A DNA stretch of 64,000 bases from Mesoplasma coleopterae (GTDB lineage Bacteria > Bacillota_I > Bacilli_A > Mycoplasmatales > Mycoplasmataceae): NCBI RefSeq assembly GCF_002804245.1, contig NZ_CP024968.1, positions 496,001 through 560,000 of the forward strand, in the 5' to 3' direction. The first letter of the stretch is position 1. Each line of letters begins with the position of its first letter. The translations under genes and the position numbers were made by a program. The notes beneath the pieces were generated by a model. That model ran no database searches. It was not told the DNA's origin and saw only the letters and a list, made by a program, of their open reading frames with translations. Positions 1-64,000 of this stretch are shown here, piece after piece.

Positions 1-583
1 GTTCTTCAACCATGACTCTTTGGAATCTTCTTTCTAAAGCAGAATCTTTTTCAATGTATTCCCTATATTCTTTTAAAGTTGTTGCACCAATTGCTTTTAA
101 TTCACCTCTTGCAAGAGCTGGTTTCAATAGGTTAGAAACATCCATTCCTCCCCCATTACCTGTTTTACCTGCACCAACAATTAAGTGAAGCTCATCTATA
201 AATAGAATTATTTCACCTTCTGATTTTTTTATTTCATTAACAATAGCTTTAACTCTTGATTCATAATCACCAAGATACATAGCTCCTGCCATTAAGCTTC
301 CCATGTCTAACTCTAATATTCTTTTGCCTTTCAAAATTGAAGGAACATCTCCTTTGACTATTCTTTGAGCAAGTCCTTCAACTACAGCTGTTTTACCAAC
401 TCCAGGTTCACCAATTAAAACTGGATTATTTTTAGTTTTTCTTGAAAGAATTCTAATAACTCTTAAAATTTCTTCTTCTCTTCCAATGATTGGATCAATT
501 TTCCCATCCTTAGCTGTTTGAGTTAAGTCACGAGTATATTTTTCTAATGCGTTTACTTCTTCGCCTTTTTGTTGAAATTCCAT
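1..583 (-). CDS. clpB: ATP-dependent disaggregase ClpB, N-terminal part (runs off the window)
   Basis: The first 194 codons of an AAA+ Hsp100 chaperone, which with DnaK pulls apart protein aggregates in the cytoplasm. The protein starts [20 protein letters not shown] and goes straight into the first AAA+ domain: Walker [10 protein letters not shown] near residue 57, Walker B ILFIDE near 125 and GATTLKEYR near 170. The usual N-terminal Clp repeat domain of about 140 residues is absent, as in other mollicute ClpB proteins. The ATG at 583 has a GGAGG-type ribosome site just upstream, and a CIRCE operator overlaps its promoter, so HrcA heat-shock control is expected. The rest of the gene lies beyond position 1. 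Confidence 0.95.
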
Positions 584-629
584 AATAAATTCCCTCCTTG
601 ATAAAAACCTATTTCCTAGGTTTGTAAAT

Positions 630-672
630 ATATTAATACATAAATTTAGCAAAGTCAATAGGAGAGTGCTAA
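630..672 (-). promoter_or_regulatory. clpB promoter with CIRCE (HrcA) operator
   Basis: Read on minus, TTAGCACTC, nine bases, then CTTTGCTAA (672-646). The first half-site matches the CIRCE consensus perfectly and the second matches 6 of 9 positions with exact 9-base spacing. A sigma-A-type promoter overlaps it: -35 TTGACT (658-653), 17 bases, -10 TAATAT (635-630). HrcA bound here would block the -35 box, making clpB a heat-shock gene. Confidence 0.9.
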
Positions 673-684
673 TATTGTAACTAA

Positions 685-714
685 GAAAAAAGAAGCTACT
701 AAACTGCAACTTCT
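685..714 (-). terminator. probable thyA terminator
   Basis: Minus-strand hairpin AGAAG...CTTCT followed by a T run. It overlaps the thyA stop codon and separates thyA from the clpB promoter. The stem is short, so confidence is moderate. Confidence 0.5.
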
Positions 715-1565
715 CCTGTAATTTTTGCATGACTTTGATAACCTTCAATTTCAATATCTTCAAATGATATATCAAAAATTGATTTATTTGAATTTATATT
801 AATTTTACATAATGGCAACGGTTCTCTTTTTAATTGTTCATTAATTTGATCTAAATGATTTAAATAAATATGTGCATCACCAATTGTATGAACAAAGTAT
901 CTTGCCTTTAAATTACATTCTTTTGCAATTAATTCCATTAGCAATGCATATGAAGCTATATTGAAAGGAACTCCTAAGAATACATCTCCACTTCTTTGAT
1001 ACAATTGTAAATCTAATCAACCATCTTTTGAAACATAAACTTGTCAAAATGAATGACATGGAGGTAATAGCATGTTATCTACTTCTGCTGGATTTCATGC
1101 TGAAACAATATGTCTTCTTGAAAATGGATTCTTTTTAATATCATTAATTAATTTAGTAAATTGATCAACTCCACCAAAGTCTCTTCATTGTTTTCCATAA
1201 ACAGGACCTAAATCTCCTCATTTATTACAAAAATCATTATCACTTTTTAATCTTTCAACAAATTCTTGTAAAGTTTCATTATTAAATTCAGCTGATTTTT
1301 TAAAATTATCATAAGGTCATTCATTTCAAATCTTTACATTATTGTCAACTAAATATTTTATGTTAGTATCACCTTTAATAAATCATAACATTTCATGAAA
1401 GATTGCTTTATAGAAAACTTTTTTAGTTGTTAATAAAGGAAAACCTTCACGAAGATCATATCTTTTTTGCACACCAAACTTAGATATTGTTCCTGTGTTT
1501 GTTCGATCTTCTCGTTTTTCTCCATCTTTTAAAATTTCATTAACTAATTCAATATATTGTTTCAT
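699..1565 (-). CDS. thyA: Thymidylate synthase
   Basis: Folate-dependent methylation of dUMP to dTMP in the cytoplasm; 288 residues, the normal length for the family. It opens with [15 protein letters not shown] and [11 protein letters not shown], carries the active-site segment LPPCH with the catalytic Cys, and has the nucleotide-binding QRSGD and the HIYLNH segment near the C-terminus. Several in-frame TGA codons fall at conserved Trp positions (for example in the GPVYGKQW segment), which is direct evidence for UGA=Trp. It lies between ruvB and clpB with its own terminator. Confidence 0.97.
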
Positions 1566-1623
1566 GTTTGATCTCCCTCATTCAATGTAAAGATTATAAT
1601 TCCAAAATTATTAATTTTCTTTT

Positions 1624-2571
1624 CTAAATATATTGATTTTTATTTTTTTCTAAATATTGTTTTCCTTTAATTGTTATTTGTCTACCTCGACCTGTTTTAA
1701 CTATTAATCGTTCTTTTAAAAATATTGGTTCCATGTTATTTAAAATTGTTTGATTTGGAACATTTATTATTTGAGCTAAACTATCTAATGATAATACATT
1801 GTTTTCAGATAAAGTAGATAAATAGTCTAAATCTTTTTCATTTAAACCACACTCGTATAAACCCATTTGTTTAAATACTCAAATTAAATTATCACCTGAT
1901 AAATCTTTTATTTTTTCTGTAACTAAGAAATCATAAATTCTTTTAACTAAATTGATAGCTACTCTTGGAACCAATCTTGAATATTTAGCAATTATTCTTG
2001 CATTATCAATTATTATTTTTTGATTTAGTTTATCAAAAGTATTAATAATTATTTTTGTTAAATCATCTTGATTGTATCCTTCTAATTCAAATTGAATCGG
2101 AAATCTATTTAAAAATGGAAATGGTAACTTATTTATTTCTGTTGTTGCTGTAATAATTGTAAAGTTAGGAAGTTTAATATTAACTATTTTTGAATTATAT
2201 TCTTTACCAATAATAATACTTAGCTTATTTTCTTCTAAAACTGGATAAAGAATTTCCATAATTTCCTTACTAACAGAATGGATTTCATCAATAAACAATA
2301 TTTGCTTTTCCTTAATACTAGTTAGCACTGAAATTAAATCACTTGGCCTTTGCAAACTAGGCCCATTAACGATATGAATCTTTGTTTTTAAAACCTTACT
2401 TAACAAATAAGCCAAACTTGTTTTACCCATTCCACTTGGGCCTGAAAATATTATAGGGTCTAAAACTTTATCCTGTTTAATTGCTGACTCAATACAAATC
2501 TTTAAATTTTTGATAACTTTTTCTTGACCAATATATTCACTTCATTTACTTGGTCTAAAATCATTACTCAT
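1624..2571 (-). CDS. ruvB: Holliday junction branch-migration ATPase RuvB
   Basis: Hexameric AAA+ motor that drives Holliday junction branch migration with RuvA. 315 residues, slightly short because the N-terminus is trimmed (starts MSNDFRPSKWSEYIGQEKV). Walker A is GPSGMGKTS (RuvB more often has GPPGLGKTT), Walker B is ILFIDEIHS, the sensor region is TATTE, and a C-terminal winged-helix domain is followed by RQITIKGKQYL. The ATG at 2571 lies inside the end of ruvA (8-base overlap), so the two are translationally coupled. Trp codons TGA occur near the N-terminus and near 1869. Confidence 0.95.
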
Positions 2572-3112
2572 TACCGATTTGTTCCATAACTATTTTGGTG
2601 ATTTCATCAACTGACAATGTATTATCAACTTTAACAATATTGCGCATTATTGTTTTATAAGAAAAACCAAGTTTAACTAATGAAGTTATAATCTTTTCTT
2701 TTTTCTGTGTAATTTTATTTTTAAAGAAATGTTTTTGTAGTTCCTCAATTATTAGTTTTGCAGTGTAGGCACCAATTCCTTTTAACTTAGCTAATTTATC
2801 AATATCATATTGTTCAATCATTAAAATAAATTCTTCGAATGAAAAATTATTTAACAAGTAGAAAGTGGTTTTTAGACCCACTGTTTTGATTTTGACTAGC
2901 TCTTTAAAAAGATTTCTTTCATCTCTCGACTTAAAAGCAATTTCAGCTGTTTCAAATTCTGTATTGTGATCAACAATATATAATTTAATGTTTTGTTCAT
3001 TTGTATAATTATCTTTTGTTAAATATAAAAAATATTCGCCCCTATTTTGATATTCGACATACAAGTAATTATCATCGATTGAATTAATGTTACAAATTAA
3101 ATAATCTTTCAT
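2564..3112 (-). CDS. ruvA: Holliday junction DNA-binding protein RuvA
   Basis: 182-residue tetrameric junction-binding partner of RuvB. It has an N-terminal OB-fold (MKDYLICNINSIDDNYLYVE), two helix-hairpin-helix stretches (LVKIKTVGLKTTFYLL and LAKLKGIGAYTAKLIIEEL), and a short C-terminal domain that contacts RuvB. A GTG three codons further upstream is part of the AGGTGA ribosome site, so the ATG at 3112 is preferred. As in other mollicutes ruvC is not adjacent. Confidence 0.93.
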   Translation of the reverse strand: MKDYLICNINSIDDNYLYVEYQNRGEYFLYLTKDNYTNEQNIKLYIVDHNTEFETAEIAFKSRDERNLFKELVKIKTVGLKTTFYLLNNFSFEEFILMIEQYDIDKLAKLKGIGAYTAKLIIEELQKHFFKNKITQKKEKIITSLVKLGFSYKTIMRNIVKVDNTLSVDEITKIVMEQIGNE

Positions 3113-3149
3113 CTTTTTCACCTCATATTGTTATTACGGAAAAAATAAA

Positions 3150-3174
3150 AAAAACTACTTCAAATTTGAAGTAG
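3150..3174 (-). terminator. Rho-independent terminator after the 3194-3826 gene
   Basis: Perfect 20-base palindrome CTACTTCAAATTTGAAGTAG at 3155-3174, followed on minus by a run of Ts. It separates the secreted protein gene from ruvAB. Confidence 0.9.
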
Positions 3175-3193
3175 GTTTATTTTTGAATTTTTA

Positions 3194-3826
3194 TTACTTT
3201 TTACTTTCCATTATCAAGTAAGGTGAAATTTGCCCTCCAAAGTCAAAATCTAATTTGTCTTTAATTTGCAAATCAAAACCTGTCGTAAATTGTAAAATAA
3301 AGTTTTCTTTTTCATCAGTATATGTTGAAATAGAAATACCTCATTTTATCTTGTTTAAATGTTCTTGTTGATACTCAGATTCTCATAATCATGTTGCATT
3401 ATCTTTAAATTCTTCAACTGATGTTATCTGTGCATCTTTTACATTGTTTAAATCAAATGCAGTTAAATCTGTTTGAATATTAGTTGCATTTCATTTCTCG
3501 CTTTTAATATATGCTGTTGGGAAAACTAATTCTGTTTCAGTGCTTGGAACTAATTTTGAATATCTTTCAAGTAATTGAGTATTATTTGTAATACCTACTG
3601 AACTTAGACTTCAAAGTCAAAATCTAGCTTCGTAGTCAGCTCCTGTTTCAGAATTGTAATGATAATCAAATTTTCCATTATCTTCTAATCTTAAAATTTC
3701 ATTTTGATAATAAGTATCAATAGTACTTAATTCTGTTTTATATAAATTAGATGATACTGTAACCATTTGGCTATTTGAAGAACCAAAGATAGTTGCTGCT
3801 GATGCAATTGCAAGTGTCTTAATCAT
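3194..3826 (-). CDS. Secreted or membrane-anchored hypothetical protein
   Basis: 210 residues, function not recognised. The start at 3826 (MIKTLAIASAATIFGSS) is preferred over an in-frame ATG at 3853 because AAGGAG sits nine bases upstream of it. The N-terminus is a short hydrophobic signal-like segment without a lipobox Cys, so it is probably secreted or anchored by an uncleaved signal. The rest is polar and rich in aromatic residues and ends in FGGQISPYLIMESKK. It is a single-gene unit with its own terminator. Confidence 0.8.
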
Positions 3827-4020
3827 AAAAGTCTTCTCCTTATTTCTTTTCATAGATAAACTAACAAATAAAAAATCTATAATTTACCTATACTTATATT
3901 TTTACACTAATATTTTAAAAACTCTTAACCTAAATTTTAGATTAAATCACAAATATAATGCTATCATTTTATATATACTCACATCTATAAACCCTCAAAG
4001 TTTATCTAATTTTTAAAAGT

Positions 4021-4053
4021 AAAAACCAAGACTACAACAATGTCTTGGTTTTT
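4021..4053 (-). terminator. Terminator of the ABC exporter operon
   Basis: 11-bp stem AAAACCAAGAC / GTCTTGGTTTT with a 9-base loop and a T run on minus, directly after the stop codon at 4054. Confidence 0.9.
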
Positions 4054-5886
4054 CTATTTATCTATTTTTCCAGCTTCGTATAAGTTTTTAAAATGACCTT
4101 CTTTTTTAGTTAATTCATTAAATGTTCCTTCTTGTACAATTCCAGCACCATTAGCACCAAGTACAATGATATGATCAACATTTTTAATAGTTGAAAGTTT
4201 ATGAGCGATAGTAACACTTGTTCTACCTTTCATTAATTGATTCAACTTATTTTGAATTTCTTTTTCCACAATATTATCTAAAGCAGAAGTAGCTTCATCT
4301 AAAATTAATAACTCAGGATTTTTTAAAATCATTCTAGCAATAACTAAACGTTGTTTTTGTCCACCAGAAAGCATAAATCCACGTTCACCTAAAACAGTTT
4401 GATAACCTTCAGGTCAACTCATAACTAATGCATGTAACTCAGCCTTTTTACAAGCTTCAATCGCATCATCATCAGTTGCATCAAATTTACCATATTTAAT
4501 ATTTTCTAAAACAGTACCAAATAAAATTTGTGGTTCTTGTTCTACATAACCAACATGGTCTAAGTAATGTGATAGATTTAAATCCTTTAAATCATCTTTA
4601 TTATTAATCAATATTTGTCCTTCACTAGGATCATAAAATCTCAATAGCAATTTAGCAATAGTTGATTTACCAGAACCTGTTTCTCCAACAAAGGCATATG
4701 ACTTACCATATTGTAAAGTAAAGTTAAAGTTAGGTAAGATTAAGTTTTCTGGTTTTTCAGGATATCTGAATTTAACATTTTTGAATACAATATCACCTTT
4801 TAAGTCTTTAATTTCTTTTCCCTCATGATAATGGAAATCTAAAATTGATTCAGCATTTAATGTTTTTAGAATTCTTGATGAAGAAACTCCAGCCATAGCA
4901 GCACCACCAGATATTACAAATAAGGTAATAATTGGCCCAGTTAACATTCCTTGCGCCATTACAAAAGCAGGGAAGATTTGGAAGAATGCTTGCATTCTAG
5001 TGGTATCTGAATCTCCAGCAAAGAAAACAGCAGCAAATACAGGAGCAGTAAACAATAATAAGAAATCTCCAGCAAAAACAATCATTGAAAATAAACTTAA
5101 TCATTTTCCAATTGGTCTTCCTTGGTCATAATAATCAACATGTTTATCTTTAAAGTATTGTGTTTCATAATCTTCTGTTCCAGTTGATTTAATTAATCTA
5201 ATTGAGATAACACGATCAATTACATTACCATTAGTTTTTTCCAATGTTAATCTAACTTTTTCTCATTTTTTAACTAATGCAATATAACAACCAAAAAACG
5301 CAATTAAAATTAATACAAAAATTACACATCCAACTAAAGCAATTCTTCACTCAAGAATAAAAGTTAATGATAATCCAATAATTGATTGGAAAAATGCACT
5401 AGCCACATTCATTGGAATATCAACAGCTTGATTTCCTACAACTTGAGCATCAGAAATAACATTAGTTAAAAGTTCACCAATCTTTTTATCTGAATAATAA
5501 GAAATATCTTGTCTTATTAGTTTTTCTAAAACTTCATTTCTTAAATGCGTTTCAATTTGTTTTGCAAACGTATTTGATCATCAGTTAAATAAAAATGAGT
5601 TAAATAAGTTAAAGAATAATAATGCTACTGAAATAATAATTAGTTCAGTTGTTTCTAATCCTCAAAATCTAACTAATCAAAAACCAGTAGATGCAGCTTT
5701 TTGTGCATCATTTAAACTTAAAGCTAAATTTATTTGGTTTGTTAGTAGCGGAGCTAAAAATAACATTAAAGCCCAAAAAATAAAGTTAGGAATTACTCAT
5801 CAGTTTTTTTTAAAATCTTGCTTATAATATTTAAAAAATAAATATATAAAAGCTCGACTATTTGAAATTTCTTTTTTCTTTTTCAT
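4054..5886 (-). CDS. ABC exporter half-transporter (MsbA/MdlB-like), second subunit
   Basis: 610 residues: an N-terminal six-helix type-I exporter membrane domain (about residues 20-330) fused to an ATPase domain. Walker [10 protein letters not shown] is at about 401, signature LSGGQKQR, Walker [13 protein letters not shown] and the switch His in TIAHKLST, all intact. There is no C39 peptidase domain, so it is not a double-glycine peptide processor. The gene starts 10 bases after its close paralogue (5897-7735), which suggests a heterodimeric exporter for lipids or drugs; the substrate is not deducible. Confidence 0.93.
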
Positions 5887-5896
5887 AATTCCCTCC

Positions 5897-7735
5897 CTAT
5901 TGATTTTGTTCTTCTAATAAACCTGCTTCGTATAAGTTTTTAAAATGACCATCCACTTTAACTAACTCTTTAAATGTTCCTTGTTGAACTATACCTTTAG
6001 CATTTCCACCTAAAACAATAATATGATCAACGTTTTTAATTGTTGAAAGTCTATGAGCAATAGTAAAACTTGTTCTACCTTTCATCAATTCATTTAGTTT
6101 TGCTTGAATTTCTTTTTCTACAATATTATCTAATGCAGAAGTAGCTTCATCTAAAATTAAAATTTGTGGATTTTTTAAAATCATTCTGGCAATAACTAAT
6201 CTTTGTTTTTGCCCTCCAGAAAGCATAAATCCTCTTTCTCCAAGAATTGTGTCATATCCTTCTGGTCATGAACTAATTAATTTATGTATTTCAGCTTTTT
6301 TACATGCTTCAATAACTTCTTCATTAGTTGCATCAAATCTTCCATACTTAACGTTTTCATAAACATCACCAAATAAAATTTGTGGCTCTTGTTCTACATA
6401 ACCAACATGTCTTAAATAACTTGATAAGTTTAAATCTTTTAAGTTTTGATTTTTATTAATAATAATATCACCATTACTTGGATCATAGAATCTTAATAAT
6501 AATCTAGCAATTGTTGATTTACCAGAACCAGTCTCTCCAACAAACGCATATGATTTACCTTCTTCAAATGTAAAATTAAATTTAGGTAAAATTAATTTTT
6601 CTGGTTTTTCTGGGTATCTAAATTCAATATCTTTGAATACGATATCTCCTTTAATATCATTAACTATAATTCCATCAGTATAATGTGGATCTAGTCTTGA
6701 TTCATCTTTTAATAAGTTTGATACTTTTACACTAGCAACTCCAGCTACAGCTAATGAGAATGTAATTCCCATTAAACTACTATATGTTGCAATTAAACTT
6801 GCTTGATTAATCATGTATGCTGGGAATGTAGTTGAAAAGAATGTTGATGATGCTTGTTGATCACCCATAATTGAGTAAATAATCCCTGCAATGATTGGAA
6901 TAGCAAATTGTAAAATCATTGAACCTGCATAAACTGTAGTCATTAAGAATGATAAGTTTAAAATAGCTGGTTTATGCGCTTTGTAATTAATTTCTTGTTG
7001 TTTTTCTAAATATGCTTTTTCATAATCTTCTGTTCCAGTTGATTTAATTAATCTAATTGTTCCAACTCTATCAGTAACATTACCATTAACTTCTTCATAT
7101 ACTTCTCTAACAACTGCATATTTTTTAACAGTTTGAATATAGAAAACAAAGTATAAAGCTAATAAAGCAAAGTAAATAATTGATCCAAAGATTGCAATTT
7201 TTCATGCAAGAATAAATGTCATAACAAATGCAACAACAAATTGTGATAGTGAAATACCAATATTTGTTGGAATTCTAACAGCACCATCACCTAAGTTTTG
7301 TGTATCAGCAACAACACTTGTTAGAATTTCTCCAATTTTTTTGTCTGAATAATATGAAATATCTTGTCTTACTAGTTTTTCAAGAATTTTATTTCTTAAA
7401 TCAATTTCAATCTTTCTTCCTAAAATATATGAGTAATAGTTAAAAACAAAAGTTCCGATTGCATCAATTATAATCATAGATACAGCAACTATGATAATTG
7501 TAGTAGAACTTCATCCTCAAAATAAAATTTGTTCAGCATCGTTTAAATCAACTCCGTTTTCACTTTTAATAGCTAAAGTAATTTGTTGAGTTAAAAGTGG
7601 GATTGAAGCTCTGGTTAAACAGAATGATAATATAGTTAATGCTAGAATAATTGTTATTCATCAGTATTTTATATAATACTTAGAAATTATTTTGAAAAAT
7701 TCTGCATTTGTTGAAGTTTTTTTATTTTTGTTCAT
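5897..7735 (-). CDS. ABC exporter half-transporter (MsbA/MdlB-like), first subunit
   Basis: 612 residues with the same layout as its downstream neighbour: a transmembrane exporter domain with the typical [15 protein letters not shown] coupling region, then Walker [10 protein letters not shown] at about 401, [20 protein letters not shown] and TIAHRLST. Both nucleotide sites look catalytic, unlike many heterodimers where one is degenerate. It is first in a two-gene operon that ends at the terminator at 4021. Confidence 0.93.
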
Positions 7736-7809
7736 AAAGTCCTTTCTTAAGTATTTTTACAATATATAAATATTATCATTTAGTTTTAAAAATTGATAGA
7801 GGTAAAAGA

Positions 7810-8697
7810 TTAATAATTTTCATTAATTAAAATACTATTATTTAAAAATTCGTTATGAGAATAAACTTGTTCTTCTATAGATTCTAAAATATCCATAAAA
7901 TCAATAAAAAGAACTTTATAATGATCTGAATATTTACTATCACTTATTATTATTGCTAAACAGTTTTTTAAAGTGTAAAATTTCATAGCTTTATATTCCC
8001 TATCTGAGTCATAACTAAACTTATAATTTCAAAAATGTGAAAAAAAATCTCTTAATTGCTTAATATTATCAAAGCAATTTTTAATATCTTTTTTTTTGAA
8101 TTCTTCCAAATTTTCATCTTTTATATCACTAAAAATTATGTAACTTTTATTTTCAAGATAGTTTGAGTACTGTTCTAAACTGATTTTAAATATTTTTCTC
8201 GGAAACTTTACTTTATCTATACCTATGTCGTTATTCATAAAGTTAAAAATGCTAATTCATGACATTCATTTAAATATATCAAGTGTTTCAATTTCTAAGC
8301 TTCTTTCAGAAATAAAAAGCTCGTTGTCTATATTTAATTCTTTTAGCTGTTTATTATAAATTTTATAAAAAATATTTTCATCAAATTTATCATTTAGTTG
8401 CATTTGTATATACTTATAATCCTCAAAATACAACTTGTATCAAGTGCACATTCCATTAGTTTTTGGATCTTTTCTTTTTTCAGGTACTTCATGGATTAAT
8501 CAATTAGGTATTTTTGTTTTAAATTCAAACATAAAATCACTTTTGAAGTCCTTTAGAAACATATAGTAATAATCATTTTCTTGTTTTATATTTTTATGTG
8601 TTACAAAAAAGCGAATTTTATAAATTAAATTTTCATTCAATCATGAAGTATTATATTTCCCTCCACAAGGTAAAAGTATTTTTTTTGATTTTTTCAT
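7810..8697 (-). CDS. Hypothetical protein paired with the DUF2130 protein
   Basis: 295 residues; I do not recognise the family. It starts MKKSKKILLPCGGKYNTSW and ends at a TAA at 7810. There is no signal peptide or membrane segment; it is charged and aromatic-rich (many Tyr, Phe and Lys), so a cytoplasmic protein is likely. Its start lies 4 bases after the stop of the DUF2130-type gene upstream, so they form a tight two-gene operon and probably act together. Reading needs TGA=Trp at five or more positions. Confidence 0.75.
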
Positions 8698-8701
8698 ATT
8701 T

Positions 8702-10138
8702 CTAATCTTCTATAACCATTTCTCCAAGTATCTTAGAAAGCCCTTTTTGAACTTTATTGAAGAATTGTTGGTTTATTACATTAATCGATTTTTTAATTCT
8801 TGTTGAGTTTCTTTCTAAACTATCAGCCACTTTATCAAGATCTTCTAATTCTTTTTGCATTTTTTTATAAGCTGTTGGAAATTGCACTGTTCAGTATTCA
8901 TTTAATTCAGCTTTTTGTTTTTCTAATTCTTTTAATAAGTCATTATCAGAAGCATTAGTAACATTTTTTATTTTTTGATTATATTCATTTTCAAATTCAA
9001 CTAATCTTCTTACAATTTGTCCAACAAATACAAAACTTTCAGAATCAGTGATTCAAATGTTTTCATATTCATCACTTCTAACAAAAGGTAATCCAGGATA
9101 CTTATCATTAAAACTTGTTGCTACTAAAATTCCATATTTAGTATTGTTGCTTGCTGCATCAGTTGATAGTTTAGGGATTCAAGTATTACTTCATTCAGCA
9201 TTTTTAACTTCATAAACAATTTTTCCTATTTCTTCACGCTTATGATTTTTAATTGTTTGTAAATAATCAGCTTTCTTTTCCCCAGTTGTAATTTTTTCAA
9301 TTCCGTCAAATAATCCAAATGCTTTAACCAGATCTTCATAAACTTCATGTTCAAAGTTTTCACCTTTACGTTTTGAGTTAATAATTTTAAACTCACGGTT
9401 AGCTTGCACTAAATCAGCTATTCTCTTGTCATAATCATTAATTAAAGTTAATTCTTTAGTTTTTGATTCTGCATCCTTTTGAATGGCCAAGTTTTCTAAT
9501 TCAATTTTTTTATTATTTAACTCTAGTTTTAAATTATTTATTTCTTGACTAAATTGATTAATTAGAACTTCTTTGTTTTTTTCAATTTCAAGATTTAATT
9601 TTTGATCTAAAGCTTTAATTTCAACTTCTTTATTAGCTAGTTTAATTTCTAATGAATTTTTAACATTATTAAATTCATTTAATAAGTTATTTTTTGTTTC
9701 ATTTAATTCTGCAATCTTTTGTTGATTTAATTGATCAATAATATTTTGTTGTTTTTGAATGTTTAATTCATATTCTTTAATCTTTTCACTAAACTCGTTA
9801 ATAACAACATTTCTTTCTTTATCTATTTCTAATGCTTTTTGTTCATTTAATTTATTAATTAAATTATCTTTTTCATTAATTGAAATATTTAAAGCTTCTA
9901 ATTGTTTATTAAAATTGTTTAGCATTTCTTGTTTAACTAAATTTATTTCAGCAATTTGCTTTTCATTCATTTGTGTAATTAATTCATTTTTAAGTTGCAC
10001 ACGAATTTCATTTTCTTGTCTTTGTTTTAATTCACCTAAATAGTTTTCAATAACTGTTCAGTTTGAATTATGATTCTTAAAAGAATCTTTTGTAATTTCT
10101 TCGCCACATTTGGGGCAACGAAAAAGTATATCGCTCAT
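8702..10138 (-). CDS. DUF2130-type coiled-coil protein with PD-(D/E)XK-like domain
   Basis: 478 residues. The N-terminus MSDILFRCPKCGEEI has one CxxC pair like the small zinc-binding head of this family. Residues of about 50-240 are a long coiled coil of Leu/Ile heptads with repeated INEK and LNQQK phrases. The C-terminal half has GENFEHEVYEDLVKAF, then KADYLQ and IVYEVKNAEW, giving the D...ExK pattern of PD-(D/E)XK nucleases (assigned by eye). Family knowledge: DUF2130 proteins are widespread and poorly characterised. The downstream partner at 7810-8697 starts 4 bases later. Confidence 0.82.
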
Positions 10139-10345
10139 GGATATATCCTCCTTTATTTAATATTTGTTTGTTTTATTTTAAGAGTCTAGAATAAGCACAG
10201 ACTGTCACCTTTGGCTCACTTTCTTTATTATTCTAAGGTATAAAACTAACCTACTTTTATAATACTGTTTTATTTTTTGAAATAATGGTATTTTTATATT
10301 GTCTTTATTTATTTTTTAGTTAAAATGGAAAAAAATAAGCCTAAG
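10139..10345. other. Gap between the DUF2130 gene and the IS element
   Basis: Holds a ribosome site (GGAGGATATATCC region) for the DUF2130 gene, an AT-rich promoter zone, and an imperfect inverted repeat TAGAATAA...TTATTCTA (about 10184-10236, loop about 35 bases) of unknown role. I see no gene here. Confidence 0.5.
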
Positions 10346-10376
10346 CTTATAAATTAAAATTGGAATTGCAACACTT
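10346..10376 (+). repeat. Left terminal inverted repeat of the IS
   Basis: CTTATAAATTAAAATTGG... through ...GCAACACTT; mates with 11408-11438 on the opposite strand with a single T/G difference. Confidence 0.9.
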
Positions 10377-10457
10377 ATGAGAAAATAATCTCATAGGTAT
10401 TGCAGTTTTTTTATTACAAAAAAAGCAACTCCTGACCGATCAAAGCCCAAAGGAGTT
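10376..10457 (+). promoter_or_regulatory. Hairpins in the IS leader that shield the transposase start
   Basis: Two stems lie ahead of the transposase ATG. TATGAGA/TCTCATA (10376-10395) is followed within 10 bases by a T run and looks like a terminator against incoming transcription. AACTCCT (10427-10433) can pair with AGGAGTT (10451-10457), which contains the ribosome site. Such hairpins are known to protect insertion sequences from read-through expression. Confidence 0.65.
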
Positions 10458-10460
10458 ACC

Positions 10461-11407
10461 ATGAATAATTATAAACAAATATCTTTAAAAGAAAGAACAT
10501 TAATTGAATATCTATTAAATATTCAAAATAAACCAGTTTCTTTCATAGCTAAAGAACTAAAAAGAGATAGATCAACCATCTACAGAGAAATTAAAAGAAA
10601 CAAAGCAGCTGTGATTTACAAATCTAAGGATGCGCAATTTACAAGAGACATTAATAATACTTTATCTCATCAAAATGAAATAAACAAATATAAGGAATTT
10701 TTAAGATTTCTTTATGCAAATTTTAATCCAAAAAGTTTTAGTATTGATGTTTGTGTTTTTAAGGCCAAAGAACTTGGAATCAAAACTCCAACAACTCAAA
10801 CTGTTTACAATTGAATCAAAAATAAGCAAATAAAAATAAAATCAAAAGACTTGCTTAGACCTAGGTTTTGATGAAAAAAGTCCAGTTAATATAAGCAATA
10901 TTTATGAGAAATATAAAAAATGAATTCAATTCCAATTACGTATAGACCTAAAAACATCAATGAGAGAAGAGATATTGGTCGTTTTGAAATTGATTTAGTT
11001 GTTAGTTCAGGTAATAGTTCAAAAGCCATAATGACACTAGTTGAAAGAGTTACCAGAAAAGGTTTTACAATTAAATTAGAAAATAAAACTATGAAATATG
11101 CAAAAGAAAAATTAAAAGAATTAATTGCAAAAGAAAATTTAAATATTAAATCAATTACAAAAGATAATGGTATGGAATTCAATCTTTTACATGAAGTCAC
11201 ACAAGAACTAAATATACCACTTTATACATGTAATACCTACGCTTTTTGTGAAAAAGGGAAAATAAATAAATGAAATTAACTAATATTAAATTAATTTCAA
11301 CAGATTTAGATGGAACTATTTTAGAAATATTAAATGAAATAAATAAAATGTCTCGTAAAATTCTGAACTACAAATCAACTCAGGAATTTTATGAGACATT
11401 CGGTTAG
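10461..11407 (+). pseudogene. IS30-family transposase, disrupted
   Basis: The N-terminal helix-turn-helix is intact (ISLKERTLIEYLL, FIAKELKRDRSTIYREIKR). The middle is broken around 10860-10915 by in-frame TAA stops. The DDE core resumes at MNSIPITYRPKNINERRDIG with the first Asp in GRFEIDLV and the second in ITKDNGMEF. The region that should carry the catalytic Glu (after YAFCEKG) is missing and replaced by a foreign fragment. The C-terminal tail INKMSRKILNYKSTQEF returns in another frame and ends at TAG 11405. It cannot make active transposase. Confidence 0.9.
11270..11323 (+). other. Captured 5' end of a HAD-superfamily hydrolase gene inside the transposase
   Basis: An ATG at 11270 opens MKLTNIKLISTDLDGTIL, the classic Cof-type HAD motif I (DxDGT). 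It runs in frame into the transposase tail EILNEINKMSRKILNY, forming a 45-codon chimera that ends at 11407. It stands where the transposase should encode its catalytic Glu region. This is a fragment, not a functional hydrolase. Confidence 0.75.
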
Positions 11408-11476
11408 AAGTGTTGCACTTCCAATTTTAATTTATAAGGTTCAACCTATCTTTATAAGTTTTAGATTATTAATCAT

Positions 11477-13249
11477 TTATATTTGATTATTAGTTAAAAC
11501 TAATTTAATTAAATGTTTAGATTTATATTTTCTAGAATTAGGTTTAGCATCAACAGTTACTCCCGTGAGAATAATATTTAGACCTTCGCCACTTGGCACT
11601 GTTCCCTGCATTACCCCTAATACCACTTCATCATCAGTTAAGTCTGAGTCAATTTTAAGAATTTCAGATCGAGCTTTTTCTATTGCATCATTAGTTGAAC
11701 CAACAGAAACACTATCAACCTCAATTTTTACTAAATTTGAAAGAACTACATCAACTGATTTTCTCTCAGGAATTATTTCAAAAGTTTTAGAAGCCCTCAA
11801 TTTTGAATTTTGTAGAGCTACTACTTCAAATTTTGTAAATACATCAGTTTGAACACTTTCAATATTCTCTGAACCACGAATCAAAATTATTTCAATATTA
11901 TTATCATTCAGTCTTTCATCAATCCTAATTAAAGTTTGCTTAATTTCAATTAATAATTCTTCTTTATTTTCAACTTTTCTATTTTTACTTTCAATAAGTT
12001 CTAAATTATTTGTTATTGCCGGTATTTCTAAATAAGTTATTTTTAATTCAATTTCACTTTTTGTATAAAAGAATGTTCCCTCTTCAGCAGGCATTAAATA
12101 TATAAAAGAAGGCTTATTAATATCTAAGTAAAAACTAACAACATCTCACTTAATATTTTCATTATTTTCTTTTAAAATTGTTTCTATCTCAGCTGTAAGT
12201 TGCTGTTCATTTTTTCCTATAAATGTATCAACTTCTATAGTTTTATCGTTTAATGCCTCTTCAATAGTTTGTTTATTGAAATTTATTGCAAAGGGTTTCA
12301 AAACATCATCAAAGTTATTATTACTTTGATCAACTGTATTTTCAGGAATAATTACAATTTTATAAGTTGAAATTTCATCAGACTGATTTGAATTTTTAAC
12401 TTGTTCAATTGGTGATGTAAAATGTTCAATATCTTTTATATAAATATCATTTTCAATTCCTAAGTATTCATAAAGTTCTTGAGTGTATATAGATTTAGAT
12501 AATGATTGATTGCCAGGATAGGTACCAACTCATTTTCTTGCATCAAAATGTTGTTCTGCAAATCAAGTAATTGTTTTTTGTTTAACGCTGTTTAAATGAT
12601 TAACGATTTTACTTGTATCATCAATTGATGCGCTTACTTCAAATTGCCCATCAAAGTTGTCAACATCTCATTTGTAATCAGATTTAAGCACAACTTTAAC
12701 ATTATAAGTTTTATCCTCAAACGCGAAAGTACTTGGCCTATCAACTTCTACACTACTAATTCCTTCAACATCATTAAGTGCTGAATTCAATGCAGCAACA
12801 GCTTCTTCATCAGTCATTTGTTTGTTTTGAACTGAAGCATTAAGTTTTGACTGAATATCTTCTTTAATTACTTGATCATAATTACCAACTTTTGCTGTTA
12901 CTTTGAATTGTCCATCAAAGTTGTCAACATCTCATTTGTAATCAGATTTAAGCACAACTTTAACAACATAAGTTTTATTTTCAAAACCAAAAGTATTTTG
13001 TTTATCAACTTGTACACTACTAATTCCTTCAACATCATTAAGTGCTGAGTTCAATGCAGCGATAGCTTCTTCATCAGTCATTTGTTTGTTTTGAACTGAA
13101 GCATTAAGTTTTGACTGAATATCGTTTTTTTTAATTTCAGATTCTATTGATACTTTATTTAAGTGCTTCAGAGATTGATATGAAACAATTCCTGTAACAG
13201 CGCTTGAAGTTAAAGAAACTATAGCTAATAATTGTAATAATTTTTTCAT
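11477..13249 (-). CDS. Secreted repeat protein with duplicated 88-residue module
   Basis: 590 residues, function unknown. The N-terminus MKKLLQLLAIVSLTSSAVTG is a lipoprotein-style signal but with VSY where the lipobox Cys would be, so it is probably secreted or held by the signal anchor. Two nearly identical modules follow, each with QSKLNASVQNKQMTDEEA, NSALNDVEGISSV and VKVVLKSDYKWDVDNFDGQF. The rest has the same helix-then-strands rhythm seen in other surface proteins of the window. It is last in the row that starts with the 1273-residue surface protein. Confidence 0.85.
12643..13132 (-). repeat. Two tandem 264-bp coding repeats
   Basis: About 12643-12868 and 12907-13132 repeat with a 264-bp period (88 codons). 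The shared stretch that encodes LKSDYKWDVDNFDGQF is almost base-identical, so the duplication is recent or kept uniform by recombination. Confidence 0.85.
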
Positions 13250-13289
13250 TTTATTCTCCTTTGACTAGTTAAAAAATAATTTTTCTTTT

Positions 13290-14093
13290 TTAATTTGCAA
13301 TTTCATTTTTTACTTTTTTCATGTAAGTAATTAATTCTCTTTTGGTTAAATCTCTTAAATTAACTTCTTGTAATTTTTTTGATAAGTTTTTTTCGATTGC
13401 AACACTTCTTAATTTATTTGAATATTTTTGTAACTCATATCTTTTTTCACTTATTTTATCTGAACCATCTATTTTAGATCTTTCTGATATTGAAAGTTTT
13501 TTATCTTTTTTAAATTCTACTTGATCTTCATTCAATTCTTTTTCATACTTTTCTTCCATTTTTGAAATAAACATTGTTGCTGATACTTCAGAAATTTTAG
13601 AATCTTTTTTAGAATTAATTTTTCTTGCTTTTCCATTTACATTATTTGACTTTTTAATTTCATCTTGTTGATTAGAAATACTTTTAATTTTTAATATTTT
13701 ATTATCTTTAAAAAATTCATAAATGATAAAACAAAGAATAAATGCAATAGCAACTATTAAAACTCAGTTAATTAGTAAGTCTCAAAAAATTGGAAGCAAA
13801 AATATATATCCGCCATTTACACTGTATAATAAATTAAATTCTGAAAAAGACTTTGAACCTATTGGCCCTGTAAAAAAAGAACTTGTTATTTTTCCATTAG
13901 CAAACCAACTATGATCTGTTCTGTTTACTAAATTAACTTGTGATTCAAATATTTCTTTTCATTCGTTAGTTCCATTTATAGCTTGATTTATCATTTTAAA
14001 CATAAATGCTAAAATTAATAAAATAACCATGATTACTAATCAAAAAAAGATATTTTTAAATTTATTCTGTTTTATTTTTATTATTGTTTTCAT
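13290..14093 (-). CDS. Two-TM membrane protein related to the membrane-HU family (no HU domain)
   Basis: 267 residues. Positive N-terminus, TM1 at about 15-35, an outside loop with TGPIGSKS and FLLPIFWDLLINW, TM2 at about 88-112, then a charged cytoplasmic tail. The loop matches the neighbour at 14737-15570 (LGPIGLYS, FLTPVFLDALINW). The last 45 residues (LRSVAIEKN, DLTKRELITYMKKVKNEI) match a middle domain of the HU-tailed protein at 48317-49456. It is therefore a family member that lacks the HU module. Function unknown; it lies 40 bases ahead of the secreted repeat protein. Confidence 0.82.
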
Positions 14094-14236
14094 TTTGTTT
14101 CCTCCTTATAATCTTTTATTTATTTTTTGTTGTCAATTTTATCTTTTTTATAAGTTAATAATTAACTTCTTTAAATTCTTATTTTTTTACTAAAATAGAC
14201 TTTGCTACACTTATAAGTGGTTATATATATGCTAAC

Positions 14237-14281
14237 AAAAAAAAAAAAAAAAGCAAATTTTTAAGTGAATTTGCTTTTAAA
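14237..14281 (-). terminator. Terminator with 16-T tract
   Basis: Minus-strand stem AAAAGCAAATT / AATTTGCTTTT followed by an unusually long T run (the A16 at 14237-14252 on plus), just after the broken gene at 14284-14594. Confidence 0.85.
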
Positions 14282-14283
14282 AA

Positions 14284-14594
14284 TTAATTTTTCAATTTTC
14301 ACACTCCATATTTGCTTGATAAAGTCGTCTTTAATATTAGTATTTCTCTTTCTTTTAAATCAAGAGATCTAAATGAAGGTTTTGTTTTTTTTGCGTTAGC
14401 TTTGCGGTTTGACTTTCTAAGAACGATTAAACGTAAATATCAAAATCATAAATCTTTTTTCTAATTGCTGAATATGAAACTTATATTTTTTGATAACTAT
14501 AAAAAAATCATTCATTTTCAAAATGCTCTTTCATTATATTTTCTTTTTCTTGAGTTTAAAAGATATCTGATTTATTTTTCATAATATTTGACAT
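14284..14594 (-). pseudogene. Small frameshifted gene remnant
   Basis: An AAGGAG site and ATG at 14594 open MSNIMKNKSDIF, then TAA codons and a frame change break it. Another frame continues KKDLWFWYLRLIVLRKSNRK to KYGVWKLKN and a TAA at 14284. The whole would be about 100 residues, basic and aromatic-rich. I do not recognise the family. It lies inside the surface-protein row between the HU-tailed gene and the two-TM gene. Confidence 0.5.
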
Positions 14595-14736
14595 GAAAAA
14601 ATTCTCCTTGTATACATTTTAAATGATAATTTGTTTTTTATCATTTCGTATATTTAGAGAATTATATTGACTTCATTTTATTAAGAAAGTCTTTTTTATT
14701 TAGTGCTCACTTTTTTTTGGTAACAGTCTAATAGAC

Positions 14737-15570
14737 TTATTTTTGTTCTTCTTCAATTGTTATTGTTTCAATTGTTTTTTTATTATATTTAATTCCTGTT
14801 CATTTTGTATCTGACATAATCAATTTTAAATTACGTGAAGGTTTAAATTTAATTATAGTTGACGCAGGTACTTCTACGCTTTCTCCATTTGATGGATTAA
14901 TTGCTTGTTTTACCGGTTTCTCCATCTTAACTAATTTACCAAAGTTTTCAATTAAAACTTCTTCTCCGTTTATTAAATGATTTTCAATATTTTGAACTAA
15001 ATTATTAACAATTTCATTAATTGTTTTCTTTTTATAGTCAGGATACATCTCTGCAAGTCTATCAATTAAATATTTTTTTGATACTTTATCATAACTAGTT
15101 TTTTTAACTAATTTATCTTCTCTAGTAACTTTTTCTTTAATAATTAATTGTGAATTTTTATTTTCTTGAACTTCTACTTTTTCATGAGAATAATTTGGCG
15201 CACTCTCAATTATTTTATTTTTGAAAATTAAATTTAAAATTAATAGAATTATTAAACCTAAAATAGCAAATAAATATATTCAGTTAATCAATGCATCTAA
15301 AAAAACTGGTGTTAAAAAAGTAGAACCACTATATAAATTAGATTGAACCATTGAATATAAACCAATTGGTCCTAGCATGAAACCATTTGTGTTTTTAAAT
15401 CAATTTTTAAAAACATGTGAAGCAAAAACATCTGAAATAGTTTGACTTCATTGTTCATTTCCATAGTAAAAATTATTTAATAGTTTAAAAATAATCAATA
15501 AAGTGGTTGAAAGTATCATAAGCAAGATGATAATTGATAATTTGAATTTATAACTTTTGATTATTTTCAT
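14737..15570 (-). CDS. Membrane-anchored protein with C-terminal HU/IHF DNA-binding domain
   Basis: 277 residues. TM1 at about 9-32 and TM2 at about 88-112 flank an outside loop; the positive-inside rule puts the tail in the cytoplasm. Residues of about 165-256 are an HU-type fold: KKYLIDRLAEMYPDYKKKT (helix 1), LVQNIENHLINGEEVLIENFG (helix 2 and turn), then the DNA-arm signature INPSNGESVEVPAS and IIKFKPSRNLK, which align with NPxTGE...IPA...FKPGKxLK of HU. Known HU proteins are soluble and about 90 residues, so the membrane fusion is unusual. Its ATG is 3 bases after the stop of the 1273-residue surface protein. Confidence 0.88.
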
Positions 15571-15573
15571 AAA

Positions 15574-18500
15574 TTATTCCTCATCTTTCTTTTTATTTTT
15601 AACAAAGACTGCTGCTATTGCTATGGCCATAATATTAACTGCCGCTAAAACTCATAATAATATTTTAGTTTTCTTATGTGCTGGTATATTATTTTCTGAC
15701 TGTGCATTTTCATTATTGTTTGAATTAACTTTTTTTGTAAAGTTAAGAGTTGCTTTACCTGTATATATTTTTGAATCTTGTTTTGGTTCAATTTGAACTT
15801 GTGCTTTATCGCCAGTTATTAATACTTTTATATCAACTTCATCTCATTGAATAGATTGATTTTCTTTTTTAATGATTGCAATTAATCCGTTTTCATTGAA
15901 TTCTTCTTTTGCTACATTTTCATCTGAAACTTTAATAATTTCGCCTAAATCTTGAGTTGAATTAACTTTTATTATTAATTTACCAGAGTATAAACTTTTT
16001 GTTTCATTACCTTCTAGAACTAAATTCCCAGTTTGTTCTTCAATTGAAATTTTTAATTCACCTCAATAGATAAATAGATTAGAATACTGAGAGAAAAGTG
16101 CAGCTTTTAATTTGTCAAGATCATTCTTATCTTCTTCATTAATAAAAATACCATTGCTGAAATCATTTTCATAATTGAAAATATCATATTGCAAGTAATA
16201 ACTACCTTGAATTGCTCCTGAATATGCTTCAGAGTTTTGATTAGCAACGATTTCAAAATTGTATCTATCAATTAATTTAATATGCAACTGTGTATAATCT
16301 ATTGATTGATTATTAATTTTTTCTTTTGATGCATCCATTATAACTTCTTTAAGACTTTTAATTAAGATTTCATTTGTATTCCCTTTAATTTTAGAAACAT
16401 CAACTCTTCCAATATCAATTGGAGATTTTACTATTTCTGAAATATTTTTTCTGTCAACTTTTACATTAACCTCTACATATTGTTCATTATTTTCAGTTAT
16501 TGATGATCCTACTACTGAAACGTTTTTAGATACTATTCTAATTTTTCCTTCTTCGCCAGCTGATGGTTTTAGTTCTATATCATTTTTAGTAATATTCTTT
16601 CAACCTTTTTTATCTTGTAAATACTCAATGACATCTTCTTCAGTAGTGCTTTGGTAGAAAACAAATTCTTTTTGTTCATTAGATTCAGTATACTTAAATA
16701 AATCTTGTTCAGCTAAATTATATGTCATTGGAACAGTTATATTTGCTTCTTTTTCTAATCATTCAGAAGTAGGTTTTGCTTTAATAGTAATTATACCAGT
16801 TTGACTAACTGATGATTGGTGAAGAGTAAAATCAAAATCAGAATCATTTACATTACCTAGTCCTGTAATTAAATTTAATCTTCTAATAATTTCTGTTTTA
16901 TCAATTAAATTAGAGGCATCATCTATTTTAAAGTTAGTTAAGTCATATTTTAACTTACTAATTTTAATTGTATTTGAATTACTTATTTTAACTGAAGAGG
17001 GACTTGCTTTAATTGTTATAAAACCATCTTGTCCAACTTTAGCAGGGTTCTTTCTTTCAATAATAATGTCATTTTGTCCAATTGAAATTGTAGCAGTAGA
17101 ATTTTGGCTTTTTATAACTTCATTTACCATATCTATAATTTCTTTATCTGAAGAATTATTTGTTAGTACCTTATCACTAAAATTTAACGTACTTAAATCA
17201 ATTGCTTCTACTGCAGGAATAACAATTTCTTGCCCTCCTGTTAAATGAGTTGCATCTGATTTTGCTTTTATTGTAATAGAACCGTTTGCACCAGGTTGTG
17301 GTAGCTTTACGCTAATTTCTGTTTCAGCAGTAACTTGTTGTTCAGTTAACTGTGTTTCATTATCTATTTTAGAATCATTTACAATTTGATTAATAATTTC
17401 TTTTTTGTAATCTTCTTCTGTTTTATTATTATCAAAACGTTTAAATATTATTTTTGAAATATCATAAATTAAATGAGGAATTTCAATTTTTTGTTCATTC
17501 ATTACAAGTCTTGAACTTACAAGTGCTTTAATTTCTATTTCACCAGAATTATTGTAATTAGCTTTTTTATCAAGATTTATAGTAACATCATTATCTGTTA
17601 TTTTAGTTCCTGTTACCTTTGTTAAAGCTGCTAATATTTCACTTTGTTTAGTGTTATTAGAAGGTTTTATTTCATTCTTAATGGAATTCTCTTCAGCTGC
17701 TAAATCAATTTTTGCATTGTCTGTTGGTCTTAATCTAATTAAAGAAGTAATTACATTATTTGGTTGCTTTTCTTCATCAAAAAATTGAACATATAAGTCA
17801 TAACCTTTATTTGCGTGTGCATCAGGTATTTGAACTTCTCAAAATTGATTTTTTTCATTAGTTTTATTATAAACAACACCATTTTGAATAGGATTTTCTG
17901 AATCTTGCTCAGTTAATAATACTTTAGAAATATATGAATTAGCTGACAAGGTTAAATTAGGTTTTTTCCCTTCATTATATCAAACATAAACTTCACCATT
18001 TGATCCTAAACTTCAATCTAATCCAGATGATCCAACTAAATTTGATGCTCTCAATGTTTCTTGAAACTTATCATTAAATACTCTATTTACTTGGCCTCAT
18101 CCTGTTGTTGGTTTTCCTTTAGCTGTAACAGTTTTATATGTTTCGTCAGCTTGATACATAACTCCATAATCAAACATCCCACTATATCTTGGTGTTGTAT
18201 GATATTCTTGTGTTAAATTTTCATTTTTGTATGTTCCATCAATAGTGTAAGATGAATTTTGATATGAATTTGATTGAACTATTGTTTTTGAATCATACAT
18301 AACATATTTAGTTATGTCATTAACTCATTGAACTCCCCTAATATAACCATCACCTTGACTATCTTCAATAACAGAATCATTAATTCTATCTATGTAAAAT
18401 GTTTTTGGATTTGCATTTTTTATTGTTTCATTATCATGTGCTTGAGCACTTGTATCTGATGAGCCAGATGTTCCTATATACATACCTTGGCTATCAACAA

Positions 18501-19395
18501 ATACATCATATGCTTGTCTTGTATCTGATAGTTGAGTTATTAATTCACTTTTTTTGCTATTGTCTCTATAAACTGAAACCATTCCATTAACTGTAAAATA
18601 TGTATCTTTTGAATTCTCTTCAACTGCCAATATTGGATATAAACCATTATTTGTTCCTGATGCCAGTACTTCGCTTCTTTTTTCATTTTCATAATACTTA
18701 GTAATTATTCAATCCTGATTGTTATCATCTAATGTTGAATAAGTTATTGAATGATCTTCTGGATTATAAACTGCGTCTTTAACTGATCTATTATAAACTT
18801 CAATTGTTTTAATTTCTTCACCTGTAACTGGTTGCTCTTTTGGAGGAGTTGGCACTAAAAGTCCAACAACTCCACCAAGAATTCCTCCAACTCCACCAAG
18901 AACTCCTCCGACTCCACCAAGAATTCCACCTAAGCCTCCAACTAATCCATAATTACTATATGAACTATTTTTTCACTCAAATTTTGATATTCCTGATTTA
19001 TTAAAATAATAACTAGTTGAATCATTTCCGAAAAAGATTGTTTTATCTAAAAAATCAATAGGAGTTGCTTTTCTTGATCCTGGGTTCTTTGTATAAGCAA
19101 CTTCTTGTGTCGGACCAGATAAAGAAGAATTCATTTTTGTTCTGTATAAGTAATTTTTACTATCTTTACCAGTTCCACTTCAAGTTGTATATCCAGATTT
19201 ACCATCAAAATATGATTGTCTAATTTTCGTTCCAAAAGTTAAAGCAGCACGATTCATTGCCTCATATTCTTTAAAATTATCTTGTCGATTTTCAGACATT
19301 TTATCCATTTTAGGTGAAATATCAACAAGATTTAAAACACCAGTCCCTCCTTGAGTTACTGTTAAACCTGTTAAAGCATATATAAAAAATTTCAT
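15574..19395 (-). CDS. Giant surface protein with glycine-zipper and spiralin-like modules, C-terminal membrane anchor
   Basis: 1273 residues. N-terminal signal-like segment (MKFFIYALTGLTVTQGG) without lipobox Cys. At about 148-182 a Gly-Gly-hydrophobic repeat (GGLGGILGGVGGVLGGVGG) forms a glycine zipper. A strand-rich region follows (TYFTVNGMVSVYRD, VDSQGMYIGTSGSSDT). From about residue 560 on come repeated modules of the form 'DKxEIIxxIN...GxITIKAKxS...G...I' that resemble spiralin. It ends with one membrane helix (TKILLWVLAAVNIMAIAIAA) and a KNKKKDEE tail in the cytoplasm. It is first in an operon with the HU-tailed membrane protein, which could contact its tail. Function unknown; adhesion or surface coat is an inference. 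Confidence 0.88.
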
Positions 19396-19471
19396 TTAAA
19401 ATCCCCTTATAGTTGTATTAGTAATGTTTTATAATTTTAGCAACTACAATTTGAAAAGTCAAATTTTAAAA

Positions 19472-19505
19472 ATTAAAAACTAGAAAGCTTTATTTTCCTA
19501 GTTCT
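19472..19505 (-). terminator. Terminator of the four-TM protein gene
   Basis: Stem AACTAG-GAAA / TTT-CTAGTT around the TAA of the 19490 gene, followed by TTTTT on minus. Confidence 0.6.
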
Positions 19506-19993
19506 TTCACTTTTACTTTATTAATGTAATTACTTACATAATATTTAAATTCTTCTTCGTCCATTGAATCTTTCATTTTCATATTAGCATTACATATATT
19601 TCTACCTGAATATAAAATATTTAAGATAGCTATTATAGTTAAAAAAACTCAAGCTCCATATAATCCTCAACCAATATATAAATCTAAATTATGAATAGGA
19701 AATAAATCATTAACAATAATAGGAGTTAAATTTAATTGAATCATCATAAAAAATATTCCAAACATTAATGAAATGAATAATGCTCAGTTTAATTTTGTAT
19801 AGCGATCTTTTCTTTCATTTCTTACATATTCTAAATAAATGGTTTGCTTTTCAGTCAAATGCTTAATTTTTCAATGACGATTAAGACTTGAAAATATTAA
19901 TAATATTATTCAAATAATAAAAATAGCTATTATAGTTGATAAAAATGAAAACATATTTGCTCCTCAAATTGATAAACTTGATGCTAGCAACAT
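19490..19993 (-). CDS. Small integral membrane protein
   Basis: 167 residues with about four hydrophobic helices (IWGANMFSFLSTIIAIFIIW near the start, LNWALFISLMFGIFFMM in the middle, LYGAWVFLTIIAILNIL later) and charged cytoplasmic ends. Start at 19993 after AGAGGTGA. The family is not recognised. It lies between the surface operon and the ABC-2 transporter with its own terminator. Confidence 0.78.
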
Positions 19994-20037
19994 TAAAATC
20001 ACCTCTTAATATGATTATACAATTTAATCTAAATAAA

Positions 20038-20070
20038 ATAAAAAACCGAACAAATTAATTCGGTTTTAAA
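20038..20070 (-). terminator. Terminator of the ABC-2 transporter operon
   Basis: Stem AAAACCGAA / TTCGGTTTT with an 8-base loop, then a T run on minus, right after the permease stop. Confidence 0.9.
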
Positions 20071-20073
20071 AAA

Positions 20074-20841
20074 TTATAATAATAAATCTTTTGTTTTAAA
20101 CACGTATGCTGAAGCTATAAAAACAATAGTCCCAATTGCAAACATTGCAAAATATTGACCAAATCATTTACTTGCTGATGCTAATACAAATTTGTTATCT
20201 TTAAAAACATAAACAATGGTTTCATTGTATAAACTGTTTAAGCTTATGTATTTTGTTGCTTCTAAAGCTGGAACTGATGATAGCATAGATAAAATAAAGA
20301 ATAAGATTGGTAATCCTGCTCCAACTACATAAGATCAAACTGCTTTATTAAAGTAAGTTGATGCCATAAATGTTATACTACACATCATAAACAATAATAA
20401 GAACATACCTGCTAATTGAGTTATAAATACGCCCATTGTTAAATCGATTTTACTTGCATTCATAGTAATAACTGGTGCTGTCAAAATAATATTTAAAATA
20501 AAACCTATAAATAAACTAGATACCATGAATATTATTTTTGTATTGATAATAGTTGTTCTTTTAAGAGGAGACGCCACAACGTATGTAATTCTTCCTGTTT
20601 GAACTTCTCCAACCATTATTTTGTTTGAAGCTATTATTACGTAAATAAGTGGTATCTCAAAACCAATTGATGTAAATATAACCAATTGTAATATTTCAGT
20701 TATACTAACAGGTGTTCCTCCGCTCTGATTAACAGTCAGCGGAATAATTAAGTTAACAAATAGAGCCGGCATAATAATTAAAATTAATCAGAGTATAAAA
20801 TTTGATTTAAGATGTTGTTTAATAATTGCTTTATTAATCAT
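20074..20841 (-). CDS. ABC-2 type transporter permease
   Basis: 255 residues with six predicted membrane helices and an ABC-2 layout ([18 protein letters not shown], then VGEVQTGRITYVVASPLKRT, the typical cytoplasmic elbow with SPL(K/T)R). The last helices end VFIASAYVFKTKDLLL. The start overlaps the end of the ATPase gene by 8 bases, so they are coupled. Together they form an exporter; substrate unknown. Confidence 0.9.
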
Positions 20842-21748
20842 TTTTTTCATTCTCCTTTTTAAATTTATAGAAATCCATAAAATACTCCTCTAATGTAAAA
20901 GGAATTTCTTTAAAAATTCGAGTATTAAATTTAGATATTATTTTTAATAAATCTTGCATATCTTTTTGTTTAAGATTAATAAATAATTTTGTTTTATCAA
21001 TAACTTGAGTATTTTTGTTATCGTATACACTTAAGAAGTCTTTCATTTCAGTCTGCTTACTAAATACAATTTCGAATTTTTTGTTTTCGTTATATTTAAT
21101 TTCATCCATGTCAATATTTGAAACTATTCTTCCATTTTTTACAATAGCTACTCTGTCACATGTTTTTTCAATTTCTTGGAAAATATGTGAACTTAAAATT
21201 ACTGTTCTTCCTTCAGCTTTTACACTTTTAATTAAATTTATAAATTTTTCTTGCATTAAAGGGTCTAAACCAGAAGTTGGTTCATCTAAAACTAAAACTT
21301 TTGGTTTATGCATAAATGCACAAATTAAACTTACTTTTTGTTTCATTCCTTTTGACATTCTTTTAATTTTAACTTTTGGGTCAAATTCTCAAAATTCAAT
21401 TAACTCTTCTACATAATTTCAGTCTTTTAATTTTCTGATTTCAAATATATATTTTATAAATTCAAAACCTGTCATAAATTCAGGCATCGCTATTTCTCCT
21501 GGAACATATCCTAAAATAGCATTTACCTTACTTGATTCTTTTCAAGCATCAATTCCATCTACAAATATTTGTCCTTTTTGTGGTTTCATAAAACCAAGTA
21601 TGTGTCTAATAGTTGTTGATTTACCCGCCCCGTTTGGACCTAGATAACCAAAAACCTCTCCCTCTCTTATAGAAAGATTAATATCATATATTCCATGACC
21701 ATTTTTAAATTCTTTTGTTAAATTTTTTATATTAATTAGTTCTTTCAT
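20834..21748 (-). CDS. ABC-2 type transporter ATPase
   Basis: 304 residues of the CcmA/NatA type: Walker [10 protein letters not shown] near residue 40, signature-loop variant MSKGMKQK, Walker [13 protein letters not shown], His switch LSSHIFQE, and a C-terminal regulatory domain. It is coupled to the permease at 20074 and preceded by a membrane protein gene (21768-22406), probably one operon. Confidence 0.93.
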
Positions 21749-21767
21749 TTTTTTTCCTCCTTGTTAA

Positions 21768-22406
21768 TTAAATTAATGAGAAGTTTAATACTGGAGGATT
21801 CAAAGATATATGATTACTAATTAATAAAATTTTGTTTAAAAATAACTGTAACATAAATTGAATTTTAAATATAAATGATTTAATTCTATGAATTGATTTG
21901 GAGTTTATCTCAATTATTATGTTTATGTCATTTTTAATAAATTCTTTTAAACTAGCAAAAAGCTTAGTAAAAGCAATTTTGAATTTATAATTTTTAAGTA
22001 GTTTAATAACTCTCAAATTAAAAAATAATATGATGAAGAAAAAAATACTTGCTATAAATGAAATTGAAAATATCAAGTTATTTCAATATAAAGCGGTAAT
22101 TTGATTTATATTATTATGAATAATTAGCTGAACTAACTCATGTATTAATAAAGATGTTCATAAAATTCTAACTAAGGTGTCCATTAGGCTAAATTTTAGT
22201 TTTTCTCTATTATAAATTGTTTTAAAAGATTTGATCATTTGTATAAAAAAGAATATTGCTAAATTTGCAGAAAATAAAGCATAGAAAAAATCAGTAAAAA
22301 ATAATTTTAAAGAAATTGAATATATAAAAAATAAAATATACATTGCATAAAATAAAAATTTTCAAGTTAATATTTCAGCTTTAAAATTTATTAACACTTT
22401 TTTCAT
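21768..22406 (-). CDS. Hypothetical integral membrane protein
   Basis: 212 residues, very rich in Phe, Ile and Leu with four or five membrane helices (MYILFFIYSISLKLFFTDFF, LIFSISFIASIFFFIILFF). The family is not recognised. It lies 19 bases ahead of the ABC-2 ATPase and shares its promoter, so it may be an extra subunit or regulator. A (TAA)10 repeat stands upstream of its promoter. Confidence 0.72.
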
Positions 22407-22415
22407 ATTAGATTT

Positions 22416-22443
22416 ATGATAACACAAATTAAAAACCAATCAA
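22416..22443 (-). promoter_or_regulatory. Predicted promoter of the membrane protein/ABC-2 operon
   Basis: On minus: -35 TTGATT (22443-22438), 16 bases, -10 TATCAT (22421-22416), about 10 bases before the ATG at 22406. This spacing would give a nearly leaderless transcript. Prediction from motif only. Confidence 0.5.
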
Positions 22444-22492
22444 ACAACTGGCTTTTAATAATTTACATCTAACTTTTTAAGATTCTTATAAA

Positions 22493-22526
<34 letters not shown>

Positions 22527-22543
22527 TTTGACCTGCATAAGTA

Positions 22544-22577
22544 AATAAACCCTATTCAATTTTGAACAGGGTTTATT
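22544..22577 (-). terminator. Strong inverted repeat, probable terminator of the giant permease gene
   Basis: Stem AATAAACCCT.TTCAA / TTGAA.AGGGTTTATT with one mismatch and almost no loop, 67 bases past the stop at 22644. The T run after it on minus is weak, so efficiency is uncertain. Confidence 0.65.
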
Positions 22578-22643
22578 CAGGTTAATGTTTTTTTTCTACC
22601 AAATTTAGTTTATAACCCTATACACAGGTTTTATAAATTTAGT

Positions 22644-25600
22644 TTAAGTTAATTTCTTTAAATCACCATTTAAAGGTTTTCTTAAAGAAAATGCAATAGC
22701 TATAAATATAATTATAATCATTGATATAACTATTAATAAAGGAATTCATCAATAAACAACTACTGGAATAAATATACCAAATTTAGTTGCATAAAAGCTT
22801 AATAAACCTATTCCTTTAAATCCAATAATATATCCTAACACTATTGTTAGTATTGAAAATACAATAGGAATCATTAATGTGTTGCAAATCAATGACTTAT
22901 TTGAATATCCAAGACTTCTCATTGTTAGTAAGAAATGGTGATATCTCATAATATAAATATCACATATCAATGCAATAACCATAATTGAAATAAATACAAT
23001 CCCAATAACCATTAGTCCACTAATTAAAATTATTGATTCTGTCGCTGTTTTAATAACACCTAATTGCATTTCAACTAAAGTAACTTTATTGTATAAAGTT
23101 GAAAGATTATTAAACTTGCTTCCATCTGTTATATCAGATAGTGCTAGTACACCATTTGCAACAACTACTGTTGATTTTATTGCGTTTGTTATCCCATATG
23201 TTTCAGATAGACCAGAGTATTTATTATTAAAGTCTCGATTTTGAATAACTTTTTCAAAAGCTTCTTCATCGCTTAAATTATCTTTCATTAAATCATCTTT
23301 CATTAAATCATCTTTCATTAAATCATCTTTCATAAAGAATCTTTTATTTTTTCTAGATTCTTTTAAGATGTCAATTGGTGATTTCATTTTTCTTACTGTA
23401 ACAGCATGATCTTGATAATTTAATTGACCATTTGGAATTTCATTTATTGCTTCTCCATAGTAGTCATAATCAACAGGAATGTATTTATCTGTTGATCTAT
23501 TTGTTAATAAATTAACGATATCTTGATCAGCAATTAAAACATTACCATTATAAGTATTAATTGTATCAACTGCAGTTACTTTGACTGAATTTAAGAAACT
23601 AGGTATTTGTGAAACATTACTTACATAAATATCATCTTTTACACCTCTTGCTTTAATTTTATCCCCAGCTCAAGTGTAGATTTCCTGAAGGTCTGTTTCG
23701 ATATTATTAATTCAACCTTTACGTGATTCATCTTTAATACCTTTACTGTATAAAATGCTAAAAGGTGAAATTCATTCCCACTGCTCAACATTAGAATAAT
23801 CGTTTCCTCAAGCTTGCAATACTTGCTCAGGAACATCTGCTTTTGAAACAGTTGCATGTCATAAATCTATATTAGATTTTCAATCATTTGCTGCAAAATT
23901 TGATTTTCTAGAATGACTAGCATTTTCACCATTTAATAATTGTGGCATATTAGCGATATTTGAAGGTACAAATAGTTTTAAATTATTGTAGTGGTAATAA
24001 GGTCTCAGATTATAATCAATCGAATTTAAATTGTATAAACCGTTTTTTGAGTATGCATTAATAAATCACTTAGAATCTTGTCTAATCGAACTAATATTAT
24101 AGTCTTGATCATATTCAAATTCTTTTGTATATGTATATTTATTAGGATCAATTTCAGAGGCACTTATTCAGTCCTTTTCATCTGCTAAATTTAAATTTTT
24201 ATCAAACTTAGATAAGTTATGAGTAATTTCCCTATTATCATAAATTCAAGCATTTTTTGGAACTATTGAATTACCTATTTTTAAAGTTTTGTAATTGAAT
24301 GAATCAATTTTTAAACCATTTGATAAGTTGTATTTTTCCAACATTTTTAAATTACTTATTAATGGAATATTTAAAGTTTTTGAATTCATGTCATATATTT
24401 TGAATCCAGTTTTAGTAAAAATATCCCCAGCTGAATAATTTTCTTTTTCATTAAACAATTTGTTTAACTTTAAAACTTCATCATCTGACACAAAAACTTT
24501 TTCTTTTTGTTTATTGTCTAATACAAATGATGACTGATTATTTTTTAGACCTGAAATATTAAAATTATCATCATTAAATTCAGTTTTAACTTCAGTGCTT
24601 AAACTTTCTTCTCCAGGTACATAATTTTCTGAGTTAATAGAAATATTAAATTGAGATTCTGAGTTAGGTGATTTTTTGTAATATTGTTGTAATGAATTTG
24701 GTAATAATGAACTTGCTAACAACATAATGTCTTCTTTTCAATTTGATCCTTGTGGAATTTGAATGTTGCCACTTGAACTACCAGAAGCAAGAAGGTGAAC
24801 AATTTGTTTAATTGCCATTTGGAAAAAACTAATGCTTGACTCATAGCTTTTTGCCTTCATTTCTCAAACTTGCTCTTGTGTTAAAATTTGAGAACCTTTT
24901 TCAAAATAATCATACCCTGTATTTGGATTAATGCTTGTGTTTCAAACATAGCTAGCTATTTTCTCAAATGTACCAGGAGATAAACTTATTCCATTTATAT
25001 TTCCAATTTGACCAATAATAGGTAATATTAATTTCAATAATTTTGAATTTTCTTCATTTGATGTTGAATTTAGATTTTCATCAAAAATTCATTTTTCAGT
25101 TCAGTTAAAATCATTCACCCATTCTTTATTTGTTCATCCTTCACCATACATGATTATTGGCATGATACTACTATCCCAGTTTGAATCGTTATAGTATTTG
25201 TTGTTATCAAAATAAATATCTGTTAATTTTTTACCATTTTTTCCTAAAATTTTTGGTTGTGAATATAATTTTTCAGTATTATCTATACCTCTTGAAGCTG
25301 TTAATGAAGATTTAGATGTAGGCAATCCTGCAACTGAATTATTTAAATTGTATTCATCATTATAATTAAAATACTTATCTGCATCTTTTATATAAATGTT
25401 TAACATGATTGGTGTGACTATTGAAACAGTGATAAGACTTGTTATCACAAAAATTGAAAGTACCAGCATTACAACCTGTTTATAGCCTCTTATTGCTAAT
25501 TTCATAGGGAACAAGATTTTAAAAGTTAATAGACCAACTATTTTATTTAATAAATTTAGCTTAATTGTTTTAGAACTTTTTTTATTAACATTGTTATTTA

Positions 25601-28088
25601 TTATTGTTATATAACTTTTTGAAGTTAAAAAGAACGTTACAAAATAACTTATTATTAGCGTTAGGACACCCAATACAACAATTAGTAATACCAGAATCCT
25701 ATAATCTCAAATAAATCTATAAAGAGTTGTTGAAAAGTAGTTAGATACTATACTTGCCAATATTTCTTGAAAGAAACCAGCACTTATCCATGCAATAGGT
25801 ATAACAATCAATGAAATAAATATTGAATACCATAAATATGAAATAGAAATAGCAAATGAATTAACACCTTGAGCCTTCAAAATAGCAATCTTTGTTGAAT
25901 TAAATTTGACAGTTTTCAGAATTCCATAAATAACCGATATTAAAGCAAGTAAAAGTATTAGTCCAGAAGAAATGATTGTTATAAGATTAACTATTTTCAA
26001 TATTTTTGGCTGGAGAGATCAATTTAAATTAAAGTTTGTACTTTCAAAAGTTTTGATTTGATTTGTTGAATTTCAATTGTTTAAATTAATTTTTTTTGCA
26101 TTTAATTTTTCTAAATCTTGAGAAAATTTTCTGTTATCACTTTTTAGTTCATAGTCAAATAACATCATATTTTTTTTAAATTCAGTTTCAGACATACTTT
26201 CTGGTCTTTTTGTAAAATAATAAGTAAAAAATGAAAAATCTTTTGATGAATTTTTATTAGCAATTTTATTAACTACATATTTTGGAACATATACTATTGC
26301 TGAATTTTTGATGTCTACAACTGGTACTTCAGGATCAACTAATGGATAATATGTTAATGCATCCGCACCAAAACCTGAAATAATAAAATTAATTCCTGCA
26401 ATGTTTATTTTATCCCCAACTCTATATCCATTTTTTAGAGCATATTGTTGCGAAATAATTATTTCATTTTCTTGCATTACTGGTAATCCATCAGTAACTT
26501 GAAAATTGTAGTCATAGTCATCATTTAATATAACAAATCTAAAGTTTTGAGATGAGTTTTTATCAAAATAAAAAGCTTCTTCTCTTATTTGCAAGTCAAT
26601 TTCATGTAATTCAGCTGCTAGTCTTTGATGCATAAAATTATAAGAGTATAATGTTGATCAATCATAATAATTATCATTATTTTGAACGTATTTATATTCT
26701 TTATTTATTGGAGTAAGTTTTGAATTGTAAATTTCACCTTTATTAATTCTTTCAAAGGCACTTAATTCATTTTTTGAAGATACAAAATAATTATCAGGTG
26801 TTGTAAAAGTAACTGATGCAGGATTTACCAACCCTCTCATTCCATTTTTTTCAATTGTTAATTTATTATCTATTGGTTTTTCATTCTTAGTTTTTATTTG
26901 ATAGGTACTTTGTGCTAAGTTATTTGTATTTACTATATAATCTGGATTAATAATTTCACCATCAAATGATGTTCCAAAAATATACTCAAAAGCAAGTCTT
27001 TTATTTCACTGAGTTGGATCTAAAGCTTCTTTTTGCTCAGATTCTGAGTATTGACTATTTTTAAGATCAGCATAAATTTTCATTTGACCTTGCTCTTCAG
27101 CAATTTTATTAAATTTTTCTTCAAAATCTTTAGTCTTCTCTTCCATTGTTTTGCCAGGTTCTTCTCAATTAAAATTACTCATTTGATTTTTAACATTAGC
27201 ATACGAATTATTAAGAAACTCTATAATTGAACCTACAATATAATATGAAACAGATTCTAGTGCATTATATATATAATTTTGAAAGTCACCTTTTGATGAG
27301 ATTTCTTTCTTATATTCATTCATTCATATTTTCGGATCTTTTGCAAGAGATGGCAATGTCATTTTTATTTCAGAAAAATCTTTATCAATTTGCATGTTAT
27401 TTTTTTCTCAAATTTGATTAATTAAAGAGTTTTTAAAGTAGTCTGATTTTTTTGTCGAAACAAGTTCCTTAGAAATTTCTTTTGAAAAAGCTTTAGTTAA
27501 AGTAAAAATGGCTCTTTGTACAACTTTGTAATCTGTGAAAGTTTCAAAGTTCTCTATTTTTTCACCATATTTATACGAAAATTTTTGCCCCTGATAAAGT
27601 TCAGGTTGTTTACCTGGTTCTACAAAAAATCTACTTAGCTGTGATCAATAATTTGTATCATTTATATTTCAAGCATCTTTAAGTGCTTGTGTTGGGTTCA
27701 TTTCATCATCAAATAGAGCTTTTGTTATAAAAGTTTTCTCATAATATCCGCCAAAATCATTTAGAACTAAATTAAATGAGTCATTTAAAGTTGTATTGTT
27801 ATTGATAAAATAATTTGTTTGAGTTGGAATTAAATCTAAAATAGGAATAAATGTCATGTTTGAATCAAGCAAACTTGATTCGTTTAGTTCTCTTTTGTAT
27901 GTATAGTCAAATTTTTCAAATTTTTGAACTATATTATTATATGACGACTTCATTCTATAATTTAAACTAGTCATTGAAACTAAATAAAACGACGAAAAAA
28001 ACGTTAGTAACAGTATTACTACAAATTGAATCTTAAATTCAAATAAACTTCTAAATCCCTGTTTAAAAAGCAACCATAAATTCTTCAT
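22644..28088 (-). CDS. Giant FtsX-type ABC transporter permease
   Basis: 1814 residues. TM1 at about 17-38, then a very large outside domain to about 690; three helices (LITIISSGLILLLALISVIY, FISLIVIPIAWISAGFF, VLLIVVLGVLTLIISYFV) with the FtsX phrase KIAILKAQGVNS; a second cycle with a helix near 880 (VVMLVLSIFVITSLITVSIV), an outside domain of about 720 residues, and three final helices (LMVIGIVFISIMVIALICDIYI onward). This is the two-half layout of LolC/MacB-type mechanotransmission permeases, but far larger. No partner ATPase is adjacent; it stands back to back with a lipoprotein gene. It contains in-frame 15-bp repeats. Confidence 0.9.
23281..23340 (-). repeat. In-frame 15-bp tandem repeats
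   Basis: Three exact copies of TCTTTCATTAAATCA and a partial fourth, encoding MKDDL-MKDDL-MKDDL-MKDNL near residue 1586 of the permease. Copy-number change would keep the frame and alter a charged outside linker. Confidence 0.93.
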
Positions 28089-28170
28089 TATATATCCCCA
28101 TATAATTTATATTTTAAACTTATTTTAACTTTTATTACAACAATGAGTGTGTAAAACTATAAAGTTTTAT

Positions 28171-28176
28171 TATAAA
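28171..28176 (+). promoter_or_regulatory. Predicted -10 box of the MOLPALP-type lipoprotein gene
   Basis: TATAAA, 11 bases before the ATG at 28188, preceded by TAT. No purine-rich ribosome site stands between it and the ATG. No convincing -35 was found. Confidence 0.4.
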
Positions 28177-28187
28177 ATTAATTTATT

Positions 28188-30656
28188 ATGAATAAACTAA
28201 AAAAGATAATTACCATTTTAGGAGCAACCTTAATTTCAACTTCTGCTATGACTGGAGTTGTAGCTTGCACCTATCTTGATACAGAAAAAGAAAGTATAAA
28301 CAATAAGCTTAAAGAAGTTGTAACTTCAACTTCAAGCTATTTTAAAGGAGCGATTCTTGCAAATTCAAGAAATATTAATGGTCAACAAGCAGATAAATAC
28401 ATTGGTTCACTGCAAAGTTATCAAATTATTAACAATAGCTCAGAAAGAACTTACATGAACGAAGTATTTAAAACTTTTTTAGATATAGATCAAGCAGAAG
28501 AATATATGTCAGATCTTTATAAAAAAGATGATTTTAATGTTGAAATTCAAGAAAATAAATGAAGAAACAATTTTGAAATCATTGATTCTGCGTTTAATGA
28601 AATTTATAGACTTGTTGGTGTTAAGTTTGACCCTGCACTTTGAAGAACAGCTTTACCCATTTTAATTCAAAACTTAAATGGTAAGCAAATTGTAAGCATT
28701 CAAGAGATTTTTGGAAAAATTGAAAATTTATTTAATATTTTCAAAGATGTTAATGTCCCTAGTTACAAGAATCTTTCGGATATGGGAGTTAAAACAAATA
28801 AAGATTTAAAAGTCTATTTTTCAAGTGAGCTTACTTTATTTATTGGAAGTTTATTTGGAAAAGAAATGAAACCCTTCAATTTTAAAGACGCTACCTTAAA
28901 TTACTATGATTGAAACACAAATTCTTTTTTTGAATTGTTTAAAAAAGATAATGAAAATCAATATGAAAAACAAAAGAGTTTTACAAGCAAAACTTTGTCT
29001 CATTTATTTAATGCCTTATTTGGAATTAATTGATACATTCAAAATTTCACAACTGATGAATACAACTTAAGTGTCGAAGAAATAAAAGATGATAATCATA
29101 TTTTCTCAAAGTCAAAGACAAACATTGAAATTATAAAAGAAGTAAATAATAAACTAATAAATGAAGAAATTATTAATGCCGTTAATTTTGATGGTATCTT
29201 ACAATTTTTATATGATCTTTTCTCAGATGAAATTGACACAAACTCATATAAACTTTTAAGAACTTTTAAAATTCTTTTCCAAGTTGATGATGATATTATC
29301 AATAAAAATACTAAATTAGATTTTGATACAAAAATATTAAAATTAGGTGAAAAAACATTGGACGTTAAATTTGGTGATTGAAAAAATAATGGAAAAAATG
29401 AGAATGGTGCTTTAAATTTATTTTTTGGATCAACAATTAATGGAATAATAAGGGGATTATTAAAAGACTTCGATAAAGATGGAGGAATAATTGATTTCTT
29501 AAATTCCATCGGAATGGGTTCTGAACAAATAAGTGGTGTTTTTTCAGGCATTATTAGTTCAATTCTTTCGGGAATTGACATGACACATTTCTTTTCTAGT
29601 TTGCCTAAGCAAATTAATGGGTCTTTAAATAATGTAATCGAAGGCTGAAATGACAAACTATTTGGCTCATTTAAAGACAGTTTAAAAAAAGCAACAGTAA
29701 CAGTTGATAAACTTGCACAAAAGTATGCTTGATTAGTAAATAATGAAGGTTCATTCACTAATAAATTCTTAGGTTATTTAGTTAATACAGATATAAGAAA
29801 ACTTATGAAAGTTTTAGGAAAAGAAAATGATCTACCAATAGAATTACCAAAAATTTCTTTAAAACAAATTATTAATATAAAAATTACAAAGAATATTAGA
29901 ATAGGTGATATTCTTTCAAAATCAACTGAATTTGTTGGTTCATTTATTAATTTATTTTTAAAAGGTGCTGCTCCAAAACTTCAAAATATTGGTTATTCTT
30001 TAAATAACACTTCACTTGCTGATAATCCTGAGTTTAAACTTAGAGATAATTTTGGTAATATGATAACAATAGAAAGAGCTATTAAAACAGTTGATAAAAA
30101 TCTACTTATCCTTAAGGATGATAAATATACAACAACTGATATGGCATTAGCAAAATATTTATTAAATTTTCCTGCTATGCAAATATACATACCAAAAGAA
30201 CATGGTTTTAAAACAGGAAGATGATTAACTGGAATTGAAGCTGTAAGATGAATAATGGGTATTGGAGTTGAACTTCAAGATGGAACAATAAATAACAATT
30301 TCTTTAGAGAAAACACAATTATGTATTCTCTAAGTAGACTTTGAGATGACGAAACAGGTAAATTTATCAATTATATATTTGAAAATTTAAAAAATTTATT
30401 AAAAGTTATTGATTCACTTATTCCTAAACCTGAAGAGATTAATTTTGAAGAAGAATTATCCAATTCTAGATTTTCAGAAAAATTAATAAGTTATTCTAAT
30501 TTGAAAAATCCTTCAGTTGAAAGCAGAATTATTTATGAGATTAATTATTCATACAATGAAATTAGAAACAAATATATTGTTAAATTAGTTTTACCAGCAA
30601 AAAATGAGGGTTTTTTACCAAAATATCAAATAGAAGAATTTAAAAAAATAAATTAA
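28188..30656 (+). CDS. MOLPALP-type lipoprotein
   Basis: 822 residues. Signal with lipobox TGVVAC (Cys near residue 27), so it is lipid-anchored on the outer face. Long, mostly helical and hydrophilic body with VSTSTSSYFKGAILANSRNIN-like opening, repeated phrases such as GIISSILSG, and a C-terminal end EGFLPKYQIEEFKKIN. The layout and length fit the mollicute MOLPALP lipoprotein family; that call is from memory of the family. It is divergent from the giant FtsX-type permease, and I infer they may work as a pair. It is one of only a few plus-strand genes. Confidence 0.85.
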
Positions 30657-30690
30657 AAATCGAATTAAAGCAATTCGATTTTTTTTATTT
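30655..30690. terminator. Bidirectional terminator between the lipoprotein and pepV
   Basis: Stem AAAATCGAATT / AATTCGATTTT with a short loop and T runs on both strands; it serves the convergent genes on either side. Confidence 0.88.
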
Positions 30691-32037
30691 AGCTAATTTT
30701 GTTATTGCTTTAGCATATATTTTAATCATTTTTTGTAGTTCTTCAATAGTCGCAAATTCATTATAGTCATGCATAGGTGAATCTTCTAAATTCATAACAG
30801 CACCAAACGCAATTAAATTAGGCATTGTTTTAGCATAAGTTCCTCCACCCATTGCTTGAGGTTGACTAATCATATCTCCAGTAATTTCTTGGTAAACTTG
30901 CATAATGTTTTTAACAACTTCCCCATCTTTTGGAAAGTATACTGCATCTTCAATTCTTTGTTTTACATGATCTAAACCATATTTATTAAATGCTGCTTCA
31001 ATGATTGGGAAAAACTTAGTTTTAGGTTCTGATAAAACAGGTATTCTAAAGTTAAATGTAAACATTCCTTGACCATCTTTAATGTCAATGATTCCAATGT
31101 TTTGAGTTAGATCACCGGTTTCATCAGCAATATTATCAAAGATATTAGACATGTTGAAATTTAGATGAGCTTCTTTTGCAATAAATTGAATTAAAGGATG
31201 TTTAATACCTAATTCATTCATTGCAAATGCTAAATGAGATGCAGCGTTAACTCCAACATGAGGAGTAGAAGCATGACCAGGTTTTCCTTTAACAATTAAT
31301 TCATCATTATTAACTGAAGTATGAATGTCTTTCATTGTATCTAATTTAGCTTTAATCTCATCGATTTTAGGTCCTTTGTATGAAACCTTATCACAAATCA
31401 TGTTGTAAGCCTCTCCACCTTTAATTTCAAAATCACAAGGCACATTGGCAATAACATCCATATTATTAATTCATTTCTCTGCGTATACACAAGGGAATAA
31501 ACCATCAGGCACATAACCAGCTGATGCAATACCATGATCTGCTACATATTTTTCCATACATTCTCATGTAGTTTCTTCACTTAATCCAAAAATCATTCTA
31601 ATTTTATAAGTATCTGATTTTCAATTATGATCTTTTAAGTATTTAAGTGCATATAAATTCATCATTGTTGGACCTTTATCATCAATAGAACCACGTCCAA
31701 TTAATTTACCATCTTTTTCAATTGGTTCAAACGGATTAGTTACTCATTCTGACATATCTCCAGCAGGAACTACATCTAAATGACACAAGATTACATATAG
31801 TTCTTTTCCTTCACCATATTCTAAAAAACCATATTTGTTAGTTTCATCACGGTATGTTTCAAACCCTAATTCATTACCTAATTTTAAAATATAGTCTAAT
31901 GCGTCATTAACCCCTTTTCCAAAAGGCATATTACCAATTGGATCTGCTAATACTGAAGGTATTCTAATTAATTCCTTAGTTTTTTCTAATGCTTCTGTAA
32001 AGTATTTGTCTAATAATATTTTATTGTTAATTTCCAT
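30685..32037 (-). CDS. pepV: Dipeptidase of the PepV/M20 family
   Basis: 450 residues. Zinc dipeptidase that cleaves dipeptides in the cytoplasm for amino-acid supply. Metal ligands are visible: CHLDVVPAG (His-x-Asp), SIDDKGPT (bridging Asp), LSEETTWE (Glu pair), and the late His in SPMHDYNEF. The lid-domain motif GKPGHASTPHVGVNA is present. Length fits PepV. AAGGAG lies at the end of the J-domain gene just upstream, so they are likely co-transcribed. Confidence 0.93.
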
Positions 32038-32047
32038 AATATTCTCC

Positions 32048-32956
32048 TTAATTAACCTTGTTAATTGATTTTAAAAATTGATAAGCTCGATTTATTTCAA
32101 CCATTTTATCTTTTGCTTCTGTTGTTTTATTTTTATCTGGATGGTAAGTCATTGCTAATTTGCGATATTGTTTTTTAATTTCATCACTTGTTGATTTTTC
32201 AGTAACACCAAGTGTTTGATAAGCTCAGTTAATATCACTAAATTGATCTGACATTTTTGATTGTCTTTGTTGTTGATATGAATATTGTTGATATTGGGAA
32301 TTATTTGTATATGATTCTGATTGTTGATAAACTCCAGATTGTTTATACAATTCATTAATTAATTCATCAATAGCCTTGGTAAATCATGAATGCATTAAAT
32401 TAACTTCTTTATCAATATCTAACAACGCATCCCCTTTTAAAAAATCTATTTTAGCTTTTAGTATTCTCGGCACAAAACCTTGAGTAACTACCTTCATATA
32501 TATATTTAAAGATTCATTATAAAATTTCATTAAAAAATTACGATTTTGATAATTATCTTCTAAACCAGTTTGGTCAAAAGCTTTTAATAGTTTTCTTTGT
32601 TCAACTAATCAAAAATTTAATATTTTTGACTGGGCTTCTTTTAATTCTTTAATCACATCATTTGTTGTTGTAAATGAAAAGTTATTTTTTAATAAATATT
32701 CTTTAGTATTATTAAATTCTGAGTTAAAAGGAAACTCTTCAAAGCTTTCAAAATAATCATATTTTGATACTAAAACTGTTCTTTTAGTATTTCTCATCCA
32801 AACTTTACGATTAGTGCTTAATAGTTCTTCATTTTTTCTTATTTGAGCATCTGGTGATTCTATCCGGTTCTTTTTAAACGTAAATAAAAACGTTATTGAT
32901 CCAATAACAAATAAAGCTAGGATTATACAAAGTATAATAATTAACATTTTTACCAT
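32048..32956 (-). CDS. Membrane-anchored J-domain protein
   Basis: 302 residues. One N-terminal membrane helix (LIIILCIILALFVIGSITFLF), a middle helical region, a Gln/Tyr/Ser-rich linker (about residues 205-235), and a C-terminal J domain with NWAYQTLGVTEKST, IKKQYRKLAMTYHPDKN (intact HPD) and INRAYQFL. A J domain at the C-terminus of a membrane protein, with no zinc-finger or substrate domain, points to local recruitment of DnaK at the membrane rather than classic DnaJ. Confidence 0.9.
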
Positions 32957-33043
32957 TTTATACCTCTTCAGTGTTTATATTATTTTAACAAAATAAACAA
33001 AAAAAATTAGTCGAGTAATCGACTAATTAATTTTTATGAATAA

Positions 33044-33331
33044 TTATTCAGCAGGAGCTACAACTTTAACTCTTGTACGACCTTTTCCAAATTTTTCATA
33101 TTTAACGATTCCTGATACTAATGCAAATAAAGTATCATCTCCACCACGTCCAACATTTTGACCTGGGTGAATTTTTGTACCTCTTTGTCTAAAGATGATT
33201 GAACCTGCGTTTGCAAATTGTCCATCAGCTTTTTTAGCTCCTAAACGTTTTGATTCTGAGTCACGTCCGTTTTTAGTTGACCCTACTCCTTTTTTAGAAG
33301 CGAAGAATTGTAAATTTAATATAAAACGCAT
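33044..33331 (-). CDS. rpmA: Ribosomal protein bL27 with cleavable N-terminal extension
   Basis: 95 residues. Large-subunit protein near the peptidyl-transferase centre. Begins [20 protein letters not shown]: the LNLQFF-A element is the Firmicute-type prepeptide removed by the protease Prp, leaving A/S-KKG at the new N-terminus. Core [17 protein letters not shown] is typical. It directly follows prp with a 1-base gap. Confidence 0.97.
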
Positions 33332-33332
33332 A

Positions 33333-33647
33333 TTAGTATACCTCCATAATTTCTATAAACTGTTTGTATTGTGTTTGTATTGTTGATAATTGTATTTTTA
33401 ACATTTTCAACATTGTTTGTAAAGATTGATTTTCTATATTGTTATTTGTAATAACAATTTTATTTTCTAAAACTTTCAAATCAACTTCTTTTGAAAAGTG
33501 AATATCTAAAGCATTTAATGCTCCAAATGTAATTCCTGAAACAGCTGCACACACAAGATCTTGTCCATAAGGTCCAGATTCAGCATGTCCTGATATTTCA
33601 AATTGTTTTAACAATTCACCTTCATTTTTAATTTTGACTTTAATCAT
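33333..33647 (-). CDS. prp: Ribosomal-processing cysteine protease Prp
   Basis: 104 residues (YsxB/DUF464 family). Cleaves the bL27 prepeptide. The catalytic pair is visible: His in [13 protein letters not shown] and Cys in LVCAAVSG. It sits between rplU and rpmA, the conserved Firmicute order, and its substrate rpmA carries the matching cleavage site. Starts 2 bases after the rplU stop region; one transcript with both ribosomal genes. Confidence 0.95.
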
Positions 33648-33649
33648 AA

Positions 33650-33949
33650 TTAAGCTTCAATTTTTTCAATTTTTACTTTTGTATATGGTTGTCTGTGACC
33701 ATAAACTTTATTAACGTTTTTCTTAGGGTGGTATCTAACTACACGAATTTTTTTACCTTTACCTTGTTTAACGATTGTACCAGTAACTTTAGCACCTTGT
33801 ACTAATGGGCTACCAAATTTTCCATCAACCATTAAAACCTCTTCGAAAGTTACTTCAGTGTTTAATTCACCTTCTAATTTTTCGATAAAGATTTCCATTC
33901 CAGCTTCAACTTTAATTTGTTTTCCACCTGTTTTTATAATTGCGAACAT
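33650..33949 (-). CDS. rplU: Ribosomal protein bL21
   Basis: 99 residues: [17 protein letters not shown] start, [20 protein letters not shown] end. The ATG at 33949 follows GGAGGATAAAT; an in-frame ATG ten codons upstream lies inside the leader and is less likely. First gene of rplU-prp-rpmA. Confidence 0.97.
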
Positions 33950-34040
33950 ATTTATCCTCCAGTCTAGACTCGCCTTCATACGTGAGATATAAATCTACTT
34001 ATGTACGTATTAGTTAAGAGCGGTTGAAACTTGATTTCAA
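33950..34040 (-). ncRNA. L21-type ribosomal protein leader RNA
   Basis: The leader of rplU folds into a 7-bp hairpin (GTTGAAA / TTTCAAC) and a longer-range pairing ATACGT / ACGTAT that encloses an AT-rich loop, with CCGC / GCGAG-like pairing around it, ending just ahead of GGAGG. Such structured leaders before rplU are known in Firmicutes (L21 leader) and are thought to give feedback by a ribosomal protein. Assigned from position and pairing, not a covariance search. Confidence 0.65.
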
Positions 34041-34047
34041 CATTTAA

Positions 34048-34076
34048 ATGATACTACAAACCAATTTATAATTCAA
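34048..34076 (-). promoter_or_regulatory. Promoter of rplU-prp-rpmA
   Basis: On minus: -35 TTGAAT (34076-34071), 17-base spacer, -10 TATCAT (34053-34048). Start of transcription near 34041 would give a leader of about 90 bases. Confidence 0.7.
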
Positions 34077-34112
34077 CTAAAGAGATTAACTACTTAATAT
34101 ATTTGCTTGATT

Positions 34113-34505
34113 TTAACCAAAATACTTATTAAAAACTATTTCTTTAACCATATTAGTGTCTAAAGTTGTATTCATAAGTTGAGCTGTTTCTAAATTATTG
34201 CCTTGATTAATCATACTATTGTCAAAGGATCTGATAGCTTCAAGTTTAATCACATTATCAGCAATATTGCTATTGGCATTTAACTTAATAGATGTTGTAT
34301 CATCAAATTCAAAACTAGAGCTACCCATTTTAAATTTAGCTTTATCATGCCCCTTAGCAGCTTCTATATAAGCAAATGGTAGCATAGCTACATCAATAAT
34401 AAAATCACCTGTTTTACCAATAATAGAACCTATTCCATTTAATAATGCTCCAGAAGCAGCTCCACCTTTTATCTCTTTTAAATCATCAACTTTTAGTTTT
34501 TCCAT
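34113..34505 (-). CDS. Bacteriocin-like peptide precursor with double-glycine leader
   Basis: 130 residues. The first 15, MEKLKVDDLKEIKGG, match the double-glycine leader pattern of class II bacteriocins and peptide pheromones: Leu at -12, Leu at -7, Ile at -4, Gly-Gly at -2/-1. The mature part would begin AASGALLNGIGSIIGKTGD, glycine-rich and amphipathic, and is long (115 residues). AGAGG lies 7 bases before the ATG. It is downstream of a membrane protein gene and an ABC transporter that could give immunity. No C39-peptidase exporter is in the window. Function is inferred from leader and context. Confidence 0.72.
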   Translation of the reverse strand: MEKLKVDDLKEIKGGAASGALLNGIGSIIGKTGDFIIDVAMLPFAYIEAAKGHDKAKFKMGSSSFEFDDTTSIKLNANSNIADNVIKLEAIRSFDNSMINQGNNLETAQLMNTTLDTNMVKEIVFNKYFG

Positions 34506-34611
34506 AATTACCTCTTTTCTATATTCATAAAGTTATTAAAGAAAAAATAAAAAAGTTTATAAAAAGTCTTTTATTAAAAATATTTTATTATTAATAGTTA
34601 GCTTTTATATT

Positions 34612-35349
34612 CTAAAATACTTCTTTTTGATCATTAAATAAATATACTAATGTTCCTATTCAACTAAAGATATTAATTGATAATACTGATGTAATTATAA
34701 ATAGAATTTTAATTACTTTATTTTTAACTAACATTAATCTTCAAGCAAAAATGATGTTTAATAAATTAATTATAGTTAAACTAGTTGAAACAATTACTAT
34801 AATTAACATGATTTCATTAAAGTTATCTAACTTTAACTTTTTAATTAAATCTTTTAAGAAATCTAAGATGCTATTATCTGGTATTTTAACTTCGCCAAAA
34901 TCTAAGAAATCATTAATTGTTTTAATGAATCCTTCTTTAGGCAAAACCTGATTGAACAAATTAATTACATCATCTGAACTTAATAGAACAATATCATTTC
35001 CAACTTTAATTGTAATCCCAGTTTGATTTATATTTTTCATTATTTCATTATAAATTTCTTCAGGATTAGTATTATCTTTAACTGTTTGTATCGCATCATT
35101 TATTAACTTCTCTATATTAGTCTTTAAATCTTTTTCTAAATTATCAAAATTATCAACTAAAGTTATAAACTTTTCTTGTGTTATAAAAATAAAAAGTAAA
35201 ATAGCTATCAGTGAAAAAATTATTAATCCTATAATGATTGCAGAAGAACCAAATAAATTAAGCAGAATTCCATTCTTTCTACGAATAACTTTTTTATTAA
35301 ATTTCTTTTCCTCTTTTGAAGGTTTTAACTTGTTCTGTTGTTCTTTCAT
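34612..35349 (-). CDS. Membrane protein of the bacteriocin-like locus
   Basis: 245 residues. Lys-rich N-terminus, TM1 at about 35-57, an outside domain of about 120 residues (IEKLINDAIQTVKDN, PEEIYNEIMKNINQTG), then two C-terminal helices (EIMLIIVIVSTSLTIINLL and the last 35 residues). The family is not recognised. It lies between the ABC transporter and the leader-peptide gene; an accessory or immunity role is an inference. Confidence 0.75.
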
Positions 35350-35435
35350 TTGTGTATTTCCTTAATTTAATTAATATAATTTTACTTCTTTTTATTTATT
35401 AAAACTATGCAATGTCATTAATAACATGAATTAAT

Positions 35436-35463
35436 AAAAAACTTACTATTTCTAGTAAGTTGC
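35436..35463 (-). terminator. Terminator at the end of the ABC permease gene
   Basis: Stem AACTTACTA / TAGTAAGTT with loop GAAA and a T run on minus; the TAG stop of the permease lies inside the stem. Confidence 0.88.
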
Positions 35464-36303
35464 TTTACGATTTTGTATAGTTCATAAGCAAATAAATAAG
35501 CAAATAAATGCAATATTATATGCATACCCTGCAAATATTAATCAGTTATTAGCATTTCATCAAAAACTTGACCCTGATGAAACTGATGGAATCATTAATA
35601 AAATTCAACCAATTATACTTCGATAAAAATTGTCTATTATTAACAACGGAATTAATGCAATATTAACACTAGCTAATAAATATTGAATAAAAAAGAATCC
35701 AACAATTACAATTACTTTAATGGCTCCTTTTTTTGGTAAAGCTTGAATTAATACTGATAATAATAAACCTAAAAAATAAGCTGATAATACTTTTAATACT
35801 AAAGTTGCAAAGAACTGTAAATTAACTAATTCAATTAGATTAACTGATGAAATAGCTGTAGACAAACCAAATATAATGCTTACTAATATAATGGTTATAA
35901 TTGCTTGTGCTACTAACAGTATTGCATTATAAACTAAGGCAAAATTTTTAATTTGATTTCTTTTTATTTCACCAAATAAGAATATACGGTTAACTTTTTT
36001 ATTTATATTATCATTAAGTGTGGTTTTCATACTAGCTATTGCACAAATTAACATTAAAGCACCAACTAGCATCATTACAGCACCTGTGGTTAAAAATGTT
36101 TCATTTGTTTCTTCATCAAAATTAAATTCAGTTGCTATATAACTTAATAAACATAATATTCCGATTAGAGCAATTGCAAATAAAACTAAAATTCCAAACC
36201 CAGATTTAAAGCCATTAAAGAAGTTATATTTAAAATAAATTAGGAATTTATTTTTAGTTGGGAATTTAGCACTTAAGTGCATTTTTTTACTATTTGATCT
36301 CAT
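35452..36303 (-). CDS. ABC transporter permease of the bacteriocin-like locus
   Basis: 283 residues with six membrane helices (IGILVLFAIALIGILCLL-type first helix after a long basic N-terminus, MMLVGALMLICAIASM, LVAQAIITIILVSIIFGL, VIVIVGFFFIQYLL). ABC-2-like arrangement. Starts 2 bases after the ATPase gene ends, so a single transporter. The neighbouring double-glycine peptide suggests immunity or export of a peptide. Confidence 0.88.
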
Positions 36304-36305
36304 AA

Positions 36306-37013
36306 TTAAAAATCCCCTATTTCAGTAAATTCATAAAATGATTTAAAGCTTTCTCTTAAATTTGATTTATGTTCTTTAATATTTACATCTTTAACAATAG
36401 TGTTATTTTTAATAATTAATCCACGATCACAAAATTTTTCAACTTCTTCTAATATATGAGAACAATAAATAATTGTTAAATCTTTTTCTTTTAATTTTTC
36501 CATAATTTTTTCAAATAACTCTACTGCAATTGGGTCTAATCCTCTTGTTGGTTCATCAAAAATTAAGATATCTTTATCTCCTGATATTGCTAAAATAATT
36601 TTTAATTTTTGCACCATCCCAGATGACAAGCTACCAATTAGTGAAGTATCATTTAAATCAAATGCTAATACTTTAGCAAACATTTCAATGTTAGTGTTAA
36701 ACTTTTCACTATTTTCTAATTCTTTAATATATCCTACATATTCAATAACACTTAGTTTTTTAGGAATATCTAAATTAGCTGATATATAACCAACTTTACT
36801 AATATCAAAATTTTTATCAGTTGATTTAACTCCATTAATTATTACTTCACCTTTTTTTGGTAAGTGAAATCCTAATAATAGTTCAATAAAAGTTGTTTTA
36901 CCAGCTCCATTAGGTCCAACTAAACCAATTTGTTCTTTATTAATAATAATGTTTACATCCTTTAAGCCTTTAGCGTATGTAAACATTTTAGTTACATTTT
37001 TAAATTCAATCAT
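36306..37013 (-). CDS. ABC transporter ATPase of the bacteriocin-like locus
   Basis: 235 residues, single domain: Walker A GPNGAGKTT near residue 34, signature-like SLSSGMVQKL, Walker B ILIFDEPTRGLD, switch YCSHILEE. Short ATPases of this kind with an ABC-2 permease are typical of antimicrobial-peptide immunity or multidrug export. First gene of the set; no TGA codons in it. Confidence 0.93.
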   Translation of the reverse strand: MIEFKNVTKMFTYAKGLKDVNIIINKEQIGLVGPNGAGKTTFIELLLGFHLPKKGEVIINGVKSTDKNFDISKVGYISANLDIPKKLSVIEYVGYIKELENSEKFNTNIEMFAKVLAFDLNDTSLIGSLSSGMVQKLKIILAISGDKDILIFDEPTRGLDPIAVELFEKIMEKLKEKDLTIIYCSHILEEVEKFCDRGLIIKNNTIVKDVNIKEHKSNLRESFKSFYEFTEIGDF

Positions 37014-37317
37014 AAATTATACCTTTAACCTTATTTAGATAGATTATAAATCAATATATGTAAATAAGCAAAAAACTACTAATCTTATGTAATTTATAAG
37101 TTAGTAGTTTGATTTTAAAATTTATTATTTTATTAAAATAGTATCTGACTTAAATAGCTTCTTTAATGTCTTAAATCTTTAACAACTACAAAAAATAATA
37201 ACTAAGTTTTCTATAAAAAATATTAAGGGTTTTAAACTATGATAAACACCTTATTATTCAATTTAAATTAAATTATTTAAGTTTATATAGTATTTTTTTA
37301 ATAAATAGCACAACCAG
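37014..37317 (-). other. Gene-free 304-base stretch with a hairpin
   Basis: Holds an inverted repeat AAACTACTAA / TTAGTAGTTT (37073-37110) with a T run on minus, a likely terminator for the acetyltransferase gene, plus AT-rich DNA that should include the ABC operon promoter. No coding sequence recognised. Confidence 0.6.
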
Positions 37318-38103
37318 CTATTTTTTATAAAATACTTCCATATAAGTATCAATTAGTTTAAATCCAATCTTTTCATAAACAGGAGTTCCATCTTCAGTTC
37401 CAAATAGTAAAACCTCAGATTTTCCTATTTGTTTTGCATAAGATATTAAGTAAAACATTATCATCTTAGCATAACCTTTTCCTCTAGCTTCTACTAATAC
37501 TGATATATCATCAATAATTGCATGTTCATCATCAAAGTAAATATTTCCTGTTCCAACAAAATTATCATTTTCGTCTTTAACTAAAATCATATGATTAACT
37601 TTATTTTCTATATTGTATTTATGAATAGGTAAATATTTATCTAATACAATTGTTTCTAAGTCAAATGTATTTTCGATAATACTAGTAAATTTTTCAACTT
37701 CAGCTTTTGTTTCAACTACTTTAATATGTGGATTAGTTAAACTATCTTTTATATCTCAGTCTTTTGTTTGTAAAACCATTCCTTGATAAACATGTAATAA
37801 ATCAAAATGATTTTTAATTAAAATATCATGATTTTCATTATGATCATTATTTGAAAAGTTAATTCAAGCCATTTCTTGTGTATTTTTAGTAATCTGTTTA
37901 ACTTGTTCATCATCTAGTTTCAATAAATCATTTGAAACAGCTGTGATTGTATTATTTAGATCACTATTTATTAGACAAACATGGTCAGTTTCTCAATTAA
38001 AGTTTTGCTTAATATATTCTTCAATTGGGTTAGCATAGTATTTAGTAAAATTATTAATTAAATCATTTGCATATGCATTATGCATCTTAAATTTCTTCTT
38101 CAT
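37318..38103 (-). CDS. GNAT-family N-acetyltransferase
   Basis: 261 residues. The C-terminal GNAT fold is clear: HMILVKDENDNFVGTGNIYF, IIDDISVLVEARGKGYAKMIM with the acetyl-CoA loop (V-x-x-x-R-G-K-G-Y-A), and PVYEKIGFKLIDTYMEV. The N-terminal 140 residues are a second, weaker domain. Substrate unknown. AGGAGAAT lies before the ATG at 38103. Confidence 0.9.
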
Positions 38104-38189
38104 AAATATTCTCCTTATAAGAATATTATACCTTATAGTTTGTTTTAACTAAAACAGGGATAGGATATAGTTTTAAATAAACTTATTAG

Positions 38190-38226
38190 AAATTGTAGTA
38201 ATTATAATTTATAAAAACTACAATTA
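38190..38226 (-). terminator. Inverted repeat, likely terminator
   Basis: AATTGTAGT / ACTACAATT around an AT-rich loop just after the stop at 38233. Confidence 0.55.
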
Positions 38227-38232
38227 TTGTTC

Positions 38233-38580
38233 TTATTTTTCTTCACTATCTTTTTCTTTATTAGGGAATGCTACTTGATCATGTCTATTACATTTAGCAC
38301 ACATTGTATATGCTATTAGTATTAACACTCCTGAAACTACTCAAATAAATATAATTGAACATATTCCTAAAACTAAGTGTGATCTTTCAATTCCATTCAT
38401 TAATTCATCTCTAGCTTTTATTATTGCAAGAGTCATTGGTACAATTCAACATGCACTAATAGCACAAAGAATAACTCCACCTAAAAAGTGACCACCAGCT
38501 AATCCAACTATAAATCAAATTGCTAATGCTAATCAATTGAAACCAATTGCTGCATTATAAAAACGTATCTTCTCGTTCAT
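38233..38580 (-). CDS. Small membrane protein
   Basis: 115 residues with three or four helices (FNWLALAIWFIVGLAGGHFL, LGGVILCAISACWIVPM, LVLGICSIIFIWVVSGVLIL) and a short tail containing CAKCNRH. Family not recognised; resembles small DUF-type mollicute membrane proteins. Preceded by AGGAGAA. Confidence 0.78.
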
Positions 38581-38688
38581 CTTATTCTCCTCTTAATTTT
38601 TTAAACATTAATTAATTATATGTTGAAGCTGATCTTTTATCAACTGTGATAGCTGTAGTGATGTCAAAAGTTTATTTGTAATAGTAAC

Positions 38689-38713
38689 AGTTAAATCAAT
38701 TTTTGATTTAACT
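38689..38713 (-). terminator. Hairpin downstream of the 38756 gene
   Basis: AGTTAAATCAA / TTGATTTAACT with a 3-base loop, but without a T run on minus; terminator or a stabilising stem. Confidence 0.45.
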
Positions 38714-38755
38714 CCTTTTTGTGTTATTTTGTTAGTTTATTTTAATAATTAACAA

Positions 38756-39511
38756 CTATATAATAGATAAAATATATCGCTTTTGTTTAATATTGAAAAT
38801 TATATTATTGTTATAGACTAATCATAAATGATGCAATGAAAATCATATAAAAAATACAATGATCAAATAAAAAACATATAAAACAACTGAATTACCAATA
38901 AATAGATTTTGAAAATCTACAAAAGGATAAGGATATCTACCTGTATTATTATTTTGTAAATATAATTCACCTCTAATATATACATATGCTAAATAACTAG
39001 CTGCATAGATAAATACGATGTATATATCTCATTTTTTATAAAAGTTATAAGTATATCTTTCGTTTCCCATACTAAATTGATAAATAATGAATAATAGAAT
39101 TGGACATATTAAGTGAGTAACTATGGTACAAAGTATTTGATTAGTACCATAGTTAGCTATACTATCTTCACCTGATTTAACATAATATACTACACCCATT
39201 CAAAAGATTAAAAATACTAACATATTTAAATTCATGATAACCATTCTAAATCGATCAGTTAATATTCCATGTTTTTCTTTCTTGTCAAAGTTAATAATAT
39301 AAATGATTAATCAGACTATTGTCATGATATTAACTTGTACTGAAAAGAAACTCATTAAGATATCATAATTAGTAAAAGAGTTCTTATTGTATCAGTATTC
39401 AACAAAACTAGAAAGATAAAATCCTCAACATAAAAAACCTATAAATAGTAAACAGGCTATTAAATGATAATATCAAATCCAGTTTTTATAAAATGCTGTA
39501 TACTTTTTCAT
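38756..39511 (-). CDS. Integral membrane protein (Pr6Pr-like)
   Basis: 251 residues with six or seven helices and many Trp and Tyr (WIWYYHLIACLLFIGFLCWG, FSVQVNIMTIVWLIIYIIN, ILCTIVTHLICPILLFIIY, DIYIVFIYAASYLAYVYIRG). The 'F(F/T)xQxN..' helix, 'THxxxP' helix and 'Y' rich sixth helix resemble the Pr6Pr/FAR-17a-like six-helix family; this is a tentative match by eye. Single-gene unit. Confidence 0.75.
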
Positions 39512-39534
39512 AGTTTGATTTTAGCATAAATACA

Positions 39535-39560
39535 AAAAAAGACTCAATGAGTCTTTAATT
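39535..39560 (-). terminator. Terminator of the 39585-41759 lipoprotein gene
   Basis: Perfect stem AAAGACTCA / TGAGTCTTT followed by T7 on minus. Confidence 0.9.
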
Positions 39561-39584
39561 ATATCTTTTTAATAAATTAACTAA

Positions 39585-41759
39585 TTAGTTAAAGTATTTG
39601 TTTGATAGGTTGAATGATAAAACTTGATTTTCAGCAGGTTTAAAAGACAATTCAATTTTTCTTTGAGTAGCTAAATCAGCATTTAGGTTTCCACTTCAAG
39701 TTGTATCGTGTTTAAATTCAACAACTGCATAGAATTTTTCGTTTTCTTTAATTACTTTAATTTCTTTAATTAATTTAGCAGCATTACCTTTTAAATTTTT
39801 AGTTAAAGTTTCTGACATTCCATTAATAGCTTCTTGACTAACTGGTACATTTTGTCCTTCTGCTCAAGCCTTAACAGTTGGTGTATATCTATCTAAGTAA
39901 GCTGTTGCTTGTGCCTTAACTTCATCATAACTTGGTTTAGCTTCAGCAGCTTCTTTTTTATTCATTGACATTGATCCAATTAAGTATTCTGAAGTTGGTT
40001 TAGCTTGGATATTAATATCTCAGTATTTTTCTTCTACTTCTTTAACTGAATCTATTTGAGGTTTTGAAGAAATAGTAACTGTAATATTTACATCATCAGC
40101 AGTAACTACTGATAAACCTTTTTCTTTTTTAATTAATTCTAAAACTTCTGATTGAATTGAAGCTTCTGTTGATCCATTTTTAGGTTCATAATTTGCGAAT
40201 GGAGTAGATTCTCCACCTCTATTTCAATCTTGTAAGTTTTTCTTTGTAATTTTTGCAATTGTTAATTTTACTTCACCTTGAACTAATTTTGAAGTTGATT
40301 TTGCTTTAACAATAATTGAACCTTCAGCTTTTGAAGTTGAAGCAGTTTTAGTAATATCTAAATCTGCTGCTGTAATTTCAATTGGTGATCCAGCTTTTGT
40401 TTGATCTGTTTGACCTTCACCAGCAATTGCTTCGTTAATAATAGCTATAATTTCATCATTAGTTGTATCATTTGTAACTTCTGTATCAGGTGTTAATAAT
40501 TCTGTTAAATCTAATTTTGGTAATGCTGGAATTGCTAATTCAGTTGTTCCAGTTACTAATTTTGATTCTTTTGATTCTTCTGGTGCTGGTGGTGTTGTAG
40601 TTCCACCTTCTCCACCTTCTCCATTGTTTTCATCTGCAAATAAAGTTTCTGCCACGTAACCTTTAGCAGTAACAGTTAAAGTTCCTACTTCACTAATTTG
40701 TGGTTCTTTTGATGTTTCAATTGTTAAGTCTGAAGATGCTACTTTTGTTTCTTCAGGTAATACACTACTATATTTAGTGTTAATGTGATTTAAAATTTGT
40801 TCTTCAAATGAAGGCACTTTAGTTGTTTCTTCATCTGATTGAGTATCACCTGCTGGTGTATCAGTTGGTGTTTGTAAAGTTAAATCACTTAAAGCTTCTT
40901 TTAAATTTATTTTTGCTAAAGCAGCAGTTGCAATTGTAACTTCACCAGTTACTTTTTCACTACTACTATCTTTTGCTTTAACAGTAATTGAACCTTCTGT
41001 TCCAACTTTACCTGGTTTTCTTTCAATTTCTACATCTTCTTTAGAAATTGTTTTTTTAGAATTTGGATTTGCTGTTTTTCAAGCTGCATTAATTGCTGCT
41101 GCAATTTCTTCATCAGTTGATTTGTCAGTTAATCCGTTAACTTTTTCTTTTAATTCTTCTAAATTAATTACAGATAAATCAACAATGATATTTCCTTTAC
41201 CTGTAACAATTTTAGCTGAAGTTGTTGCTTTAACTGGAATTTCATAAATTCCCTCAGTTGCTCCATCTTTTGTATTAGGTTGACCATCTAAACTAGATAA
41301 ATCAAATGAAACTTCATTTGCTTCTAAATGTTTTAATCCTTTAACTTGTCTTAAAGCATCAATAACATCTTGATCAGTTGGTTTTTTATCAAAGTAAACA
41401 TCTGTTAATGCTGTTGCTAAATCAACTGCTGGTGTTTCACCAATGTTTAATACGATTTCCCCTGAGATCAATTTTGCTTGGTTAGTTGCATGAATTCATA
41501 CACTACCTTCTGTTTTTTCAGTTGCTATTTGTGTAACAACTGCAATTTCTTTTTTATCAAGTTTTTCTAATCCCTTGACTTTTTGTAATTCGCTAATAAT
41601 TTCCTGCTCATCAGTATCATTTGTTGCAGTGTAACCTGAAAGTGCTTTTTCTAAGTCTACAACTGTTCCTTTTGATTCTTTTGACCCACAGGCTACTACT
41701 AGGCTTGCGCTACTAGCTGCTATACCGGTCGCAGCTAAAATACCTAATAATTTTTTCAT
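39585..41759 (-). CDS. Lipoprotein built of spiralin-like modules
   Basis: 724 residues. Signal MKKLLGILAATGIAASSASL and lipobox VVACG give a lipid anchor at Cys24. The body is a chain of modules of about 85-100 residues, each with a 'T(D/N)xEIIxxI' helix, a 'VKGLxxLxxxEV' strand, a 'GxIxVKAKxxS' strand and a 'VxGExxLxI' strand; examples are SKAEGSIIVKAKSTSKLVQG and GTEGSITVKAKDSS. An acidic Gly/Thr/Pro linker (ENNGEGGEGGTTTPPAP) sits near residue 380. This pattern resembles spiralin of Spiroplasma; a major surface lipoprotein is likely. Confidence 0.9.
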
Positions 41760-42470
41760 TATTTTGTGTGTCCTCCTAGAATATTCTATTTTTTGATAGT
41801 AAATAAGAACTATTTTACTACTATTTTATTATAAGGAAAAAATACTTTTATAAGGGTTTTTTAATTAAATTTTATTAACTTTAAGTGTTTTTATGCTCAT
41901 TTTGTATGTATTTTTACAAATTATAGATAAAAAACAGAATATGAAATTTACAGATGATATTAAGCAATCAAATGAATTACAAGCGTTAAATTCTAAAAAA
42001 TATCTTTACCTTACAGACATTTTTGGTCCAAAGAGAGAATAAATAGTTGTAAACTTTCACACACTTTTTAATTTTAAATTTTAATTTAAAAAAACTGAAA
42101 GCAACTTGAACAGGTTGTATATAAAGTATATTTACAAGCAAAAATAGATGTTAATAACTTGAAATGTATCTTTGATGTAAAAAGAAAATAATATTTTAAT
42201 TTTGAGCAGATGTATCATTATTAATCTCAAAACTTTGCATAAACTTGTAATAACTTTATAAATCTTAATTATTTTAATAGATTCTGTTACTTAAAAAGAT
42301 AATAAAATTATATGAAAAATAATCATGAAAAAGGAATTAACTAAACAATGAGAATAAGGAAAAACCTGTTATTTAAATTTGCCTTAAAAATATAAAAATA
42401 GCAAGTATGAAAATCTAATAACTTTCTTACTTACTATTTTTGTTCAACTATAATAGTCTTTTGAAATGTG
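41760..42470. other. 711-base stretch without an intact gene
   Basis: Near 41760 lie the ribosome site and promoter region of the lipoprotein gene. A plus-strand reading frame at 41941-42042 (33 codons, starting MKFTDDIKQSN and ending IFGPKRE) has no ribosome site and looks like gene debris. The remainder is AT-rich with short broken frames. The right end carries the terminator at 42395-42442. Confidence 0.5.
42395..42442 (-). terminator. Terminator of the 42471-43832 lipoprotein gene
   Basis: Stem AAAATAGTAAGTA / TACTTGCTATTTT (one mismatch) with a 20-base loop, then T-rich DNA on minus. Confidence 0.75.
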
Positions 42471-43832
42471 TTAGTTATTTACGTCAAAATGATACTTAAC
42501 TAAAACTCCACCAAAGTATTGTTGATCATCATCTGATACAACTAGTATTGCTTCAAATAGATGTGTTTCAAGTTTGTCTTGATTAACTACACCCATATCT
42601 TCTATATCAGTTACCAGTAATCTATTTTCAAGTTCTGGTGCTTGTTTATAAATACTGTTTAATATTCCTTGTTCATTATTTGTTTTTACTTCAATAAAAG
42701 AATTGTCTTTAATTATTGAAGCTATATTAACCAGAAAACCAGGCATCTGTTCTTCTTTATAAATAGTTACATTTAAAACAACGCTTCCTTGATAATCAGA
42801 ATTGTTTTCACTAATTGATAATTCTCATTGAGTATTTGAAAGATATTTTAAAATTAAATCTTCTATTTTTAATTCAGGGTAATCAAGAATTATTTTATTT
42901 AATATATTTGCTTGAATTATTTCTTCATTTTCTCGTAATAATATATGAGGATTAACAATAAGACTATTTAAATCCTGTTTTACATTTACATCAAAATAAT
43001 ATTTCACTGAAACTCCACCAAAGTATTGTTGATCATCATCTGATACAACTAGTATTGCTTCAAATAGATGTGTTTCAAGTTTGTCTTGATTAACTACACC
43101 CATATCTTCTATATCAGTTACCAGTAATCTATTTTCAAGTTCTGGTGCTTGTTTATAAATACTGTTTAATATTCCTTGTTCACTATTTGTTTTTACTTCA
43201 ATAAAAGAATTGTCTTTAATTATTGAAGCTATATTAACCAGAAAACCAGGCATCTGTTCTTCTTTATAAATAGTTACATTTAAAACAACGCTTCCTTGAT
43301 AAAATATTTCATTTTCCTCAATGGACAACTCTCAATGTGTTTCATTTATTTTTTCAAGATATAAATTCATAAAATTTAATTCTGGGTACATTTCTTTTAT
43401 TCTTTTAATAATATTAGTTTCATTAATTTCATTTTCATCAAATAAAACAATGTCTGTGTTTACAAAAACTTGTTTCAACTCTTTTTTAATTGTTGGCAGT
43501 ATTGGAATTTGTTCATTTATTATTATATTAAAGTATTTAATACCTTCAAAATATAAATCACTTTTATCAACATGCAATTCTCATACAGTTGTGGTGTATA
43601 CTAATCTCAATTTACATTTTTTTAACTCTGGGTATGTTTTGCGTATCATGCTTAAGATATTTTCACCATTTATGTCCATTCAATATGGCAATTCAATGTA
43701 GTTATCTGTAAATATTGTTTCTATATTAGTTTTTACGATATTTACTATTGGCTTATTACTACAACTTACCGTTAAGCTAAAACTAAATCCTGTTAAAGAT
43801 AAACAAGTTAATAAATGCAATAATTTTTTCAT
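42471..43832 (-). CDS. Lipoprotein with tandem 169-residue repeats
   Basis: 453 residues. The start at 43832 (MKKLLHLLTCLSLTG) follows AAAGGAAA; lipobox LTVSC gives a lipid anchor. The body is three units, each with YPEL, then WEL(S/H)(I/V), E-x-x-x-Y-(Q/E)-G and a strand NVTI; the last two units are near-identical over 290 bp. No enzyme motif. The next gene upstream (43911-44690) has the same module, so the two are paralogues. A surface protein whose length changes by recombination is likely. Confidence 0.88.
42503..43302 (-). repeat. Near-identical 293-bp direct repeats, period 507 bp
   Basis: 42503-42795 and 43010-43302 are identical apart from one clear base (Asn/Ser difference in EVKTN(N/S)EQG). 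The period is exactly 169 codons, so gain or loss of a unit keeps the frame. Confidence 0.93.
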
Positions 43833-43883
43833 TTTTTTCCTTTGCGAGGTCTCCCTCACTTTAATTTTATGACTAGACAAAAG

Positions 43884-43912
43884 AAAAAATAATAGCCTTA
43901 GACTATTATTTT
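43884..43912 (-). terminator. Terminator between the two module-sharing lipoproteins
   Basis: Stem AATAATAG / CTATTATT with a 7-base loop, then T6 on minus. Confidence 0.85.
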
Positions 43913-44690
43913 AAACATATAATTGCACTAAGCAATTCCCATAATAAATTAATTCTGATTCATCAACACTTATTGATCAAGTATTTTTATTAAATAAAAT
44001 TGCTTTTAATTTTATATCAGCTAATTCAGGATACTTAGCCTTAATTAATTTAACTACTATTTTTTCATGGCTGTTTATTGTTTGTGATTTAAAAGTCTTA
44101 TCTTGTATTACATCACTAATATCTTTTTTAATATAGATTTTTAATATAATGAAGCCATCATATTTTTCATTTTCTTCAATAACACTAATTATTCAACTTT
44201 CATTTTCTTTTTTACATAATAATTTTAGCTCTTTTACTTCAGGATTTAGTGTTTTAAAATTTTCGATTATTGATTGCTCATTTACTTCTGTTGTCTTTAA
44301 ATACATTTCCTGTTGGAATTTATTAATATTATTCTTTTGAGTTATATCTAATTCAATAGTTCCCGTGTAAATATTTTCATCTATACTTGATAAATAATAT
44401 TTCTCTTTTTTTATAACTGACAAATAGTTTCATTTAATTTCTAAATCTTGGTTAAGTGATTTTAATTCATTCAATATTATTTCTTCATGAATTTCAATAG
44501 CACTAGAAAATATAATTTTTGTCTTTATGTTTAACGAATCTAAATTCAAAGCAATTTCAACTTCTTCTGGCTTTTCATTTTGATTTTGATTTTGATTTTC
44601 ATTTTTATGATTTGTTGTGCAACCAATAATATTTATAGCAGTAATTGCTGAAACGCTTAAACTTGATAAAAATAATAATAACTTTTTCAT
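43911..44690 (-). CDS. Lipoprotein with YPEL-type modules
   Basis: 259 residues. ATG at 44690 after AAGGATAA; signal MKKLLLFLSSLSVSAITAIN, lipobox IIGC. An Asn/Gln/Lys tract (KNENQNQNQNEKPEE) follows the Cys as a linker. The modules match the 42471-43832 protein in outline: (N/Y)PE(L/V), W-(I/S)-I-S-V, E-x-E and Y-x-G. Function unknown; surface-exposed. Confidence 0.87.
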
Positions 44691-44739
44691 TTTGTTATCC
44701 TTTCTAAATTTCAAAATATTATTAAAGGATTTTATTCTA

Positions 44740-44770
44740 AAAAAACAGCACTTATAGTTACTGTTTTAAA
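44740..44770 (-). terminator. Terminator downstream of the small ORF and XRE gene
   Basis: Stem AAAACAG / CTGTTTT with a 12-base loop, then T run on minus. Confidence 0.7.
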
Positions 44771-44896
44771 AATATTATTATTTTTGTATTTATTCTCTAA
44801 GTACTTAATACAAGTTTTAAGTTGTTGATTCTCAAATTTTAACTCATTATTAAATTTGTAACAAATTCTTTAAACTCTTAAAAATTATATTTTAAG

Positions 44897-45109
44897 TTAA
44901 AATATTCTTGTTTTATAATTACTTTTTTTAATTTTTCTTCTTGTATCTGAAGTTAATGATCCTTTGTGGTAGTTAACTAAGTTTACATCTTCTCTAATAG
45001 CTGTTTTAGAATTATTTTTTGATTCTTCATAATAATCTAATCATGTCGATAGGTTAAATATTAATTTTATGTTATTTAGTTTATGTAACATGATAATGTT
45101 TTTGAACAT
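44897..45109 (-). CDS. Small hypothetical protein downstream of the XRE regulator
   Basis: 70 residues (MFKNIIMLHKLNNIKL ... SNYKTRIF), basic, with one TGA Trp. Starts 4 bases after the stop of the XRE gene but has no clear ribosome site. A broken counterpart lies at the same place after the other XRE gene (about 47941-48089; shared bases around ATGATTAGATTATTA). Could be a real small gene or a relic. Confidence 0.4.
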
Positions 45110-45113
45110 TAAC

Positions 45114-45341
45114 TTAAAGAGTTAATAAATCTTGAGGTTCTACTTCAAGACCCTCAATAAGTCTTTGAAAAACTTTAATTGTTATATTTCTTCTTCCTCT
45201 TTCAAAATCAGAAATATAGTTTTTTGAAATACCAGATCTAAAGCCTAATTCTTCTTGGGTTAAACCCTTATGAGATCTAATTTTTTTTAAATTTGCAGCT
45301 ACTATAAAAAGTAGTGCATCTTCTTCATTATACTTTTTCAT
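45114..45341 (-). CDS. XRE-family helix-turn-helix regulator, copy 1
   Basis: 75 residues, a single Cro/C1 HTH: IRSHKGLTQEELGFRSGISK, then NYISDFERGRRNITI and LEVEPQDLL. It is nearly identical to the regulator at 48090-48317. In both places it follows an HU-tailed membrane gene; here that gene is only a relic. Likely represses or activates the adjacent surface operon (inference). Confidence 0.93.
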   Translation of the reverse strand: MKKYNEEDALLFIVAANLKKIRSHKGLTQEELGFRSGISKNYISDFERGRRNITIKVFQRLIEGLEVEPQDLLTL

Positions 45342-45344
45342 TTT

Positions 45345-45480
45345 TAAACTCTCCTTTAAGCCTTTTAATAATTTATTTTTAATTGCTTTCCATTAATTAA
45401 ATAAACTATCCATAATTATTTTAATTTTTGTCAAATTACTATAATTATTTATGAAGATTCAATTAAACTAAAACTTTTAT
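45345..45480 (-). pseudogene. Remnant of a membrane-HU gene
   Basis: The bases up to about 45480 match parts of the intact gene at 48320-48570: the CTCCTTTAA(G/A)CCTTTTAAT end and the stretch CCATTAATT...AATTATTTTAATTTT...TTTATGAA. Most of the coding region, including the membrane part, is deleted. It sits exactly between the lipoprotein and XRE copies, as in the intact locus. Confidence 0.65.
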
Positions 45481-45498
45481 AGTAACTTTTATTTTTTA

Positions 45499-47490
45499 TT
45501 AGATTTTTTCAATAAAAGTATATCTACCTAATGTTCTTCAGTCAAATACAAAAGTATTATTTCCAAATTTAATATCAATTAAGTTTGATGAAATTCCAAA
45601 TTGAAGGGTTGCGTTATCTGAAGCAGTCATTGTTAAACCTTTCATTATTCTTGAACCATCATTTGCACTATAGTTTTCATCAGCAATGCTAGCTTGTCTT
45701 CTTGCATTCGGACGACTACCTGCATCTGAATATGTAAAGTTCATATATGTAATACCTGACATTTTTCCAATTAAGTTTTGTTCTTTAATTTGTTGAGCTT
45801 CAACTCCAGTATTTAAACTTAGTGCATTTGCAAAATTATTTGCGTTAATTGTTCCATTCATTGCGCCAGTTTCTTTTAAATAATCTCAAATATTAAAGTC
45901 TGTGCCATCTTGTTTTTTAACACCTGTTTCACCTGACATTTTAAATTTATTGTTTAATTGTGCATCAGATGCATTTGGTGATGCTCAAATATCACTTTCA
46001 GAAATTCCATAGAAATTATGGAATGTATTTAACATTTGTTCAATTCCTTTGTAGTAAGAACTAAAAATTTTTGATTGAGCTGAATCTGTTGTTTCAGATA
46101 CAGCTGTTGCACTGTTGTCAATTGCAATAGAATATGTGAAACCAACATCACTTAATCTTTGTGTATACCCATTTGGTAAAGAAATAGTTAATCCTTTAAT
46201 AGTCATTGTTTCACTTGAAACTGACATAGCTAATAAATTATCTGTATTTTCATTTTTTTCAACATTAGTTGATTTTTCTGTTCTTTTTGTATATTCACTT
46301 ACGATTTTTGTATTATATGCACTTAATGAATTTTTTCATTGTCCATCAACTGCAGCATATAAAGTTTCATCTCCGTTTACTCTATTACCTTCCAATTGAA
46401 TATTTCCAGTAGTTTTAACTTTTCCAAAGAAAGTATTTCATGCTTCTCAATTGTTATGATCATAATTAAGACTAATTTTTCCTATGTTATTAAAATGGTT
46501 TGTTTGTTCTTGTCTTATAATATCATTTTCATTGTAGTATTTAACATCAATAGCATTTACAACAGGTGTGCTGTTTGTGAAGTACTTAGTTTTTATAATA
46601 GAAGTCATAGATTTAGCAAGTTTTTCATTGTATTTAGTAATTGCTGATTTATATGCATCTGTATTAGCAGTTAATAAATCTTGTGTTGTTAAACTTGGTT
46701 CTAACGCTCTTAATGTTTCAAAGTCAACATAAACATTTGCATTTGCTTCTTTCAACATATCACCAGCTAATTCATTACTAATTTTGTTAATTGAAGCAAT
46801 AATTTCACTATCATCTGAAATAGTAATAACAATTGTTCCTTTTACATTTTTTGTAACTGTTGCCTGTTCTGCATCTTTATATCTATAAGTTGAAGAGAAA
46901 TTTAAATTTATACTTGAGATAAATCCTTCTTCATTACCAGTAGCTCCATAAGTCATTTCTGCATTTTCATAATCAAATTTAAGATCATCAATTCATTTTG
47001 AACCAAAACTTCCAATTAAAACACTATAAGTTGAAGTACTAATTGCATTTCTTAAATCTGCCATTGCTTTAGCTGGACTTAATAGTGATTCAACATTTGA
47101 TGTTAAATCTTTTTGTTGTTTATCTGTTAAAACATCATAAAACTTAACTGTTTGCTCATCAGGGGTAGTTTCACCACCACCTGTACCTGTTGATGCTTGA
47201 TCATAAATTGATTTTAAATTATCTTGTTGGAAAAAAATTAATCCATTTTTTGAAGCCTCTGTATCTAACAATGTTGATCTTGTTGCCATCGGAGATGAAA
47301 CAATTGTTGAGAATTTAGATTGAACTTCACCTTCAAATTGTCTGATTAATTCTCTAATTGCTTCTTTTTCTTTTTCCTTATCCTTATCTTTGTCATCTCC
47401 ATTACCATCTCCATTTGAACATGAAATAACAGCCATTGATGAAGTACCAACCACGGCAAAAGATGATAATATTAATAATAATTTTTTCAT
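45499..47490 (-). CDS. Lipoprotein, paralogue of 51410-53464
   Basis: 663 residues. Signal [20 protein letters not shown], lipobox VISCS, an acidic/basic Asp-Lys-Glu linker, then a helical region ([20 protein letters not shown]) and mixed body. It is about 80-90% identical by eye to the 51410-53464 protein over its whole length, including GISESDIWASPNA and [19 protein letters not shown]. The larger outlines also match the 55365-57236 lipoprotein. Function unknown; part of the duplicated block. Confidence 0.9.
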
Positions 47491-47517
47491 TTTCTTTTTT
47501 CCTTTTCTTTTTAATTC

Positions 47518-47940
47518 TGTTTTTAAAAAATAAATTTTTAGAAATCAAATTTTCTAAATTTGTATAAAGCAATTGAAAAACTCAATTTGCTTATTCTAAT
47601 TAAAATAACCAAATAATATCAAGGTTTAACATAATTTAACTTAATATTTTTTAAAATAGACTTTTTCATTTTTAAATCTAAATCCATAATTACAGATTTC
47701 TACAAGTTAATATTCATAAAGTGAAACAACAAGATGTTGTTTAGTGATAAGTTACTTTATTTTCTGGATTAAGCTTGTATAAATGGGTTTATTTATCAGT
47801 TAGTCTATAAAATAAGAAAGCATAATAATAAAACTTATTTTCAAATTGAAGACACTGTTAAGATATTCATTAATTTCATTTATCTGAAACTTGAAAGTCT
47901 ATTAATTTTTTATAATTTTTAATCTACTAATTTATAAATG
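47518..47940 (-). pseudogene. Remnant of the ABC permease 3' end
   Basis: 47518-47640 matches 53495-53620 almost base for base (C-terminal helix and tail of the permease). 47720-47930 matches about 54020-54240 in a decayed form (AAACAACA(A/T), AAGTTACTTTATTTTCT, GGATTAAG, TTAATTTCATTT). The middle is deleted and stops are present. It shows the duplication once reached into the permease gene. Confidence 0.75.
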
Positions 47941-48089
47941 CAACTGCGGCATAAAAGATAGTTTTTATATCTTATTAATAATCTAATCATGCAAATTACA
48001 AAATGCTTTAAAATTGCATAAGATTTAAAATTAACTTTACTTTTTTCATTTGACTTATTTAAAACATAGTCAATATTATAACTATTAAC
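47941..48089 (-). other. Decayed DNA after the XRE gene, copy 2
   Basis: No intact gene. Short matches to 44897-45109 (around ATGATTAGATTATTA) suggest a broken version of the 70-residue ORF. Confidence 0.4.
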
Positions 48090-48317
48090 TTAAGGAGTTA
48101 ATAAATCTTGGGGTTCTATTTCAAGACCCTCAATAAGTCTTTGAAAAACCTTAATTGTTATGTTTCTTCTTCCTCTCTCAAAGTCAGAAATATAATTTTT
48201 TGAAATACCAGATCTAAAGCCTAATTCTTCTTGAGTTAAACCCTTACGTGATCTAATCATTTTTAAATTAGTTGCGATAATTAAAATTAAAGCATTTTCT
48301 TCATTATACTTTTTCAT
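48090..48317 (-). CDS. XRE-family helix-turn-helix regulator, copy 2
   Basis: 75 residues: MIRSRKGLTQEELGFRSGIS, NYISDFERGRRNITI, LEIEPQDLL. Its ATG shares one base with the TAA of the HU-tailed membrane gene (TAATG), so translation is coupled. The last gene of the array 48090-60121. Differs from copy 1 at about ten residues, all outside the recognition helix. Confidence 0.94.
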   Translation of the reverse strand: MKKYNEENALILIIATNLKMIRSRKGLTQEELGFRSGISKNYISDFERGRRNITIKVFQRLIEGLEIEPQDLLTP

Positions 48318-49456
48318 TATTTTAGACTCTCCTTTAAACCTTTTAATGATTTAAATTTAATGGTCTTACGTGAAGGAACCATTTTTAATTCACCAGTTTT
48401 TATGTCTTTCATTGTTGTTTCATTAACCAAGATTGTTGAAAACTTAGCAAAATTATTAATTTTAACTTCTGAACCTTCTTCAATTAAATTACTTTCCATT
48501 AATTCAAATAATCTATCAACAATTATTTTAATTTTAACTTTTGTCAATTTACTATCATTGTTTATGAAAATTGAATCAATTAAATCTTTTTTAGTAACTT
48601 TATTTTTTCTTATTAAGGGCTTTTTTTGATTTATTTTACCTGCCTCAACCATATCAATATTTTCTGATTGTTTTTTTTCACTAATTTGAGTTGTACTATC
48701 TTTTTCCGTAATTTCAATTTCACTATTTTCTGAATAATCTTCTGAATTAAGAGTTTGATATTCTTTTTTTCTTAATTCATCACCTATTTTTTTCATAAAT
48801 AAAATTAATTCTTTTTTAGTCATTTCCTCTAAAACTACTTCATCAACATCTATATTTTTTAAAATAGCGTATTTCTTAATTTTATAAGCATTCTTAACAA
48901 GCTCACTTAAATTTTCTTTGATTAAAACTGATCCATCAGTTTTTGCTCTTTGTTGTAGCAAAGTCATATCGCTATCACTTTCATTATTAAATTCTTCAAA
49001 AAATGTTTTGTCTTCTACATAATGAGGGTATAAATCAACATCAGAATTTTCAACTTCTAAAACCATTTCTGCTTCTTCTTTTTGTGCTTTAACTGAGTGA
49101 TGAATTTTTTTAGTGCCTATTGTTTCAACATTTTTATTTTTTGCATTTTTTGTTTTAGATTTAATAATTAGAATAATTCAAGTAAGTACTAAAATAGGTA
49201 AAACGATTAGCAAAATAATATTAGATACATAATCAATTATATTTGGCAAACTTAAGTCTGTTGGGGGGATTATACCAATAGTTTTAAATGCTTCTAAAAT
49301 ATCTCTATTATTGACTATTGCATTTATTATTTTCATTGAAAAGAAAATAACCATTGTTATCAAAATAGCAAAAGTAAAACTTAATTTAATTACGTAACTT
49401 TTTGATTTTTTTAAAAAAATATTTTTTTGCTTTTTATTTTTTTCTTGTTTCTCCAT
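48317..49456 (-). CDS. Membrane-anchored protein with C-terminal HU-like domain
   Basis: 379 residues. Basic N-terminus, TM1 at about 23-47 (FTFAILITMVIFFSMKIINAI), short outside loop, TM2 at about 75-100, then a long cytoplasmic tail. A middle domain at about 183-228 (AYKIKKYAILKNIDVDEVV, MTKKELILFMKKIGDEL) recurs at the end of the 13290-14093 protein. Residues of about 287-379 are HU-like: VTKKDLIDSIFINND, IIVDRLFELMESNLIEEG, VKINNFAKF, ETTMKDIKTGELKMVPS, IKFKSLKGLKESL. The arm keeps the (D/N)xxTGE...VPxRK...FK layout but lacks the Pro of NPxTG. Coupled to the XRE gene. Confidence 0.85.
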
Positions 49457-49474
49457 TAGTATCCTTTCTTAATA

Positions 49475-49507
49475 TAAAACCCTTCTTTTTAATTAAAGAA
49501 GGGTTCA
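49475..49507 (-). terminator. Internal hairpin before the HU-tailed gene
   Basis: Stem AACCCTTCTTT / AAAGAAGGGTT with a 5-base loop, then TTTTATATT on minus, in the 78-base gap between 49535 and 49456. It may separate the array into two transcripts or attenuate the distal genes. Confidence 0.75.
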
Positions 49508-49534
49508 AAGTTATTTTTGATAAACCATTTCTTA

Positions 49535-49771
49535 TTATAAATTTATTCGATTTATAATATCTTCTAAATCATTAATCAATTTATTTAATTGAGAGTTAAT
49601 CATTTCAGCGTCTGATATAGATACTCTAAACTCACCTAATTTAACTAAATTTTTATTAGAACTAATTTCACTAATTAAATTTTTATTTAATTGTTTTTTA
49701 AATTTGATTAGATCTTCTAAATTAGTTTCTATATCTTGGCCGCTAAAAAATTTTTTAATTTGTTCTGTCAT
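49535..49771 (-). CDS. Small soluble helical protein
   Basis: 78 residues (MTEQIKKFFSGQDIETN ... NDLEDIINRINL), helical, no signal and no membrane segment. Family not recognised. 20 bases downstream of a lipoprotein gene within the array. Could be a small cytoplasmic partner. Confidence 0.75.
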   Translation of the reverse strand: MTEQIKKFFSGQDIETNLEDLIKFKKQLNKNLISEISSNKNLVKLGEFRVSISDAEMINSQLNKLINDLEDIINRINL

Positions 49772-49790
49772 AATCTTTTATCTTTCTATT

Positions 49791-51380
49791 TTAATCAACT
49801 ATAGGAATTTCTTGAAGCATAACATTTAATGTTCTATTTGCAGCTTTATAAGTATCTTCTTTATCTTTAGTTAAAAATACAACATAATAGCTAATATTTT
49901 GAGTATTTTCAATTTTTTCCCTAGTCAATGCGTTACTTGAAGCAACAAAATCATTCAATGTTTTTGTTTCTCCTAAAACGCCATTAATACTATCATTTAA
50001 GTTTTCTTGAGTTTTGTCAAAGAATAAAATTTCATCAACTTTAAATAAACTTTCACTTGCATTTGAACCAAAGTTAAATGCAGTTGTATTTGTAAAATGT
50101 TGACCATTAACAAATTTATTTATTTTTTGATCCTTATCATCACCTGTATAAATATTTAAACTTTCTACAAATTGTTTTTGATGAGTTTTATTATCATCTT
50201 GATTTCATTCTTGAGTAATTTGTTGATTTATTAAGTATTCTTTTTGAATCTTATTTATGTTAGTAGTTGAATTGAATTGTATGAATTGTGGTTCAATTAT
50301 TTTTTTATCTTTACTGGTTAAGACATGTCACTTTAAAGGGTCTGACTGTATTTTTAATATTTCAATATCTGTTTTTATTTTATTTTGTTCCTTTTGAATT
50401 ACTTCTTCTGAAAATTCATAACCAGCACTTGCTTTTAAGTTAACACTTACTTGATTTGTTCAAAACTTTGAATCAATATTTGAGTTGTTTTCAATTATAT
50501 CTAAATTGTTAACACTATCAATTGCAATTTGTTCATTTTCTAAAATTTCTTTTTGATTAATTAAAAGCTTATTTTTAAAATCATTATAATCGCTAAATTC
50601 TTGATTTTTAATTCAATTATTGATTTTTTCTGTAGACTGAGTTATAACATTGTCTTCTATAATAACTGAATCTACAATTGTTCCTTCACATGTAAATTTT
50701 TTATCCTCGTCAGTAACATCATCATCAAATTCGTAGTACTCAGAATCATTAGTTTTAATGCCAACTGTTCCACTTACTTTAAATTTTGTAAATTTTGGGA
50801 TTGATGGATCAGTTGGTTGAGTTGATGATAGAATATCAACTGTTGCATCTTTAAATACTACGCCTTCAGCAGGAGTTCCTGGAATGTTTGCATTTGGCAC
50901 AAATGTGCTTTTAACAACAGATTCACTTTTAAAGTGAACTGTATCTAAAAAGTTTTGTAACCCGATTATAGTTACTGCTAATTCAGCTTTGGTTATTTTT
51001 TTCTTAGGTGCTGGCTTATTTCCACCAAAATTATAAATTAAAGTTATTGAACCTGTATATTTATAGTTATTTTTTGAAGTTCCATTACCAATAAATTCAA
51101 TACTTTGTTGTTTGTTGGTGATTGTCCCTTCTTCTATTTTTTCGCTAACTTTTACACTAATTCCGCCAGCTACATCAACCTTTTGATTAACAAGTTCTGT
51201 TTCCAATGCATCATTAGTTCAGGGTTCTTGATCGTTTTGTTTACTATGTAATATTGCAGTCAAAAATCTTTCAATTGAATCAATATTTTGTTTTTCTGTT
51301 TTAGTAGAACACGATACAACAATTGTGGATGCTGAACTTGTAACTACTAAACTTGATAGCGCTAATAATAATTTTTTCAT
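49791..51380 (-). CDS. Lipoprotein of the ABC/HU array
   Basis: 529 residues. Signal MKKLLLALSSLVVTSSAST with lipobox VVSC. Strand-rich modules follow (SVKVSEKIEEGTITNKQQS, FTKFKVSGTVGIKTNDS), then a helical half with FTNTTAFNFGSNASESLFKV, and ends LNVMLQEIPIVD. No enzymatic motif. It has no copy in the collapsed duplicate. 30 bases after the 53464 gene's end. Confidence 0.87.
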
Positions 51381-51409
51381 TTTCAGCTTCTCCTCTTAGT
51401 TTTTATTTG

Positions 51410-53464
51410 TTAAATTCTTTCAATAAATGTATATGTACCTCATGCAACAATATCAAATCTTTTACCTTTTCCAAAAGAAACATCGAATAAGTCTGTTGAA
51501 ATTCCAAAATTTAAACATGAATTATTACTTGTAGACATTGTTAAACCTTTCATCAACACTGTACCGTTATTTCCTGTGTAAGATGTATCTGCAATTGATG
51601 CTCTTCTTACATTTCTAAAGTTGTTTGTTTGAGAAGTTTTAGGTAAATCTGAGTAAGTAAAGTTAAAGTAAGTTATACCATTTGCTTTAGCAATCAAGTT
51701 TTGTTCTTTAATTTGTTGAACTTCAGGTGTTCCATCAACACTTGTATTTAAACTTAAAGCATCTGCAAAATTAGTTGGATTAATTATTTGTCCATTCATT
51801 GCTCCAGTTTCTTTTCAATAATCTCAAATATTGAAATCTGTGCCATCTTGTTTTTTAACACCTGTTTCACCTGACATTTTAAATTTATTTTTTTTCTGTT
51901 GTAATGTAGCATTTGGTGATGTTCAAATATCACTTTCAGAAATTCCATAGAAATTATGGAATGTATTTAACATTTGTTCAATTCCTCTGTAGTATGCACT
52001 AAATATTTTTGATGTTTCAGCTGAAGTTGTTTCAGAAACTGATGTTGCCTTATTATCAATTGCAATAGAATATGTGAAACCAACATCACTTAATCTTTGT
52101 GTATACCCATTTTGTAAAGAAATAGTTAAACCCTTGTTTGTAATTGTTTCACTTGAAATTGACATCGCTAATAAGTCAGAAGTTCTTTCATTTTCATTAA
52201 TGTTTGAATTTTCAGTTCTTCTTTCATACTCACTTGTTAATTTTTTATTGTAATTTTCTAAAACTTCTTTTCATTGACTTTCAAGTGAGTTGTATAAAAC
52301 TTCATCACCATTTACTCTATTGCCTTCTAGTTGCAATGCGTCAGTTGTTTTAACTTTACCAAAGAATGTATTTCATTCAGATCATGAAACTCCTTCATGT
52401 TCTGTACCATCATCAAATTCAACACTTATTTTCCCTGTGTTGTTAAAGTGATTTGTTAGTTCTTGTCTTATAATGTCATTTTCATTATAGTACCCAACTT
52501 GAATTGCGTTGACAACAGGTGAGTTAGGATTTGTAAAGTATTTATCTTTAACTATTTTTGTTAATGATTTAGCAAATTTTTCATTGTATTTAGTAATTGC
52601 TGATTTATATGCATCTGTATTAGCAGTTAATAAATCTTGTGTTGTTAAACTTGGTTCTAACGCTCTTAATGTTTCAAAGTCAACATAAACATTTGCATTT
52701 GCTTCTTTCAACATATCGCCAGCTAATTCATTACTAATTTTGTTAATTGAAGCAATGATTTCACTATTATCTGAAACAGTAATAACAATTGTCCCTTTTA
52801 CAGCTTTTGTAACTGTAGCTTGCTCTGCATCTTTATATCTATAAGTTGAAGAGAAATTTAAATTAATACTTGAAATAAATCCTTCTCCAGTGTTACCTGT
52901 AGCACCATAAGTCATTTCAGCATTTTCATAATCAAATTTTAGATCATCAATTCATTTTGAACCAAAACTTCCAATTAAAACACTATAAGTTGAAGTACTA
53001 ATTGCATTTCTTAAATCTGCCATTGCTTTAGATGGACTTAATAGTGATTCAACATTTGATGTTAAATCTTTTTGTTGTTTATCTGTTAAAACATCATAAA
53101 ATTTAACTGCTTGCTCATCTGCAAATGCCGAAATTTCAGGGGTAGTTTCACCACCACCTGCACCAGTTGATGCTTGATCATAAATTGATTTTAAATTATC
53201 TTGTTGGAAAAAAATTAATCCATTTTTTGAAGCCTCTGTATCTAACAATGTTGATCTTGTTGTCATTGGTGTTGAAACAATTGTTGAGAATTTTGATTGA
53301 ACTTCAGATTCAAATTGTCTGATTAATTGTCTGATTGCTTCTTTTTCTTTTTCTTTTTCTTTGTCATCTCCACCATTATCATCTCCATTTGAACATGAAA
53401 TAACAGCCATTGATGATGAACCAACTACAGCAAATGATGACAATATTAATAATAATTTTTTCAT
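51410..53464 (-). CDS. Lipoprotein of the ABC/HU array, paralogue of 45499-47490
   Basis: 684 residues. Signal with lipobox VISCS; Asp/Lys/Glu linker; body with [38 protein letters not shown] and [19 protein letters not shown]; ends [12 protein letters not shown]. Nearly identical to the 45499-47490 protein in long stretches, including the same signal and C-terminal third; indels and the C-terminal region differ. A shared fold with the 55365-57236 lipoprotein is likely (similar FFxQ(S/D)NL phrase and WFxxL segments). Confidence 0.9.
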
Positions 53465-53514
53465 TTTTGTGTTTTTTCCTTTTCTTTTTAATTCTGTTTT
53501 TAAAAAATAATTTT

Positions 53515-55329
53515 TTAGAAATCAAATTTTCTAAATTTATATAAAGCAATTGAAAAACTCAATATACTTATTCCAAATAAAATAACCAAATAATATCAAG
53601 GTTTAACATAATTTGATGTTGTATTTCCTTCAATCATATTAGTAGAAGTAAGTTTTATTTCGTATTCAGGATATCCTAAAAATAAATTCTTTTGATCTTC
53701 TAAATAAATCTTTGAGAAAGAATTAGGAGAAAATCAAATATCATTATTGTAGAATCCTAAGTTTTTGGTATAAACCATTCACAACCCACTATACAAGTTG
53801 AAATAGGATAGGCCACGCATCATGCTTCTGCCTTTGATGTAACTATTTCAGTCTCCTGAAGTTTTAGATACCGCATTTGAAGACATAATTATGTAATTAC
53901 TTGAATATTTAATAAAATATTCTTCAATTACTCTAGCTGAGTACATTAAATTAAAGTTTAATTGTTTGTTGACTAGATCATTTGAATTTGTAAATCTAAA
54001 TCCGTCATTTCGGATTCCTGCAACTGAATATTCATAGAATGAAACAACATCTTGTTTTTTCAATGCATAAGTTACTTTATTTTCTTCTATTTCTTCCTCA
54101 GTTGGATTAAGTTTCTCTAAATAACTTTTTTCTATTCCTGAGTCTAAAAATAAGAAATCATAAAATAAATCATATTTTTCAAATTGAAGAGCATTGTTAA
54201 AGTATTTATTAATTTCATTTGTGAAACTTCTAAATTCTACTAGAATATTTTTTGTATTTTGATCTACAGTTTTATTAATTAGTTCATCTAATTCTTCGTT
54301 TGTTATAAAAGCATCTTTTAAAGTTATTTGAATATTAAATTTATCATTAATTTTTCAAGTATCAGGAACAGATGTATCTCTAAGGGGTTTTGAGAATAAA
54401 TCTAAATTCGTTTCTGTTATAACAATTGGATTAGGATTTATAAGTCCTAAATCTTTTCACATTTGCATTCTATAATTTATATTTGTTGTGTTATGAAATT
54501 GATCTGTAACCATTTCTTTTGAGAGGAAATAATTGTAAACATATTTAGATAAATGGGGATATTTAATATTTCCTTGATTCACATGATCATATAAGCTGTA
54601 AGCATCATATATATCATTTAATTGAAAAATGTCGCCGTTTGTAAATTGTACATAATAACTTTTTTCATTTGCTTTTACAAAAGACATGGGGATATTTGCT
54701 ATAAATGATAATGCTAGTAACAATGTACAAATAATTGTAGTAGTTTGTAACGTAAATATAAAAATTAAAAATGTAATAAAGTTAACTAAAAAGAATGTAG
54801 CAAGTAAAGAATATATAACATACATTGACGTCATTCTAAGTATGAATACATCATAATGAAACAATGTAAATGTTGCGTAAAATATATTTATAACAACAAA
54901 GCTCATTAAAATATTTACAGCACAAATTAAAATAATTAATAAATATTGAGCTATAAAGAACTTTGTTCTGCTTACTTGATTAGTTAAAACAATATATGTT
55001 GTTTTATCTTCAAAATTCTTACTAAAGAAAAATTGAATCATTCTTAAAATAAATACAAACATTAAACAACAAACAAAAAATAATATATAAAAGTTAAATA
55101 TTACAACTTGTGAACTTCCTGATTTTACAAAAGCTAATACAATTCCAATTAAAATTGAAATAACAATAGTTGCTAAGTTTAAAATATAAAATAATTTTTC
55201 TTTCAGCAAACTTTTGAAACTAAATTTCATTAATTTAATGAAAGGGATTCTCCTATATTTGATAAGTTTTTCTTTTATAAAATTTTGTAAAGGATTTGTC
55301 TTCTTTTTTTCATAATTTTCTTCTACCAT
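53515..55329 (-). CDS. ABC-type permease of the ABC/HU array
   Basis: 604 residues. The ATG at 55329 follows AAGGAGGTG. Basic N-terminus, six helices in the first 230 residues ([56 protein letters not shown]), then a large outside domain of about 330 residues and one last helix ([20 protein letters not shown]). Six helices plus a big outer domain fit an ABC-2 permease variant. The likely ATPase partner is the 57251-60121 protein two genes upstream. A relic of its 3' end lies at 47518-47940. Confidence 0.85.
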
Positions 55330-55364
55330 AGTACCTTCACCTCCTTTCAATGTAGCTCACTAAA

Positions 55365-57236
55365 TTAATTTGAATCAATTAGTGTTCTTTCAAACCAATA
55401 AAATTTTTCTGATTTAATTACAAAACTTAAATTTAAAAACGATAAATTAAAATCGACTGAAAGGTTACTTGAATCTTCTTTAAATTTTTTGAAAATAAGT
55501 TTATTATTAGTCATTTCAATTATTGGAATATTTTGCAATTCTTCACTATTGTTAAATTGAAAATGAAATGATGAAGTATTTGTTTTATTTAAAAAACTTT
55601 GACGTTCTGATTCTGCTGAATAAGTTAAACTCTTATTGTTAAGCAAACTTAGCTGAGCATTAATATCAGAAATACTCTTGTCATTAGTTTTTACTGCTCT
55701 AGAGTACAAAATATTTGCGTTTTTTAAATTAATTAATTCTTGATTGTCTGATAAAGACGTTCATGTTGTTTTGCTTGTTCCATAAGTTTCTTGAAAAACT
55801 TGCAGAGCACTCATTGTGTTTTGATAAATTGCTTTAAAAATTGGATCTTGACCTGCTGAAATTATTTTTGTTTCAACTATTTCGTTTTCATTATTTAAAT
55901 AACTATCATTAAGATTATTAGCTGATATTCCTACGTAATATGAAATCGGATTAATTGGATGATAATAATTAAATTCATCAAAATATAAACAAAAGTTGTT
56001 TAAAGTTATTTCTCCGTAGTTAACTATGGAATCAGAATTAATACCAAGTTCTTTATTAAATTTAGTTTGAAAATCACTTACTCATGTTTTGTATTCTTTA
56101 TTTAAGTGAGCATAAATATCTTGATTCCCTTTTACAAATTTATTTTCTAAAACAATTTGGTCATCTGTTATTAGTTCACTGAAAACTGTTTTAAATAAGT
56201 TTATATTATTTGTATTTGTTGTCGAAACTGTATCATCAAGTATTAATTGCTTAGAACCATATTTATTTTCACGTGGATTAAAATTATTAATTCTGTTAAT
56301 AGATTTAAAATTTTTGAATCTATTTTCGTCTTTAAAAGTAAAATTATAGCTTTGAGTTGGATTAGATGAATTAGTATTATGTTTAGAAATATAATTTAAT
56401 AAACTTTTTTCAAATTTATCAAATTTAAAAAGATTTTCAAAATCACTATTCGATAAATTAAACAATCTTGCATAATCATTTATTCTAAGGTCATACGCAT
56501 CAAATCACGTTCACTCAAATTTGTCTTTAATAAGATTTTCTCTTAGCTCACTAGTTGAAAATTTTAAATTTTCAATTATGTCATCTTGATTACAAATTGT
56601 AATGACTATATCTTCTTGATATTTATTTTTAATTACATTGCTATTGATGTCAGTATATTGGTAAGTAAAAACTAAATCTAAATTAACATTTGCTATATAA
56701 TTTTTATTTTCGTTATCAAAACTTAGATACCCAAAATCTATATTGCTAAAATCATAAGATAATCCTTCAAATCATTTTTGATTTTCATTTTTAAATTCTA
56801 GAATACTTGAGTAAAAATTTAATTCAGGTTTCATTGAATTTAAAATTGTTTCTTCTATTTTGCTGTTTTTTGTGATTTTGTTTAAATCATTAGTCAGAGC
56901 ATCTTTTTCTCTTTGAGATAAAAGATCATAATTTGAGGTTACATTTTGATTTTGTTTACGCAAATTTATTTCTTGTAAATTAGACTGAGTAAAAAAGTCA
57001 AAATTTTCATGTTGTTGCATTGCTTGATCAATATAAATTAGTTCATTTTGCTTTTCAGCTAACGCATTATGAAATTTTGTTTCAACTTCTTTCTCGAAAG
57101 ATTCACCAAGAACATAGTAGTTATATATTGGTTTATATTCTTGTTTATCATCTTTTGGCTTTTGCCCACAAGCAGTAGTTACTAAACCAAAACCTATAAC
57201 AAATGTAGAAGCAATTGGTAATATTTTTTTTAACAT
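55365..57236 (-). CDS. Lipoprotein between the ABC ATPase and permease genes
   Basis: 623 residues. Signal MLKKILPIASTFVIGFGL, lipobox VTTACG. Helical, polar body with FFTQSNLQEINLRKQ and EFVKGNQDIYAHLNK-like stretches. Located 14 bases after the ATPase-coiled-coil gene and 35 bases before the permease, so it is probably a working subunit of the transporter rather than a free lipoprotein. Paralogous in outline to 51410-53464. Confidence 0.87.
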
Positions 57237-57250
57237 TTTATTGGGGGGAT

Positions 57251-60121
57251 TTATTTGTTAAATTTTTGCATCATCAATACTTCGTTTAATTTGTTTTTTT
57301 CTTCTTGGATTTCACGTCTAATTCTTTCAAGTTCTAAAACATTTTCGCGTTGTTTCATTTCACTATCAAATTTAGCTAATTTTTGATTTAATTCTTTTTC
57401 AAAAATCATTTCTTTTCTTAATTGTTCAAAATATTCTTTTTCTTTATTTAAGTCAGATTTAATTTTTTCTAACTCTTGATCTTTTAATAAAGTCAGATTT
57501 TGTTGATGTCACATTGATTGTTGCATATTATAATCAATGTTATTATGTCAACCATGTTGAGCACCTACATATTTTTTAGTATTTTGTTGTTCATTCATCT
57601 CGTATTTTAGTTTCTCTAATTCCTCTTTTAATTTTGAGATTTCAAGATTGTATTCTTTAATATTTGATGAACCTTCATTAATCAAGTTAACTTTTGTATC
57701 TATATTGCTTTGAAGTGTGTTGATTTCCCTATATTGAGACTCTAGTTGTTTTTGTCTTGATTTAGTTGAAATATCTTCAGCTTCAATTTTGGCTAATACT
57801 GCACTTTGTGTTTCTTTTAATCTTCTCAATTCTTCTTCAAGTTCGGTTTTTGATTGATTAATTTCACTTGATTCAATTTGAATTTGTGACATGAATTCTT
57901 TTAATTCAGAAATACTATTTTTAATTGATTCTTTTTCTGCAGAAGCTGTCTTATTAAATTCATCGTGATATTCTTTGAATTCTTTAATTTTTTCTAAGTA
58001 TTCAGCTTTTGATTCTTGAATAATTTGTGTTTCAGCACTAATGCTTTCAACATATGATTTTAAATCTATAAGTTTATTTGTAAACTCAGCTTTGATTGAA
58101 TCAATTTCTTCATATTCTGCAATTGTTGCTACAGCAATATCTTCTTGTAATTTTTTTAATTCATCAAGTTTTTCATTTAACTCAAGTTTTTTCATTTCAA
58201 CTTCTTCATGTTCTAAATCAACTTGTGTTAAGAATTCGTCTCTGTTTTGTTTTAAAGCATTTAAGTCTTTATCCAATGCATCTCTTGAGTTATTAATTTC
58301 ATCATTTTCAATTTGAATTTGAGTTAAATAACTCTTGAAATCTTTAATTTCGTCTTGAATAATTTCTCTTTGAGCAGCAACCAAGTCTTTAAATTGATTT
58401 TCAAATTCTTTAAACTCATTCATTTTTGATTCAATTTCAGAAGTTAATGAATTTTCAGATTCAATCTTAACTTTTTCAATATAAGATTTTAAATCTTCAA
58501 GCTTATTTGAGAACTCATCTTTCACTAAATCAATTTGTTGGTATTCATTTGCTGAAGTTAAACTAATTTCTTCTTGCAATGCTTTCAATTCATCAATTTT
58601 AATTTGTAAATCTGTTTTCTTAAATTCTAAATCTTGAGTTTCAGCTTCTGTTTGTTCTAAAAGCACTTTTAAACTAGTTGCTTGATCTTCAAATGTTGTT
58701 TTTACTTGATGAATAATTTCTGATTCTAGTTTAATTTTTGCAAAGTAATCTTTTAAATCATCAATGTTTAAATCAATTTCAGTTTTTTGTTCAGTTACAA
58801 TTTTGTTTATTTCTGATTTTAAATTTTTAAGTTCTTGCACTTTGTCAAAAAAATCATTTTTAATTGTATTTATTTCTGAAGCTGTTAAAACATTTTCGCC
58901 AACATAGCTTGGATCATTTAAGACTAATGTTTCATGAGTTTTAGCTGATGTCTCAGATAAATCATCGCCTATTAATACAAGGTCATTTGATAAACCAACT
59001 TTTATTTCATCTTCGCCTAAATTTAAAATGTTTTTATATTTATCTTCTATTTTATTTAAGAATTCCAATGCTTTACCTAAATCAACAGATTTATTTGAGC
59101 TATCAATTACGAATTCCTTTAATGGTTCGTATTTTGGTTTATGTGGTTTTTCTTTATCTTCTAAAGCTTTTGAAATAGCATCCATATTTATAGCTTGTGC
59201 TACAACATCTTTTGGTTGCAAATGATTTTTTTCTAAAATAGCTAAAGCGTCGTTAAAAGTTTGATGCTCGTTTAAACCGATAACTAATGAGTTTGTACTT
59301 AAATCAAATTTAAATGTCAAAATATTATGTTGATTTAAGAGTTTTTCAACTTCTGCTAACACAACATCTTTTTCAAATGAAACATTTATTTTTTTGTATA
59401 AGTTTAATTCAGATTTTGATCCAGAAAATAATAATTTACCTTTTTCTAAAATTACAAAATTTTCAATTATGTTATAAACTTCATCGATATTATGAACTGT
59501 TAGTATAATTGTGCTGTTAAATTCTTCTTTGAATTCTTTTAGTATTTTGTAAGATTGCCCTCTTCATTTAGAATCTAAGTTTGCACCTGGCTCATCTAAA
59601 ATAAGAATTTCTGGTTCTTTAATAAAACATAAAATTAAATTCATACGGTTTTTCATTCCTCATGAAAATGCATTTAAAGGTTTATCTTTAGATGTTCATA
59701 AGTCGAATTTTTTTAATCAGTATTCAATTCTTGATCTAACTAATGATTTGTCTAAACCCATAACATTACACATATTGTATAAAAAGTCATAAGCTGTAAT
59801 TGAATATAATGAAAAATCCATTTGAGAATAAAACCCAACATTAGAGTTATTTTCAATTGAACTACTTTTTTTACGTTCTTTACCATTAATATAGATATTT
59901 CCATCATAATTTAGAGTAGCTCCAAGTAATGAATTTAAAAATACACTTTTACCTGATCCACTACTTCCAAGTAATGCTGTAACTTTTCCTTTTTCTATAT
60001 TAAAAGAAAATGGACCTATATTTATATCTTTAAATTTTTTATGAAAATGGTCTACCATCACAGCATTATTGTTAGAGTTTTCTAAAATAATGCGTTTTGA
60101 TTTTAAAATATTTTTTTCCAT
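57251..60121 (-). CDS. ABC ATPase fused to a long repeat-built coiled coil
   Basis: 956 residues. Residues 1 to about 240 are an ABC ATPase: Walker A GSSGSGKS (52-59), signature-loop variant FSWGMKNR (near 155), Walker B ILILDEPGANLD (near 172), His switch LTVHN. A linker domain follows to about 410. From there to the end it is a continuous coiled coil with repeating blocks such as EIDSIKAEFTNKLIDLKSYV and EFKSYL-type elements about 90-100 residues long, ending KLNEVLMMQKFNK. ABC ATPases normally lack such tails. The permease and lipoproteins follow directly. I infer the tail forms a rod or a cytoskeletal link. Confidence 0.92.
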
Positions 60122-60202
60122 TTTGTTTCTCCTATATCATTTAAATAATTTGTTTGATTTGATTTTTAAACTTCATTTTTCAAACCATGAGTTAATTGTC
60201 AC

Positions 60203-60218
60203 AAAAAAAAAAAAAAAA
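60203..60218. repeat. Homopolymer A16 (T16 on minus)
   Basis: Uninterrupted 16-base tract about 85 bases upstream of the ATG at 60121. It is not preceded by a good stem, so it is not a clear terminator tract; slippage could alter promoter spacing. Confidence 0.9.
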
Positions 60219-60285
60219 CAAGTCTTTCACGAATTTTGTTAAAAAAACACTTAAATTGTTAATCAGCCAATAAGTTTAAAAAGCA

Positions 60286-60316
60286 AAAAAAGAAAGCAAA
60301 AAATGCCTTCTTTTAA
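60286..60316 (-). terminator. hpt terminator
   Basis: Stem AAAGAAGGCA / TGCTTTCTTT (one mismatch) with T run on minus, about 30 bases past the hpt stop. Confidence 0.85.
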
Positions 60317-60345
60317 GATTATTTATTATATTTTTACTAAATATT

Positions 60346-60915
60346 TTATCATTTTCAACTAGCTAATTTTTCTGTGTCGCAAATTGCAACGTATGGTAAA
60401 TTTCTTAACTTTTCTTGATAATCTAAACCATAACCAATTACGAAATGTTTTTCTATTGAATAACATACTCAATCAGGTTGTATATCTACTTTTCTTTCAG
60501 TTGGTTTATCTAACATTGTTAATATTTTGACTGAGTTAGCGCCTTTGTTAAGCAAGTACTTTCTAACATAATCTAAAGTAATACCAGATTCAATAATATC
60601 TTCAACTATTAAAATATCACGATCTTTAACTGATGAATTAACGTCTAAATTAATTTTAGGTTCTCCATTACTTTTTGTTCCACCAAGATATGAACTTATA
60701 ACCATAAAGTCCATTTCTAAGTCTGCTTCATAGTTCATACAAAATGTTTGATAAAAAGGAACACATCCTTTTAACAAGCCTATAACTAGTAAAGTGTTTT
60801 CACTATCTGAAGTTTTTTCATAATAGGCTTTAACTTCTTTTGCTACTTCCTTTGTTCTTTGTTCTATTTGTTTATCTGTAAATAAAATTTCTTTAGCTAA
60901 TGGATGTTGTTTCAT
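60346..60915 (-). CDS. hpt: Hypoxanthine(-guanine) phosphoribosyltransferase
   Basis: 189 residues. Purine salvage: joins hypoxanthine or guanine to PRPP. The PRPP loop is VEDIIESGITL, the pyrophosphate loop is LLKGCVPF, and the late region holds WVCYSIEKHFVIGYGLDYQEKLRNLPY. Two TGA Trp codons, including one in the last four codons (LASWKW). Mollicutes depend on this salvage because they lack de novo purine synthesis. Confidence 0.95.
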
Positions 60916-60942
60916 GGCTCTCCTAATAATGTTTATAAAAAA

Positions 60943-60982
60943 ATAATACCCATATTTGATTTGTTAATCAATAGGTATTAAT
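60943..60982 (-). terminator. ruvX terminator
   Basis: Stem AATACC / GGTATT with an AT-rich middle and T7 on minus, between ruvX and hpt. Confidence 0.8.
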
Positions 60983-60986
60983 AAAT

Positions 60987-61415
60987 TTATTTATTAATTT
61001 GTTCTAAATATGTTTCTAAAATCAATTGTGCAGCTAAAGTATCTTTGTTTTCTTTTTGTTTTTGACGTGATAAACCTGCTTCAATCATTATTGATTTTGC
61101 CATCTTAGTGGTTCTTCTTTCATCTATTCTAACGATTTGATCCTTTTTTATATCTGGGTTATAAACTAAGAATCCTTCAATGAAATAATCAACCATTTCT
61201 GCTCTTTCACCTATTGAACCGTTCATATTTTTTGGATAACCAAAAACAAAAGTATCATAGTTTTTATCTTTAATGAATTCTGTTAATAAATTGACACCCT
61301 CTTCAAAATTTCATTCTTCAAATTTCAAAGTAATTTCTTTTTTAGCTACGTTACCAGTGGAAGATGCCAATCCAACAGTTTTACTTCCAATATCAAGCCC
61401 TAAAATATTACTCAT
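60987..61415 (-). CDS. ruvX: Putative pre-16S rRNA nuclease / Holliday junction resolvase-like RuvX (YqgF)
   Basis: 142 residues, RNase H-like fold: [16 protein letters not shown] with the first catalytic Asp, [16 protein letters not shown], then [14 protein letters not shown] and [14 protein letters not shown] with the last Asp. Length and order are standard. The family's main role is 16S rRNA 5' maturation. Its start overlaps the PAP2 gene by 8 bases. Confidence 0.93.
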
Positions 61416-62307
61416 AGTCTCCTCCAAGTTTTTTATTTAGCATTTTTAAAAATACATTTTCAAATATTAAAAATCAAGTGATTGCCATAATACAAGCAAA
61501 TGATATATCTGATAAAAAGTGCTTTGCTAAAACCATTCTTGAGCTACCTACTAAACCAGCAAACATAAACGCAACCAATATAACACCATAATAATATAAG
61601 CTATCTTTTTTAAATAATAATGCTAATCCTAAAATAGTAATTGAACTTGTTACGTGTCCAGAAGGAAATGATTTATTTTTACCAAATCCATAAACATAAG
61701 TAATATTTCATCATTCGCGGTACGGAACTTCTCCATTAATAACTGATTTAATGGGTCTTGGTCTTGAGAAAATGTTTTTTAAAAGTTCTGTTGTCAAAAA
61801 AATTGCAATTACATAAATAATAACTAGCCCCACTTTTCATAAAAAGTTTGTTTGTTCTGTGAAATTTGGATTTAATTTATAAAATATACTTGTTGCTATA
61901 AAAAATATTCAGAATATAAAAGTATTAAATATGTCTACACTAACTTCATTTGTATGCTTGTCTTTATTAGACATTAAAGGAGCAAATAAATAAAATGCAA
62001 TTCCAGCATAGATCAAAGTTAAGTAAATTATTTTAAATATGAAAAGTTGCACTGATCAGTCTTTTCTTTTATCTGTTAAGTATATAAATATTCCCATAAC
62101 ACAAAAATTAACAGGAATAAGAAATGTTAATTGCCCAAATTTATCAAATGCGTAACCAAATCATGACTTTTCTCGATAAATTTTTTCTGCTATTTGAGCA
62201 TCCAAAAAAGTTCCTACCATAAAGATGGTAAACAATGTTATTCCTATTAATAAAAAAGCATATAAGTACGGTTTTTTAAGTATTTGTTTGTCTTTTAGTA
62301 GTTTCAT
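61408..62307 (-). CDS. PAP2-family membrane phosphatase
   Basis: 299 residues with about eight helices. The three PAP2 motifs are visible: KNIFSRPRP (K...RP), PSGH, and SRMVLAKHFLSD (SR...H...D). The first 150 residues are extra N-terminal helices. Likely substrate is a lipid phosphate such as phosphatidate or a polyprenyl phosphate; not deducible here. Coupled to ruvX. Confidence 0.9.
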
Positions 62308-62381
62308 ACATTTAATTATACTTAATTTATTCCTTTTTTAACTTAACAAATGTTAAAATATAAATCCAAAGAGGTATTTAT

Positions 62382-62786
62382 ATGAATTATGATAATTTAT
62401 TAGAAATTGTTAAAAAAGAAGTTTATGAAAGGGAATTTAAAACTGAAAAAGTAACAGCTGGTGCTGTTGCTTCAATATTAGTAACAAAAGATAATAATAT
62501 TTACACAGGAGTTTGTGTTGTCATGGATTGTGCGTTAGGAACATGTGCTGAAAGATCTGCCGCATTTCAAATGATTAAAAATAATGAAACCGAAATTAGA
62601 ACAATTTTAACTATAGGCAGAAATGGTTATATCTATCCACCATGTGGGGCATGTTTAGAATTGGTTAAGTTAATAAATCCTAATAACAAAAATACACAAT
62701 TTTATATTTCAAAAGATCAAACATTGAATTTAAATGAATTAATGATTAAAAACTGACAAGATAAAGAAAAAATGGAAAAATATTAA
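62382..62786 (+). CDS. cdd: Cytidine deaminase family protein
   Basis: 134 residues. Zinc deaminase of pyrimidine salvage. The zinc and proton-shuttle motifs are TCAERSA (Cys-Ala-Glu) and PPCGACLEL (PCxxC), as in tetrameric deaminases. Divergent from the PAP2 gene; AAGAGGTATTT is the ribosome site. A blasticidin-deaminase-like member cannot be excluded; the Cys/Ala/Glu form fits both. Confidence 0.9.
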
Positions 62787-62799
62787 TTCCATTTTTTTT
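62771..62799 (+). terminator. cdd terminator
   Basis: Stem AATGGAA / TTCCATT overlapping the stop codon, then T8 on plus. Confidence 0.8.
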
Positions 62800-62803
62800 A
62801 ATA

Positions 62804-62830
62804 TAAAAAAACTAAGCTTTAAGCTTAGTT
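62804..62830 (-). terminator. eno terminator
   Basis: Palindrome ACTAAGCTTTAAGCTTAGT (62811-62829) followed by T7 on minus, 19 bases after the eno stop. Confidence 0.9.
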
Positions 62831-62847
62831 TGAATAATTATTTAAAA

Positions 62848-64000
<1,153 letters not shown>

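Follow-up and report, generated by a model that had tools for sequence, protein, structure and literature searches.

HU-domain proteins carried on a two-helix membrane anchor in Mesoplasma coleopterae and related genera

We analysed a 64,000-nucleotide stretch of the Mesoplasma coleopterae genome, henceforth referred to as the window, which encodes two proteins that combine an HU domain with a predicted membrane anchor. The first of these, type B, is encoded at 14737-15570 on the minus strand and comprises 277 aa under genetic code 4 (TGA = Trp); a forward-strand reading was ruled out by stops, and both genes lie on the minus strand. From the N- to the C-terminus, type B consists of two membrane helices, a linker and an HU domain. 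The two-TM anchor (residues 1-122, 15205-15570, minus strand; alignment A2) has hydrophobic segments at residues ~11-31 and ~98-116, as estimated by hydropathy with the limits of the first helix set by eye. The anchor, with its conserved motifs GPIG...S and FLxPxFxDxLINW, recurs in types A and D and in a sibling protein encoded at 13290-14093. The anchor is followed by the linker (residues 123-163, 15082-15204, minus strand), the HU domain (residues 164-250, 14821-15081, minus strand), in which the arm-tip NP is kept (INPSNGE), and a C-terminal extension starting with MSDTKWTG (14740-14820, minus strand) that is common to Mesoplasma type A proteins.

We assessed the HU assignment using sequence profiles and structure prediction. 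An earlier reading of this DNA, made from the sequence only, had proposed an HU fold behind a two-TM anchor at this locus and placed the fold at residues 165-256. A Pfam scan matched PF00216 over residues 164-250 (E 3.9e-22, 78.7 bits against a cut-off of 22.4), in agreement with that range, and together with the two hydrophobic helices this bears out the proposed architecture. The best sequence relatives in the PDB are Spiroplasma melliferum HU structures (5l8z, E 7e-14; 5ogu, E 9e-14). Although the AlphaFold2 model, built from a three-row alignment, is of low confidence (mean pLDDT 53, ~58-77 over residues 161-250), it retrieved HU/IHF structures in Foldseek with a probability of 1.00 (best hit 5l8z, E 2.3e-6), consistent with the fold proposed earlier.

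The start of type B lies 3 nt past the stop of a gene for a 1273-aa surface protein (15574-19395, minus strand), which has a C-terminal TM, a KNKKKDEE tail and Spiralin domain matches. A GAGGA ribosome-binding-like site precedes the type B start and is located inside the 3' end of the surface protein gene. The order of surface protein followed by type B is kept in genomes G002, G006 (both loci) and G055; the region upstream of type B in G003 reads N. Type B and its surface protein gene are both in fragments in G005, and the type B gene is broken in G054. Several members of the genus have lost type B or retain it only in decayed form, and it is therefore dispensable. IS-like fragments and duplicated lipoproteins occur near type B, and the interval 14240-14620, between type B and the sibling gene, contains a possible transposase-like remnant and a T-rich terminator-like hairpin.

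A second membrane HU, type C, is encoded at 48317-49456 on the minus strand (379 aa, genetic code 4). It had been described as a second, more divergent copy. In the Pfam scan PF00216 matched residues 287-378 (48323-48598, minus strand; E 3e-16, 59.9 bits against a cut-off of 22.4); the arm-tip NP is lost (MKDIKTGE). The two-TM anchor of type C (49151-49456, minus strand) is a distant match to the type A anchors of genus g11 (hhalign prob 95.7, E 8.7e-9), and its putative homology with the anchors of types A and B is indirect, running via these g11 anchors only. Residues 166-232 (48761-48961, minus strand) form a DGS tail domain, discussed below. In most copies the stop of type C overlaps the start of a gene for a 75-aa HTH_3 (XRE-like) regulator (48090-48317, minus strand) as TAATG, and two of the seven type C copies have no HTH partner. 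A 78-aa ORF upstream (49535-49771, minus strand) is kept beside type C in most copies. The region 48090-60121 encodes, all on the minus strand, several lipoproteins in a row, a membrane protein of 604 aa, an ABC ATPase of 956 aa that has a long coiled coil, the 78-aa ORF, type C and the HTH regulator. The suggested link of the two proteins to surface-protein operons thus stands, as type B directly follows the 1273-aa surface protein gene and type C lies within a lipoprotein operon.

The topology of these proteins was estimated from hydropathy and the positive-inside rule. The N-terminus is short and basic, and the loop between the helices spans ~45-78 aa (31 aa in type C of the window) and is neutral or acidic in most proteins. 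The simplest reading, which we favour, is that both termini are cytoplasmic and the loop external, so that the HU tail is likely to face the cytoplasm, as had been expected.

Four HU domains are encoded in the complete genome (G000; 800,407 bp, one contig): besides the ordinary HU of 90 aa and types B and C of the window, there is a 365-aa membrane HU that we call type A. Type A adjoins mnmG and ftsH at ~15 kb from the end of the contig, and its linker is ~30% Lys with KKPAxKK repeats. Each of the seven genus genomes has the mnmG-linked type A, and one of them, of 793,224 bp, has a type B copy as well. Intact copies of type B occur in G000, G002, G003 and, twice, in G006, and G055 has a relative; type C was detected in G000, G001, G002, G004 and G006. 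Given that a member beside mnmG occurs in every genome of the genus, it is the mnmG-linked type A, outside the window, that forms the core of the family, and the copies in surface operons are accessory.

Beyond the genus, membrane HUs were identified in genera g3 (1/1 genome, beside mnmG) and g11 (4/4, including M. seiffertii and M. photuris), and therefore occur in 12 out of 12 genomes of the genus and two related genera, with lengths of 277-472 aa. None were seen in the rest of the family, and the matches listed for the order outside the family included no long-frame HU match. A scan of GTDB with the anchor alignment returned no confirmed relatives, for which tryptophan encoded mostly by TGA is a possible cause. 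Weak anchor matches in Spiroplasma were rejected, being frames full of stops that look like repeats. Spiroplasma sp. TIUS-1 and a relative encode, beside ruvA/ruvB-like genes, neighbouring pairs of soluble HUs that reach 228-246 aa in total through long N-terminal extensions. In an HU tree, the membrane forms are placed apart from the soluble HUs (support 96/97); the tree is compatible with a single origin of the membrane forms or with several. The grouping of type C with small Spiroplasma HUs in this tree was discounted as it is probably due to long-branch attraction.

To compare selection among the parts of these proteins we used pairwise median dN/dS by domain. The values for anchor, linker and HU are 0.18, 0.46 and 0.21 in type A, and 0.34, 1.18 and 0.20 in type B, where the last value includes the C-terminal extension. 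In type C they are 0.51 for the anchor, 0.18 for the DGS domain, 0.30 for the HU domain, and 0.61 and 1.22 for the linkers. The HU domains are under purifying selection (0.20-0.30) and the linkers are relaxed (0.5-1.2). The maintenance of the HU parts while the linkers drift speaks for a functional domain held by a tether. The arm-tip NP is present in every aligned HU domain, including those of types A, B and D, except type C, and a conserved FK...LK stretch follows the arm in types A, B and D. Most of the HU domains are basic (pI 9.4-10); the tails of the g11 forms are acidic overall (pI 4.8-5.3).

The distribution of the membrane HUs was compared with that of ParB. All 18 genomes of g1, g2, g3, g11 and g12 lack ParB, whereas the other 42 genomes of the family all have it, and the 12 genomes with membrane HUs all fall inside the set without ParB. 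Since g2 and g12 lack both, cells can do without ParB even where there is no membrane HU. We note that this correlation represents one clade and one evolutionary event; it is a consistent background and provides no independent test. The sequence-only reading had pictured a cell without MreB. However, the genome encodes a divergent MreB-like protein of 324 aa (PF06723, E 3.7e-39), and MreB is thus reduced, not absent; ParB is what is missing. The MreB-like gene is located near the contig start (G000:C1:2712-3668), between dnaN-like and rnmV/ksgA-like genes.

We propose, with moderate confidence, that this family of membrane-anchored HU proteins keeps chromosomal DNA attached to the membrane on its cytoplasmic side. 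The two N-terminal helices would anchor the protein so that both its ends lie inside the cell, and a flexible linker, which is rich in lysine in the core member, would let the C-terminal HU domain grip and bend DNA. The HU domain would act as a dimer, perhaps with the soluble HU. The mnmG-linked type A, near the presumed origin, may provide a general, housekeeping attachment of the nucleoid to the membrane in a clade without ParB. Type B would be an accessory paralogue, probably on the same transcript as the large surface protein, and may link that protein with the nucleoid or position DNA underneath it. The tethering interpretation is weakened by the loss of the intercalating proline in type C, by the dispensability of type B and by the overall acidic tails of the g11 forms.

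Several other explanations were weighed against DNA tethering. The proteins could be membrane-bound local regulators in the manner of ToxR/CadC, with an HU domain that senses the state of the membrane or of a surface complex and bends the DNA of nearby promoters of surface-protein or lipoprotein genes. The coupling of type B to a surface protein gene and the overlap of type C with the HTH_3 gene inside a lipoprotein operon would fit such a role, but HU domains as a rule show little sequence preference in binding, the core type A is found beside mnmG and not in a surface-protein operon, and the HTH partner is not constant among the type C copies. We consider local regulation unlikely. It is likewise doubtful that the HU fold serves protein-protein contact, as a dimerisation element or membrane scaffold in which DNA binding has been lost or become secondary. 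The loss of the arm NP in type C points in this direction, the anchor and the HU domain also occur apart, as in the sibling, and an M. gallisepticum HU homologue does not show non-specific DNA binding (PMC8637272). However, the arm NP, the basic surface and FK...LK are all retained in types A, B and D, and dN/dS is near 0.2 in the HU domains of types A and B.

We assign a still smaller chance to the idea that the ligand of the tail is RNA, or RNA associated with ribosomes, and that the protein tethers translation to the membrane. This idea draws on the DGS tail, which is also joined to the anchor, is carried by the ribosomal proteins bS6, bL20, bS16 and uS5, and occurs together with HU in type C and in the type A of G009; but the DGS tail is missing from type B and from the Mesoplasma type A, and HU is foremost a DNA-binding fold. 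Finally, the patchy occurrence of type B, its decay in relatives and the IS-like fragments and duplicated lipoproteins nearby could indicate functionless gene-fusion debris in a recombining region. The purifying selection, the conserved synteny of type A and the recurrence in three genera make this explanation very improbable.

The sibling of type B (13290-14093, minus strand) carries the two-TM anchor without an HU domain and ends in a C-terminal DGS tail. The tail domain (~residues 196-266, 13296-13508, minus strand; alignment A4) was modelled by AlphaFold2 with a pLDDT of 94 and a pTM of 0.80. This 70-aa helical tail (DGS...TKREL) is near-identical to the C-terminal tail of bS6 of the same genus. 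DGS/MTKKEL tails are encoded, among other loci, at 13290-14093 and at G000:C1:117668-117877, and the carriers, some of whose identities were read off the sequence, include PTS EIIC proteins and, in G059, FtsH, in addition to the four ribosomal proteins and the two-TM anchors. The soluble HU of G056 also has a DGS tail, as do the type A of G009 and type C. Among 298 genomes of the order, the domain is confined to five genera of the family. It matched no Pfam family, and neither Foldseek (best E 3.0) nor VIA-align (best Z 4.9) identified clear relatives, which is not proof of a new fold. Weak histone-doublet matches (E 0.008) were set aside because they are due to a lysine-rich stretch. The pair of lipoprotein and anchor-DGS genes is duplicated, at 11477-14093 of the window and, ~145 kb away, at G000:C1:650700-656500, and the anchor-DGS proteins of the two pairs are almost identical. 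That ribosomes, a nucleoid protein and membrane proteins all carry the DGS tail suggests that they share a partner or that the tail self-associates, which we regard as a lead. More tentatively, one two-TM anchor family joined either to HU (nucleoid) or to the DGS tail might constitute a clade-specific modular tethering system linking chromosome, ribosomes and membrane in cells without ParB; we see this as possible but far from established.

We compared the membrane HUs to known systems. They resemble the HU/IHF family (PF00216; 5l8z, 5ogu) in having a full-length HU domain with a conserved core, basic charge and, in types A, B and D, the arm NP. Whereas known HUs are soluble proteins of ~90 aa, HU is here the C-terminal domain of a two-TM protein of 277-472 aa; types B and C, with two hydrophobic helices and 277 and 379 aa, are HU-domain proteins and not ordinary HUs. 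Mycobacterial HupB and proteins with H1-like lysine-rich tails are soluble, and their basic stretch follows HU; the type A linker is a similar Lys/Ala/Pro-rich stretch, but is located between anchor and HU. ToxR/CadC-type proteins are membrane-anchored transcription factors with a winged helix. The likeness to them is a membrane-bound DNA-binding protein, here predicted, that is coupled to envelope genes; in the membrane HUs, however, HU replaces the winged helix, for which there was no Pfam match above cut-off, and no single target gene is evident. HU-CCDC81/SPOR membrane proteins, which also have an HU-superfamily domain inside a transmembrane protein, were reportedly predicted in Bacteroidetes by Burroughs, Kaur, Zhang and Aravind in 2017, with a proposed chromosome-envelope link. 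In view of that prediction, calling the present architecture a new use of the HU fold was too strong. The proteins described here nevertheless belong to another HU clade and to a wall-less lineage, have a conserved external loop between their two helices, and show no SPOR/peptidoglycan link. The Pfam scan detected no SPOR domain in the membrane HUs at E up to 1, and the only CCDC81-type HU match (PF14908, E 0.002) was below cut-off, in one type D protein for which PF00216 scored far better.

We found no description of a membrane HU in Mollicutes in the open-licence literature, and we know of no proteins that attach mollicute DNA to the membrane. Such attachment was itself reported half a century ago, according to the citation in PMC8637272 (Quinlan and Maniloff 1972). 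The anchor, the clade and the common DGS tail are new as far as we checked. The membrane HUs make nucleoid-membrane attachment without ParB directly testable, and they bear on the question of which unknown genes a minimal cell needs.
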